DNA from: Zygnema cylindricum
Lineage: Eukaryota > Streptophyta > Zygnematophyceae > Zygnematales > Zygnemataceae
NCBI GenBank assembly: GCA_037447655.1
Contig: JBBHKE010001879.1
Location: forward strand, 1 to 64,000
Direction: 5' to 3'
DNA: 64,000 nt
Each line of letters starts with the position of its first letter. The stretch's first letter is position 1. The position numbers were made by a program, and so were the translations under genes. Shown in pieces: positions 1-64,000 of this stretch. The notes below the pieces were generated by a model. It made no database searches. It had not been told where the DNA came from and saw only the letters and a list, made by a program, of their open reading frames with translations.

Positions 1-2591
1 CTCCTCAAGAAACACCACAAAGCTATCAAACTCCCTTAACTCCTTGAACTCCTTCATAATCTACAAGGAGGATCAACTCTCACTCAATTGATAAAAACCT
101 CTCTCTCACTACGCCTCAATATACTCCAAACGTCACGTAACAATGCCAACCAAACCGTACATGTAAAACGCACTAAGCGCTAACCAATCAAACTACATCA
201 AGACGTAACACAACACAGTACACGACTAGAAACGCGTAAGAGTCAACGTGGTGAAACAAACGACCGACAAGTGCAAACCGACTTGAACTACACGGTACTG
301 CTAGAAAAGTCAAATGCGAACTGACTTGAACCACACGGTACGACTACAACTTGGGTGAACCGAAACGACCAAACAATTTCCACGTCACTTCTATAGTACG
401 ACTCAAATTTACGTGAAACGAAACGAAGCGAACAAACAATTTCCACGTCACTTCAAATATCTAGCGACGAAACTACTTCGTCGTTGGTCGTCACTGCTTT
501 AGCTACGAGAATGTCTCGTCGCTAAATGAGGTCTCAGTACTTAATCCTAACATAGAGCAGACCAGAGGACGTGAGCCCCGACATTCAAATTTCTGTTGAG
601 AATTCAATTGGCCGGAGATTGTCACCGCTAGATCAACGTTACAATGAGTGTCGGAGTACAGCTGTAAATTTCATTGGTTATAACCACCGATGGATATCCA
701 ATACCTTTACGTGTCAACTTTTGGTTGAGACGGTAAATGGCTTCCCGCTTCTGACAGACTTTAATTTGTGATTGCATGTTTAATAGGATTTCCTCCCACT
801 TAATGGGACGCGCTGGACTACAAAACAAGTTTTTTATTAGATTTGGCACGTAAAATTACCGAACTGACATGGAAGGTGACGAGCTAAATAATATGTCACT
901 TTTGCCGTTAATGGAAACTCACGTTGAAAGGTTATTTTGAAAAATTGGCTTTCGAAAGCGTAATAAGCAGGCTATTTTTGCACTTTTAAACAAAAGGGAC
1001 TTCTTCACTGCTACATAAAACAATAAACTACATCGCTATTCTTAATTAGAGCAAGTGAAATTCCAACTCTAATAATAAGAATACCTAAACTAAATTATGT
1101 TTCAGTTTGTGGCGTGTTATAGGTCGCTAATTAGTGTTTTCAAATTTTCAATGGAATGTCACCCTTAGGGTGAAAAGCCACAAGGTTGGTATTTTAGTGC
1201 CATCATTTGATCCCATCTTTTGGAGCCGCTTCCCTCAATTTCTTAAAGTGGCTTGTTTCTCTCCTCTAAGGGATGTAAATTTATGGCTTTGTTGTTGGCT
1301 ACACCTATTTTTTCCACTGTACGTTTCACGCCTGCTTAATTCTCCATCGCTCTTAGGTCCAAGCCCCCCTCCCCCCTTATATACCTTTACTTGGTTAAGT
1401 TGTCGAGTCACGTTACTGGGTCGTTTCGCTCGACGACATACATTCGCTCCAGTGATTTCACGAGGAGAGTCGATTCAAGCACAAGATATTATTTGTGACT
1501 CCACTATGATTATTGTCTCCAAGGGGGGTATGTTGTTCATCAAGAGGTTTTACGTATTATTTTTTTGCGACAAATATTGTGTTGCTCGATGGTGCTCGTT
1601 TTCTTTTAGTGTCATTGTCAAATTGGGCAAGCAACTTGAAATGTTGGAGTGGTTAGGTATGGCGTTGCTTAGGAAAGGGAGCATAATTATCCAAAACAAC
1701 AATTCTATGGAATAGTTTGTTGCGATTGCAATCCAATTATTTGGTTTTGTGTGAATTTCTTTGGATAAGTTCATCCGTACTTTTAGTGGTGTCGAAGGGG
1801 CTTTAGCTTCACAAGGAGCACAAACCTATATCCTTCTTAGTTTTGCTATTAGTGTTATGAATCGTCAAGGTCTTATTAAATTTCGTAAGCGTATAAGGGA
1901 CTTAAGGTGTTGCTTCTAGTAGTCTTTTAGCTCTGTTGAGGTCTGGTTAGGTAGTGTTGTTTTAGGTACGCTATTATTTTGTTTCTTTTGTGCTTGTGGT
2001 TTCTCTCAACGTTTTTTGTTCGATTGCCTTGTCTGTGTGCTTATTTCTTTCGTACTATTTTTCTTTTTAGTTTTCGTCTTTCAACCTCCGGTTTTTCATT
2101 TTCGCCTTTGTCGTCCGCCATTTCGTCCTATGTACTCAAATATTTTATAGTCGTGCTTCCTTAATAATGTAAGAAAGAGGAATGTACAAACTATAAGTAC
2201 TTATTGCGATGGCGCACATTGTTGCAGATCTATGGATGAGTGCGTCAAGTTAACTTTCAAAAGCTATGATCCTTTAGTGTTTTAAAACTACATCTTACCT
2301 CTGAAATGTAGGCCGTAGTTTAAATGAATTATCTACCAATTAATCTTAATCATTATATTGACGTGTTTTTCATACCAATATTATAATTTTCACAGCAATT
2401 TTGAATCTATTCATGTGCTTTTCATGTCAATGTTTTGACTTTTGCAATTATAATGTGTATATTATATATGTTTTTCGCACTATAGGAAATTCTATAATTT
2501 AGTGCATATATTAGGACGCTCTAAAACCGCACTTTTTATCTGCGCCTCTGTAGACAGTAGCACTATTTGACGGGGTGAGTTGTTGGTTAAC
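1..2591. other. Gene-free repeat-derived DNA
   Basis: I see no gene here. Open frames are short, lack recognisable motifs and often begin at GTG or TTG. Two degenerate direct duplications are visible: ACTTGAACTACACGGTAC near 285-302 recurs with changes near 323-340, and AAACAATTTCCACGTCACTT near 372 recurs near 434. The AT-rich stretch 2330-2520 has no readable structure. Confidence 0.5.
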
Positions 2592-2593
2592 TA

Positions 2594-3096
2594 CACCGCG
2601 CATCGTAATTAGAGTAATGAAAAAATTAGAGTAAAAAAAGAGAAAAAAATAATTAGAGTAATTTACTCTAATTTATGTGATAGAACTGTTTCAGAAAGGA
2701 ATTTACTCTAATTTATGCGGTGTACTCTAATTTGGCAAGTTAAATATCCTCTACTGTAAATAAGGTATTCGTACAGAATCTGACAAAACGTACAGTTTAT
2801 CGTCACTATGACGTTTGCACTGCGCGGATTGTTAAAACGCAGTTACATGATAATGGCCTGTATTAAATCATTATTTGTACTTTTTTATTTATAAAAAGTA
2901 CAATTTTGCACGGACGGATGTCATCCGTACTCCACACTATTTAAAACGAACATATATTAGAATTAGAAACGCTAATTAAACTTTCCCTTAAATAGAATAA
3001 TGAAAAAATTAGAATCATTTATTCTATTTGATGTGATAGAGTCGAAATTTCGAGCGACCGAATTAGAGTAATTTACTCTAATTACGATTCGCGGTG
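2594..3096. mobile_element. Mariner/Stowaway-like MITE, copy A
   Basis: A 503-bp segment with imperfect terminal inverted repeats. The left end reads CACCGCGCATCGTAATTAGA; the right end, reverse-complemented, reads CACCGCGAATCGTAATTAGA. TA flanks both sides (2592-2593 and 3097-3098), as expected for Tc1/mariner target duplications. The inside is AT-rich and full of AATTAGAGTAATTTACTCTAATT palindromes. A second copy of the right-hand end occurs at about 2705-2728, so this may be a shorter element plus a later internal rearrangement. It has no coding capacity. Two relatives lie at 6411 and 51803. Confidence 0.6.
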
Positions 3097-3613
3097 TACA
3101 GTCCAAGCAGAGAAACAGTCCTGACTGTCAGTCTGGCCTTTTCCTCGGCTTTTGTGACTATACTCTTGTCTTTTCGGCCGGATTTGCGTTGTACAACTAT
3201 CCCGAGTCCTTGGCGTAAGCTAATGATGGCAGTCAGGTTTTTAAGTCATTTTGTCGTTACGATAAGGATTGGGAACTGTTCAGTTCTTTAAAATTCAAAG
3301 CGACAAATGATTGGATCTTCGAGCAACTCTGACCTGGGCAGTCTGTTGTTTTATGAATCAGGGTAACCTTCCATCAGGCGAAAAGTGGGGTTGTTTTACT
3401 GGAAAAAAGTACCCTTCCGTACTAGGCCGTACTGTTTTTTTTTTTTTTTTTTCAAAAGATGTTTACTTAAAATTCGTTGAGATTCTCCAGACTTCCTGGA
3501 GAAAAAATACCACCGTCCGATTTTCAATTTTCGACGCAAACGCTTCATGTTTCCAGTACGTAGCTAGTCTCCTCCTACTGTCCTCGGGAGGAGAGTTTGT
3601 GATTACTGGACGC

Positions 3614-3743
3614 GTGTTTTTGGTCCACTTGTAAAGTCAGAGTCGATCCACGACAGACGTGAAGCAATAAAACTTACAGGTGTTTTTGTCCACTTGTAAA
3701 GTCAGAGTCGATCCACGACAGACGTGAAGCAATAAACTTACAT
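3614..3743. repeat. Tandem duplication, about 65-bp unit
   Basis: Two near-identical copies of a unit starting GTGTTTTTGGTCCACTTG occur at 3614 and 3680. Both contain GTCAGAGTCGATCCACGACA. Few differences separate them, so the duplication is probably recent. Confidence 0.75.
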
Positions 3744-3776
3744 GTGGCAATTGGAGTGTACAGTGTGACATAAAAG

Positions 3777-3853
3777 CCAGCCTGTTCGACGACAAATAAA
3801 TCTTGGTTGTATAGCCAGCATGTTCGACGACAAAAAAAAACTTGGTTGTAAGA
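3777..3853. repeat. Tandem duplication, about 40-bp unit
   Basis: Two copies of a unit containing CTGTTCGACGACAAATAAAT and TCTTGGTTGTA lie side by side. They differ mainly in the length of an A run. No gene is seen from 3100 to 4960 apart from this and the preceding duplication. Confidence 0.6.
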
Positions 3854-4969
3854 CATCTTGTGACGTCTCCTTCATAAATGTGCGATACCAGCGATTCACG
3901 TACAAATGGTACATTCTTGGACATTAACTTTAATTTTGTAACGGTTTTCGTGGCCGTTCATACAACAACAACCGTAAGAACGTTCAGATTGTACATTAGC
4001 GTGACGCTACTAGATATTTATATCGGCGTCTGGCCGTACACATACGCAGCTGCGATTTTGCCTTTTGCAAATGATGATTATTCCCGGGCGGCTCAACAGG
4101 TCCTACGTGGTACCAATCGCAATCTAACACCTCATTCACTGGCACGACCTGATGGAAGGGTGTTACAAATATTAGGGCCAGTAAACGGTTCGTACGATTA
4201 CTGGGAACGCCTGATGGAAGGTTACCCTCATTGAAAATTTAGAGATTGTCAGCAGACTCGTCTTGATTCCATACAATATTTATGGGATGTAAAGAACGCT
4301 GAAATATGGACGGAGACGATTTATCGGAAGGTGGAAAGGAAGATCAGAAAGTCACATCGATCATAATATGCTACAGTACTGTACTGTAGCTACAACGTTT
4401 GTAGTATGGTATTTTTATCGTTATCCCTAATCTTGCTAAACTGAACTGTCATACCAAGTCGAAGCTGGTTGACAATTAAAAGCGAAACCTGCAACTGTTT
4501 TGCTCTTTTTGCATCATTCCTTGGATGCCAAATTCGTTCTGATCCCGTGACGTAATAAGGTTTTGGACTATGTAATCGTCCAAAAATTGCCGTACCATAG
4601 TCTTGTCGTGAGATTACTAATTCCACCAGAGGATACTTTATTTCGTCGTTTGCTCTTGTCCGACCAAATACCGTTTGTGGAAGAATCTTCACTACAGAGA
4701 AACATAATAACAAGTTGACCAATCTTATGTTCAAATTGGACCCCCAGGGGGCCGTAGCTGATCCGTACGGTACTTGGAATACGATTTTACGTTCATAATT
4801 GCGTGCACAGTATTGCCAAACATTGACGAAAAAATACTTTAAACTTAACAAGCCATAAGTCAAGGTGCAGACCTAAAAATGTGTGAACCATAAGTTGTCG
4901 ATGCCAAAACTTTCAAATTTTGAACTTCTACAGTGATACGGTACAGTAGTACGGTACGATACCTAGAAC

Positions 4970-5609
4970 CATAGTTCAAAAGTAGGTGAAAGTAGGCCCA
5001 TACAGTATGCCTATTGTATGCAAAACATACAATATGCCCTTAAAACCCATATTGTATTGGTCGAAAAATGAAAATAAAGGTTAAGAGGGTTGAGTTGCAC
5101 ATCGATCGATAGAGAATTAAACGGCATGTCTAAATTTTGAAAAAAATTGGGACAAAAAATATTTTTTCTGTGAATTTTGAGGTGTTTTTTATTTCAACCG
5201 TCAGATTTGGACGATCGAACGGTCGCTGATCAAAGTAGCGATCTTAAGAAGATCACATGAAAAGCCCATAACACAACTTACGATAGGACAATCTGTCATA
5301 TTCGCGTCTGCAATTTTGAAGGCCACACTAAATAAAGCATCAAATTGACCAACCAGGTTGCCCGTCCGCGTTTTTTTTTTTTTTTTCGGGTTTTCTTTCC
5401 CGCGGAATGTCATCCTACGTCGTGTCAGTTCGCTAGAAAATTTCGTCAGGTGGCGTGCGCTGTACCATGATCATACGTCAGATTCGTACGATCGTACAAG
5501 AGTGCCCACAACGCACATCCATACAATATGCCTACTCTACGCGAGTTTAGTGCCAAGTTTAGTGCGCCTACCAAAGGCATACCATAAAAACGCCTACTTT
5601 TGAACTATG
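4970..5609. mobile_element. hAT-like MITE, CATAGTTCAAAAGTAGG family, long copy
   Basis: A 640-bp element with 17-bp perfect terminal inverted repeats CATAGTTCAAAAGTAGG. The flank CCTAGAAC precedes it directly (4962-4969) and recurs two bases after the right end (5612-5619), consistent with an 8-bp hAT-type target duplication with a small irregularity. It contains no transposase frame. Internal sequence near 5210-5290 is shared in inverse orientation with the shorter relative at 5807-6126. Confidence 0.7.
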
Positions 5610-5806
5610 GTCCTAGAACAATATAACCTGCTAAAAAAACAAACAACCAACACTATTAGGACTTCACAAATTTCTCCAACTTACCGGTCCAGACGACAAA
5701 AATCGGTATTCCATTACGAAACATATTGTAACCTGGTTTCGTTGTCGGGAAGCTAAAAGTTTAAACGTTAGTCCTATTACACTAAATTAATATTGCATTA
5801 TCGAAT

Positions 5807-6126
5807 CATAGTTCAAAAGTAGGGCGTTTTTATGGTAGGCCTTTGGTCGGCGCCTTTATCGTAAGTTGTGTTATGGGCTTTTCATGTGATCTTCTTAGAT
5901 CGCTACTTTGATCAGCGACCTTCCGATCTTCCGAATCTGACGGGTTGTAAATAATTTTTTTTTGGTCTGAATGTTTTAATTGGTCCGATTTTTGGTTCGA
6001 ATGTTTTAATTGGTCCGAATAGGTCCGAATAGGTTCGAATACAATATGGGTCTTAAGGTCATATTGTATGTTTTGCATACAATAGGCATATTGTATGGGC
6101 CTACTTTCACCTACTTTTGAACTATG
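5807..6126. mobile_element. hAT-like MITE, CATAGTTCAAAAGTAGG family, short copy
   Basis: A 320-bp element bounded by CATAGTTCAAAAGTAGG and its inverse. It is flanked by a perfect 8-bp target duplication TATCGAAT (5799-5806 and 6127-6134), the length typical of hAT transposition. It lies in the opposite orientation to the 640-bp relative at 4970-5609: its right arm repeats that element's left arm and its left arm the right arm. It looks like an internally deleted copy and has no coding capacity. Confidence 0.85.
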
Positions 6127-6410
6127 TATCGAATCAAAAAGATACGCGATGACGTAGGCCACCTCACCAGGTGATTTACGACTGCACACAATGCCAAAAT
6201 TGTAGAATGCTTTTGTTTAGTCCACAAATATTGAAGGTACAACCGTACAGCACCGTCACTCGTTTTCAACCACCCTCAAAGTCCAATGAGCGTTTGATTG
6301 CAAAAGTACAGTACCTTTTAGCAAACCGTGAAGTACTGTACTTTTTAGCATAAAAAGACAATAACCGTATCTCAACAGTATCTGATGATTTCTAGTCGAC
6401 CCTTTGAGTA

Positions 6411-6631
6411 CACCGCCAATCGCTATTAGCGTGTAGGTTTGATTAGCGTATACTATTATTTAGCGTGGTGTACGCTAATTGGGAATTTGGAAATTTTGGA
6501 AGAAATCGATTACTCCTATTTAGGAATTAGGGCTTTTTTTAAATAGTGTGGATAATTCTATTTGAGAATAAAAAACAAAAAAAAAGCGGGACGGGGATTA
6601 GCGTACACAACGCTAATAGCGATTGGCGGTG
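6411..6631. mobile_element. Mariner/Stowaway-like MITE, copy B
   Basis: A 221-bp element with inverted termini CACCGCCAATCGCTATTAGC at both ends, flanked by TA at 6409-6410 and 6632-6633. A second internal pair of TTAGCGT motifs follows. It shares the CACYGC..ATCG terminal pattern with the elements at 2594-3096 and 51803-51936. Confidence 0.75.
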
Positions 6632-6633
6632 TA

Positions 6634-8033
<1,400 letters not shown>

Positions 8034-8133
8034 ACCCCACCAGGGAATCCCGTACAGCCCCCCCCGGACAAACCTGATTTCATTTGAATTGTACCCCAAT
8101 CCACGGCTTCTAACTAGTGTGGCCAGCCGCCCC

Positions 8134-9477
8134 ATGTCGGGCCACGTCCCCAACAGCCACATGGCGGCTGTCGAGGGGTGGGTAGAGCGAGCTGCGGATG
8201 AGACAACACATCCGTACGATCTGTACGGATCCGTACGATCCGACAGCAGTAACCGCGGCGTACCACGGAGCTACGGAAGCGACAACGGAGAAATGCAAGG
8301 AACTGGGCCGCGTTCTCCTGGGGAAGCTGTCCCAGGTGATTTCAACAGTGGCGGCTATCATAACAGAGGGTCAAACGGGTACAAAGGGGGGTTAAGATCC
8401 TACGAAGGACCGCACAATGGGGGGTACGAGGGGGGGAGGAGAAACTCTATATCGCGTCCAGAGGACTATTTCCAACGCATGGATTCTTTGAACGGAACGG
8501 AACGCTACGATCATAACAGCATGGAGCCCGAACGGTACGGATATGGAGCGGAGGGGATGCAGAGAGGAGACCCGAGAGGAGGAGGAGGGAGAGAGTACGG
8601 AAGGGAGAGGGAGAGCGATTATCGAGGAATGGAACCAATGGGAAGGAGAGGAGAAGTGGGGTATAACTACAACGATGAATTCACAAGAATCGATTCTTTG
8701 CCAAGGAGTGCGAATGGGAGGGAGAGGGAGAGAGAGAGAGATTTGAGAGAGAGAGAAATGAGAGAGAGAGAAATAAGAGAGAGAGAAATGAGAGAGAGAG
8801 ACATGAGAGAGAGAGACTACCGCATGTGTCATGGGGGAGGAGGAGGAGAAGCTCCTCCTTTACGGAGAATGAACACAGCCAGTGCCAACATGGAACCGTC
8901 GAATTTACGGCGATCCGACACAATGTCTAGTGTTGAAAATTCGCGGAGATCGGAACGGAACGGAACGGCGGCGCTTCGTCGCATGGATACGGAGGGCTCC
9001 AACCAGCCTCTCCCTCTGAGAAGAATGGATACCGCGGGAAGCATTGGAAACGGGTTAAGAAGAATGGATACCGAGCGATCGAATAGAGAGGATCCCTTGC
9101 GACGTATGAACACTCTAAGCCTATCAGAAGCCGACGATTCCGTATTAAAACGGATGAATACGTATTCCCAGGGCGATTTGCATACGCTTCGTCGAATAAA
9201 TACGTTAACTCGCACTCAGACAGCGCCACGTACGGTCGTAAGCGGGAAAAAGGCTGTACGGATCGAAATCGCGAAGGGAGCGACGGGCGGCAAATTTGTC
9301 CGTATCGATGTGGCCGCTTTGGCGGCGGCGAAAGAAAAAAATTCGCGCGCGAGTTCGCGAATCCACGACGTGGATTATTCGTCGAGAACGCCGCCAGTTC
9401 CTCCACCGGCGGCGAAACCGAGGTCGAGAGGAGGGTTTGGGTGTATGGGGGGAGGAGGAGGAGGAGTGCTGCCTTAG
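8134..9477 (+). CDS. Low-complexity protein with LRRMNT/LRRMDT motif array
   Basis: A single uninterrupted frame. The frame is open from 8089, but the first ATG is at 8134 (another in-frame ATG is at 8161), giving 447 residues from 8134. I recognise no catalytic domain. The N-terminal half is Gly/Arg/Ser/Tyr-rich. A block near 8721-8820 encodes alternating Arg-Glu and MRERE repeats from a GAGA microsatellite. The motif [LFV]x[RK][MIS][DN][ST] appears ten times: FQRMDS, FTRIDS, then LRRMNT, LRRSDT, LRRMDT three times, LRRMNT, LKRMNT and LRRINT between 8860 and 9210. Leu at -5 and Arg at -3 to a Ser/Thr fits the published preference of CDPK/SnRK-type kinases, so the array could be a phosphorylation platform; that is inference. 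The C-terminal part holds VRIEIAKG and FVRIDVAALAAAKEK, a Pro stretch and a Gly-rich end with one Cys. Frame integrity and conserved motif spacing argue for a real gene, but expression is unproven. Confidence 0.6.
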   Translation: MSGHVPNSHMAAVEGWVERAADETTHPYDLYGSVRSDSSNRGVPRSYGSDNGEMQGTGPRSPGEAVPGDFNSGGYHNRGSNGYKGGLRSYEGPHNGGYEGGRRNSISRPEDYFQRMDSLNGTERYDHNSMEPERYGYGAEGMQRGDPRGGGGREYGRERESDYRGMEPMGRRGEVGYNYNDEFTRIDSLPRSANGRERERERDLREREMREREIREREMRERDMRERDYRMCHGGGGGEAPPLRRMNTASANMEPSNLRRSDTMSSVENSRRSERNGTAALRRMDTEGSNQPLPLRRMDTAGSIGNGLRRMDTERSNREDPLRRMNTLSLSEADDSVLKRMNTYSQGDLHTLRRINTLTRTQTAPRTVVSGKKAVRIEIAKGATGGKFVRIDVAALAAAKEKNSRASSRIHDVDYSSRTPPVPPPAAKPRSRGGFGCMGGGGGGVLP

Positions 9478-11576
9478 GGTTTTGGGACAGTATAGGAAGG
9501 TTTTGTGAGAACATCAAGGATCGGGGTTAAATGGGTTTAAAGCGAAGGTTGAGGAATAGGAAGTGGTTTAGGTTTGAGGTTTTTGTGGAGAGTTTGGGAG
9601 GAAGTTATTTGGAGGGTGGTTGGTGTGAGAGGTGTAATGTTTTATGTTTTCGCGCCGTGTGTTTTACATGTAATGCTGGTAGGGATTGAGAGAATAGGAG
9701 GGGAAGTATTTGGGGTTTAGGTTATGAATTAGGAATGTTAGGATTAGAATTCCATGAAAGTCTTTGGGATATAATTTTTTAATTTGTTAGAGAATTTGTT
9801 GCTCATTGAGGAAGACTGGATTTTTTTTTTTATTATTATTTTTTTAATCATATACTTTTGTTTCTTTTTATATGTCTGAATGGCACGTGGAAGTAAATTA
9901 CTAATTCTTTTACAATTCCTTTTATAGTTTGTAGATTGTGTTACATTTGGGGAAGACGGGCACTTAATTGCAAACTAAATGCAAGGCTAAACTGACATTG
10001 TGATTTCCTTTGCAAGTCACTAAATAATAGAACTAGGGAAATTATAACGATCACTTATTTTCTGTGCAACTTTTCTTTTGCAGTACTTGTTTATTATAGT
10101 TTGAATTTGCATAGAGGATCAAAAGCTGTCCATTTCGTAAATAATTGACCAGTCCGATTCGTTATTTCCATAAAGGTAATATTTGAAAACTTTATTTCCT
10201 TCTTTTAGAGAAAAAAGGCTGCCAGCACCGAATCACGAGTAATACAACTCTATGATGTAATAGAACATAAATCTCCAAGAAGAATCATTTTTGCATCGTA
10301 AGGTATCTCAATACTTAGAAACTTTCGAGAAAATTAATGTCAAGGCTTCATATAAAACGCAAAGAAAGATTGAATATATGGAAAGTTAACAAGACAGCTA
10401 ATATTTTAGATGGTGAAAGTTGGTGTACGAGGTGGCCCAATCATTGTGTTGTTTGTTCCATAATGTTGTTTCTAATTGATGTCAAGAGCAGATGGAGTGG
10501 GCAATGAGATAGTTAGAGGGATTTACGAAGGATGACCATTTCAGTATGATGAGTACAACTATAAACAAGCACATGTAAACTAAAAATGTATGCTTGTAAA
10601 TTTCGTTTCCTAATTCAATATGAACTATATATGTATGCCTATAATTTTGGACTCTTCAATAACTTTGGTCTTTGTTATCAGTTTTAATGTGTTTCCCTTT
10701 GTCTGTATTCTCCTCGTTGCTTTTTTGTCATATGTCCTCCTTGGTGTTTGCATTTCCCCCCTTTCTAGGCATATGTAATGTAATTTTCTGCATGCCGTTT
10801 ATGTCAGTTCTGATATAAAGATGTAGACATTTTCCAAATGTCACGCGTTTCAAGTTTCAAATTAATTGTGTCTACTGAAGGTCGCTTCTCTATTCATAGC
10901 CTTTAGCCTAACAAATCCTTCAAAACTAACCCTCAAACTTGAAATTTGTCCTTCCAAAAGCTCAATTGAACTTAAAACAATTCACTGGCCATGGACATAA
11001 ATTACAGCCTACTACCGTCAACAGTACTGAAGCTTCACCCTACCCTCATCCCCCACATTTCTATAATAAACGATGAAAACGACCTAAAATTCGCCTTAAC
11101 CGTATTGCTGACCTCCGAACCGGCAGCCGAATCCTAAAATTGAACTGGAAAAACTTTAAAGTTGTCCCTTCCCCTGTTTAAAGTTTCCAACCGTGCGGAA
11201 ATTTATGTCCGCACAAAAAGCAAAATTTGCTAGTGGAAACATGCGCACCATATACTCGTTCGTTCCATATCCGTACAAAATGTATATACAGTATCCCGGA
11301 ACATATTAAATGATTAAATGCGACCCGGTTAAAGTGATGCTAAAAGTCTCAAATCTTGCACGCATGATGCTGTGCTTCTCCAAAACCCTGAAGAGTGCTG
11401 TTAACCAGATTATATGTATGTTTTTCCCTCAGCCCTAAATTTGTAGCCCTGAAACTAGAAGGGCACGTCCACTTAATGTCTTTAAGTTTTGCTTCGTATA
11501 CCTTTTCCCAAAAACTTGGAGATTCAAAGAACGCGCTGTCTTTCCTTTCACCACGTGTCGTTTGACACGTGTGGAA
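9478..11576. other. Intergenic interval
   Basis: 3' flank of the motif-array gene and upstream region of EF-Ts. AT-rich, with no open frame of note and no clear repeat. A palindromic CACGTGTCGTTTGACACGTG lies at 11552-11571 just before the EF-Ts start codon; it contains G-box-like CACGTG cores and could be a promoter or leader element. Confidence 0.4.
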
Positions 11577-14500
11577 ATGCCTCCTCTCTCTCTCCCTCCT
11601 CTCCGGAATCTTCTTCAAAAGAGCTGCTGTAAGCCATGGCTTCCGAAGCCCCAATCACTGGCTTCCCTTGTAGATTTACCCGTCGCAAATCCGACAAAAT
11701 TAGATATTCCTAATGTAAAACTTGATTCCGAGGCAGACTTTTCATTTTCTCAGGAGCGGTTCAAAACTCTGAAAAATTACTGTTTTGCTTCCAATATCTC
11801 ATCTTTGTCGCCATCCGGTTCATCGTTGTCACCTTCTTTATCTTTACCGTCAACATTGCAAAGATTTTTTTCGACCTCTCTATGTTCTGCTCCTTCATCG
11901 AAATTTTCTGATCAAACCCTAACTGAAATAGTCAGAGCAGATAATGGTGGAAGCTTCAAAAACCTTCAAAACCCTCAAATTTTCAAAAGTTTCAGCAGCC
12001 AATCCGGAGCTTCTAATGTGGCAGCCATTAAGCAGCTCCGAGAGAGAACAGGAGCTCCGATGAAAGATGTAAAGGAGTCTCTTGTTTCAAACGACTGGGA
12101 TATAGGTACGGCAGTTCAGAATCCTGGGCAGTTCAACTGGAAATAGCGAATCCAACATGAAAGTGAAACTGAACATATTAGAAAAAAAAGAGAAAAAAAA
12201 AAGATAGCAGTAAAATGGAACAGTGAGACTGATCAGCTTGACTGGATCTGGAAACAGACTTAAACCTCATGTAGAAACTGAACAGTACAATTGAACAGTT
12301 GACTGAAATTGAAGATTGCTGCTGAATAGCGTACATCAGAGGGGGGCAATGTATTAGTCACAGCTAAAGTTGAAGAAGTATAACTGTGTATAATGAATTG
12401 GACATTTTAAATGAACCTTGACTGACTACAGGTTCCTTTAGCTGCCTAACTAAGCATTTTAAACCGAAATGGAAACTGAGGTGGCAGCCGGCCTACCGCA
12501 CTTAGCCTGCCGCCCACTCGATTTTGGTTTCTGAGCAGCTGAACTTAACATATTAGCAAGGAGTTGGTCAGAGCATTAAAATTCAGTTAGACAGTCTAAA
12601 CCTCTATACTAGTTTCTCAATTTGGGCGGAAATGGTAACAACTCCATGACTTGAGAATGTCTAGGTTAAGGGATAAGCTATAAATGGTTATTACAATATC
12701 ACAGCAGTTATTACAATATCACAGCAGTTATTAGAAAGCTTTGGTGGCATTAGGTGCTCAAAATTTAAAGTTTTTATAAACCGAAGATAAGAATCGTTTC
12801 TTTGACTACAGTACTTCTGAACTGAATTTGAACATTTTTGTTTTTATTTGTTCGAGTTTTGCGTTTTTTTTTTTCAATTTTACCTTGAAAGCTATCAGTT
12901 TAAACTTCTGGAATATTTTAAAAGATCGTGTTCAAATGAAAACGTGAAAATGATTGTCACTATTAATGTTTTTAGAAACACATTCGCACGTAAGCCTAAA
13001 TATTTTTAAGCAAATTTTGCCAAAGTCAGTAAAATGAGTTCACGGCATCTGAAGATAATGTATTTTTTGCCGTTCTTGTTTCTGATGGAAGCTATTAAGT
13101 GCTTGTTCACGACATTGCAAATTAAATACTTGACATAAGTGTGAGGAATAAAAGTGAGTTTTCTGGAGCTAAACCTAATCCCATCCTGTGATAAAAACTC
13201 CATTAGCCTTAGCTGGTAATCGGTAGGCACTATGACCTTGAGTTCCTGTGAAAGAAAGTTGTGTTCTCCTTTTGTCCCTTTCTTGCCCCCTTCCTCTCCT
13301 GTCTTCTCATCCCTCTATTCCTTTTTCCCATTCAACGTTTCCTTCCTGTCCTCCTCTGTTCAACTGGCTCTCTGTCTCTCTCCCTCTCCTACTCACACTC
13401 CCACTCCTTTTCCCTCTCCCTCTCCCTCTCCTTCTCTTCCCCTCCCCCTCCCCCCCATCTCCCTCTCCACCCAATCCCTCAGAGGCTGCCTTTGTCGCTC
13501 TCCGTCGCAAGGGCATGGCTGCTGCTAGCAAGAAGAAGTCAAGAGTGGCGGCAGACGGACTGCTGGGTGTCGCGCAGAGAGAGCGCCAGCTGGCAGTCGT
13601 GGTTGAGGTCAACAGTGAGACTGACTTTGTTGCGCGAAATGACATTTTCCAGCACCTGGTGCGGCAGCCATTGATATTAAAGAGATTGGATCGCAGGAGG
13701 GAATTGAAGGGAGTTTCAATGGAAGAAAGTTTTTAGGAAATGTCAGTGTGGGTAGTGGTTTGTAAGTGGAACTGGTTATGGAGGATTGGTTGGTAAATGT
13801 TGAGTATTGGTTTCAGGTGATTTTATTTAACCATTAATCAATCTTTAATGTTCAACATCCTTTAAAATTCAACATCTCACTAGTCAACAGTTAAAATTCA
13901 GGGTTCAACATGAACTAATGACGACTCAAGACATGCAAAAGGGGCTTCCTGTAACAAATAATCTTTACAGAGAGTGTCTCTATGCTATTAGTATTCTATC
14001 CTTACTGTCTTTAAGTTTCGGAAATCATGTTATCCATTCTGACAAATTTCTCGTGATGTTGCGAAAGGGTGAAAAAGACAGGTGCATCGGGTGGCTTCTG
14101 CGGTGCTGGAGTCTGAAATGGATAACTCAAAGGCCGAAACTGGAGTCCACTCCCTTTCTCTACCACAACTCGAGGTCTGGTCCCTTAACCTAAACCCACG
14201 GATCAGGAAGGTTACCTTTCGTAGATAAACAAGCTTACGAGCATTAGGGAGTGTTTAACGCATCTAATTTTTGAGAAAACCTAGCTTTTGGTCAATGGAA
14301 GTATGAGATTGGTTCATACAGTTATGGAACAGACAAGATCTTTACTGTTATATGTGCAGGAGATTTCTGTAACACTTGATCATTCAAAACTCTCCGGTCA
14401 ACGGTCCATTGCAGAAGCAATTGCAGAAGTTTCGGCCCTGACCGGAGAAAATATTCAACTGCGACGAGCTTTTCTTGTGAGTGAGAAGGAGGGATGGGTA

Positions 14501-16654
14501 ACAACTTATCTTCATGGCAGCCCTCAACCAGGTAATTTTTGTTTTTCTGAAAGCCCTGTTTTTTCTTCTCATTTGTTTATCTGTTTGTTTATTTGCTTCT
14601 CCTTTCTTTGTCATTCAGAATGGGTTTTACATACAAGAAACGAGAGGAAACGAAAAAGTGGAAAAAACAGAGGTTATGAGGAGGGAGGGGCTGGAGAAGA
14701 AGGCAAAAAAGTGAAGGGAAAGAAAATGAAGGAATGAGGGAATGAGTAGGAGGTTGAGGAAAACAGGAAAATAGCAAGCAGAGGTGTTGTAGAAAGCGAA
14801 AAGGAGATTGATTTAGTGGAAGGGGGAAGGAACCAGGGAGGAAGAGAAAAGAAAGTAGAAGAAAATGAGGGAAATAAGTGTACAAATGAGCAAAACGAAG
14901 GGAAGCAGGAGAAGAAAAAGTGAGTAGCCATATCTTGAATATGTGGATGATTCATGATAAAAAGGGGCATCAACTTTTTAAAACTTCCTTTTTTTTGTTG
15001 CAGGTCTTGCAAGAATTGCAGGATTTGTGGGAGTACAAATAGAAGGTTCTGTCCGTGAAGAAAAAAACATCAAAGATCTCGCAGAAAATCTTGCGATGCA
15101 CACTGTTGCGTCACGCCCTCTTTATCTTCACAGGGACCAAGTTCCCTCATCCGTTATTGCTCACGAAAGAGACATTCTCACAACTCAGGTGGAAAACTTG
15201 GAAACTTTTCTTGTCAAATTCTAGGGCCACCACTTTACAAGGACAATGAAAAATTTCTATAGATTTGCCAGGTGCAAATTGAGTCGCTTTAAGACCAGGT
15301 TGTAGATGCTGGGAAAGAAAAAGTGTTGACGTGAATTTTTGGGATCTGTCAAGTTTTTCATTTGACAATGAGTAGATATAATTGGCCTTTATTTCTTCGG
15401 ATGATTTGCTTTCTGTGGGATCAGGCAGCTGGAAGTGGGAAGCCTGCAAATGTGATCGAAAAGATGGTTGATGGACGGTTGCGGAAATATTACGAGGATG
15501 TTGTGATGTTGGAGCAAAAGTTTGTTATGGATGAGACAAAGAAAATTCAGGTGAGATTCCTCACTCCCCCTCTTCCCACAACAGATTTTTTGATAAGTGA
15601 AGTGGATTTTGTTCAAGGAAAATTCATATGTATGTAACCCAACTGTTGGTCAAACCCTCTTGGAAAAAGGTACCATAACCAACTGAAAGTAAGGATGAAT
15701 CTTCATGAAGGCTGAATCCAATTCATCTTAAGCCTCCACAAAGGCACATGTAACACTTGTTTCGAAGGAACAGAACCGTCTAAAGCTGCAATTATTTGGC
15801 CATATGTACTCATTTCCTAGAAAACTCTTGTTTCTCTTGTACAATTCCTCGACAAATTTATTTGCCATTTTTTGGGGCTTACAAATAAGTTATATGTGGT
15901 AGTATTTTCTCGTCATTGTTACTCTGGAGCAATCTACATTTGGGCGTAACTTTTTGTGAAAAGAAAGGTACAAAAAGAAAAAAGAGTCAATTACAAGCTT
16001 GCCCTCTTCATAGCCCTATGTTCTCATCCTAATAATTTTCACACTAGTTACAGAAAGCAAGTAGCTCCGTAAACTCACAATTTACTCTCCCTAGAAGTCA
16101 TGTTAAATCCATTATAATACGTGATTTATTGTGGACAGATTAATATTGTGGGTATTGATCAACACCATTCGATAGTTAACTTCTGTCGGTCACATTTGTT
16201 TTGTTGAAAAGTCAATGGGTTTAACTAATTCTATGCTAGTTGTTAAGCATGGTTCGTAGGTTAAGGACAACTCAGAATTAAACGCACGAGTGGTGTGCAA
16301 ATAAATATAAACGCCACAAGGTTCACATACAACGGTGGTAAACTAAATAAATAAGCGTTCTCCTAAAATCTTGTCAATACGGATTTTATGGTCCGTGATT
16401 CTGTTACCACATTTTAGCGATATATGGTCTGTATAATTTTTGCGATCCTATTTTTGAAGAAAGGGAGCTCACCTATGAGGGTTTTTGAGGGAGGGCTTTT
16501 GATCAGGCCGTGTTGGAAGACATCGGAAAGAAAGAAAATGTGAAGTTAAAATTGGATTCGATTTTGCGTTTAGAAGTTGGCGAGGGAGTCGAGAGGTAAT
16601 CGTTTTTACGGCCTTTTTCCTTTCTTTTCGAAGCTGCTTCTTTTCTTTTTTGAC

Positions 16655-16712
<58 letters not shown>

Positions 16713-17384
16713 CCTCTCTCCCTCCCTCCCTCCCTCCCTCCCTCCCTCCCTCCCTCCCTCCCTCCCTCCCTCCCTCCCTCCCTCCCTCCCTCCCTCCCTC
16801 CCTCCCTCCCTCCCCCTCCCTCCCCCTCCCTCCCTCCCTCCCTCCCTCCCTCCCTCTCTCCCTCTCTCCCTCCCCCCCTCCCCTCTCCCCTCTCCCCTCT
16901 CCCCCCCTCTCCTCCCCTCTCCTCCCCTCTCCTCCCCTCTCCTCCCCTCTCCTCCCCTCTCCTCCCCTCTCCTCCCCTCTCCTCCCCTCTCCTCCCCTCT
17001 CCTCCCCTCTCCTCCCCTCTCCTCCCCTCTCCTCCCCTCTCCTCCCCTCTCCTCCCCTCTCCTCCCCTCTCCTCCCCTCTCCTCCCCTCTCCTCCCCTCT
17101 CCTCCCCTCTCCTCCCCTCTCCTCCCCTCTCCTCCCCTCTCCTCCCCTCTCCCCTCTCCCTCTCCCCTCTCCCCTCTCCCCTCTCCCCTCTCCCCTCTCC
17201 CCTCTCCCCTCTCCCCTCTCCCCTCTCCCCTCTCCCCTCTCCCCTTCCCCTCCCCCCCTTTGTAATTGGTTTTTTTTCATATATGAAATGTTGAATTAAT
17301 TGGGATTTCTGGTTTTTATGACTTTGTAGAGTGGAGAAAAAATTTGGTGAAGAGGTATTGGCACAAGCGAGCCAAGCCGCCTAA
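11577..17384 (+). CDS. EFTS: Organellar (probably mitochondrial) elongation factor Ts
   Basis: EF-Ts is the nucleotide-exchange factor that releases GDP from EF-Tu during organellar translation. Eight exons join in phase: 11577-12105, 13483-13658, 14082-14174, 14360-14531, 15004-15188, 15425-15550, 16507-16595 and 17330-17384, giving 474 residues. The ATG at 11577 opens a Ser/Leu/Pro-rich, acid-poor leader that looks like an organelle-targeting peptide. Exon 1 ends with the UBA-like EF-Tu-binding N domain ([20 protein letters not shown], about residues 146-165). Exon 2 carries the signature TDFVARN (residues 223-229). Exons 3-6 cover the core, including [15 protein letters not shown]. Exons 7-8 end with EVGEGVER and a [10 protein letters not shown] tail. 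A single EF-Ts domain without S1 repeats fits the mitochondrial type better than the plastid PETs polyprotein known in green plants. The leader is longer than usual (typical total about 395). All acceptors end in AG and donors begin with GT. The last intron holds a large homopyrimidine block. Confidence 0.92.
12684..12733. repeat. Short tandem duplication in EF-Ts intron 1
   Basis: The unit GTTATTACAATATCACAGCA is present twice in a row, followed by a partial third copy (GTTATTA). It is intronic. Confidence 0.7.
13255..13482 (+). repeat. Extended polypyrimidine tract before EF-Ts exon 2
   Basis: About 220 bases of C/T-rich sequence (TTCCCTCTCCCTCTCC-type) run straight into the acceptor AG at 13481-13482. 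It is much longer than an ordinary plant polypyrimidine tract. Frames reading SPSPSPS are artefacts. Confidence 0.7.
16657..17259 (+). repeat. Homopyrimidine block in the last EF-Ts intron
   Basis: Three successive repeat types on the + strand: (CT)n to about 16706, (CCCT)n to about 16870, then a 10-bp unit CCTCCCCTCT repeated about two dozen times (16911-17150), followed by a CCCTCT-type 6-7 bp repeat to 17250. The whole block has essentially no purines on this strand. It lies between exon 7 (ends 16595) and exon 8 (starts 17330). The complementary strand is GA-rich with many GGGG or GGGAGG runs. Long frames here (SLPPS, RGGEGR) are artefacts. Confidence 0.95.
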
Positions 17385-18234
17385 ATCTCTAATTTTACTC
17401 CGTCGATTGTCCCAATTCATTTTTCCCTTTTTGAATTCATTTTTTTTTTCCACTCCCACTAATATAATTTTGACGATTCCAATGGAGGAGAAGTTGAGTT
17501 AAAAGGGAAAATGTGGAATACGATAAGAGTTGCAGCTTTAATTCTGTGCTTCTTTGAAGGCTATCTTGTTAGGTAGGGCTTGGTACCTTTTTTGAGAACA
17601 TTAGTGTCTTAGAAATAATATCGTGTAAAATGCATTGGTAATGACATTGGTTACTCTTGTTATCCTCTTCTTTTCCCGGTTTTCTATTTCTTTTGTTAGT
17701 GTCTGGTTCTGATCTTTCAATGTTGTATGCAAGGATGCTAGGGTATTTTCTTATAATTTGACGTTTCAGGTGACTTCTTTTCTCCCTCGTACTCTTAAAC
17801 AGGCAATTTTTGGTTCGAGGTTTTTGGATTAGTTTTTGCTTTGTTTGCCGAGTTTGTTGGCACAGAATTTTGCCTTTCCTAGAATTTCCTTTTAAACTTT
17901 TCAGCAAGCTCCATTGCATCTAAAGAATAATTTTTGATTAAAAAATTCCATTAAAGAGGTTTTTTAATCGTAGGGTGCAATTATTCTATAAGCAATGTTT
18001 ACAGGGGATGATCCATTTCAAGTTGCGTTTACGCTGCTTCTTGCCCACTGATGCGCTGTCAGGTAGTCATTAAGCGCTCATCAATATAATATTTGAACAG
18101 AATTACTGTGGTTTTTTCCCGCTTTAAAAGTGTAGCCTTTTTTTTTCCCTAGGGTCATTGATGGTTAACGGTTTGAACAGTTTGGTTCAGCGAATCTTAA
18201 TGGTTTGGTTTGGTTTCAAATCTCAAATCTGGTT
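17385..18234. other. Intergenic interval after EF-Ts
   Basis: Presumed 3' UTR and spacer. No gene is seen. Near its right end TTTGGTTCAG (18181-18190) pairs with CTGAACCAAA (19430-19439) on the far side of the next element, so the insertion site may itself have been an older hairpin repeat. Confidence 0.4.
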
Positions 18235-18559
18235 GTAAAAAGTAGTGTTGGGTATCGAGGACCATTATATATATCGAATTTCAGGTACCCGATAATCGAT
18301 ATATCGCTTCGATATATCGAATTTCAAATCATCGCGATATATCGCCGATATATCGCCGATATATCGCAATATATCGCCAATATATCGAAGCTTCTTAAAA
18401 AAAAAAAATCTTGCTAGTCAATTCTCGGAAGAAGAGAAGGGCAGCTGTCAAAGTGGTGGAGGATGTTTTTTTTTTTTTCACGGAAACTGCGAATCAGAAG
18501 CTGTAAATGGATCAATTGAGAACCTAATTAAATGGATTAATTGAGAATTGATTAGCTGC

Positions 18560-18692
18560 AGCTGCTAGAACTACGTGCCTGCTGCAGCCAGAACTAGTGC
18601 TACTGCAGATGCTAGTACTAGCTACTGCTGCTGCCAGTAGTACTAGCTGCTGGCAGTGCTACTGCAGCAGGTAGTACTAGCTACTGCTACTC
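18560..18692. repeat. GCTACTGC / TAGTACTAGC palindromic repeats
   Basis: Short GCTGCAG, GCTAGTACTAGC and CTACTGC motifs recur in both orientations, so the stretch can fold on itself. It lies inside the hAT element. Confidence 0.6.
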
Positions 18693-18719
18693 CAATTAAT
18701 AAAAATAAGAATAAGATTT

Positions 18720-18970
18720 TACAATTTGTACACTTCAAAAAATAATTAATAATAATAAGAATAAAAGTTCACATTTTATACACTTTAAAAAATAATAAAT
18801 AAAAATAATAATTATAACTCACATTTTGTACACTTCAAAAAATGATTAATAAAAATAAGAATAAAATATCACATTTTATACACTTCATAAAATATTGAAT
18901 AAAAATAATAATAAGAATTTTCATTTTGTACACTTCAAAAATTAATAAATAAAAGTAATAATAAAAATTC
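18720..18970. repeat. Five-copy tandem repeat, about 50-bp unit
   Basis: Each unit carries CA(T)TTTGTACACTTCAAAA or a TTTATACACTT variant, followed by an A/T-rich tail of AATAAAAATAA. Roughly five diverged copies lie head to tail inside the hAT element. Confidence 0.75.
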
Positions 18971-19392
18971 ATGCCTGAAACGAACAGTCTGCAATTTTTT
19001 TTTCATATCATACTTTGACTAAATTAGTGTGGGTTTCAAGTTTTCATATGTGAAGTTCTGTGCCATAGTACGTACTAAATAAGTAACTATATGAATTAGT
19101 ATTACAGTATTAGTACTTTTTCGTCGGTAACATTTTGCGGCGGTACCTTTTAAGTCACGGAACGAAAATCACGTCGTACGTCGCGTTTCAGGAAAATTGT
19201 CGTTATCGCTAAAACAACATATTAAATAAATAAAAAAAAATTATAAAATACAATATATCGCGATATATATCGCGATAATTTATGTTGGTCGCGGTACGAT
19301 ATATCGAGAACTTTCCTCGATCGATATTCGATATATCGAATATCGAAATTATCGCGATATGAAACTACCCAATACCCAACACTAGTAAAAAG

Positions 19393-20349
19393 TAAAGTTT
19401 GGTTCTTACTGAGATGGAACCAAACTGCACTGAACCAAATTGGGGTTGTGACTTGCCTGCAATACATCAGCACTCGTCGTTATTGTCCACTTGGTGGTCG
19501 TTGATTCTACATCTAAGGGTTGAGCATTGCAGGTCTCTTATGTGAATAACAAAGCGGTTTTGAGTTGTACGAAGAAAAACACACTGAAAAACTACCAACT
19601 GTTTCCATTTTACGACATTTTTTGGAAAAGAAATCAAAAAGTGAAAAGAAGATATCCTCTGACAATCATTTTGATTGATTTGAAGATAAATTTTACGTTG
19701 ACATTTCACAAATACTGAAAGCCAAAGGACCAAAAGACAGGAAGCCTGAATAGTAAAATAGGATTTCCATTGTTATTGCGTATCAGTGATTCTAACCGTT
19801 AGAATAGAGCAGGTGAAATACCTTGCAGAAGCCTCCTCATATATTCATTATTGGAGTGGTCATGATAGATCTTGCAGGCCGAGACAAGTAGAAATATAAT
19901 CAGATACAAAGGCATTCCACAATATTCTATCCGAGTAAATATTACATTAAAACACAATCAAACAAAAAAAAAAACAAAACATGCCCAAAAAGTTCTACTA
20001 GCAGGCCAGTTCCCTACCATATCCTGGTCATTTTCAGTTGCCGCGGGGCAAATGCAATACCCATCTAAGAAAAAAAGATCCCATATTCATGTTGATTTAT
20101 TGACTCAAATAGAATCCACGTCAGACATTTACCTACAAGATTACCCAAAACACAACAAAAAACCTTCGTTGATAAAAAAAAAAAATTACCACGCATGGTT
20201 GTGTGAAAGACTACCATAAGCGGCTTCCTCAGCATCCCACAAAAAAATATTTCGAACGACCCTATCACAACTCTCTTATGTACAACACACCCGACATCTA
20301 CACATTTATCTTCGTTGCAATATCTTCAATGTACAATCGGACAGACAAT
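19393..20349. other. Intergenic interval downstream of ALG2
   Basis: No gene is recognised. It probably includes the ALG2 3' UTR, which would run leftward from 20349. Several A runs (19969-19978, 20175-20186) are present. Confidence 0.4.
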
Positions 20350-23300
20350 TTACCTAGATTTTCTCTCCACCATGGCCAGTACAATCTCGTCTAACTTGTC
20401 ACCGAAAACTTTTCTCGAAAAATGTGCTTCTACATGCCGGCGGGCAGCTCGGCCCATTACCTCTGACCTGCTCGGTTGCTTTACGAGAGATTCCATAGCT
20501 CCAGCAAAACTGCTGGGCGTTGACTCACATAGAAACCCAGTGGAAGCATGCTGAATGCTCTCCTTCGGCCCTCCACTATTGCATGCGATAACCGGCTTTC
20601 TTGCCGCCATTGCCTCGAGAGGCACAATGCCAAAATGCTCATTCTGCAACAAAGAGATAGACCAGTCAAAAGTGTACAATCAAAAATTATTTGCAGATGC
20701 AATAATTAACCATAGTTATTTAAAACATGAACAGCCAAAATCAAATACTATTTCCAAAAAAACCTGAAAAAGGAGCCGGGACATCTCCTCAAACAAAAAA
20801 AAACTATCCTCCAACTTGCGAGAATATGGCTTTTTATGATGGCAATGCATAAGCTGAAGGATTCTCTAGCGGTATGGTATGCATGTGGACCTACCTCCGG
20901 CGTGTAGATGACGCAAATGCAGGCCCCTAACAGAGCTGCTTTCTGGTCGTCGCTAAATGACAAAACAAAGATCACGGAGTCTTCGACACCTTCATGTTGA
21001 GCTAGAGCCTGTAACTCTTTCAGATACTCTCGATTCTCGCTCAGACGCTTGTCAAAGCCCCCTGTTCATCACCAACAACATCTTATCAGTCCCAAGAACC
21101 TATTACCTCTTATCTTTTGCTGCTAAACATCACATCATGTAAAGTTTTGTTGCGTCACGTTACATTTCAAAAACAGACTTGCTTTACCTGCAATCACTAG
21201 TCGGACATTATCCAATCCCTCCAGCTTCTCTTTGCCTGGACTGGTGCGGCTTACCACTGATTGCCCATTGATGGCATCAGCTTGTGAGCGTACACCTTTG
21301 CGAAGTAGATGTGCAAATGCACGGATAGCCAAACCGATGTTCTTCTTCCGTTCAAACCGATTGATGGACAGAAAAAACCTCCTGAATAGTAACAGAACAA
21401 GTTTAGAATCTAGCTCAAAAGTTTTATTTGAACAAGAGACCAAAAAGGTATCAATCCACAAATTCATACCGAATAAACTGATTAATCACTCTCAACACCA
21501 GACATGAGTCCTGCCTGGGCATGATTTAAACACTACAAAAACAGCATCATACAGGTCGTACTGCAGAAATTTATGTTTTAAATACAATGTTCTCCATATC
21601 CTGTGTCACAGCAGGGACTTGCGTAATGTAAAGGTGCTCATCACGCTGCTGTTCTAGTGTTCCGTCAAAGAAGTTTCATGTTATTAGGATACATTGTTGC
21701 TAGCTCAACAAATGTATCAATTTGTTCTCCAATCACAAACAGCAACTACAAAATAGTTACCAGCGTATATGTGATAGCCATTCTTATTGTAACCACCACG
21801 TATAAGGGATGAGCAAAATCAGAAAATTTAGACTTAAGATTGAGTTCCCGAAATATCCTAGCAAAAAAATCTAAACGAACAGGTGAGTGAACAATTTTTA
21901 TGAACATTTCAAGCTGTCAGTCACAGATTTCGAAGGACGAAAAACGAAAAAAGTTCCATCAAGTGATGGATACGTCGGAAAATAAAAATGATCCTGGATA
22001 TTGCATTCGGGCTTTAGCAAAAACATCCCGCCCATATGCAAAATGTGGAAAAGTCAATGGAAGAACAGAAACCCTCTAAAGGTGCGGAAGTGCACATGTT
22101 AGTAACTGTGAATCCACAGCTTCCAGTGACCAAGAAAATCACTTCTAAATGAATTTAAGCAATCCAGCATTGAAATAATAACTACACCCCTCACTGTAAT
22201 TAACATGAATGGATTGGTCCATGTCATGAAGGTAACGATTTTATCCACACGTTAATCCTTCCTGATTGATCTACGTGTGACGCTCAAAAAAAAACAAATA
22301 ATAATGGTATGGTTATACTGATTAAATGCAACTAACCACTGATACGGCAATTAAACCTTGACAATACATGGTTTACCATTCCAAACCATAAAAACATTGG
22401 ATCTCAACAGAACCTGATCACCACTGTATCGTTATATGAGTGCCTGTAGCGGGAGTGGGACAGACGTCCATCTGTATCTAATGTTCTTCCAATGCCCCTA
22501 TCCATGTGCCAATGCGTATGTGCATAAGTCCGTGTACTGAAATATTGCAGTCTATCTGTGCCTCACTCCTGCTTGGCAAACAAATACCTGTCGTACATTA
22601 ACATCCATCACCTCCCCCACCCCCATCGCCCACATCCACTGATTCCATCCCACTCTCTGATGCATACTTAAAATGCCTCAGGGAAGGGGCGTTGAGGTAA
22701 GTGTCCGTATATACAATGTCTGCATGTGTGGAAGGGCAGAGGGGATTTGGATAATGCAATGTACCCATGTGTGTATGTCTAGTAAGTGAGTGCGGGTGTC
22801 TGCAAGCATACACATGTATGCACACAAATTTGTGTATACATAGTGATTCAGGTAAGCTACGTCCACACATCTCGTGCATCTGAGATTGTGCGGGAAAGCT
22901 GGAAGCCCAGTCGAGGCCAATAGAAAATTGGCTGCGGTCAGAGAAAACAAATCACCTGCTCAGTACAGGGTGAGGGCACGCACGAGTCCGGTGGAAGGCC
23001 AGGAATTCCTGCAATATCTTGACGATCTCTTTTCTCCAGTGAAGCCCACTTTGAAAGGCTGCCCTCAGGAAGCAAGGTCTTGACAGCCGGATACAGGACA
23101 CACGGCCTCAAGTTTCTCTCCACAGTCAAATTATGAAATGTAGCAGCAAATGTGGCCGCTGTATATTCACTGTTCACAACGATTTCATCAGCCATACCTG
23201 CCCCACACCCCAAAGGATTTGTCAATAACAAAAGTATCCTTGTCAAATCAATACCAACCCCAGATGGGGCTGCAAGTGCAAAGAGCGTTTGGCTTATGAC

Positions 23301-25731
23301 AAATTCGTTTAGCAAAAAGACATCATAATACCAGCTGCCAACTTTGAAAACCATTGCAAATATAAACAATGAAAGTACCATAGGATCCAAACTCTGAAAA
23401 TCTGTAACATTAACATAAAACCATAAATTGGGTGAGTTTAAAACATTTAAATCACATAAGAGCATTTATAAACAAACAAGCAATGCGCGCAGTTTGAATA
23501 TTTGCAAAATGCAGTTCCATAATCACACAACGATGGTGCCTACCATTATTATAGGGTGAGACAGCGGTTTAAATCAGTGAGTTGAAACATTTCGGTGCCG
23601 GATCATTGTGCAAAGATTTCTTACGAATTACAGAATTCCAATTCAGTTTCCGTAATACTACCACTATGGACAATTTTGCACGCCGTACCTGTTTCACACA
23701 CTTGGTTCACTAGGCAAATGGATGGCATAACTTGCAAGACATACACAACATGTCTAGTTAAAGGTTCCTTTAACCAGCGGCAAAACTAGTCTCAAAAAAT
23801 AGAATTTACCACCAATATCCAATAATGGCATTTATACCAGAGACAAGTGATCGTTGACAAATTTGTGTACCTGTCGTGATTTCCTCCAGCCAATCAATGA
23901 AATACCGGTACAGCTGACGAAGAAAGGATGTCCTCTTTGCCAATAAGAGATCTGGAAAGTGGCAGTAGAACAGGACCTGCAGCCATATCTCCCTGTCCTT
24001 CAATGCCGTGAACGACTGTGCCAAAGTATATGTGGATTCTAACGCCGAAGAGACCATTCCATTAAACATCTACAAAGCAATTCTGAATCTGACGAGAGCA
24101 TTACACTATCTACAAATTCTAAAGCTGAATATGATTTGCCTTAACATGGTCTTTAAGATCTAGACGGTGAAATCAACGCCCTTTACACTTAAGTGCATAC
24201 TCCACTTTTTTGGCGTGCTTTCAAACACGCGTACTACATGGACCTCCCTGTGCAGAACGTCCCCAACTCCATGCAAGGACACTAACCATGAAGGAAGGCA
24301 TCAAGATTTTACCTTTCTGCTTCAAAGCAAATACCATCAGCCAATACACCTTAACAATTCCATTCAAATTAAATTTCATTTAATTTCTGATTCTGTCAAT
24401 GAGAAATTGCAATGCATAGTTGAAGCGCATTAACAACTGCCACAATCGACAATAACTTGATAATTTTACATATATGTTGCTAATCACACCACAAAAGCAC
24501 AGAATAACAACTGTCCCTTGTCACATGCCACATGTTGAAATTGAAGTCACCGGTTTGTACACTAAGAGCTTCATCTTCAAAACAACAGCTTGTGTATCAA
24601 CTTGTACTGCTTGAACGTCATTACAAAAGTTGTACCATACCTTGGTATTTGGATTCAAACGCAGGATTGGTATGACAGCTGATACTTGGTCCGCCAGCAC
24701 TACTTCAAAGGGAGGACAGCAAACGATCATTGCCAGCGCTACAAAGATACAGCGAATGTATGCACAAACTGCATGAAAGCAGCCAAAAATATTGCGTGGC
24801 AAAAAATCCCCGTACACAGTTACAGGAAGGCTACCTGGGTCACCCACAAAACCATCTCAGAGATATGGAAAAATATCAAATCTTGCTGCAACGGCAAATA
24901 CAACAAAAAGATTATGCAAAGGGATAATACATGAAACTGCAAAAAGACGTAAAAATTGACATGCAATCTTGAATCAATCTTTGAGCTTCACATAGCAGTT
25001 GAAATATTCGAGGTCGAAAACAGGCAAAAATCCGGCAAACCATACTGGGAAAAAGCTCCAGGCGAGAAATAACACATCCAATTTTGACAACCTATTTCAC
25101 TTAGTGTGACAATACAAGTTTCGGTGTATAGCTCACCGTCAATTGTTTCCTTGAAACATCGAGACTTGTCATGGTGTGCAGTAAATATGTGCACATCATG
25201 CCCGTGAGCCTTCAGCTCCAATCCAGCATCCACAATCAGCCGCTCAGCACCTCCTGAAGAAAAACAAGTTTGTTCAGGACACAGCATAAGTATACAGCGC
25301 GTACCATTAAAACACACAACTGCAACATCAGTCGATGGATCCAGCAGAATTCAAGCATAAACACACCGAACACTTATGGGCAATCCTTACATGCTTTTAA
25401 ACTTTTATTGTACCTTGAAGAACACGAAACAGCGATTGCTTAGCTGCAGGGCCTGCCAAACCCTAATTGAAGCAATGTTCAAGGTATAAATGAAAAATTT
25501 AAGGAGGAACAGTGTAAAAACAACAATGAAGGATGATAAATAGACATGCATACAGAGACGCTACTCCTGAGCAGACATCATTCTCATCCACACAGAAGTC
25601 TATCGAACAAAAACCCTAATGCACAACATTTTATAGAAAACAAAGGAAATACCTATGCCTAAGTCTGGATGGCAGATGGCGATGCTGAGGCGGCGATGGT
25701 TGGGAGCAAGGTGCTCTTTTAAGAGAGGCAT
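20350..25731 (-). CDS. ALG2: ALG2-type alpha-1,3/1,6-mannosyltransferase
   Basis: A GT4-family enzyme that adds the second and third mannoses (alpha-1,3 and alpha-1,6) from GDP-Man to the dolichol-linked N-glycan precursor on the cytosolic face of the ER. Eight exons on the minus strand, in transcription order: 25731-25653, 25253-25137, 24834-24641, 23976-23871, 23197-23050, 21381-21188, 21061-20895 and 20643-20350, giving 432 residues (plant ALG2 is about 400). Recognisable blocks: a [20 protein letters not shown] donor-loop region at about residues 27-45, [12 protein letters not shown] at the start of exon 4, [10 protein letters not shown] at about 220, [13 protein letters not shown] in exon 7, and the GT4 EX7E motif EHFGIVPLE at 337-345 followed by [17 protein letters not shown]. 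All phases agree. The exon 5 donor is a weak GTGGGC site; a later GTGATT site would extend the exon to 22956 but put exon 6 out of frame, so I chose the former. Frame and motifs look intact. Confidence 0.93.
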
Positions 25732-26164
25732 GTTGTTATCTAAAATTCAAAATACGGCAAACGAGCTATTCACTTTCTATAAATGCAGATCTTGAGGCAC
25801 AATGGACTAGAAGATGAAAGTTTGAAGTGGTGAGCGCGAAGGAAAACTATTCTTCAGGAAAACGGTCGTGAAAGCATGCTCATGGACCTCATGACATGGA
25901 AAGCAATGCGCTGTCACTTCTTCAATGCGTCACTTATTCTTATACGATTGTAGGGTGACGCGTGTATCACTGTATCCGATTGGCTTGCCACATCTGCGAG
26001 AGAGAAAATCAGAAAATTGAAGTCTACATACTTCGGAGTTCGGACGAATGGCGCCATCCTCGTACAGACAGACGGCCGTCGAGATGATTTGCCACCGTCT
26101 AGCTGAGTCGGGTTTAAGGGCACTTTCCCGTGTAGCCGAAACTTAGGCTACAACCCCATGTACT
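25732..26164. other. ALG2 upstream region
   Basis: Presumed ALG2 5' UTR and promoter, read leftward. I see no confident TATA box and no other gene. Confidence 0.35.
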
Positions 26165-26243
26165 TGTAACTTAGCGAACTTACTTTGTTTTTTAGGGCGG
26201 ATGTACTTGTAACTTAGCGAAGTCACTTTGTTTTTTAGGGCGG
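26158..26243. repeat. 43-bp tandem duplication
   Basis: Two head-to-tail copies (26158-26200 and 26201-26243) containing ACTTGTAACTTAGCGAA and CTTTGTTTTTTAGGGCGG, differing at about two positions. One half resembles the end of the dispersed repeat copy at 43128-43463. Confidence 0.85.
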
Positions 26244-26530
26244 ATCCGGCAGACCCGGATTTCAAGTGTCGCTGTGTGTCTACTCGAAATTGTTAGTTAT
26301 CTTTGTGACGATTGTATGAGTCAACAATGCCCGTGACGGCTATCAACGTCTACAATTTGTCTTGCCGCACCGTATTTTTCGAAACTTTTTGAAGCGTCGC
26401 AAGACACATCCTAATTTTTGAAACGATTTGGTTTGTCGCATGTCATTGCGTGACATCATAAATGTACAACCTTGCAACCGTGGCTGTACAACATGCCTTT
26501 GCTTAAACCTCTCCTGTCCGGCCGCCATGA
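26165..26530 (+). repeat. Dispersed repeat family, copy 1
   Basis: Shares a core CAATGCCCGTGACGGC..CAACGTCTACAAT and an end CCTGTCCGGCCGCCATGA with sequences at 32328-32530 (+) and 43128-43463 (-). It lies just upstream of the hAT transposase gene and may be its 5' terminal region. No coding capacity. Confidence 0.6.
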
Positions 26531-26951
26531 CTTCGCAGATTTTTGATCTTCGCAGATTTTTCACCTTTACGTGAAATGACACTGCACAATCGAGACCCCG
26601 TAAAAAATAAAACCGTACAAAGTGCATGCGGACCAAAACGAACAGCGCTGAACCTTGCGATTTTCGCGTTGATGTCCAATTCGTACGGATTTCAACTTTT
26701 TTACGAAAACTACGTAGTATTCGTTGATTATATACTTTTCGTAAAATTCGTGTAGATTTCGCTGTACGGAAAACAGTACGGTCGTTTACAAAAAAAAAAG
26801 ATGTTGCGCAATTTACGCGGATGATTTTTGAATGTGATACATACGGTCCTCTTTAAGAAGGAAGCCGCCATTGAAGCTCCCATATAATCCGCCACTAAAC
26901 CTGTCATTGAAACCGCCCTTCGATCTTCCACGAACCTCGCGAGAATTATCC

Positions 26952-28950
26952 ATGCCTAGGCCTCGAGGAATCGAGTGGGAGCATGTTAGGTCTCCAAACG
27001 AAGATGTGGTTGGGAACAACAAAATATGCGTCTGTGTTTACTGCGAATTCGAATATAATGGTCAAGCCACTAGGATTAGAAACCACCTTCTTGGAAATGT
27101 GAAGAGTGGGGGTATTCGAGCTTGCATTTTATATTCGGAAGAGGTGAAGGCGGAGCTAAATGCATCAAGAACCGAAAAATCTTCTCATGGCTCGCAGAAA
27201 CGTGAAAATTTCCGATTTGGATGAACTCACAGGAAGTCCTGGATCTAGCCAGAGCAATAGAATACAAGGTGTGCAAACAAAAATATCAAATATTTTTAAT
27301 AAGTATAACAAGAAAGAGGTCGATGCAACATGGGCAAGGGCTTTTTTTGCTAATGGTTTGCCGTTTCAACTACTCGATGACCCATATTTTAAAGAAGCAT
27401 TGAGGAAGACCGGGGAGATAGGGGCGTCTTACAAGATACCTCACCGAAATACTATGAGAACTCGTCTCCTATCTGAGACGAAGGCGACTGTCACTAGCGA
27501 TTTGGCGAGTTACGTGGAGACGATGAAAGTCACCGGTGCCTCGATCACGTCAGACGGTTGGACAGCCGTTGATGAAACGCCTCTCTTGAACATTTTAGCT
27601 GTCACCCCCAAGGGCGACATGTTCGTCACGGCGGAAGACACTAGTGGGAAAATCAAGGATGCCGAATACGTGTGTAAGGTGTTGGAGAAGGGAGTTCTTG
27701 CGGTGGGGATCGAGCAAGTGGTGCAAGTTGTGACAGATTCTGCTGCTGTAAACAAGGCTGCAGCCTCGTTGCTCGTGATGAAGTACCCTTCCATCAAGTG
27801 GACGCCATGCTCTACCCACGTATTGTATCTAATGTTGGAGGATTGGGGCAAATTGACATTTATTTCTACACCAGTTCGACAGGCAAAAGAGGTATTAAAA
27901 TTCATCACGAATCATCATATAAGTGCAGTCTTGTTCAATAAAATCTCACCTCTTAGGGTTTTGGAACCGAGAGAGACTAGGTTTGCAACAAATTTTATCA
28001 TGCTACAAGGGTTTTTATATGTGAAGGAAAAACTGGAGATCTTAATGTTTGATGATGGTTATAAGCAATGGATAAGCAAGTCTACATACAGGTTTGAGGG
28101 TGATAAGATTAAAGGCCATATTTTGAGTTTGGAGTTTTGGATCAGAATGACGGAGGCAGTGACAGTTTCAGAGCCAGTGGTGTGGCTTATGAGGGAATGT
28201 GACAAAGGGGCCCCAAATGTGGGAAAGGTTTATTATGGTTTTTATAGTATTGGGCAGTTTTTACATAAGTTATCCAGCAATGGAGGAGAAAGAAGTTACG
28301 AGGGCTTGCATATTTTGGAGGAGCTCAAAGCATCTTGGTTTGCCAGATGGGAGATGGCACATAGCCCTATATATGATGCCGGCTTTGTACTCGATCCCGA
28401 GTACCAAAGTTTTGCCTACGGCCAGCATTCAAACTTGAAAGTAATGGAAGGTTTTCAGATAATGCTCGAAAAGATGTTACCAAATGTGGGGGACCAAGCT
28501 GAGGCCTACATTGAGCTTTCTAAGTATAGAGGTTTTGAGGGTGTCTTTGGGAGGGAGGTAACAAAGGCTTGTGCCAAAAAGATGCCGGGGTGGAAGTGGT
28601 GGCAGCAGTTTGGGGTTGTCACCCCTACCTTGCAGAAGGTAGCAATTCGGGTTCTTGCTCAGTGCTCAGTTGGTAGTTCATGTGAGAGGAATTGGTCAAC
28701 CTATGACCATATTCACTCTAAGAAAAGAAATAGGGTGACACTTAAACGAGCTAATGATTTGGTCTGGGTTTTTAGCAATCTCAGGTTATTGCAAAACACC
28801 AAAGATGTTAGTTATGAAGAGGATATGATAGCATGGGAGGAAGAGGAAAGGGAGGTAGAAGAAGATGAGTATGATGTAGAGATGTTTGTGTTGTTATTGG
28901 AAGATTCAGTTTCGCACATGCGTGCGCGTATTTTGTGCGTACGTAATTAG
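26952..28950 (+). CDS. hAT-family transposase (BED finger, DUF659, hAT C-terminal domain)
   Basis: Cut-and-paste DNA transposase. A BED-type zinc finger (CVCVYCEFEYNG..RIRNHLLG) is encoded from the ATG at 26952 in one frame, open to 27224. The rest is a 596-residue frame ending at 28950 in another phase. The catalytic regions look intact: the DUF659 part has ITSDGWTAVD (first Asp) and VVTDSAAVNK (second Asp), then the hAT CxxH element PCSTHVL, and near the C-terminus the dimerisation domain with SVGSSCERNWS (the catalytic Glu context) and VTLKRANDLVWVFSNLRLL. An acidic tail follows. Joining the BED part to the main frame needs either a short intron (GT near 27143, AG near 27193) or a one-base frameshift; I cannot tell which. 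No matching terminal inverted repeats were found nearby, so it could be a decayed autonomous element or a stranded, possibly domesticated, copy. Confidence 0.82.
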
Positions 28951-30828
28951 TTTATAATGTGGAGGTTCGAACGGATTTGCGGATTGGAGGTTTATTGTAC
29001 GAGTAAAATTAATTGACGAATTGAGTGGCGCGGAATGCGTAAGTGAAATGGACGGCGGATCGCGAAGCGATCCGATGTAAAATATTCAAAAGGTTAAAAT
29101 AGTACGTCGCACGTACGAAACAGAATGCGACAGACGGCAGTTATGGAGAAGGTACAGTGAATCTTTTTGGGACAGGTGTACCTTTATTTCGGCAGGCGGT
29201 ATTTATGACGAAGTACGTTGGTACGGTACGGTTTGATTTGGATGAGTTGACGTCGTTTCGTCAATTGGACTTTGGGGCCACGTGGCGCAACATCAAGGGT
29301 GACAAAAAGATTGACGAACGGCGGACAAAGGCCGCCATTATTTTCAAGTAGTGGTGACGCAAAATCGCGTCAATCACACGATATTTATTTTTGGACGTCC
29401 CGGATGCTTTGACGAGATTCGTGAAGTCGTGCTAATTTATTCGCCATGACTCAGCATAAGATTTTGTGTACCTGTAAATATTTGGAACAACGTTGGTTTG
29501 TCTTATTTGTATTAATTAATTAGAGTTGATTATGATGTTAATATGGCCAATTAGGGTTTCGACAGTCTAATTTGTGTGTCGTATTTGCAGACAAGTGTAC
29601 GCTTACGATTGCCTGACTTTCAGGTGTACGCTTACGATTTGTTTATTGTTAATAGTAGGTTATCATGGTTAAATATGATATAATGATAGTTACTTAATTT
29701 CCAGTTAGAATTTTTGTCGTAATAGGATATTATGTTTTAGTGGAAGTTATGTTGGATATCTTGACAGTTAGTGATTTGTTGATAGCTCACAAGTGTATAT
29801 ATAGCAATGAGCTTTATTAGGAGAATCATCAATGTTGGTTAGTAAAGTGGGGACCAAAGATGTAGTATTTTAGGGTTGTCGATTAGGTCATGTACTTTGA
29901 GTGATAAATTGATTATTTGATTATACATTTGTTTATGTGTGATGAATTCATGTGTTATTATTTATATGCTTGTTTGTTATGCATTGTTAATGCATCTGTC
30001 CTAAGGTTTGTTTATGTTGATTATTCCATTAAACCTTAGTTGTTTTCATATGGTTTATTTATGTTGATTATTCTATGAAACCCTAGTTGTTGTTTAATGC
30101 ATCTGTGTATGCATGTATGTTAAATGGAGGATGCATTTCAAATGATCGTTCATTGGCCTACCTTCGCTTAGCTTTTTGCATGATAGTTTGGGTGGCTTCT
30201 GCGGTCTATTTTAGACCAAAGAACAACAGTTTGACCTAGATTTGGAGTAAAGAGAGTTAGAGGAGAGAAATATATTCGTGATGTGCAGTGAGTTAAGATA
30301 ATTTTGATAATTTGATGTGAAAATTAAACCATTTTTTCCAAATTAATACAAAGTTGGCTTTTTTCTGCTTTAATGTAAACTTGATTTTTTCCATCGTGAA
30401 CATGTTTTAACAAGGCGATGTTTTACCAACAATGAAGAAACCTAATCGCTGGTTAAAAAATATGATAGCACTCTACGCAATGAGGTGCCTGTGTAGCTCG
30501 AGGCATTCTAGTCGCTGTGTAGCTCGAGGCAGTCAGGTTGCTGGTTCAACGACGAGACTGCCTCGCCGCTGGTTTTTTCACTTTTCCGTATTTTAGGTTT
30601 TTGAATATTTGAATTTGAAAAGTCAAAGTATGGTACGCATTTTATTAACTTTTCAAAATCATTTAATGCGTACCGTACGTAGTATTTGTTAGTTTATACC
30701 GTGCCTAATATGCGCACGGACATCTATGGATTTTCGGGCTACGGACAACGTGTGGAAGTTTTACTCTCGAAGTCCACACTCATTTCGTTTTACGACGCGC
30801 CGCGCCACGCGGACGTCCAACGTATAAA
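28951..30828. other. Gene-free flank of the hAT transposase
   Basis: AT-rich sequence, perhaps partly the 3' end of the hAT element (28951-29450 keeps the same GTACG-rich texture). A tandem duplication of TTTATGTTGATTATTCCATT lies near 30008-30090 and a GTGTAGCTCGAGGCA duplication near 30491-30531. No gene is seen. Confidence 0.4.
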
Positions 30829-30904
30829 TATGTTTAGGGTTTTTTTCTCATTCGTGTTTTTTTTTATTAAAAAAAAAACACACCAGTAAAAAACCCTAAA
30901 CATA
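30829..30904. repeat. Strong palindrome (hairpin)
   Basis: TATGTTTAGGGTTTTTT at 30829-30845 is perfectly complementary to AAAAAACCCTAAACATA at 30888-30904. Inside, a second arm pair (GTTTTTTTTTA / TTAAAAAAAAAAC) nests in the loop. Together they can form a long cruciform or RNA hairpin. Confidence 0.85.
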
Positions 30905-31235
30905 TAAGACTAAAATCGCAAGGTACCCGGGCGGTATTTTGCGAAGTTATGGCGGCTATTAATTATCAATTCTATTTCAGGTTTTGGAATCAAAATTTGG
31001 GGGCGCCGATATAGAGTTCATAACACTAATAACGATTCGTGATTAGTGTTGTGTATTTGTAAGGATTTGCCGATAACCAATATTGGCTTTTTTTCGGGTA
31101 GTCGATATCGATAACCATCGGCGATATTTGTACGGACCGTACAAATAAATGTTCGGCCAGTACACTCAACTTTATGTTAGAAATCGGCGATATTCAAGTT
31201 ATCACAAGGGCGCCAAAGTGTTTACTTGGGAAAAT

Positions 31236-31306
31236 GGCCAAGTCGGGGATCGAACGCGGGACCTGTGCAAACCGTACACTAGCTCTACCATCTGAGCTAC
31301 CCGGCC
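31236..31306 (-). ncRNA. tRNA-like sequence in TRIM left LTR
   Basis: Seventy-one nt on the minus strand with tRNA layout: 7-bp acceptor stem (GGCCGGG with CTTGGCC, two G-U pairs), a D arm containing the box A-like TAGCTCAGATGG, a 4-bp anticodon stem, and a T loop TTCGATC giving box B. The T stem has two mismatches and position 33 is C rather than U, so it is unlikely to act as a tRNA. A Pol III promoter role is inferred. Confidence 0.65.
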
Positions 31307-31542
31307 GATGTGTACGCAAGCGCCTAATACCAAATTTATACGGCGATGAGCGGCACACTGGTAACCCAGCTTAGAGCGCGATACACACGTGTGGAGTCCA
31401 AAATGGACAGTTCTCCAACACGCCCTCTCACGGTGTACTCCATCTCGTGTGGCTTGCCATCGCCCCCTGGCTCCGATACCATGTTAGAAATCGGCGATAA
31501 TCAATTTAAACCAAGGGCGCCAAAGTGTTAACTTTGGAAAAT

Positions 31543-31613
31543 GGCCAAGCCGAGGATCGAACGCGGGACCTGTGCAAACCGTACACTAGCTCTACCAACT
31601 GAGCTACCCGGCC
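31543..31613 (-). ncRNA. tRNA-like sequence in TRIM right LTR
   Basis: Same 71-nt arrangement as the left LTR copy, with box A TAGCTCAGTTGG and box B GTTCGATCC. Its T stem is better paired (one mismatch). The anticodon position reads GGT (threonine-like), but C33 replaces the universal U33. Interpreted as an LTR-borne tRNA-like Pol III promoter, not a functional tRNA gene. Confidence 0.68.
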
Positions 31614-32327
31614 GATGTGTACGCAAGCGCCTAATACCGAATTTATACGGCGATGAGCGGCGCAATGGTAAACCAGCTTACAGCGCGATACACACCTGTG
31701 GAGTCCAAAGTGGACAGTTCTCCAACACTGTGCGTGTTATTCTCCGGAGGCACCGCGGACCCCTTTCCCCCCGATTTCAGTAGAAAATTGCAATAAATAA
31801 ATATATATTTCTACTATTTTATAAAAGATTAACATTTCCTCAAATAAGTGCCCATGAATTGTCAAAAGATGGTGGCGGTAGGCTGCAGTAAATGGTGGCA
31901 GTCTGACAGATGTGCTTGTTTAATCTGTTCGTCTGTACGTATGTTTTTCGAAAAAGTTTGATTTAAAATTTTACAATGTAATTTAATTTGTTCGTTTCAA
32001 TATTATATTTTTAGAACTATATAGTATTGTTTTAAATTTATTGACATTTATATGTTGCGTTGTTCGTAATAGATTTTAGTCAAACGGATACGAAACACAA
32101 TACATTATACGGCATACCACGCTATATAAAGTAAATAATATAATACAGTATGTTATGCATACAATATTTTTTAAAAGTTATCGCCGATATGGAATTTGTT
32201 GGTCTTTGGCGGATATATCGGGACCTCTGACCGTTCGATAACCAATAACTATTGGTATCGATGTTATCGCGATAAATTTTTAACCGGTACACAACACTAG
32301 TAAGAACGACATAGTAAACTTAACGGT

Positions 32328-32530
32328 GTGACGATTGTATACGCTGACAATGCTTGTGACGGCTGTCAACGTCTACAATCTATGGTGACGCATGTTATTT
32401 TTTGTAACGTTTGTGACGTCGCATGAGTTTTCGTGACATTATAGACATACCGCCTTCCAACTTGTGTCGTTTCACGGGTTGAAGAAGATGCACTTTGCCT
32501 TTGCATCGCCTGTCCGGTCGACGTGAAATG
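32328..32530 (+). repeat. Dispersed repeat family, copy 2
   Basis: GTGACGATTGTATACGCTGACAATGC-type start (written here in part), then GTGACGGCTGTCAACGTCTACAAT and the end TCGCCTGTCCGGTCGACG. It aligns by eye with 26305-26530. The downstream sequence diverges. Confidence 0.55.
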
Positions 32531-35039
32531 GCATCGAAATCTTTATACCTATGGCGAAATAAAACCTGTACCAGGCGCAAACAAAAAAAAACCAAACAAA
32601 TTGTGTACTTTGCCTCGTCGTACTTCAGCGCAAACGGACAAAACATAACGAATAGTGTACCTTTCGCCGTCGCTTGAATTCGTTTAAAATTTTTGAAAAA
32701 AACTTTACACGTGCGAATACATGACCTATTTGTTTTTCAAAAATACTTTGTTTTAAAACACATCGTCCCTGTGTTTTAAAAAAATGTTTGAAAATGAGGT
32801 TTTTTGGTGTGGCCGTGGGACGAAGAACACAAAACGACAACATGTAGTACATCCTAAATTCGACGATGACACAAAATGTACTTCTCATTTTTTCTATTTT
32901 GTTGTACGGTTGAAACTTACGCTGTATGGCTCTAGGTTTTACACGACATAAAAAAATCCTTACTTTGGCCCATGGAGACGCACCGTAAGTTTAAAATGAA
33001 AAGACAGAATAAAACCCGTACTTAGCCACATAGAATCGTACCCTTAATCTTGATACTTCGATTTTTTGCGAAGATTTTCCGTATTTCTTTTAGAGAGTTT
33101 CGATGTAACGCAATGAAATCAGTACTTTGATTTGTGACGGATGTAGACGTGGGTGTAATTTGTGACGGTTGTAGACGACTACAAAATTTGCGACAATTGA
33201 TGACGTTTACAAAATAGCCACGGTTGTAAGCGTGTAGTTTATTTTGACATTGTAGATTTTTAGGGTTTGTGATGTTTTGACGCCACGCTCACTCATGATA
33301 GCGACGACGTCACTAATTCCAAAACTTTAGGCCATTGTTTTCCGATTTTGTTCTTTCGTCCTTTCTCACTCTACTTGCCATCAAAATACGCCCAAAGGCA
33401 GTCAAAAGTATTTTTTTTAGAGATCTTTCATTTGATACCATTATTGTCGTTTTCCATTGCAAAAATTGTGAGATAGACGTGTTTTTTATTGCAAGAATTG
33501 TGAGATAGACGCGGTAATGACAGAGGGAGAGAGAAAGAGGCGCCTTCATGGACTTCGCTTTTGTGAAACGTCAACAACTGCTCGAGACCCCTCCACGGCC
33601 CCTTCACAGAAAAAAGTTCATGCGGGCTACAAATGAAGAGTGGTTTATCTTCTGGTAATCAGCATTCTGCAAACTTTCTTTCAAAACCTCTAATGTGTGC
33701 GACGACGTTTGCCTATTCTTTCACATCTTCAATTTTTAGTTAACATCACTTCGCGAGGTGATTTGTGTAGAAGTTTGAAAGTGACCTAGTGGGACGCCAA
33801 AGTGGGTCGAAACGCGCAAGACTACAAAGTGCAATATACCTAAAATTTTAAAGTGACGCAAATTGTGTTGTGGTAATTTTGTTTTTCTAGTACAGCTGCG
33901 TATTTTTTTGTTGCGCGTTACGTTTTTGATGAAAATGTTAGGCAAAAACCCTCACTTTATCACATGGGGAAGTGCCCTCAGTGCCAAATATAAGTTTTAA
34001 CAACAAATCCTCAACTTTGCGTTTCATGTTTCCACTGAGGGTGAAGTTCCACCGGACGAGGAGTGAGGTTGTTTACAAATATCCGGACCTCTTTGTACTA
34101 CGGCGTACCAATGATTTTGTTTTTATTGAATATCAACATACAAAAAATATTGCAAATGTTTTCCAAAGGTCTCGGAGGTAACAATGACCATTGGATATTC
34201 ATCCGTAAAGCATCCAATCGTTTATATAATTGACCACCCACCTCGCCAATTACAAAAACGTACAAGTCATGACACGTGGATAATAAAGATACGTTGTCAC
34301 CATGGACTAATGCACCACCAAAATTTCTCAAAATTTGCGCATGATATGCATCGTCGGACAAAGTGGAAGCTAGTTAGCCAAAATCTAACCAAATACAGAA
34401 GTTAGGGTATGGCCCCATGTGGCAAAATAAGGATTTTTTTTTTGTCGTTTTCTATAAAAAAAATAGCGTCGTCTTGCTAAACTTACGATTGTATAAAGAA
34501 ATTGCAAAAAACTTTAGTATATTTTGCGTCATCTTTGGAATTATAATGTACCACAAGTTGTATTTTTTTTTTCAACCCACGACCACATCACCTTCAAACT
34601 TATCTTAAAATACATCAAAACAAAGTGTTTTAAAATAAATTAACACCGCTCCACAAATAGAAGAACGGATAAGCACGTGTCAAAAATTTTCAAAAGTTTT
34701 CGACAATTTCATACGACAAGAAAAAGTACATTTTGTTTCTTATTGTCCGCTTGCATCTTGTATGGTTTTATTTGAAAGGGTCTAAAGGCTTCAATGCCAT
34801 TTCATTGAAAAATGAACAACTTATGAAGGCGCCATTACAGCTCGCGCTTCTCTCACATTGCTCACCATGCCTCTCCTTCACCCTTTCAACCTTCGTTACT
34901 TCGCGACACTAGTGGAAAAAGGCAGAATGCTGAGGGCGATCAGAAGTGCGGTAACCAAGTCATACTGGAACAATTCCAACAAACGAGCCCAAAAGAAAGC
35001 TTATTATTTCGTATGGGCCACAACAATTCAATGTCAATG
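32531..35039. other. Gene-free repeat-like interval
   Basis: No gene is recognised. A small tandem duplication of TTGTGAGATAGACG occurs at about 33466 and 33497. Repeated GTGACGG..GTAGACG motifs occur at 33130-33240. The remainder is AT-rich. Confidence 0.4.
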
Positions 35040-37019
35040 TCATGCCGCATCGTGTCGATAGCTCGCTCGCACGATACCATGCCCGCATGCGCGATATTTG
35101 GTGCGCGCGCACGATATAATGCACGCACACGCGATATTATGAATGCACGGGCGATATTTCTCATGCACGCGCGGTATTTCTCACGCACGCGCAGTATTTC
35201 TCGGTCAGAGTTTTTGTCTGCCAGGGTGGCAGTTATTTTTGCTTAAACACAAAGGGGTCAGGATTATCCTAGAGGCTTCTTGGAAGCTGTCCACTCTGAG
35301 GACTTATGGAGGTCTCAGAGTTTCAGAGGTCGCAAACGGTCAACCGAAACCGTGACCGACCGTTAACCGACCGCCCGCGCCGGATACGGAACGGATTCAG
35401 TTGCCAAATTTTGGGGGTCGGGCGGTTACAGTCGGTTGACTCACCTAGAAAAAAAAAACAGTCAGTTACGGTCGGTTAAACAAAAAACCAAAAAAAAAGA
35501 AAAATTTGTACCTTTTTTTTTCCAACATTATTGTTTTTTGTACTTTTGGTATCGTGGAAGTACGTGGCAAGTCTGACACTATACTAACACTATTCATTTC
35601 GCGAATCTTACAAAAAGATAATCCAACATTCATGTACTTTGTACTCTTTGGCATCGTGGAAGTACGTGACATCATGATTAGCGTCGCAAATCTGACACGG
35701 TAGTACACTATTCATTTCGCAAATCTTAGGCAACGCGACAAAGCGCCGCAAATCTAACACAAAAGTACACTATTTATTTCGCAAATCTTAGGGAACGCGA
35801 CAAATTGTAATTATTGGCTTATTCCGTCGTACATTGATTAATTTTGTACTTTTTCGGTTCCGGGCAGGCACGGTTAGTCGCGAAAAATAAAGATTCGGTT
35901 ATTTTTTTTTTCGTAAACGACGGTCGGTTAACGGTTAACAATTTTGGAGCGTGACATAACTCGGTCGGGCGTTGGTTACTTAGATTTTGAAAAAAAAAAC
36001 GGTCGGTTTCGGGTATGATTTTTTTTGACTTTTGCGACCTCTTACGCGCGGTTTTATGCATGCACGCGCGATTATAGGCACACACGCACGATTTTGGCAC
36101 GCGTGCATAGTTTTCGTTTGCACTTGCGATTTCACGCCGGTTCATCTATTTATATGTTTCGGTGAAAAGTACTAATTTCGTGCTAGACGTTTCGTTTCGT
36201 GCGCAGGTACACACTTTTCGAGTATTTCGTGCGATACCTTTTATTTCGAGCGTAGGTACTACAATTTCGAAGTATGGACGTGGAGTATCGTTTGGAGGGC
36301 GATTTCCGGGCGACGCTTCGATACACCATTTATTTTTTTATTTAAGTCGCGAACCCATGTAGGTTCGCGCGCACATGTAGTTAAGGAGGGTTTTTACCCT
36401 CGAACAGTGGATTTTGTTAGGCGTACGGCAGACGATGTTGGCCGCCTATTGGCCAACATCTTAAGTAGTTTCATGCATGTAAAGTAGACTAGACGTAGGA
36501 TAATTTTGCTTAGGCCTTGCGTAGCTCTTACTTAGCCTAATTCTCAAACTTAGAGAATTTAGCTTTTGGACAAGAATTTTCTCTTGGCGGCTTCGCTTCT
36601 CTTTTGCTCACTCTCACTGATTTCCCAAGTGTCTTTCTTCTCCTTGCTAGCTAGCTGTAGAGGCTAGATAGAGTAAGACTATTCTCCTTTTTTTGCCCTC
36701 GTTTTTAATCCACGCGGCCTAAGGCCACGTCCGGAAGGTTTCCTTTCAAAGTTTGTCATTTGATGGAAGTGTGAGATTGGAGATCGTGAGGGAGCACATC
36801 TGGACCTTGCTGTGTCTTCCTCGGGCAACTTGACGGTTTGGTTGTGTGTGTGTGTCTTGTTTGTATTTCGGTTGGCTTGAAAGGAGTGTATTTTTGATCG
36901 GATTTGGATTTTCCCTTGTTCCGGTTGGAATATTTCTTGCTTTGCTGTCGTACCGCGATAACTCTTGTAGAGAGTGTGGTAAAGACCAGAGAGCCTAGTG
37001 GTTACCTCTTGGCTTAGCA
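35040..37019 (+). repeat. Left LTR of the gypsy-like element (5' truncated, with insertion)
   Basis: Matches 41706-42893 from CATGCCGCATCGTGTCGATAG to CTCTTGGCTTAG. It contains a CACGCGCGATATTT-type minisatellite (35060-35200) and, between about 35200 and 36043, extra DNA absent from the right LTR. It ends in CA directly before the putative primer-binding site. Confidence 0.7.
35320..36050. mobile_element. Possible inverted-repeat insertion in the left LTR
   Basis: Near its ends AGAGGTCGCAAA (about 35320) and TTTGCGACCTCT (about 36035) are inverses, followed inward by CCGAAACCG and CGGTTTCGG. The interior repeats TTCATTTCGC[GA]AATCTTA and TGGAAGTACGTG several times. No matching target duplication is seen. 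Most of the 0.85 kb absent from the right LTR is this segment. Confidence 0.45.
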
Positions 37020-37038
37020 TTCTTGTCCAAAAGCTAAA
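37020..37038 (+). promoter_or_regulatory. Putative self-complementary primer-binding site
   Basis: Starting at the base after the LTR's terminal CA, TTCTTGTCCAAAAGCTAAA is the exact reverse complement of TTTAGCTTTTGGACAAGAA at 36558-36576 within the LTR (20 of 20 if the base before is included). It does not resemble initiator tRNA-Met complement. This is the arrangement described for Tf1/sushi-type self-primed retrotransposons. Confidence 0.5.
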
Positions 37039-38979
37039 ACTTTTCAAAATCACATTTTCTAAAAGTCTATTTTTTTATAAATAAATTATTAAAAATATAT
37101 ATTTTATTTCATTAAAAAAAGATATATATATTACCTTTCATATTCAGTTTTTGTTCTTGTTTTGTCTTTCTATTTTTCTGCCTATTTTCCTTGCATTTTC
37201 AGTTTTACTTCTCAATTTGGTGTGATAAAATAAATATAAAGGAAAAAAATATAAAAATAACATTATTTTCAATATAAAATCTATCTTTTCATTTCTAGGT
37301 TTTCTTCCACCTATTTTTGAGTTGGTTTTTTTCCTTTTGATCAGGCTTTGTTTTTCTACAAGCTTCATTCTACTTTCTCTCTATTTTTGCTTTCGCTTTC
37401 AGTTTTGCCTTGGGAAAATATATTATAAAAATAAATAAATTTATAAATTTTATTTTATAAAAAAAAAAAAACATTTTGTTTTTCTTTTTTGTTTTCTTCT
37501 TTCTTGCTGCCACTCAATTTCTGGTCTGCAGATTTAGGTCTGATTTTGGGTCAGATTTTAGGGTTAATCTGCGGAATTAGGGTTTTATTGCAGATTTAGG
37601 GTTTGGGCCGCAGATTTAGGGTTTTGGGCGGATTTAGGGTTTATTTTTTGAAATTCTTAACCCTAGGTCAGCATATAGTCATTCATTGGTCGCAGATTTT
37701 TGATTTTTACAGCGTGGAATTAGGGTTTGGGAAACCCTTTTGCCCAATTTTACCGTATTTTGTGAATTATTTTGAAATTTTCTCAATATTCCTCATAAAT
37801 CTTTCTTTTAGTGCAACTTAATTTGTTAACTAGTGGATGTTTATTTTGTGTGGGATTTGATATTTTCTTTCTTTTTTTCTTGTCAAATTTAATCATTCAG
37901 AAAACTTAACAAAATAAGAATATATATTATATATATTAAGATTGCACGAATTGTCACCTATAATTATCACCGCTTTAAAGTTGGGCATAGCGTGGCATAG
38001 CGCCGATAGGCTTACCCTAGCAAGATACTAATTGCTTTGCTGTTTAGCGGTGGTTCTTGGCACGTTTATTCGAAACCAAAGCGGGTTCGATTCTAAGGAG
38101 CTCTACGAAATCCGACTTGCCTCGACCAAGTTCGGTTCACTTTTAGTACTCACCAGAGTATTAAAGGTGTTTTGTAAGTATCACGATGCCTTGCGGGTGC
38201 AGGTGCGTTTCTTTGTAATTTGGACACTTGTGTAGGGGATAGGTGTGGATTGGTTCTGTTACGAACCTTTCTTTTTGAGCATTTGCATTTTCTTGGCATT
38301 TCTTGCATGCTATCTGGCCGTGAGTGGCCTTGAGGTTTCTTGTACCAGTCTGGATTGGATTTTGTTTCATAGATCTCGCTGTAGGTGCCACTGTTTAGAC
38401 AATTTTATGTCTGTGCCGCTGTAGATCTGCACCGAAAAGTGCCTGGATAGTTCTCTGTTTGTTTTTATAGATCTGGCCCTTCGGCCTTGCCCCATTGTTT
38501 GCACGGTAGAGCTTTTGGTATTCCGGCTTTTTGCTAGTTTTGACCACCGGTCTTGATAGAGACTTCGTGTGTTGACTTTTCTTGTGTGGTTTGGCCATCC
38601 ATTTCACGCACCTCGATGAGGCTGTTCCTATCTTTCATAGTTGTATTCGAAGGTTTTCTCTTCGTGTATGCCCACAGATTAGGATAAGTTACATTATCAA
38701 TCCGGATCTACCCGCGGCGGGACAATTTTCCGTCCACCGCGGTCATATATTTCCAGTTCCTCCGAGTCTACAAACGCACCATTTTCAGTTGTGGTCCCCG
38801 AATCTCCGTCAGTTCTGTCGAGTGTGATATCTAAGTCGTCATTATCCTCAGTTTCCTCTAGGTCATTCCTGGATAGAACCAAAAAAGACTTTTCACAGGA
38901 AATATTTTCCCATCCTCTCACATTTTAGTTTTTGGTTAGTCCAAATTTGGTACGACCGGTGCATTCCTCTTTTGACGAC
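37039..38979 (+). other. Leader of the gypsy-like element
   Basis: AT-rich untranslated leader between LTR and gag. A repeated CAGATTTAGGGTTT motif lies at 37519-37640. A box B-like GCGGGTTCGATTCTAAGG occurs at 38083-38100 without a convincing partner box A. No open frame of note on the + strand. Confidence 0.45.
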
Positions 38980-41252
38980 ATGGCTTCCTCCTCGGAGGGG
39001 TCTATAGGAAGGATGCCATTTTGCTTCTCAGGTTTGAAAGACACCATGTCCTTATCTCATTTTCGCATGCTTTATGACATGGAAATGAGGGATTTAGCCT
39101 TTCGATATCAAGACCAGTTCAACCTTAGGGTCGCTTTCTCTCTCCTCGGCCGATACCTTCGAGGTTCGGCTCTCACTTTATATACACGAAAGTATAAGAG
39201 TATCTCACAAATGACAGAGCACTCTGTACCCTTTGCGGGACTCCCAGCCGTTCCGGCCAGGTAGAAATTCCCTCCCAGGCGGCTGTTCCAGCAGTATTAC
39301 ACATTCTTCGGGAAGAGCTATATCCAACCATCCGAGAAATCCCTCAGCAATATGATGTGGATGCCTGTGCGGCAGTTCAAGTTAGACCGCAAGGATTAAT
39401 TCTTTTACGTGACCCGTTATCGGTCATGTTCGATCTTCTCCAGGAAAAATACCGGATGCAAAATCCAGATCAGGTTAAGGAGTTGATGAACTTCAAACGT
39501 AGGCTAGGTGAGACTGCCCCTGCTTTACGAGCTCGAATGGAAACCCTTCGATAAGCCTTACTGGACCTTATGTCCGATGCAGAGGCTGTCCAGAAATTCG
39601 TGGGACAGTTTCCTCCTTAATCGAAAATATTCATTCAGATTCATCTTAGTGAAACATACGGTACCTTTGAGCAAGCGGCTGAATATGCGGTTAGGTATGA
39701 GATGCAATCATCATGGTGGGATGCTCATGAAATTTCCGAATCTCAAGAAAACGAATTTTACTAATCCCCACAACCTTTGAGGAACCCTTGGCCTTCTAAT
39801 AGGCCTCAAAAGACGCCGGCCATGGGAAACCCGCCATTTAATTCCGGAGACCGAGTGTGTTTCCGATGTGGAAACACTGGGCATGATGCTTGCATGTGTC
39901 AGATAAGTCATTCACATGCACCCATTGCCATTTGAAGGGACATTACGTCCACCGCTGCCATGTTAAAGACCCTAATTTTTCGTATCAGAATCAGATTTAT
40001 AATGGTGGAATTCTTGCCCATTCTGCCAAGCCGATCAATCCTCTTACAAAGACCGAGAGAGAGGCGACTCCGCCTAAGATCTCTCGACGAGAGAGGCAAA
40101 AAGGCCGAGTTGCAAGTCATGATGGCCACCATGATGAAAGAGCAATTTGCTGCCTTGATGGCCGAAATGAAACCCCTGTTCACGGGGATGGCAAGGACAA
40201 TCGTCCACATGCCATCGTTGGCCAACCGAATCCTCCGGGATTTTACTGTCCAACAATGCTCAACTACTTTTGATAAGGGCTCGCCTGATCACAATCAGGA
40301 CGGTATATTACAGAATTCTCGTATTCCACTTTCTTTTGAGAAAGAATCTCTTTTTCCTCTACCAGACATAGCTTCCTCAATTGTGTTTGAAGCTCTCACC
40401 ATTCTGGATAGTACGATACATGATGCACATCGAGTCAACAAACGGCTAAGCATCATTTCTGCGATGATTGATGAAGCCCCCAAGGCCTCTTCCGTTCCTT
40501 GTGAGGTTCCCAAAGCCTCTCCTTTTGTTGATAAGTTCCCTGCAGCCGCCGCTTTGAGGGCATTGCAAATGAACCGTAGTCTTTTAGTTATTCAGTTGGT
40601 TACCGCGGATGAGCCGCGTAACCTTGATCCCCACATCAGTTTCTTGGACAATTCTCAAAAGTCTTTCTCCGTTAATGGTGTTGCTCTTTCTCATCCTCGT
40701 ATGGTCACGAGAGCCAAACCCGTGATCCTCGGATCCGGATTTGCGCTCAAGCTTGGTCTGACTGCAGTTAAGCTTCAAGCCACGGCTACTCGGCCTCTCA
40801 CTTCAGTTGGTACCACGGAGCCAGTGCTTAGAATCACTAAGGACCCGCTCACCTTTCGATTCCAAAACGGAACCGAGAGTGAGTCCGTGGAAGTTTCTGT
40901 CCGAGCATTGGTCACCAAATGCAACGACTACGAATGCTAAATGGGACAGGACGTTATCTTCCGAATCGGTTGGGGAGTGGATATGCATGATCAGACCTTC
41001 TCCTACCATCCCTCTTATTTTCCGGGACACAAAATCTGCCTCCCTCTTGTCTCGGCTCGCAAACCATTGCCCACCATGGCACATTTGGCTTTCGCTCTCC
41101 CTGCATTTTCCAATATCGACCTTAGGGAAGACAATTGCGACTCTCCTTTCCTAGAAAAGTACTTTTTAGCCACCCCACTATTGCGAGATAGTTTCAGTGA
41201 GCTCGGTTTTCCCACCGACTCGCGTCATCTTTTCGATACCGACGACACCTAG
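38980..41252 (+). pseudogene. gag and protease remnants of the gypsy-like element
   Basis: The frame opens at ATG 38980 (MASSSEGSIGRMPFCFSG) and continues as a retrotransposon gag capsid-like region, with a stop near 39264 and pieces at 39357-39554. Two CCHC knuckles follow, CFRCGNTGHDAC (about 39858) and CTHCHLKGHYVHRC (about 39914), in different frames, so a frameshift separates them. A 40.0-40.94 kb frame ends in a retropepsin-like segment (KPVILGSGFALKLGL) where the usual catalytic Asp of D-[ST]-G is Gly. A single TAA at 40938 interrupts the conserved hydrophobic strand after it. No reverse transcriptase follows. Several stops and shifts, and the changed catalytic residue, mean it is not functional as read. 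Confidence 0.65.
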
Positions 41253-41426
41253 GTCTCTCCACACATTCTCCATGTGGTGGAAAGCGATAGTAACGGGATG
41301 TTGAGTGTGCAAAAGGTTTATACATGTACAGGTGGTGATCAAGGGTTCCACATGGAGTGCCTCTCTCCTCCATTATCTTTCAACCTTGTTGACCATTACT
41401 TCCTCTATATCTGTCCCGAGCCCTGA
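41253..41426 (+). pseudogene. PHD-finger-like remnant at the end of the retroelement interior
   Basis: Continuing the protease frame past its stop, the translation contains GGDQGFHMECLSPPL and then YFLYICPEP. This strongly resembles the second half of a PHD zinc finger (usually CDGCDxGFHxxCLxPPL ... WxCPxC). The first Cys pairs are missing or changed and the last Cys is Pro, so the finger is degenerate. It ends at TGA 41424-41426, 30 bases before the polypurine tract. Confidence 0.45.
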
Positions 41427-41477
41427 GTTGTGTTGACCAGCTCCTCTACAAGCTAAAGAGCTAGGGGGGGGAATTAT

Positions 41478-42893
41478 TGGGTCCACTCACTGTAGGGGAG
41501 TATTCTTCCCCTTCTCTCTTTCCAATTCATTATTGGGGAGTATTCTTCCCCTTCTCTCTTTGAGTCATTTTCACCTTCATTCTTTCTCATGGTGTATATA
41601 TTTTTTGACTTCTCATATTTAAGTTTGTTGGTATATATGTTTGTGAGCATGACTTTGCTGGTTGTGATGCATTTTCGCTTACTTGTGGCTCATGCACGAA
41701 AGCTGTTATGCCGCATCGTGTCGATAGCTCGAAGGCACAATACCATGCCCCTACGCGCGATATTTGGCGCGCGCGCACGATATATTGCACTCACACGCGA
41801 TATTATAAATGCACGCGCGAGATTTCTCATGCAAGCGCGGTATTTCTCACGCAAGCGCGCTGTTTCGCATGCATGCATTGTTTAAAGCACGCGCGCGCGG
41901 TATTTCGCATGCACGTGCGGTTTTATGCATGCACGCGCGATTTTAGGCGTACACGCACGATTTTGGCACGCGTGCATGGTTTTCGTTTGCACGTTCGATT
42001 TCACGCTGGTTCATCTATTTATATGTTTCGGTGAAAAGTACTAATTTCGTGCTAGACGTTTCGTTTCGTGCGCAGGTACACACTTTTCGAGTATTTTGTG
42101 CGATACCTTTTATTTCGTGCGTAGGTACTACAATTTCGAAGTATGGACATGGAGTATCGTTTGGAGGCGAATCGCAATTTCCGGGCGACGCTTCGATACA
42201 CCATTTATTTTTTTATTTAAGTCGCGAACCCATGTAGGTTTGTGCGCACATGTAGTTAAGGAGGGTTTTTACCCTCGAACAGTGGATTTTGTTAGGCGTA
42301 CGGCAGACGATGTTGGTCGCCCATTGGCCAACATCTTAAGTAGTTTCATGCATGTTAAGTAGACTAGACGTAGGCTAATTTTGCTTAGGCCTACCGTAGC
42401 TCTTACTTAGCCTAATTCTCAAACTTAGAGAATTTAGCTTTTGGACAAGAATTTTCTCTTGGCAGCTTCGCTTCTCTTTTGCTCACTCTCACCGATTGCC
42501 CACGTGTCTTTCTTCTCTTTGCTAGCTAGCTGTAGAGGCTAGATAGAGTAAGACTATTCTCCTTTTTTTTTTGCCCTCGTTTTTAATCCACACGGCCTAA
42601 GGCCACGTCCGGAAGGTTTCCTCCAAAGTTTGGCATTTGATGGAAGTGTGAGATTGGAGATCCTGAATGAGCACATCTAGACCTTGCTGTGTTTTCCTTT
42701 GGCAGCTTGACGGTTTGGTTGTGTGTGTGTCTCTTTGTATTTCGGTTGGCTTGAATGGAGTATATTTTTGATCGGATTTGGATTTTCCCTTGTTCCGGTG
42801 GGAATATTTCTTGCTTTGTTGTTATAACGAGATAACTCTTGTAGAGAATGTGGTAAAGACCAGAGAGCCTAGTGGCTACCTCTTGGCTTAGTA
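41478..42893 (+). repeat. Right LTR of the gypsy-like element
   Basis: Begins after a G-rich polypurine tract at about TGGGTCCACTCACTG and ends CTTGGCTTAGTA. The first 220 bp (to about 41699) are repeated at 42896-43121; the remainder matches the left LTR. It includes a CT-rich duplicated GGGGAGTATTCTTCCCCTTC and the CACGCGCG minisatellite (41725-41960). Confidence 0.65.
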
Positions 42894-42895
42894 TA

Positions 42896-43121
42896 AATTA
42901 TTGGGTCCACTCACTATACGGGAGTATTCTTCCCCTTCTCTTTCCACTTCATTATAGGGGAGTATTCTTCCCCTTCTCTCTTTGGGTCATTTTCACCTTT
43001 ATTCCTTCTCATGGTGTATATATTTTTTGACTTTTCATATTTAAGTTTGTTGGTAAATGTGTTTGTGAGCATGACTTTGCTGGTTTTGATGCATCTTCGC
43101 TTGCTTGTCGCTCATGCACGA
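42896..43121 (+). repeat. Truncated extra LTR start
   Basis: Repeats 41472-41699, from AATTATTGGGTCCACTCAC to CTCATGCACGA. It stops abruptly at the dispersed repeat that begins at 43128. It implies a former tandem LTR-interior-LTR array or a second copy. Confidence 0.65.
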
Positions 43122-43127
43122 CAACAA

Positions 43128-43463
43128 TCTATGGCGACCGGACAAGAGAGGCAAATGCAAGAGCATCTTGATCAACCATAAATAGTATAGGCTTGAAGGT
43201 TGCACGTCTACCATGTTATGCAAAGACGTGCGAAACACAAAAACGTTTAAAAAAAATAAGACGTGTCTTTCAACGAACCAAAGAGTTAAAAAAAAACATT
43301 GCGTCAAGATAAATTGTTAATGTTGGCAACCGTCACGGGCATTGTCGACGTAAAAAATCATCATAACCTTAAGAAACAACGTCATTGTTACGCATTGGCA
43401 CACTTCGAAACCGTGTATTAAGAATATTTACTACAATTCAAAGTAAGTTTGCTAAGTTATAAT
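43128..43463 (-). repeat. Dispersed repeat family, copy 3
   Basis: Reverse-oriented relative of 26165-26530. On the minus strand it has AACTTAGCAAACTTACTTTG, then CGACAATGCCCGTGACGG, and ends CTTGTCCGGTCGCCATAG. It abuts the truncated LTR. Confidence 0.6.
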
Positions 43464-44148
43464 TACAAAGGGCCGTAGCCTTTTGTTTTATACCGCTCTT
43501 TCGTCACGCTATTTTCGCCAACTCTTTTTCGTCACACTGTTTTTTGGCAATGCTCTTGTGTCACACTAATGCTACCGTCCTTTCCTCTTCGTTGTTTGGA
43601 AAACAAGAACCCTAAAAAATGAGTTGGTGTATAAGACAAGCCGTTTGCAAAGAGTATACGGATTTTGTCGTGCGATGACTAAGTATGTGGTACGCAAAGG
43701 AATATTTTAAGTTAAAATTAGTAGATATGAAAAATCTTTGACGATTTTTAATTTACGATCTTAACTTACACGGTTCTACTCAATTTAAACCACAAGTTTT
43801 GTAGAAATTAATGGTTTTTTTAGTATTTTCTAGGTCTAAATTGTAATGCAGAAAAGAAGCCGAGGCAGTCTGTCTCTAACATCTCTCTTCAACTCCCACA
43901 CTTGTCGCAGTCACTGGAGGTTAAAGAGGGAGCTAGAGCCATGGCTGCCCATGCTATTTAGAGATAGAGAGACATGTGGTAGATTTTAGTAGACTTACCG
44001 AAATATACTTGATGGACCTAGGATTTGATCCTGGTACTACCACGTAACTGATTGGAGGAGGAAAGATCCCTGAAAATCAATAGGAAACTATGGAGGAGGA
44101 GGACAAAAAACTCAGTTCGATGAATCCAGACCGAGGGTCTCAAAGGGG
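43464..44148. other. Interval before the copia remnant
   Basis: No gene is seen. From about 43850 the sequence probably is the leader and gag region of the following copia element, but no LTR or clear primer-binding site could be identified. Confidence 0.35.
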
Positions 44149-47100
44149 TTGTGTCACTTTTGCAAGAAACCACGACACCATATGGCATAGTGTACTAAGT
44201 TAACCGAGCTTCAGTTAAAGGACGGGCAGCCCGTTTAACACAGAGAGGAAAAAAAAAGGCCCTTGTGACACAGGTATATGAGGCACAATTCGAGGTCGAG
44301 GACGATGAGCTCCTATTCGATGTGGAGTTGGAGGCGAAAACCGAGGTCGAAATTCCACGAAAGCAGAAATGTGATTTCGATGGATTGCAAGGTGAAGCAG
44401 ACTAGATTGTAGATTCAGGTGCCTCCATGTACATGTGTAAGGATACACACCTATTCACTAAGATAAGAAAAATTCCCACCGTAGAGATAAAGTACGGGGA
44501 TGGGAGGATAGTCACTACTACTTTTGTAGGATCGTTAGATCTGAAAGTGTTAGTAGAAACAAAGACATACATAGTTACATTCTCCAATGTATTGTTTATT
44601 CCGGAGCTGAACAAAAACCTCATCTCTACATCTGTATTAGATGATAAGGGTTTTGATACTAGCACAAAGAAAGGAGTCTTCACTGCTAGTTTTGAGGAAG
44701 AAGTTAATTTCACTGCTGAAAAAGGTAGCCAAATGATATTTAGGCTGATTTTAAGCACTGAGAAGAAGAGACTTTATTATGCTGGTGTTCATGATATAAT
44801 GTTGTGGCATAAGAGGCTTGGGCATGTGAATATAGATAAGTTAAATGGGATGAAAAAGATGGAGTAGTGGAAGGGATTTAGTTTAGTGAGAGTGAGAATC
44901 TAAGTGATTGCAGTGGACATGCTCAAGGTAAAGCACACAGGTTACCTTTCCCAAAATCTGCCATCTCTAGGGGAGAAAAGATTTTATATTTGGTACACAC
45001 AAACATTTGGGGACCAGCCAAAGTGCCCTCACCCGGGGGGAAGAGATTTATAATGACTATCACCCATGATTGGTCTCGGTATTCCAAGGTGTATTTTTTG
45101 AAAAATAAGTCAGAGGCTCAGGAATGTTTTAGACAATATAGGGCATGGAGTGAAAAACTCCATGAAACCCTAATCAAGAGAGTAAGGTGTGACATTGGTG
45201 GAGAGTATACCTTCTAACTAGTTTGAGGATTTTTTGAGGGAAAATAGAGTCCAACACCAAAAGACAGTTCCAAAAAAACCTGGAACAGAATGGGGTAGCT
45301 CAAAGATTATATAGGACACAAAGTGATATTACTAGAAGTATGTTGTCGGATAAAAAGATAGGAAAAATGTTTTGGGCCGAAGCAATGAACTGTGTTAATT
45401 ACTTCAAAAATAGAGTTTATATCAGCGGTAAAAGGCTAAACATATTATGAGAGATGGACCGGCCGAAAACCAAACATATCTCACTTAAAGGTTTTCGGCA
45501 GCCAAGTGTTTAGTCTAGATACATATCGGTCTAATTGGAAACTAGATCCTAAAAGAAACCTGGGGTACTTATTAGGTTATGATGAGGATGTAAAAAAACA
45601 CAGTGTTTATGATCTAAAAAGGGAGAATATAATCTTAGTAAAACATGTAGTAGTTATGGATTAAAGAAAGTTTGTGGATTCCTTCATGTATACAATGTCA
45701 GTAAAAAATAGATTTGAGTCATAAAATTCTGATGACTTTCAGCTTCCTAACCATCCAGGTTTCAGAGAAGATGACATACTTGCAGGTACAAATCAGACCG
45801 AGAAGGAGTTCGCTGCGGAAACTCCAGTGACAACTCTACCCAAAGCGGAAGACGTGGTGGAAATTGAATTGGAATCGAGGGACAGGGGAGAAGCCGAGAT
45901 TATTCGAAAGAACCCAAAAGAACTATCTATTCCGGCCACACATTTTGAGGGAGGAAGTAGAAGTAGCAAAAGGTTGCAAGAAAAACAGGTTAATAACAAG
46001 GTAACAAAACTATCTCATCCAGATGAACCTCAGACTTATGGAGAGGCGATGAATTGTCCAGAAAGGAACCGGTGGAAGATAACCATCAATGAGGAGATGG
46101 CTTCAATTATGGCGGCCGATACTTGAGAGCTGGTGGATTGTCCGCCTAATTGAAAACCAAACGTTTTTAAGTGGGTGTTCAAATTAAAACTGAACCCAGA
46201 TAACATCATTAAGCGCTACAAGGCCCAATTAGTGGCAAAAAGATAACATCATTGAGCGCTAAAAGGCCCGGTTAGTGGCAAAAGGATTTCCACAGACAAA
46301 GGGAATCGACTACGAGGAAACCTTTGCCCCGGTCGTCAGATTTCCCTCGATCCGCATAATTCTCAGTCTGACAGCAGCGGAAGACATGAAGGTGCATCAG
46401 ATGGACATCAAGACAACCTTTTTGCATGGAGAATTAGAAGAGGAGATCTTCATGCGACAACGCGAAGGATTTGTGGAGCAAGGAGAGGAGAGTAAGGTAT
46501 GTCGGCTGATAAAATCTCTTTATAGTTTGAAACAGGCGCCCCGACAGTGGTATAAGAAGCTTGATGAGTTTTTTACCGGTCTAGGATATATCCGGATCAC
46601 CTCAAATCACTCAGTCTATGTTTTGAAGATGATAAAGGTGTTATTTTTATTGCAATTTATGTTGAGGATTTGTTTGTTTTAAATAAATCAATAGACAAAA
46701 TTAATAAACCGAAATCCGATCTTAAGGGGAGATTTGAGATGAAAGATATGGGGGAGGCAAGATATATTTTGGGAATTCAAGTAGAAAGAGACCAAGAAAG
46801 AAAGATAATAAGATTAACTCAGAAAGAAGCAATAGGGAACATTTTAGAAAAGTTTCAGATGGATAAGACTAATAGTTGTACAACTCCAATGGAGTTAAAG
46901 AAGGGAAGTGAGGGGGGTGTGGAAGAAAGAGTCATAATCATAGACGAGGAATTAGGTCTTGAAAAACATAATTTCATGCAGACTATTCCTTACAGGCAAG
47001 TAGTGGGAAGCTTAATTTATTTTATCAATTGTACCCGGCCGGATTTAGTAGGAGTGTTGAGTATAAGTCTAAATGCTCCCACTAAGAGAGATAAGGAGGC

Positions 47101-47301
47101 AGTGCTGAGTAGAAGTCTAAATGCTCCCACTAAGAGAGATAAGAAGGCACCTAAGAAAGTCCCTATAAATTTGATAGGAACTAGGGATCTATGGTTGCAT
47201 TTGGGTGGGGGGAATACTGACATTACTACTTGGAGTGATGCTAGTTATGGTGATGCTCCGATGAGGAGATGTACTTCTGGATATGTATTGTATGTGGGCT
47301 G
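44149..47301 (+). pseudogene. Decayed Ty1/copia polyprotein
   Basis: Domains occur in copia order. A CCHC knuckle (CHFCKKPRHHMA then a stop then C) lies at about 44152. A protease with VDSGASMYM is at 44409. The GAG-pre-integrase motif LWHKRLGHVN is near 44800. An integrase core fragment with TNIWGPA is at 44990-45217. A linker region is at 45.8-46.1 kb. The reverse transcriptase starts AKGFPQTKGIDYEETFAPVV at 46275 and includes SLYSLKQAPRQW. It is followed by ARYILGIQV and an RNase H start with SDASYGDAPMRRCTSGYV near 47225. Many stops and frameshifts separate the pieces, and a duplicated ~35-bp stretch (SLNAPTKRDK repeated) sits at 47060-47150. The RNase H domain is cut off. Internal LTRs were not found. 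Confidence 0.85.
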
Positions 47302-48698
47302 AAGACTTTTAAGTGCACGTGGCGGCTTCCATCTTTATTCATTAACAGGATCGAGCAGCCAAGATCTGACGGCCAAGAACGATTGCCGAGAGAGTACTTT
47401 GAATGTTTGACCCGCTTGCTGACATTAGCAGAGAGACAAAGCTACCCGTTTGTCGATGTAGGCTGAGGGGCAATGTAACCCATTTGGTGACGTTGGCCAG
47501 AGGACACGCCATTTACGGGTGCAGACGGACGGAAAGTTGGCCTATTTATAGGTTTTCAAACGGACGACCAAAGGTCTATAATTTGAATAAAGAAGATGTA
47601 GTTTACAAATTTCCATTCCAATCATGTTTTGTATTTTGATGTTTTCACCATAGCATTTTTGGTAATAAAAATTGCTTTTGTAGGAAAAGGTCGTGATATA
47701 AATACGTCGGATTTGAGAAGTCAAAATTCGTCAACTTGCGTTAATTTTTTTCCGATTCTGTACGAACTCTGTGAGCATTTGTACTAGCCACGAGGGCAAG
47801 AGACCAAGCTAATGTTATGTGGACAAAAGCTTCTTCTAATTTAAAGTTATCCTTATGTGAGTGTTTTCCAATGTGGATGTGTATTTTCCAATGTGTGGAA
47901 TGTGTGGTTGGAATCGTTTGTAGTAATGGGATTTTCTGAGAGGTATGAGATCCTGTTACATGAACACTGACTTTTAGGAAAGCGTAACAATAAACGCTTA
48001 ACTTTACCGGGGGGACGCTTTGCTTTTAGCGCCCCGTCACCGTAACATACCGCAGTTCAGATAGTCCCTTTTGTCGAACTGCTCTACCCGAATTGTGGCA
48101 TCAATAAAATTAACCGAACTAAACCGAACCTCAGTGGGAGCAAGCTGCGACTAGCCGACTTCAAACGCACTTTTTCCACTTTTGTCCAAATTATTACCGG
48201 CGCCGTCATAAATGATGGAAGCATTTGTTGGTCGGCTGAGCAGCCGGCAGTGTCGCCACTGTACGGATCAGATTCGTGGCATTTATGCCCGCGCGTCAGA
48301 TGTTTGGGAAGTTCGTGAGGACAAACCTTTACTGTAGCATCCCGAACGTAAAGTACAAGTTTACTGGTACGATCTCCTGTAGGTATACAAATCTGAAAAT
48401 GCAGGAGATTCTACCAGAATATGCATTGCGCGCCAAATATGCTACATTTATCTTTATATCGCTTTAATTTAGTTTGGAATGTCACTCTTTCGCTCATCTT
48501 CTCCCTCTCCTCCCTTTTCAACTCTCCCTTTGTCTTCTTTTCCCTCCCGCCTCCTCTCCTACCTCTTCTTCCCCAATCAGCCTCAAACACATATAAAATA
48601 TTTTTCTCTAACCTTGAAGGTAACAGAGTGCAGAAGTCCGTTTTGTAGCTGGATTTCTAAACAGAAAAAGAAAAAGATATAAGGACTGAGGGACGGCG
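47302..48698. other. Interval upstream of the aspartic protease gene
   Basis: Contains no clear gene. The first 350 bases may be the copia 3' end. From about 48478 the sequence is CT-rich and probably forms the promoter or 5' leader of the protease gene. Confidence 0.4.
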
Positions 48699-50598
48699 AT
48701 GGAACGAAAGAGAGCTGGAATATTTATGGTCTTACTGCTGACGTCAGCATGTGCATATAGTGCTTTTGCGGGCCGATATGAGGTCACTGGCAGTGCAGAG
48801 GTGAGAAATTTTATTTTTCCTCGAAAATGATACGAAAGAGAGAGAGGGAGAGAGCAAGAAAAGAAAAGGTCAAAATGTATGCAAAGACTACCAGCAAATT
48901 AGCAATAGCTCATTTTTTATTTTTTTTTGTGCATACAAGTATAATAAACTAAAATGTCATTTTATTCTGAAATTCAGAGTGGTACAATCTCTTCATGGGT
49001 GGACATAATTTTGAGGTCTGCCCGACGACTAGCTGAAACGGTGAGTTAAAAAAATTCTTCACAAGGTAAAATAGAATTTCACAACATGAAATCCTTTATC
49101 CACACAAATTTATAGTGTTCACATGTTTATTAGAAACATAATGAGATGAAACAGAAGGCATTTCCCCTTAGTTTATTTGAAAGTGGGATAACATTTAAAC
49201 TCTTTCTAACTGCATAACACTATCTGAGAAATACATGTTGCAACTGAAACGTGTCAAAACTTAAGGGTAAAAAAGTGAGAAATAAATTACCCTGATTTTT
49301 ATGTTTTTTATGGAACATGTCGTCTTTGATAAGCTTTAAAGGGGAGTTTGTCCAATTGGATTCACGTTTTTTATCTGAATTTCTCCGTATAAAAGCTTTT
49401 AATCCATAAAAAATTCAGTCATTTACAGACCTGAGCTGTTTGTGGTGTTTGGCTAAAAACACTTTATATAGAGACACAAATAGCGGAAACACAAATTGAC
49501 CTTGTTTTTCTTTTGCGACTAGAAAGCCTTTTTCAATAGGAAGAAATGATGCACATATATATTGAGAAATAAAGGAAAAATCATACAATTTTGGGCCATT
49601 TGGAATCAATGTGGATATTTTTTAATATATTCTGGTGTCGACCACCTCCAATCAATGTTACATTTCTGTTAGATTTGTCCAAAATTTTGGTGCTGGATTT
49701 TGTCTAAGCTTTTGGTTTTATCAACACTTGTTTTCATTTTATTTTTTTCCTCACTAAAATATGATTTTAGCTTGTGATGGAAAATTTGGTCTGTGGCTCT
49801 TTCATTGGGAATGCCACAGCTCTTGTGTTCTTAAGGACAAAGAAGATTTAACCTGGTTGGTGGAAAATGAGTGCAGGGTTCTCAACCAACATTGGAGTTT
49901 GACCTCATAGGGAACATATTCAAGTGAGTCTCTCTCTCTCTCTTTCCCCCTCTTTCTCTCTCTGCCTCTCTCTCCCTCTCACCATCTTTTTTCTGACTAT
50001 TCCGTTCCTTCTTTCGAGTTTTCTCTGATTTTATAAATTTCTTACCGTCATTACTTCCATCTCCTTCTTTTACTTATCTTTCAGTTCTTGTCCCGTTCCG
50101 CATGTCATCCCTGCCTTTCACTCGCTTCACAACCTTCTGAATTTCCCTCCCCTCCTCTTTTCTTACTTTTCTTCTTTGACTATCTGTTTCTGTTTCTATT
50201 CATACTTAACATAACTCCCACTTACGACTCCCTTTAATGGTATATTTTTTCCTCGTCTTGTGATTTCGCTCCCTTTTCTCTCCTTCTGACTTCCCTCTTT
50301 GTCTGTTCCCACTTTCAATATCTTTCCCCATCCTCTAACTCAATTCCATGACCTCATATCGCCCCTTACTTTTTTCTTTCCACCTCCTCCATTCCCCTAC
50401 CGTAACGCTCTTTCCTGCGTTCTCTTCCTCTCATCTTCCTTTCTCTCCCTATCCTGTTTCTTCCCCAGCATTTCTTCCTTTTCTCTTACCCCATTCATCC
50501 CGTCTCATTCTCCCTCTTCCATCAGAGCCTTCTGGCTCTCCTGTCTCCTTCTGCCCGTGCCTCACTATTTCCCAACGCTTTCTTTTTCTCTCTCTCTC

Positions 50599-50635
<37 letters not shown>

Positions 50636-53600
50636 CTTACTCTATTCCGGCCACACTCACTCTATCATTGTCCTCTCTCTCCCTCTCCCCTCAGGGCCTT
50701 CTACCTCCCCCTGAAAATAAGTACTCCAGCTACCACATTCTACCTCCAAGCGGACACAGGAAGTGACCTCCTTTGGGTTCCATGTGACTGCATTAATTGC
50801 CCCGTAACTGGAAAAAGTTTCTATGTAAGTTTTTCAGTTTCTTTTGCTGTTTTGTGTTACAAAAAAATCATTTTGCTGCTTCCTTTTTGCATTTTGGTTT
50901 CTTTTTCACGTTCGTTTCTTATTTCTGTTTTCTGTTTTTCTGTCGCTTTTAATGTTTAACAATCAGCTTCTGTTCGTGTATTTTACCAAAACACTCCAAC
51001 CCTTCACTTCTGCCATTTCTTTTGCTTACTAATTCATTTATTTTCCAAGCATAAAGAAAATGCTCAAAATAATCCGAGAAATCATAACTTATATACTTTT
51101 ATTTAGAATACAAATTTCATCTAGTTGTAAATTGAGAAACCAGCCTGTTTTCCCACATATTCCACCAAGATAATTTGGATTCTGCGACAAAGTACTTTCT
51201 CAGCTTTCAGAAAATCCACATTAGATTCCTCAATTTTTTTTGGTCAAGCTTTCTATCACGCCTCCACCGAAGTTACTATAGCCTCTAATCCAAATCTTAC
51301 AAGAATAACCTCATTTCCACACTAAAATCTGTCCTCTTTTTCTTTATTTACACCAACTTCTCGTTCTCATTTCTTTCCCTGCTTTGTTTTGCTTTGTCTT
51401 TTTCTTCCTGGCTTTCATCTTCTTTTATTATTTCGTTCCCAAAATGTCGGCGACAAATCACAGCCGACTAATCCAAAGTTGAATAGTTCGGCTTCGTTAT
51501 CGGCTTCTCCAATTTCTTGTCAAAGTGCAGAATGCCAGGGAATTATCGGTCCAAAAACAGGTTGTCGGTTAGGATTTGATAAAGAAGACACAAACTGTCA
51601 GTACAACTATACTTACTCGGATGGAAGTAAATCTCTCGGGAATTTGCTCAAAGACAAGGTTTTGTGCGAAACGTCAAAGGGTGTCACAACGGAAGGCGAA
51701 TTCCACATTGGGTGAGATTTTTTGAACTAAATGAATCGAAAAGTGGAAATTGAAAAATTAAAACGGAGAACAGGAAAGTGGATTGTGGATGCTGGGAAAT
51801 TACACTGCCAATCGTTATTAGCGTTAATAACACTAATTCGGTCGCGGCTCTTTTTGGCCAAAAATTATAAATTATTGTGAACTACACTATTTAAGAGAGT
51901 GGACTACAATCTGCCACGTAATAACGATGAGCAGTGTAGTAAAGTTGAGCGACCATTTTTTTTTTGAAAAATAACATTAATGAGTTATTTTTTCCCAGAG
52001 AATATTTCGAGTGTATGGAATTTGTGTGAAAGCTGTCATCTTTAGAAGTTTCAAATTCTATTTGAAAAAGCTTCCTGCACAGTCTATTATAATCTATATT
52101 TTTTCAGTGTGGGTTATCTAAATGGGGCTGTTCAAGGGGGTTAGTGGGGAAGTGAGAACGAGAGGGAGAGGGAAAGGAAGCTTAAATTCTCTTCTCTGAA
52201 CCAGGCCATGTAATCAACTCTTTTCTGGAGGATTTCCATGTTTATCTTAGAAAAGTATGTATGCGACTACTCTAAAAAGTTCCTTTTCTTTTTTTCTTTC
52301 TTTTTTTCTGTTTGTCTCGTTAGATGTGGACGAAATCAAACACGAGGTTTTCTCGGACGATCTATTCTCGATGGAGTTTTGGGACTCGGAAGAGGAGAGC
52401 TTTCGGTGACGTCACAATTAGTGAAACAAAATGTGATCAGCGACACTATTGGGTTTTGCCTTGAAGGAGATGTCAGTATTTTTACAGGGAGTAAACTCCT
52501 TTTAGGAGCCACAAAATTGCCTTTAGCGGCAACTGATAATACGACTATTCGAGGCGATGCAAAATAGTAAGACATTATATGAAGTCTCTGATTCTATTTC
52601 TTTTCTGTTTCCGTTTCAAAATCAATGCCCGTTCTAATTTTCCAATACATTATTAATTTTGCTTCTGATTTCTAATTTTTCTGATCAGCTTCTGATTTTT
52701 GCGTTGATTTTGTTACAGTTCATGTTGTTGTTATATCATTTTTTAAGGTTTTTTTCCTTTTTTTGGTGTTGGGACAGTACAAAGTATTATGTTCAAGTTT
52801 TGGACATCTACATGGGAGATAGAAATGTTGTTTCTCCCAACAATACGTTCTATGTGGATCCGTACAACACGAGAGGCGCCTTAATTGACATGGGGACCAC
52901 CATTACGCAGCTAGCAAATGAAATTTACGACTCATGGAAACAACTTGTACGTAAAAAATGTTTTTTTTTTGGTTCTCTGTGAAAAATCTCAGGTATTAGT
53001 AAAAAAACATGGGTTTCATGCATCAAAAAAAAAAAAACCGTGAAAACAGCTGTATTTTGGTTTTCAGGCTTAATTTTGTGAAAAGTCATGTATGGATTTC
53101 AAATAGTGTTTAAGACCGGAGATAGTCATATCAATCACTTAGGCCTCTACCACACGTCAAATTCCGCCTCTATCTCTCCGTTATTTATTTTCCTCCTTTC
53201 CTGTTCCCTCTCCCTCTCTCATCCCCTCTTTCTTCCTTGCTCTTCCCCTCCTTTTTTCTCCCTCTTTCTCTCGTGTTCTCTCTTTCCCTCTCCTCTCTCC
53301 CATCCCTCTCCTTTACGGTTCCCTCCACTTTCACTCCTGTCCCTCGATTTCTCTACATTACGTCTCATTTTTTGGTCAGGATTGTTGTTTCCAACTACGG
53401 TTCATTCTTGGTACCTATGCAGCCATTTTAGTTTTCTTAGAGTGCGTGATTTCTAATTTTATTTCTTCTTTTTGTTTTTATTTTCATGTTCCTGTTCCTT
53501 TTTTGTTTTTTGTTGCAGTTTCTTGAGAGATCACCATTCCTGAATTCCTCGACGAGTGAATATAAAGCCGGAAATTTAGAGTGTTTTGACGCACCTTTTG

Positions 53601-56600
53601 CTATCAAGTAAGATTTTATTTCCGTCACAGATTTTGTGACAGACGATATAAAAATTTGATTCAACAAAATCTACCATGAAGTTATTATAGTTTCTTGGTT
53701 GCTTCGATTCCTACATTTCTGCGCTGCTGTAGTTGTTGCCATTTTCAGCCTTTTTTTTCCGTTATATGCTGTTTTTGAAATACATTTGAACTTTTTCATT
53801 TCTGAAATTTGTGAATTTTGTGTATTTTTAATGTCCAGCACTTTCAATTTGCTGCAATACTACTTTCCGCCTTCGAGAGTTGTCTTTGGAAATGAAGCCA
53901 GATTATTGGTGGCGCCGTATATATATCTTTACAATCCGGTAAGGAAACCTGTGGGCCTTACACAGTTTCTATTCCATTACTAATCTTAGTTATTTTCAAT
54001 AATGTTCTAAAAGATTTACTTTTAGTTTTCTATTTCCGTTTCAATTATGTTCAACTGCGAAAAATTATCGAAAAAATGAACAAACAAAGAAAGAACTGAC
54101 AATGTTTTTCCCAAAAGATGACAAGTTTTGCTCTATATCTTATCCTTTTTTCTTTTTTTTTAATGCTTTTAGGATCCAGTCCGGGCCCCAAATACCGTCT
54201 GTTTCACTGTACAACCCAGCGGCCCTGTTACAAAAAAAACAATTGCTTTAACTATTGGAGGTAAATTTTTGTTAATTGTTTGTAGTACGATTATTGTTGC
54301 TGTTTTTACGATTCCATATTTTGTAGTAAATTCTGTCATAGTTTGTCCCACATTCGGTTACTCTTTAGAAACCATAGTGTGGATCACCACTATTTACCAT
54401 ATTGTTTGGTTTATTAGGCAATATTTGGTGAAAAAAATCACATAAGGTTCCTCTGGAGGCACCTTCAAGTAAAACTAGGAATAAATTTGTAGAATCCGAC
54501 ATAAATTGATAAGGGGCAGGATAGAAGAAATGTTTCACGCTTTTTTAAGTTTATACATTTCTGTATTGTTTTTTTTTTTTTTTCAGCATCTTGGCTACGC
54601 AACAAATATTTCCTTGTTGACCGACAAAACAATGTGGTGTTCTGGACAGCCGGTGTCAACTGTAAGTCCGTCGTGACTTTTTTTTTTGTTTTTTTAACAT
54701 TTTTGTGTTATCCTTCACCGTTAAAATGAAAATGCTTGCTTCCGAAGGACGAGAATAGCTCTTGAAAAAAAAAATGAAAAAGTTTCAGGGCATTAGCTAT
54801 CGTCGAAAGTTGGAAAATTTACGACCAATTTTTAATTCCGAATTTCCCAGATCCAATTTCTAATATCAGAATCCAAACTATCACCATCGTAATGAAATTT
54901 ATGTCCGTTTCTTGAATATCCAATGTTCAATTTCTAATGTTAACTAAAAGAATAATGAAATTGCCTCCCTATAACTTCATAATCCAATGTTTAACCTCCA
55001 AAATGTCAATTTTTAGACCTTTTACATAATTTCGCTTCTTCTTTTCCAAATCTCTAAAGGTCAATATTCGAGTACCCAATTTTGACAGTTCCCAGGTTCA
55101 ATTTGAAATGAAAATACCATTCTGATTTCTCAATACCAAAGTCAAAAAGATATTTTTTTTCCAAATATATACATTTTCAAATGTACGACTTCCAAAAATA
55201 AAATTGTTTAACCCCTTTTTTTTTCCGTAATCGGATCTGCAGGCACCACTGGTGACGTCATCCTTCTGAACAACACAGTTCGCCCACAATCTCCTCCTCC
55301 CCCTCCTAAGCCATCTTCTCCTCCTCCTCACTCCCCTCCTCCCTCTCCTCCACTCTCTCCTCCTCCCTCTCCTCGTCTTCCTCCACCAGTTGCAAAATCA
55401 CCTACTCCTCCCAAACTAACTCTCCCTCCGCCCATGTCTTCTCGAATGTCCCTCTGAGCATAAGATTGTCTCTCTCCTCCCCTGATTTCACCTCCTGATT
55501 CCATTCTTCCTTTCCTCCTCCATCCTCCTCCATCTGGACCCTCTCCATCCACCTATTTATCCAATCTTGTTTTGATCCCTCCTTCCTCCTTCTCCTCTCC
55601 ATCTGAACTGATTTTTGATTCCGGATCCCCCCCTCCATTCCTCCTTTCCGGATTTCTGCCCTCCTGATCTTGACCCCCTCCAAGATCCATCCTGATCTTC
55701 CTTTTGACCCTCTGAGAATATTAAGGAAGGAAGGAAGGAATGGTTGGTCTTATCCACTCCTGTCCATGTTCTTGTGGGATTCGAAAAAACGATTCCCACA
55801 TTCAAAATCGACCTCTCCATGCAGGGAGAATATTCCATTGGCACCAAAATTAGTGTGGATTTAAATGGGACTTCTGCCTCAATAGGAGCAGCGAATTCGG
55901 GACCCGTCGATTATATATGTGCGACCTATACCAGTATTCCATTAGACATGGAAAATCAGTTCTACATTGCACAGGAGGTACGGAATTTTTATGCAAATCT
56001 AGGCTTGAATGGTAAATGTCTAATGTCTAATGTCTAATGCTTGGTTCAACGCAATGTTGCACATTGACCGTCATTAACACATGGCTTAGGATTGCTGTCA
56101 GGTGACTAATGTGTTACCTGTCCAATTCCCAATGTAAAATGACCAATGTAAAGGTCCAATGCTGAGCGTCCGATGTCTGCTATCTGATGCCCGATGTCCG
56201 AATTCTATTGTCTGATGTCTGAATTCTGTTGTTCGATGTCCGATGTCCGATATCTGATGCCCGATGCCTGATGCCCTAATGCGCAATGATCCATGTCCAA
56301 TGAACAGTTCCTGAAGTCCAGTTTTCAATGTCCAAAGTCCAATGTTTAGGCTCCAGTCTCTAATATTAAACATCCAGTTTTTGATGCTCATGGTCAGCCA
56401 CTTAATATCTTGTATCCTATATTCAACAGCGACAACCGAATTCCAGATGCTCGATTTTCAATGCCTAGTGTCTTCTCATAATCATCGTTATCACATTTTT
56501 TGTTTCATAAAGCCGAATTGAGCTTATGGAAACTACTGAGGCTCTCCTACTGAGTAACTGAGATACAAATCATAAGTAAAATCTGTCAGATTGCATGTCT

Positions 56601-56910
56601 TCTTTTCCTTATTCTATGGACGATGTTGATGCTTTGCCATGATTATTTCATGTTTTTGATTTTAGGTAATGCTGAATCCTTACTAACGATACTTTCATAT
56701 ATTTGTTTCTTTTTTTTTTGACAGCTACTTATGCTGCGAACCATTCAATCCAACCAGGCGATTTCCATGCTTATGAAAAGTTACACCCATGTATCACTTA
56801 AATCAGTCCAGCTTTTAGTGGGAGATCAAACTCTCAACTTAAACCCCAATGATGGAAATTCACTTCTACCGGAGTCCCAGCGCTGTATCAACTTCAAACT
56901 CACATCGTAG
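48699..56910 (+). CDS. Secreted plant-type aspartic protease with Pro-rich tail
   Basis: Pepsin-family (A1) endopeptidase, probably secreted or wall-associated. In-phase exons: 48699-48800, 48978-49040, 49877-49923, 50695-50824, 51464-51711, 52324-52566, 52778-52946, 53519-53607, 53839-53938, 54173-54260, 54587-54661 and 55243 onward. The start gives a signal peptide (RAGIFMVLLLTSACAYSAFA). The first catalytic motif is ADTGSDLLWVPCDC in exon 4. GCGRNQTRGFLG and DGVLGLGRGELSVTSQL are in exon 6. The second catalytic motif is IDMGTT in exon 7, with Met where Ser/Thr is usual. Exon 11 has LRNKYFLVDRQNNVVFW. Exon 12 encodes an extensin-like SPPPPPKPSSPPPHSPPPSP tail and, read on, stops at 55455-55457 (522 residues). 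Alternatively it splices into exon 13 (start near 55720-55740, end 55977) and exon 14 (56725-56910, stop TAG), adding an unrecognised ~140-residue C-terminal domain. I favour one gene with alternative ends, but the exon 12-13 junction is unresolved. Confidence 0.85.
49927..50694 (+). repeat. Long pyrimidine-rich intron segment before protease exon 4
   Basis: About 770 bases dominated by CT, TCCC and TTTC runs, including pure (CT)n at 50587-50630, lead into the acceptor of exon 4. The SLSLS-type frames are not genes. The pattern parallels EF-Ts exon 2. Confidence 0.75.
51803..51936. mobile_element. Mariner/Stowaway-like MITE, copy C, in protease intron 5
   Basis: A 134-bp element with inverted ends CACTGCCAATCGTTATT and, from the right, CACTGCTCATCGTTATT. 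It is flanked by TA on both sides (51801-51802 and 51937-51938) and lies in the intron between exons 5 and 6. Confidence 0.7.
56013..56345. repeat. Degenerate TCCGATG / GATGTCT minisatellite in protease intron
   Basis: A 7-8 bp motif (CGATGTC, CTGATGC, CTAATGT variants) is repeated dozens of times with drift, from AATGTCTAATGTCTAATG at 56020 to AATGTCCAAAGTCCAATG near 56343. It lies between exons 13 and 14. The antisense open frame is a by-product. Confidence 0.8.
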
Positions 56911-57078
56911 TCACCTTCACAAATTTTGATAATATTTCCAGTTTAGGTCGTCCAAAAATTTTTTTTTTTTTAGTTGGTACATTTAGAAGCGCTAACAAAT
57001 TTGGCTAGTTTTTTAGCCTTGTCCAAAGATCCCACAGTTAATGATAATTTTTTGTATTGATGACGAGACACAAGTATT

Positions 57079-57573
57079 CTGATAGACAAGATAAACAGAT
57101 ATAGCAGCAGATACACCACAGCGGAAGCACGATAAAGACAACAAAGATATCCAGCAGAAATAAAAAAATTATTTCACCAGAGGCTTTTCCCTCCTTAATA
57201 CAAATCAAAGATACTCTCCCATACTCACACTCCCACTAAATACCCTCTACACAAGCAAAGAACAAATATCACAAGAATCAATACAAAGCATAATCCCTCG
57301 ACTAAAGATGACCAGGTAAACGCACAGGTGCGCCGGCCACAGTCTACAGCTCCTGAGCTACCTTGAGCTACCCTTCTCTTCCAGAATTCTCTATCTATAA
57401 ACCAACCAAAGTGTGGCAGGATCGTCTCAGAGTCGGCCGTACAAATTGTACTGCCACTTCACCGTACACATCGAATATTTCATCGGACGCGAAGCATGAA
57501 TCGCGTCTGTAATCCACGAATACAAATTAGTAAAGAATCGGCTGACGCCCGATTCTCAGAATTGAATCTAACA
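57079..57573 (-). repeat. 3' LTR of the copia element
   Basis: 495 bp. On the minus strand it begins TGTTAGATTCAATTC and ends CTTGTCTATCA. The first 70 bases on the + strand match the window end from 63927 with few differences, which identifies it as an LTR. Confidence 0.88.
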
Positions 57574-57728
57574 ATCCCCCCCTCAATTCGAGAATCGCCA
57601 AGTCAGTATAAACCTAACTTAGGTCTTCCCCGTAACAGTACGTCGTACTCGGCTGCCTTCGTCAACATGTCGGCAGCTTCCTCCAAAGTCGTCACATATT
57701 TAAACTCAATTTCTTTTGCGGTTTTGCC

Positions 57729-58452
57729 CATAGTTGTTCAAATCGCGCGATTTTTTCCTTTTTTGCGATTGAAACGTATAATTCGTGACTTTTGCAAAAA
57801 TCGTAAAAAAACGTGTACTGTAAACTGAAACTGATATTTTACAGAAACCCGTAAACTAATTACTGTAACTGTACATTTTTTTACGGATATGAACGGAATA
57901 AAACGGGAAATATGCGTCGCACTTATTGGTACTTTCTGTTCAGTGAACTGAACAGAAATACCACGGAAGTTGTACGTTATATAATCGAAAATGTACGGAC
58001 ATTTTCGAAAAGAGACGTTGAACGTCACAATAATTTCGCGCGTTCAGTTTGAAATTTGTACGGGCGTCTTCTTCAATTTTTTTTGAAAGAAGACGCCATG
58101 GAACAGAGACGAAATTGCTAAAAATGCTATCTTCGTAGCATTCGAACCCGGGTACGTTGACTGCGAAGCATATCCTAAGGTGAACGACAGGACTACCATT
58201 TGGTAAAGTCATTCCGTTACCAAAAAAAATTGTGATAAAATTTTAAAGAGTTTATTTTTTTACCGCTCATTAAACGGGAAAAACTTGCAAACTGCGTTAT
58301 ATGTAATAGTTTTTTGTTTTTTTATGTACCGGAATAGTACGGAAGGAAATTCATTAACGATTTTTTGCGATTTGATCAAAAGGTTCAATGCGTTTGTTAC
58401 GTATAATTCGTCACGTACGGTACGTTCGCACTAATCGCCGTGAACAACTATG
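57729..58452. mobile_element. hAT-like MITE inside copia RNase H
   Basis: A 724-bp insertion with CATAGTTGTTCA inverted ends and a perfect 8-bp target duplication GTTTTGCC (57721-57728 and 58453-58460). The RNase H reading frame is recognisable on both sides (AMAK before, KEIEFKYV and DMLTKA after). It contains no transposase. Near 58135-58200 the minus strand has a box B-like GGGTTCGAAT preceded by a D-arm-like fold, possibly tRNA-derived. Confidence 0.9.
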
Positions 58453-59230
58453 GTTTTGCCATTGCCATGTCACGCACGAAATGCCATTGAATACGAATAT
58501 GTTTCGTTCGCTTGTGAAAAACGGGACTTTTCACAAGTGCCATAGAACTCACGCTGTCCGTAAAAATTGTGAGACAGCCAACCGGAAATTTCAACTCAGT
58601 TAGAATTTCTTTGATCCATATAGAGGCATTGGAAGCATGGCACGCGGCCATGTATTTTGCTTCAGTTGAACTTAACGCGACGGTAGGTTGGAGACGCGAA
58701 CTCCACGAAATTGTCGCCCCACCAAATATAAAAGCGTAACCTGAGGTAGATTTGTCGGTATCGAAATCTCCTCCCCAATCTGCATCACAATATCCAATGC
58801 ACTCTAAAGGATCTCCTGCACGGAATAGAAGACCAAGATCAATTGTACCTGCCAAGTAGCGGAATATTCGCTTCACAGCCTCCCAATGCGCCTATTTAGG
58901 CGTCTGATAATATCAACTTACGACAGAAACGGCGGCCGAAATATCGGGCCGCGTACCCACACTGAGATGCATTAGGCTCCCAATCGCTTCACGGTATGGG
59001 ACGTAAATATCCGATTCCTCCTCAAATTTGCGAATCTGCGCTTTCGAATCTAAAGGCGTTGTAACCGGCTTCGCGTCAAGCATGGAAAACTTGGATAGTA
59101 TTTCACGACAGTATTGCGCCTGACTTAATTTGATATCGCCGTTATCATATCGGATCACCTCGATCCCCAAGATATATTTAACTTCTCCAAGATCGGTCAC
59201 CTTAAAGTGTAACCGCATATGCGCCTTTAA

Positions 59231-59988
59231 GGGTAAAATTCCATTAGGCGGTCCAAGTAAATGTACGAAAAATTCTACTGGCAGCGTTTACTGAGAGACT
59301 ATTCCATTTTGTCAGGCCAGTAACAAACCTTGCTCAATGATGATTGGCGCCACGTAGTTTATAGTCCAGATTTGAAAATCTTAAAGAAAATCTTCAAACG
59401 GAAAGTCAGAACAATATATCTTTACAACCGGAGGTAGATAATAATTCGTTCGTAAAGTTTGCGGCCAAATTTTTGATTTTGTAAACGGAAATCAAAATTT
59501 CGAAACAAAATGGCAAAAAGACGCGACAAACTTCGAAAGTCGCGGCAAACTTTGAATGTCGGTGGATGTCAGACGGAGCGTGCCAAAATATTTTCGGCTC
59601 ACCTGCATCCAGCGTGGCAGGCGCCACATGGACCGTACAATGAGGCACATGGCCTATACGACGTGTAGACCTGTGATCGCTTGTTCAAAGTGGATATTTT
59701 TTTGCTTTTTCACGTGTACCAATGGTTCACGTCTAGTATCGTACAACTCTCCTCGCGAGGAGAGTATCGTCACACAAGATGATGTGCGCGATTGCTTCGC
59801 GGATCTAAAAAAGTGGAATATCCAACGGCCAGGAATTACGCCTACATCATTGGAGCTTCCCAACAGCTTTCCAGTAACGATATTTCGTTTGAAAAAAAAA
59901 AAACTAAGGTACGGCGTGGTAGGAATCTGTATGAACTTCTAGGGCGTCCAGTAACGAACCACACTTTTCGTCTAATGGAATTCTACCC
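59231..59988. mobile_element. PIF/Harbinger-like MITE inside copia reverse transcriptase
   Basis: A 758-bp insertion with inverted termini GGGTAAAATTCCATTAG (left) and GGGTAGAATTCCATTAG (from the right), one mismatch in 17. It is flanked by a 3-bp TAA duplication (59228-59230 and 59989-59991), the TWA target typical of Harbinger/Tourist elements. Reverse transcriptase coding continues in the same frame on either side. No transposase is seen. Confidence 0.88.
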
Positions 59989-62900
59989 TAATTTGCGAAT
60001 CTCATAAAGACCATCAGCAGTCATGATGAAATCATCTACGTACACGGAGAAAATTACTTGACTCGTTCGTTCTCCTTTTGTGTACGCTCCAAAATCTGAA
60101 ACCGTACGTAAAAATCCATACCTCGTTAGTACCCTGTGATGCAGAGGTACCAAGTCCGCGGAGCTTATTTCAATCTGTAGAGAGATTTCATGAGACGCCA
60201 TACTTTTCCTTTCTGTGATGTCACGCCCTCCGGTACTTTCATAAACACTTTTTCTTCCAAATTACTGTTAAGAAACGCGGTCTCCACATCCATCTGGTGT
60301 ACGTGTTTCTTCCCTACCGCAGCGATAGCGATAATTATTCTAAGAGAATCGAATTTGACGACTGGAGCGTAAGTCTCCGTGTAATCCACTACTTCAACTT
60401 GTTGAAATCCTTTGCAGATGAGTTGAGCCTTGTATTTGATAACTTCACCCGAGGCTCCAGTTTTTGTTTTAAAGATCCATTTACCACCGATAACATTTTT
60501 CCCTTTTGGTAAATCCACTTTTTCAAAGGTGCGATTTTCAACGATTGAAGCATATTTCTTCTCCCATGCATGCTTCCACTTAGTCTCCCAATAACAAGAA
60601 TTTATTGCTTCGGAGTACGATTGGGGGTCTCCAGCAAGATTCATGCAAAGTGATTGCTATAATAGGAAATCCGACTCTTTCGAATCAGAAATATAATAAT
60701 GAGCATTTGCAGCTTCCCTTCCCTTCCGGTCGAAAGATAGTCGGGCTGCTTCTTGCCTTTATTTTCACGATCACTTCGTCTAACGGCAACGTTGACCTCT
60801 TTAGCATGGTTTTCATTGATTAAGATCGGTGAGGGAGGTTGAGAATTCTCGGATTTATGTGTGGCAGATGACATTTTGGAATGATTAGAAGCATAGCTTT
60901 AAGGGTCGAAGTCAATTTCGGGTTCCTCCTTCAATTCAGGTTTCAATGTCTTTGTACTGACATTGGAGTCCAACATAGTCTCAGAATTAGAATCGCCAAT
61001 GTCCGGAAATGCTTGATTTTTTGAGATTTCATGAAAGTCCAAATTCTTCTTCAATGTTTTGGATTTTTGAATCGCAGATTTTAAATCTTTGTGAAAGTCA
61101 ACATTGCGGGATTCTTCCACAATGTGATTTTCAGGATCGTACACTCGGTACAGGGTTCCTTTCGAGCTATATCCGACGAAAATTTTGGACCAGCTCTTCG
61201 CAACAAATTTTTCTTTCCTCTTAGTTTGTTGAATGTATACCTTGGCATGACATCCCCAAATTATGAGATGATGTATAGTGGGCTTTCGGCCATGCCACAG
61301 TTCATAGAGAGTCTTATCTCCGGAAACAGAGGTAAGACGAGGATTGCAAATATAATTTGCCGTAAGGATTGCTTCTCCCTATAAGTAGATTTCGTTCCCC
61401 GAGGTGTGGACCATTGCTCGGACCATTTCTTGCAATGTCCGGTTCTTCCTCTCGGCAACTCTGTTTAATTTCGGAGAGTAACGGGCAGTGAATTATTGTT
61501 GAATTCCCCATTCCTAGGAATAGCCTTCAAAGATTATATATTCTCCACCGTTATCCAACCAGATAGATTTCAATTTCTGGTCACACTGACGTTCTACCAT
61601 AACATGCCATTCTTTGAACTTCTCAAATGCGTTAGATTTCCGTTTTAGAAGATAAACCCAAGAGTATCGAGAGAAATCATCAACGATTACCATGAAGTAC
61701 GGATTTCCACCGACGCTTTCTGGTTTTATGTGTCCACATAAATCGACGTGGACGAGCTCTAATAAATTTTGAGCTCTAATAAATTTTGGGCTCTATAATT
61801 GGGATCCTTGATAAGGTAAGGTTTGAGAATTTGTCGACCTTTACTATAACCTCACATCTATTAACCTTTTCCCCGGATGTGAGGTCTAAACCGGTTACAA
61901 AACCGGTTTTGATCATGCGCCTTAAATTTCCTTCTGAGGTGTGGCACATGCGGTGATGCCACAAGCTCAGATTTCCCTTTAGTTCAAAAATTTGGCTTAT
62001 TATGTCATTGGGGGTAGGAGGCGTGGTCGGCTGTTTTCAGTTGAGCTTGCTGTGCATGGATTCTGTCACCATGCCTTTTTCAATTACAGTTCCGTCTTTT
62101 CGTAATATCTGAATCGTCCCGTCACCGTACGAGAGGATGCTACATCTGGTTCGTTGAATTTGTGGTACGGAGAGAAGGTCCATCGAACCGTTCGGAATAT
62201 ATATTGCGTTTAACAATTTTGTTTGAGTTAAGTATTTTGTTCCATCGGCTCCCTACCTCGACAGATTTAACCGTACAGTACTGACAGTTACAACCGTGAT
62301 GACGTCACCACTTGCCACCGTGATGCGCTTCGGAACTGTTAACTCGCGCATATCGCCAAATAGGGTTGCGTTAGTGCCGACGTGGTTTGACGCACCCGAA
62401 TCGATTACCCAATCTTTTCCCGATTTTGGTGTCGTCACACGTGGTGGCAAGAAAATTTAATAAGGCGAAAGTCTTACCGCCTGCTTGTTCAAAGTTATTC
62501 GAATTGAATAAATTTTCATGTCCACCGAAGCAGCCTCTGCAGCCGTAACCTCTTACTCCATGTCTGCCGCCTCTTCGACCGCCATTGCGGCCGCCTCTGC
62601 CGCCGCCATTGTCATTCTTGGCGAAACATTGTGGGCTGATGTGGCCCCACTTTCCACAGTAGTAGCACAGCTTGTCCTTGTCCGAGCAAGCGGCTGAGAC
62701 ATGGCCAGACTTGTTACAGCGAAAACATGTGTTGTCGCCAGACTGAGATTTCCAATTTGTAGAACAGCTTGGTTGGTCCTTTCCTCTAAAACCTCCACTA
62801 GTCCATCTAGGACCTCTACCTCTACCACCCCCTTTACCGCGGAGATAATTAATATCCGTGGCATCGGGATAGGTTACATTGAGAGTTCCTGTACTATTAG

Positions 62901-63926
62901 ACCTTTTAGACTGACTATATTCCTCTTCCGCATTTTTCAGAAAATTGACAGCATACTCGTATGTGTAATTATCTTTCACATTTAAGATTTGCTTAAATGA
63001 AGTATTTTTTATGGAAGTGCATTTAGAGCATTTAGAAGTCCTGTGACCTTATCTTCGTCCATAATTACCCTACCATTATTGAGCAGATTTTCTATGATGA
63101 TGTTATACCTCTTTACAATATCATCTATGGACTCATTTTGTTTGAACTTAAATTGCATAAAATCTCCGAAGATCTGTTGGCCTTTATTTTGGCCACCTTT
63201 TTCAAATTGATTCTCCAGAGCTTTCTAGCATTCATAGGCTGTCCGTGGGTGAGGAAATGTTCATCAATAGTGGGCGTGCAAGATTGCATGAGCCCGACGA
63301 TAGCTGCCAAGTCTTTTCGTTTCCATTTTCCTCGAGCAATTCGGTCAAAATTCGGGCGCTTCTCCTCTCCGTTTACCACCTTCCAAAGGTGATGCAGCGC
63401 CAATTAGGTCTTGATGTATTTTTTCCACGTTGCATAGTTGGTGCTGTTGAAAATCACTGATTTCCCCGACATAGAATAGGAGTTTTCTTGCTTGCCTCCT
63501 TCTAAATCCAAGTCATCGCCGACAACAATTTTCTCCACTTTGTTCGCATTATCTTGATTTCCTCCATTATGATGATCGTCATTTGGATTGCCTTGGCTCA
63601 GATTCGGGATCCTTCTATTAAGGTCAAAAAATCGTTGATCCATGAGGCCGAGGAGTCTATCGAAAAGTGAACTTAATTGCCCCTCCGTAACACCGGCTCC
63701 TCCACCATTCTCTTTTATTGGAGGATCCGGAGGATGAGGATCCATAACTCCGAAGCTAGCTTCAGTCGTTTCTCTGGGAGGATCAGTTTGATCAGCCCAA
63801 GTCTCTAAGGTAGGAAAAGATGAGGATGGCGTAAAGGGGGAGGCCTTGTTCTTGTTTTTCCCCATCGCAAAAACACTCGCCACTGTGACACAAAGTATGG
63901 AGCACTAATCCCGCTCCGATACCAAA

Positions 63927-64000
63927 TGATTGACAAGATAAACATATATAGCAATAGATACACCACAGCGGAAGCACGATAAAGACAACAAAGATATCCA
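63927..64000 (-). repeat. 5' LTR of the copia element (partial)
   Basis: TGATTGACAAGATAAACATA at its left edge corresponds to TGATAGACAAGATAAACAGA at 57079. The repeat runs to the last base of the window. Confidence 0.9.

Follow-up and report, generated by a model that had tools for sequence, protein, structure and literature searches.

A Helenus-type TRIM of Zygnema cylindricum with a tRNA-like sequence in each LTR and a candidate Pol III transcription plan

A 64,000-nt stretch of Zygnema cylindricum DNA (contig JBBHKE010001879.1, hereafter the window) contains a short repeat in which a tRNA-like sequence occurs twice. The locus raises the question of whether this is an LTR element whose LTRs carry tRNA-like sequences, a pair of SINEs or a pair of tRNA genes, and of what part the tRNA-like sequence may play in it.

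Structure of the element

The 553-bp TRIM occupies 31175–31727 of the window on the minus strand and follows an LTR-PBS-PPT-LTR plan without coding capacity. The extent of the element, its two 246-bp LTRs and its 61-bp interior agreed with the original prediction. The following features could be assigned:

31482–31727, minus strand: 5' LTR, 246 bp, TG...CA ends
31421–31481, minus strand: interior, 61 bp
31175–31420, minus strand: 3' LTR, 246 bp, TG...CA ends
31470–31481, minus strand: primer-binding site (PBS) TGGTATCGGAGC, adjoining the 5' LTR at the start of the interior
31421–31431, minus strand: purine tract GTGAGAGGGCG, adjoining the 3' LTR at the end of the interior
31542–31613, minus strand: tRNA-like sequence of the 5' LTR, 72 nt, LTR positions 115–186, called by ARAGORN and by Rfam with permissive filters
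31235–31306, minus strand: tRNA-like sequence of the 3' LTR, 72 nt, called by neither ARAGORN nor Rfam
31595–31606, minus strand: box A, TAGCTCAGTTGG
31553–31563, minus strand: box B region, CGTTCGATCCT
31538–31541, minus strand: TTTT directly 3' of the 5'-LTR tRNA-like part, candidate Pol III terminator
31231–31234, minus strand: TTTT 3' of the 3'-LTR tRNA-like part, where a Pol III genomic RNA is predicted to end
31641–31647, minus strand: TATAAAT, 34 nt upstream of the 5'-LTR tRNA-like part

Both LTRs open with TGTTGG and close with TAACA. They had been described as exactly equal, which holds for their length only, as 17 of 246 positions differ (93% identity; 5 transitions and 12 transversions; K2P 0.073). 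A tRNA-Met-type primer site and a purine tract had been expected in the interior and were found there; the former is presumably the usual plant initiator tRNA-Met PBS with one base altered. Each LTR contains the proposed tRNA sequence, with a length of 72 nt instead of 71 nt, and in both LTRs it runs in sense with the element, as had been claimed. The window copy is atypical in that box B is altered and the tRNA score is weak, and its flanks, CACAG and TAAAG, match at three of five TSD positions and form no perfect TSD. A 12-nt copy of the U5 end of the LTR (ATCGGCGATATT) lies at 31117–31128, 46 bp beyond the 3' end of the element, and is possibly due to chance or a remnant of another LTR.

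Genomic copies, TSDs and solo LTRs

The assembly (352.8 Mb in 2689 contigs) was searched with the whole element; 40 of 306 candidates were scored, and at least 53 matching stretches with 71–100% identity were listed. A pattern representing nucleotides 1–32 of the tRNA-like part, with up to three mismatches allowed, had 271 matches in the genome against 1 for the reversed-pattern control, and together with the listed element copies this excludes chance as the origin of the tRNA-bearing element. Forty loci were fetched from the element search. At least two LTR pieces were present in 37 of them, and five (L028, L030, L041, L044 and L046) are arrays of three LTRs, some truncated, with two interiors.

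For the TSD analysis, element ends were read at 33 loci, the 7 loci with truncated outer LTRs being omitted; 26 were tested, and 24 could be scored, as 2 had no recognisable 3' end. Perfect 5-bp TSDs flank 14 of the 24 elements and at least four of five positions match in 18, compared with 0/552 and 8/552, respectively, in swapped-flank controls that paired left and right flanks of different elements. The two LTRs of an element diverge by a K2P of 0.012–0.259 (median 0.063, 31 elements), so many of the insertions are not recent.

The tRNA heads were further sampled as the first 30 listed pattern places without mismatch in contig order, a sample of intact heads. Twenty-nine of these sit in an LTR of the window element's family (family 1) and one (L132) in an LTR of another family. 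The 29 family-1 heads comprised 17 single LTRs, 8 LTRs with a second LTR piece nearby and 4 with no more than a PBS or purine tract beside them; L140 and L141 belong to a single element, as its two LTRs. The 3' end was recognisable in all but one of the 17 single LTRs, and perfect TSDs flank 11 of the remaining 16. When L135 and L148, which are 5'-truncated and had been scored at an extrapolated start, are excluded, perfect TSDs remain in 11 of 14 untruncated solo LTRs.

These results bear on the possibility that tandem tRNA-derived SINEs, or one duplicated SINE, mimic LTRs. Such SINEs resemble the present element in short length and in a tRNA-like head with boxes A and B, but they are without LTRs, PBS, TG...CA ends or solo LTRs with 5-bp TSDs. 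The copies studied here are not single units of this kind; they have TG...CA ends, 5-bp TSDs, a PBS and a purine tract, and 17 of the 29 family-1 heads lie in single LTRs. Solo LTRs with TSDs are a mark of LTR-LTR recombination, which rules out tandem SINEs and leaves that reading a negligible probability. The family is an LTR retrotransposon, a TRIM with tRNA-bearing LTRs as originally predicted.

Some loci have been rearranged further. Inverted LTR or interior pieces stand back to back in L059 and L060 (one locus), L066 and L024. At L032 441, L036 748/1269 and L049 1180/1395 (in element sense), foreign DNA occupies the same TA at LTR position 140–141. The insert begins with CACCG(C/T)CAATCG, inside the tRNA-like part, and in L036 and L049 its far side ends with CGGTG followed by TA. 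It appears to be MITE-like, and the shared site may reflect a hot spot or else a composite that was amplified.

Two further families and their mixed arrays

Two related families were met by chance during the reading of family-1 loci. The LTR and interior sizes are 246/61 bp in family 1, 229–231/57 bp in family 2 and about 220/65 bp in family 3. In all three families the tRNA-like part lies 52–60 nt before the LTR end, and BLAST revealed no match of family 1 to families 2 and 3 outside it; families 2 and 3 have in common the tRNA-like part and about 20 nt preceding it. In each of families 2 and 3, one copy folds as a complete cloverleaf of another sequence; the anticodons are CTG and CTT, with G33. 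No TTTT was present right after the tRNA-like part of the family-3 copy. A conserved hairpin at the LTR start, hinted at by eye in the three families, was rejected, as a folding z below -2 was obtained for only 1 of 10 folded starts (L132, -3.42; window, 0.07).

The family-2 element of L132 (LTRs 1395–1625 and 1683–1911, interior of 57 bp, PBS TGGTATCAGAGCCA) has the TSD TGTTA on both sides. Its LTRs are 98–99% identical on either side of a divergent stretch that lies within the tRNA-like part. Here, the 5' LTR is a hybrid with a family-1-like tRNA 5' half (33.7 bits) and the 3' LTR carries a different, well-paired tRNA (53.6 bits). Since an insertion starts out with two like LTRs, this difference would have arisen afterwards. 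A second hybrid LTR, in L145 (780–1400), joins the U3 and tRNA 5' half of family 1 to the tRNA 3' half and U5 of family 3, and is followed by interior 3, a family-3 LTR, interior 1 and a family-1 LTR. Thus, different families are joined inside the tRNA-like part in two LTRs. L149 (1197–1920) consists of a truncated family-2 LTR, a family-1 LTR, interior 3 and a family-3 LTR (1701–1920), and mixed arrays also occur at L035 301–1140 and L159 1280–1632. In these five loci, families are joined at the PBS as well as within the tRNA-like part.

Conservation and decoding capacity of the tRNA-like part

In the window, ARAGORN called only the 5'-LTR copy, as tRNA-Thr (GGT), and Rfam with permissive filters matched this copy at 36.2 bits, while Rfam with default filters gave no tRNA match in the window or in its own locus, L048. 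Among 20 loci analysed with Rfam, 38 tRNA matches above the curated score were obtained in 19, the exception being the window's own locus. A gntR-DTE RNA match (E 1.7) fell under the family cut-off and was taken as chance.

The 40 loci yielded 73 full LTRs for alignment. Far from being absent from most LTRs, the tRNA-like part is present in all 73, a count made on copies that were found through similarity to the whole element or the tRNA head, among which LTRs without this part would be under-sampled. All 20 cloverleaf pairs can be formed in 34/73 LTRs and at least 18 pairs in 67/73, and 95.7% of the cloverleaf cells are paired versus 27–46% with partners slid. Covariation across the 73 LTRs was not in excess of shuffles, so selection on pairing is not proven by these copies alone, and covariation was dropped as proof of structure. 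Folding of the whole-LTR alignment did not recover the cloverleaf. The box A consensus occurs in 63/73 LTRs, the box B consensus GWTCRANNC in 61/73 and a GGTTCGA(A/T)CCC box B in 51/73.

A check suggested at the outset was whether the tRNA region is the best conserved part of the LTR. Its nucleotide diversity (0.098) is indeed lower than that of LTR 35–111 (0.146) and LTR 190–238 (0.134), but LTR 1–34 is conserved to the same degree (0.087), and among 175 overlapping 72-nt windows the tRNA-like stretch comes 17th; it therefore exceeds most of the LTR without being clearly the best conserved part. Within it, the D stem had a diversity of 0.027, box A 0.049 and box B 0.095, and the anticodon loop, at 0.279, was the most variable segment. 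Family 1 is divided into subfamilies A and B, and only 1 of the 22 positions diagnostic for them falls within the tRNA-like part, against 6.4 expected (hypergeometric P 0.004, assuming independent positions); this single position is in the anticodon loop.

The copies could also be real or decaying tRNA genes that are spread by the element and serve translation, a reading consistent with the many copies called tRNA by both ARAGORN and Rfam. However, seven anticodons are present among the 73 LTRs: GGT (33), GGC (23), GTC (10) and four more. At position 33, 60 LTRs have C, 12 have T and one has A, so that 61/73 do not carry T. Families 2 and 3, with CTG and CTT beside G33, agree in this. Neither the conserved anticodon nor the U33 of a functional tRNA gene was thus found, and this variation makes retention for decoding unlikely. 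No close match to a parent tRNA gene was found among 20 canonical tRNAs, a sample of only high-scoring genes of few isotypes, the nearest matching at 53–55 of 77–79 aligned columns. We consider a role in translation very improbable.

Candidate start and stop signals

In subfamily A, the tRNA-like part is preceded by TATAAAT at a distance of 34 nt, TATAAA occurs in 36/73 LTRs, and TATATAAAA, a TATA-type candidate, was found in two family-3 LTRs. Such motifs would suit a TRIM transcribed by Pol II, in which the tRNA-like part is a captured passenger or an RNA structure only. The shuffle-level covariation and the equal conservation of LTR 1–34 point the same way, as does the T4 directly after the tRNA, which would shorten a Pol III genomic RNA. 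Nevertheless, GTAAATT takes the place of the TATA motif in 27/73 LTRs while box A, box B and the T-run persist, and TATA boxes also stand upstream of 22–32% of flowering-plant tRNA genes, as given in the accessible sections of PMC11700998. Moreover, the tRNA-like part keeps its place near the LTR end in three families, of which family 1 is otherwise without a BLAST match to the other two. Transcription by Pol II is accordingly regarded as unlikely.

A run of at least four T residues follows the tRNA-like part in 73/73 LTRs, at +0 in 52 and at about +10 in 32, with 11 having both and none having neither. When the same either-or test was applied to control site pairs, 25/222 were likewise kept in 73/73 LTRs, so the T-run is not exceptional by this test. 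Its longest form per LTR is 4 in 64 LTRs and 5 in 9. Among canonical tRNA genes of the same genome (40 of the 63 high-scoring genes listed), a T-run was present within 20 nt in 12/40 and within 60 nt in 28/40, and the first run had a length of 4 in 13 genes, 5 in 9 and 6–8 in 6; for flowering-plant tRNA genes, a mean poly(T) of 5.0–5.4 is given in the accessible part of PMC11700998. The near-minimal T-run of the element would fit a leaky terminator that lets the polymerase through at its first occurrence and stops it at the second. Truncation of LTRs close to the tRNA start (L028, L029, L046 and L148) was considered as a sign of the transcript start; this reading was dropped, as in L029/L061 other DNA interrupts the LTR within the tRNA-like part.

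Proposed mechanism and helper element

Based on these sequence features, we consider it probable that the element is a Helenus-type TRIM transcribed by Pol III from its tRNA-like part, with a leaky first T-run, a stop at the second, the tRNA-like part as R and a Copia as helper. Pol III would initiate where the tRNA-like part of the 5' LTR begins, and a fraction of the polymerases would read past the minimal T4 behind it and terminate at the T-run behind the tRNA-like part of the 3' LTR. The predicted product is a 383-nt RNA, running from 31613 down to 31231, with an R repeat of 76 nt (the tRNA-like sequence and TTTT) at both ends, in which LTR 191–246 would serve as U5 and LTR 1–114 as U3. 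First-strand synthesis would be primed by initiator tRNA-Met, and an autonomous element would supply reverse transcriptase and integrase, a Copia being the likeliest source. In this scheme the tRNA-like part would act as promoter and R and not as a decoding tRNA. The Pol III reading has a weak point in RNase P and RNase Z, which could excise the tRNA-like R from the RNA. The family-3 copy with no TTTT and the altered window copy likewise count against it, whereas the hybrid LTRs count in its favour.

A Copia element is present on the minus strand near the end of the window, with LTRs of 494 and 498 bp (57080–57573 and, running past the end of the window, 63927–64424 of the contig; 93% identical), the TSD GAATA on both sides, the PBS TGGTATCGGAGC and a Pfam RVT_2 piece at 60165–60656. 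Its coding part consists of several separate open stretches. The Copia and the TRIM have in common the 12-nt PBS and the 5-bp TSD length, but differ in LTR starts, LTR ends and PPT. The Copia thus appears to be the right kind of helper and not the helper itself. A PBS-pattern search of the genome combined with BLAST found no autonomous partner sharing the LTR or interior of the TRIM: 20 of the 21 candidate places were family-1 copies (15 by position and 5 by BLAST), and the remaining one, L058, shares only 14 nt. At L091 (C837:169507–176506), a PBS-like TGGTATCGGAGCCA is followed by a stretch that looks gag-like by eye.

A more tentative suggestion, to which we assign a rather low probability, is that the tRNA gene itself is R, one 76-nt module giving start, stop and terminal redundancy, and that unrelated families swap their ends in the tRNA. 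First-strand transfer takes place in R, so that families whose U3 and U5 are unrelated could exchange ends inside the tRNA. Such exchange would account for the L145 hybrid LTR and, if conversion followed later, for the one in L132 as well. Mosaics of subfamilies A and B were also considered as a sign of strand transfer in R, and hardly any were seen: 69/73 family-1 LTRs are A-A-A or B-B-B, with U3 and U5 hardly ever mixed, so exchange through R is not frequent between these subfamilies.

Other features of the window

On the plus strand, other Copia pieces lie at 44406–47302, with RVT_2 matches at 46263–46682 and 46568–47302 in different frames. A 596-aa open frame at 27160–28950, also on the plus strand, has DUF659 and hAT dimerisation domains and is a relative of hAT transposases; its best database match is 52% identical (ENA), and its named matches were from flowering plants only, at about 30%. 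TAXi_N and EF_TS domain matches were also obtained in the window. The rubisco large subunit had no match in the assembly. A direct repeat of 185 bp (94%) at 41515–41699 and 42937–43121, 1422 bp apart and near an array with a 20-bp period, is possibly another short repeat element.

Relation to known elements and significance

TRIMs bearing tRNA sequences were described in 2024 as Helenus, or TRIMp3 (Kojima 2024, PMC10886601). According to the accessible sections of that paper, Helenus elements are 311–1263 bp long, with 5-bp TSDs in plants and fungi, and their transcription by Pol III is stated as unproved. The only plant named there is Selaginella moellendorffii, with Helenus-1_SMo (120-bp LTRs and an 85-bp interior). 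The original prediction had placed tRNA-bearing TRIMs in a few flowering plants, which those sections do not bear out, and a literature search that covered few subscription journals found no report of a flowering-plant Helenus.

The Zygnema element resembles the Helenus of those sections in being a short, gene-less LTR element with a PBS, a PPT and a tRNA-like sequence with boxes A and B in each LTR. Further likenesses are the 5-bp TSD, a Copia-type length, the solo LTRs, the several families per genome and a tRNA-like part unfit for decoding. The testable features of Helenus (length, tRNA-like part, boxes A and B, PBS/PPT and TSD) were found, so the element is filed as Helenus. On its sequence features it is a Helenus, with families that differ in length from Helenus-1_SMo in the published description available to us (120/85 bp against 246/61, 229–231/57 and about 220/65 bp). 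The LTRs joined inside the tRNA are likewise not reported in the accessible sections of PMC10886601.

Cassandra TRIMs, the subject of PMC7215508 and PMC10853983, are alike in being short and gene-less, in carrying a Pol III-type gene sequence in the LTR and, as far as the available text of PMC7215508 goes, in forming three-LTR arrays. Unlike the tRNA-bearing LTR described here, however, the Cassandra LTR carries a 5S rRNA sequence, and Rfam gave no 5S rRNA match in the window or the 20 loci. The canonical plant TRIMs (Gao et al. 2016, PMC4717578) agree in size, LTR-interior-LTR plan and tandem arrays, but no tRNA-like part is reported for them, the word 'tRNA' having 0 occurrences in the main text of that paper.

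The present study adds a plant genome with at least three tRNA-bearing TRIM families to a type reported in plants from one lycophyte. Added to this are the related families side by side and the few copies in which two families are joined inside the tRNA-like part. The 271 pattern-found tRNA heads would inflate predictions of tRNA genes. Together, the tRNA-like part, the minimal T-run and the LTR joins within the tRNA make a testable proposal for the R of an element that may be driven by Pol III, and the question of the R repeat bears on all such TRIMs.
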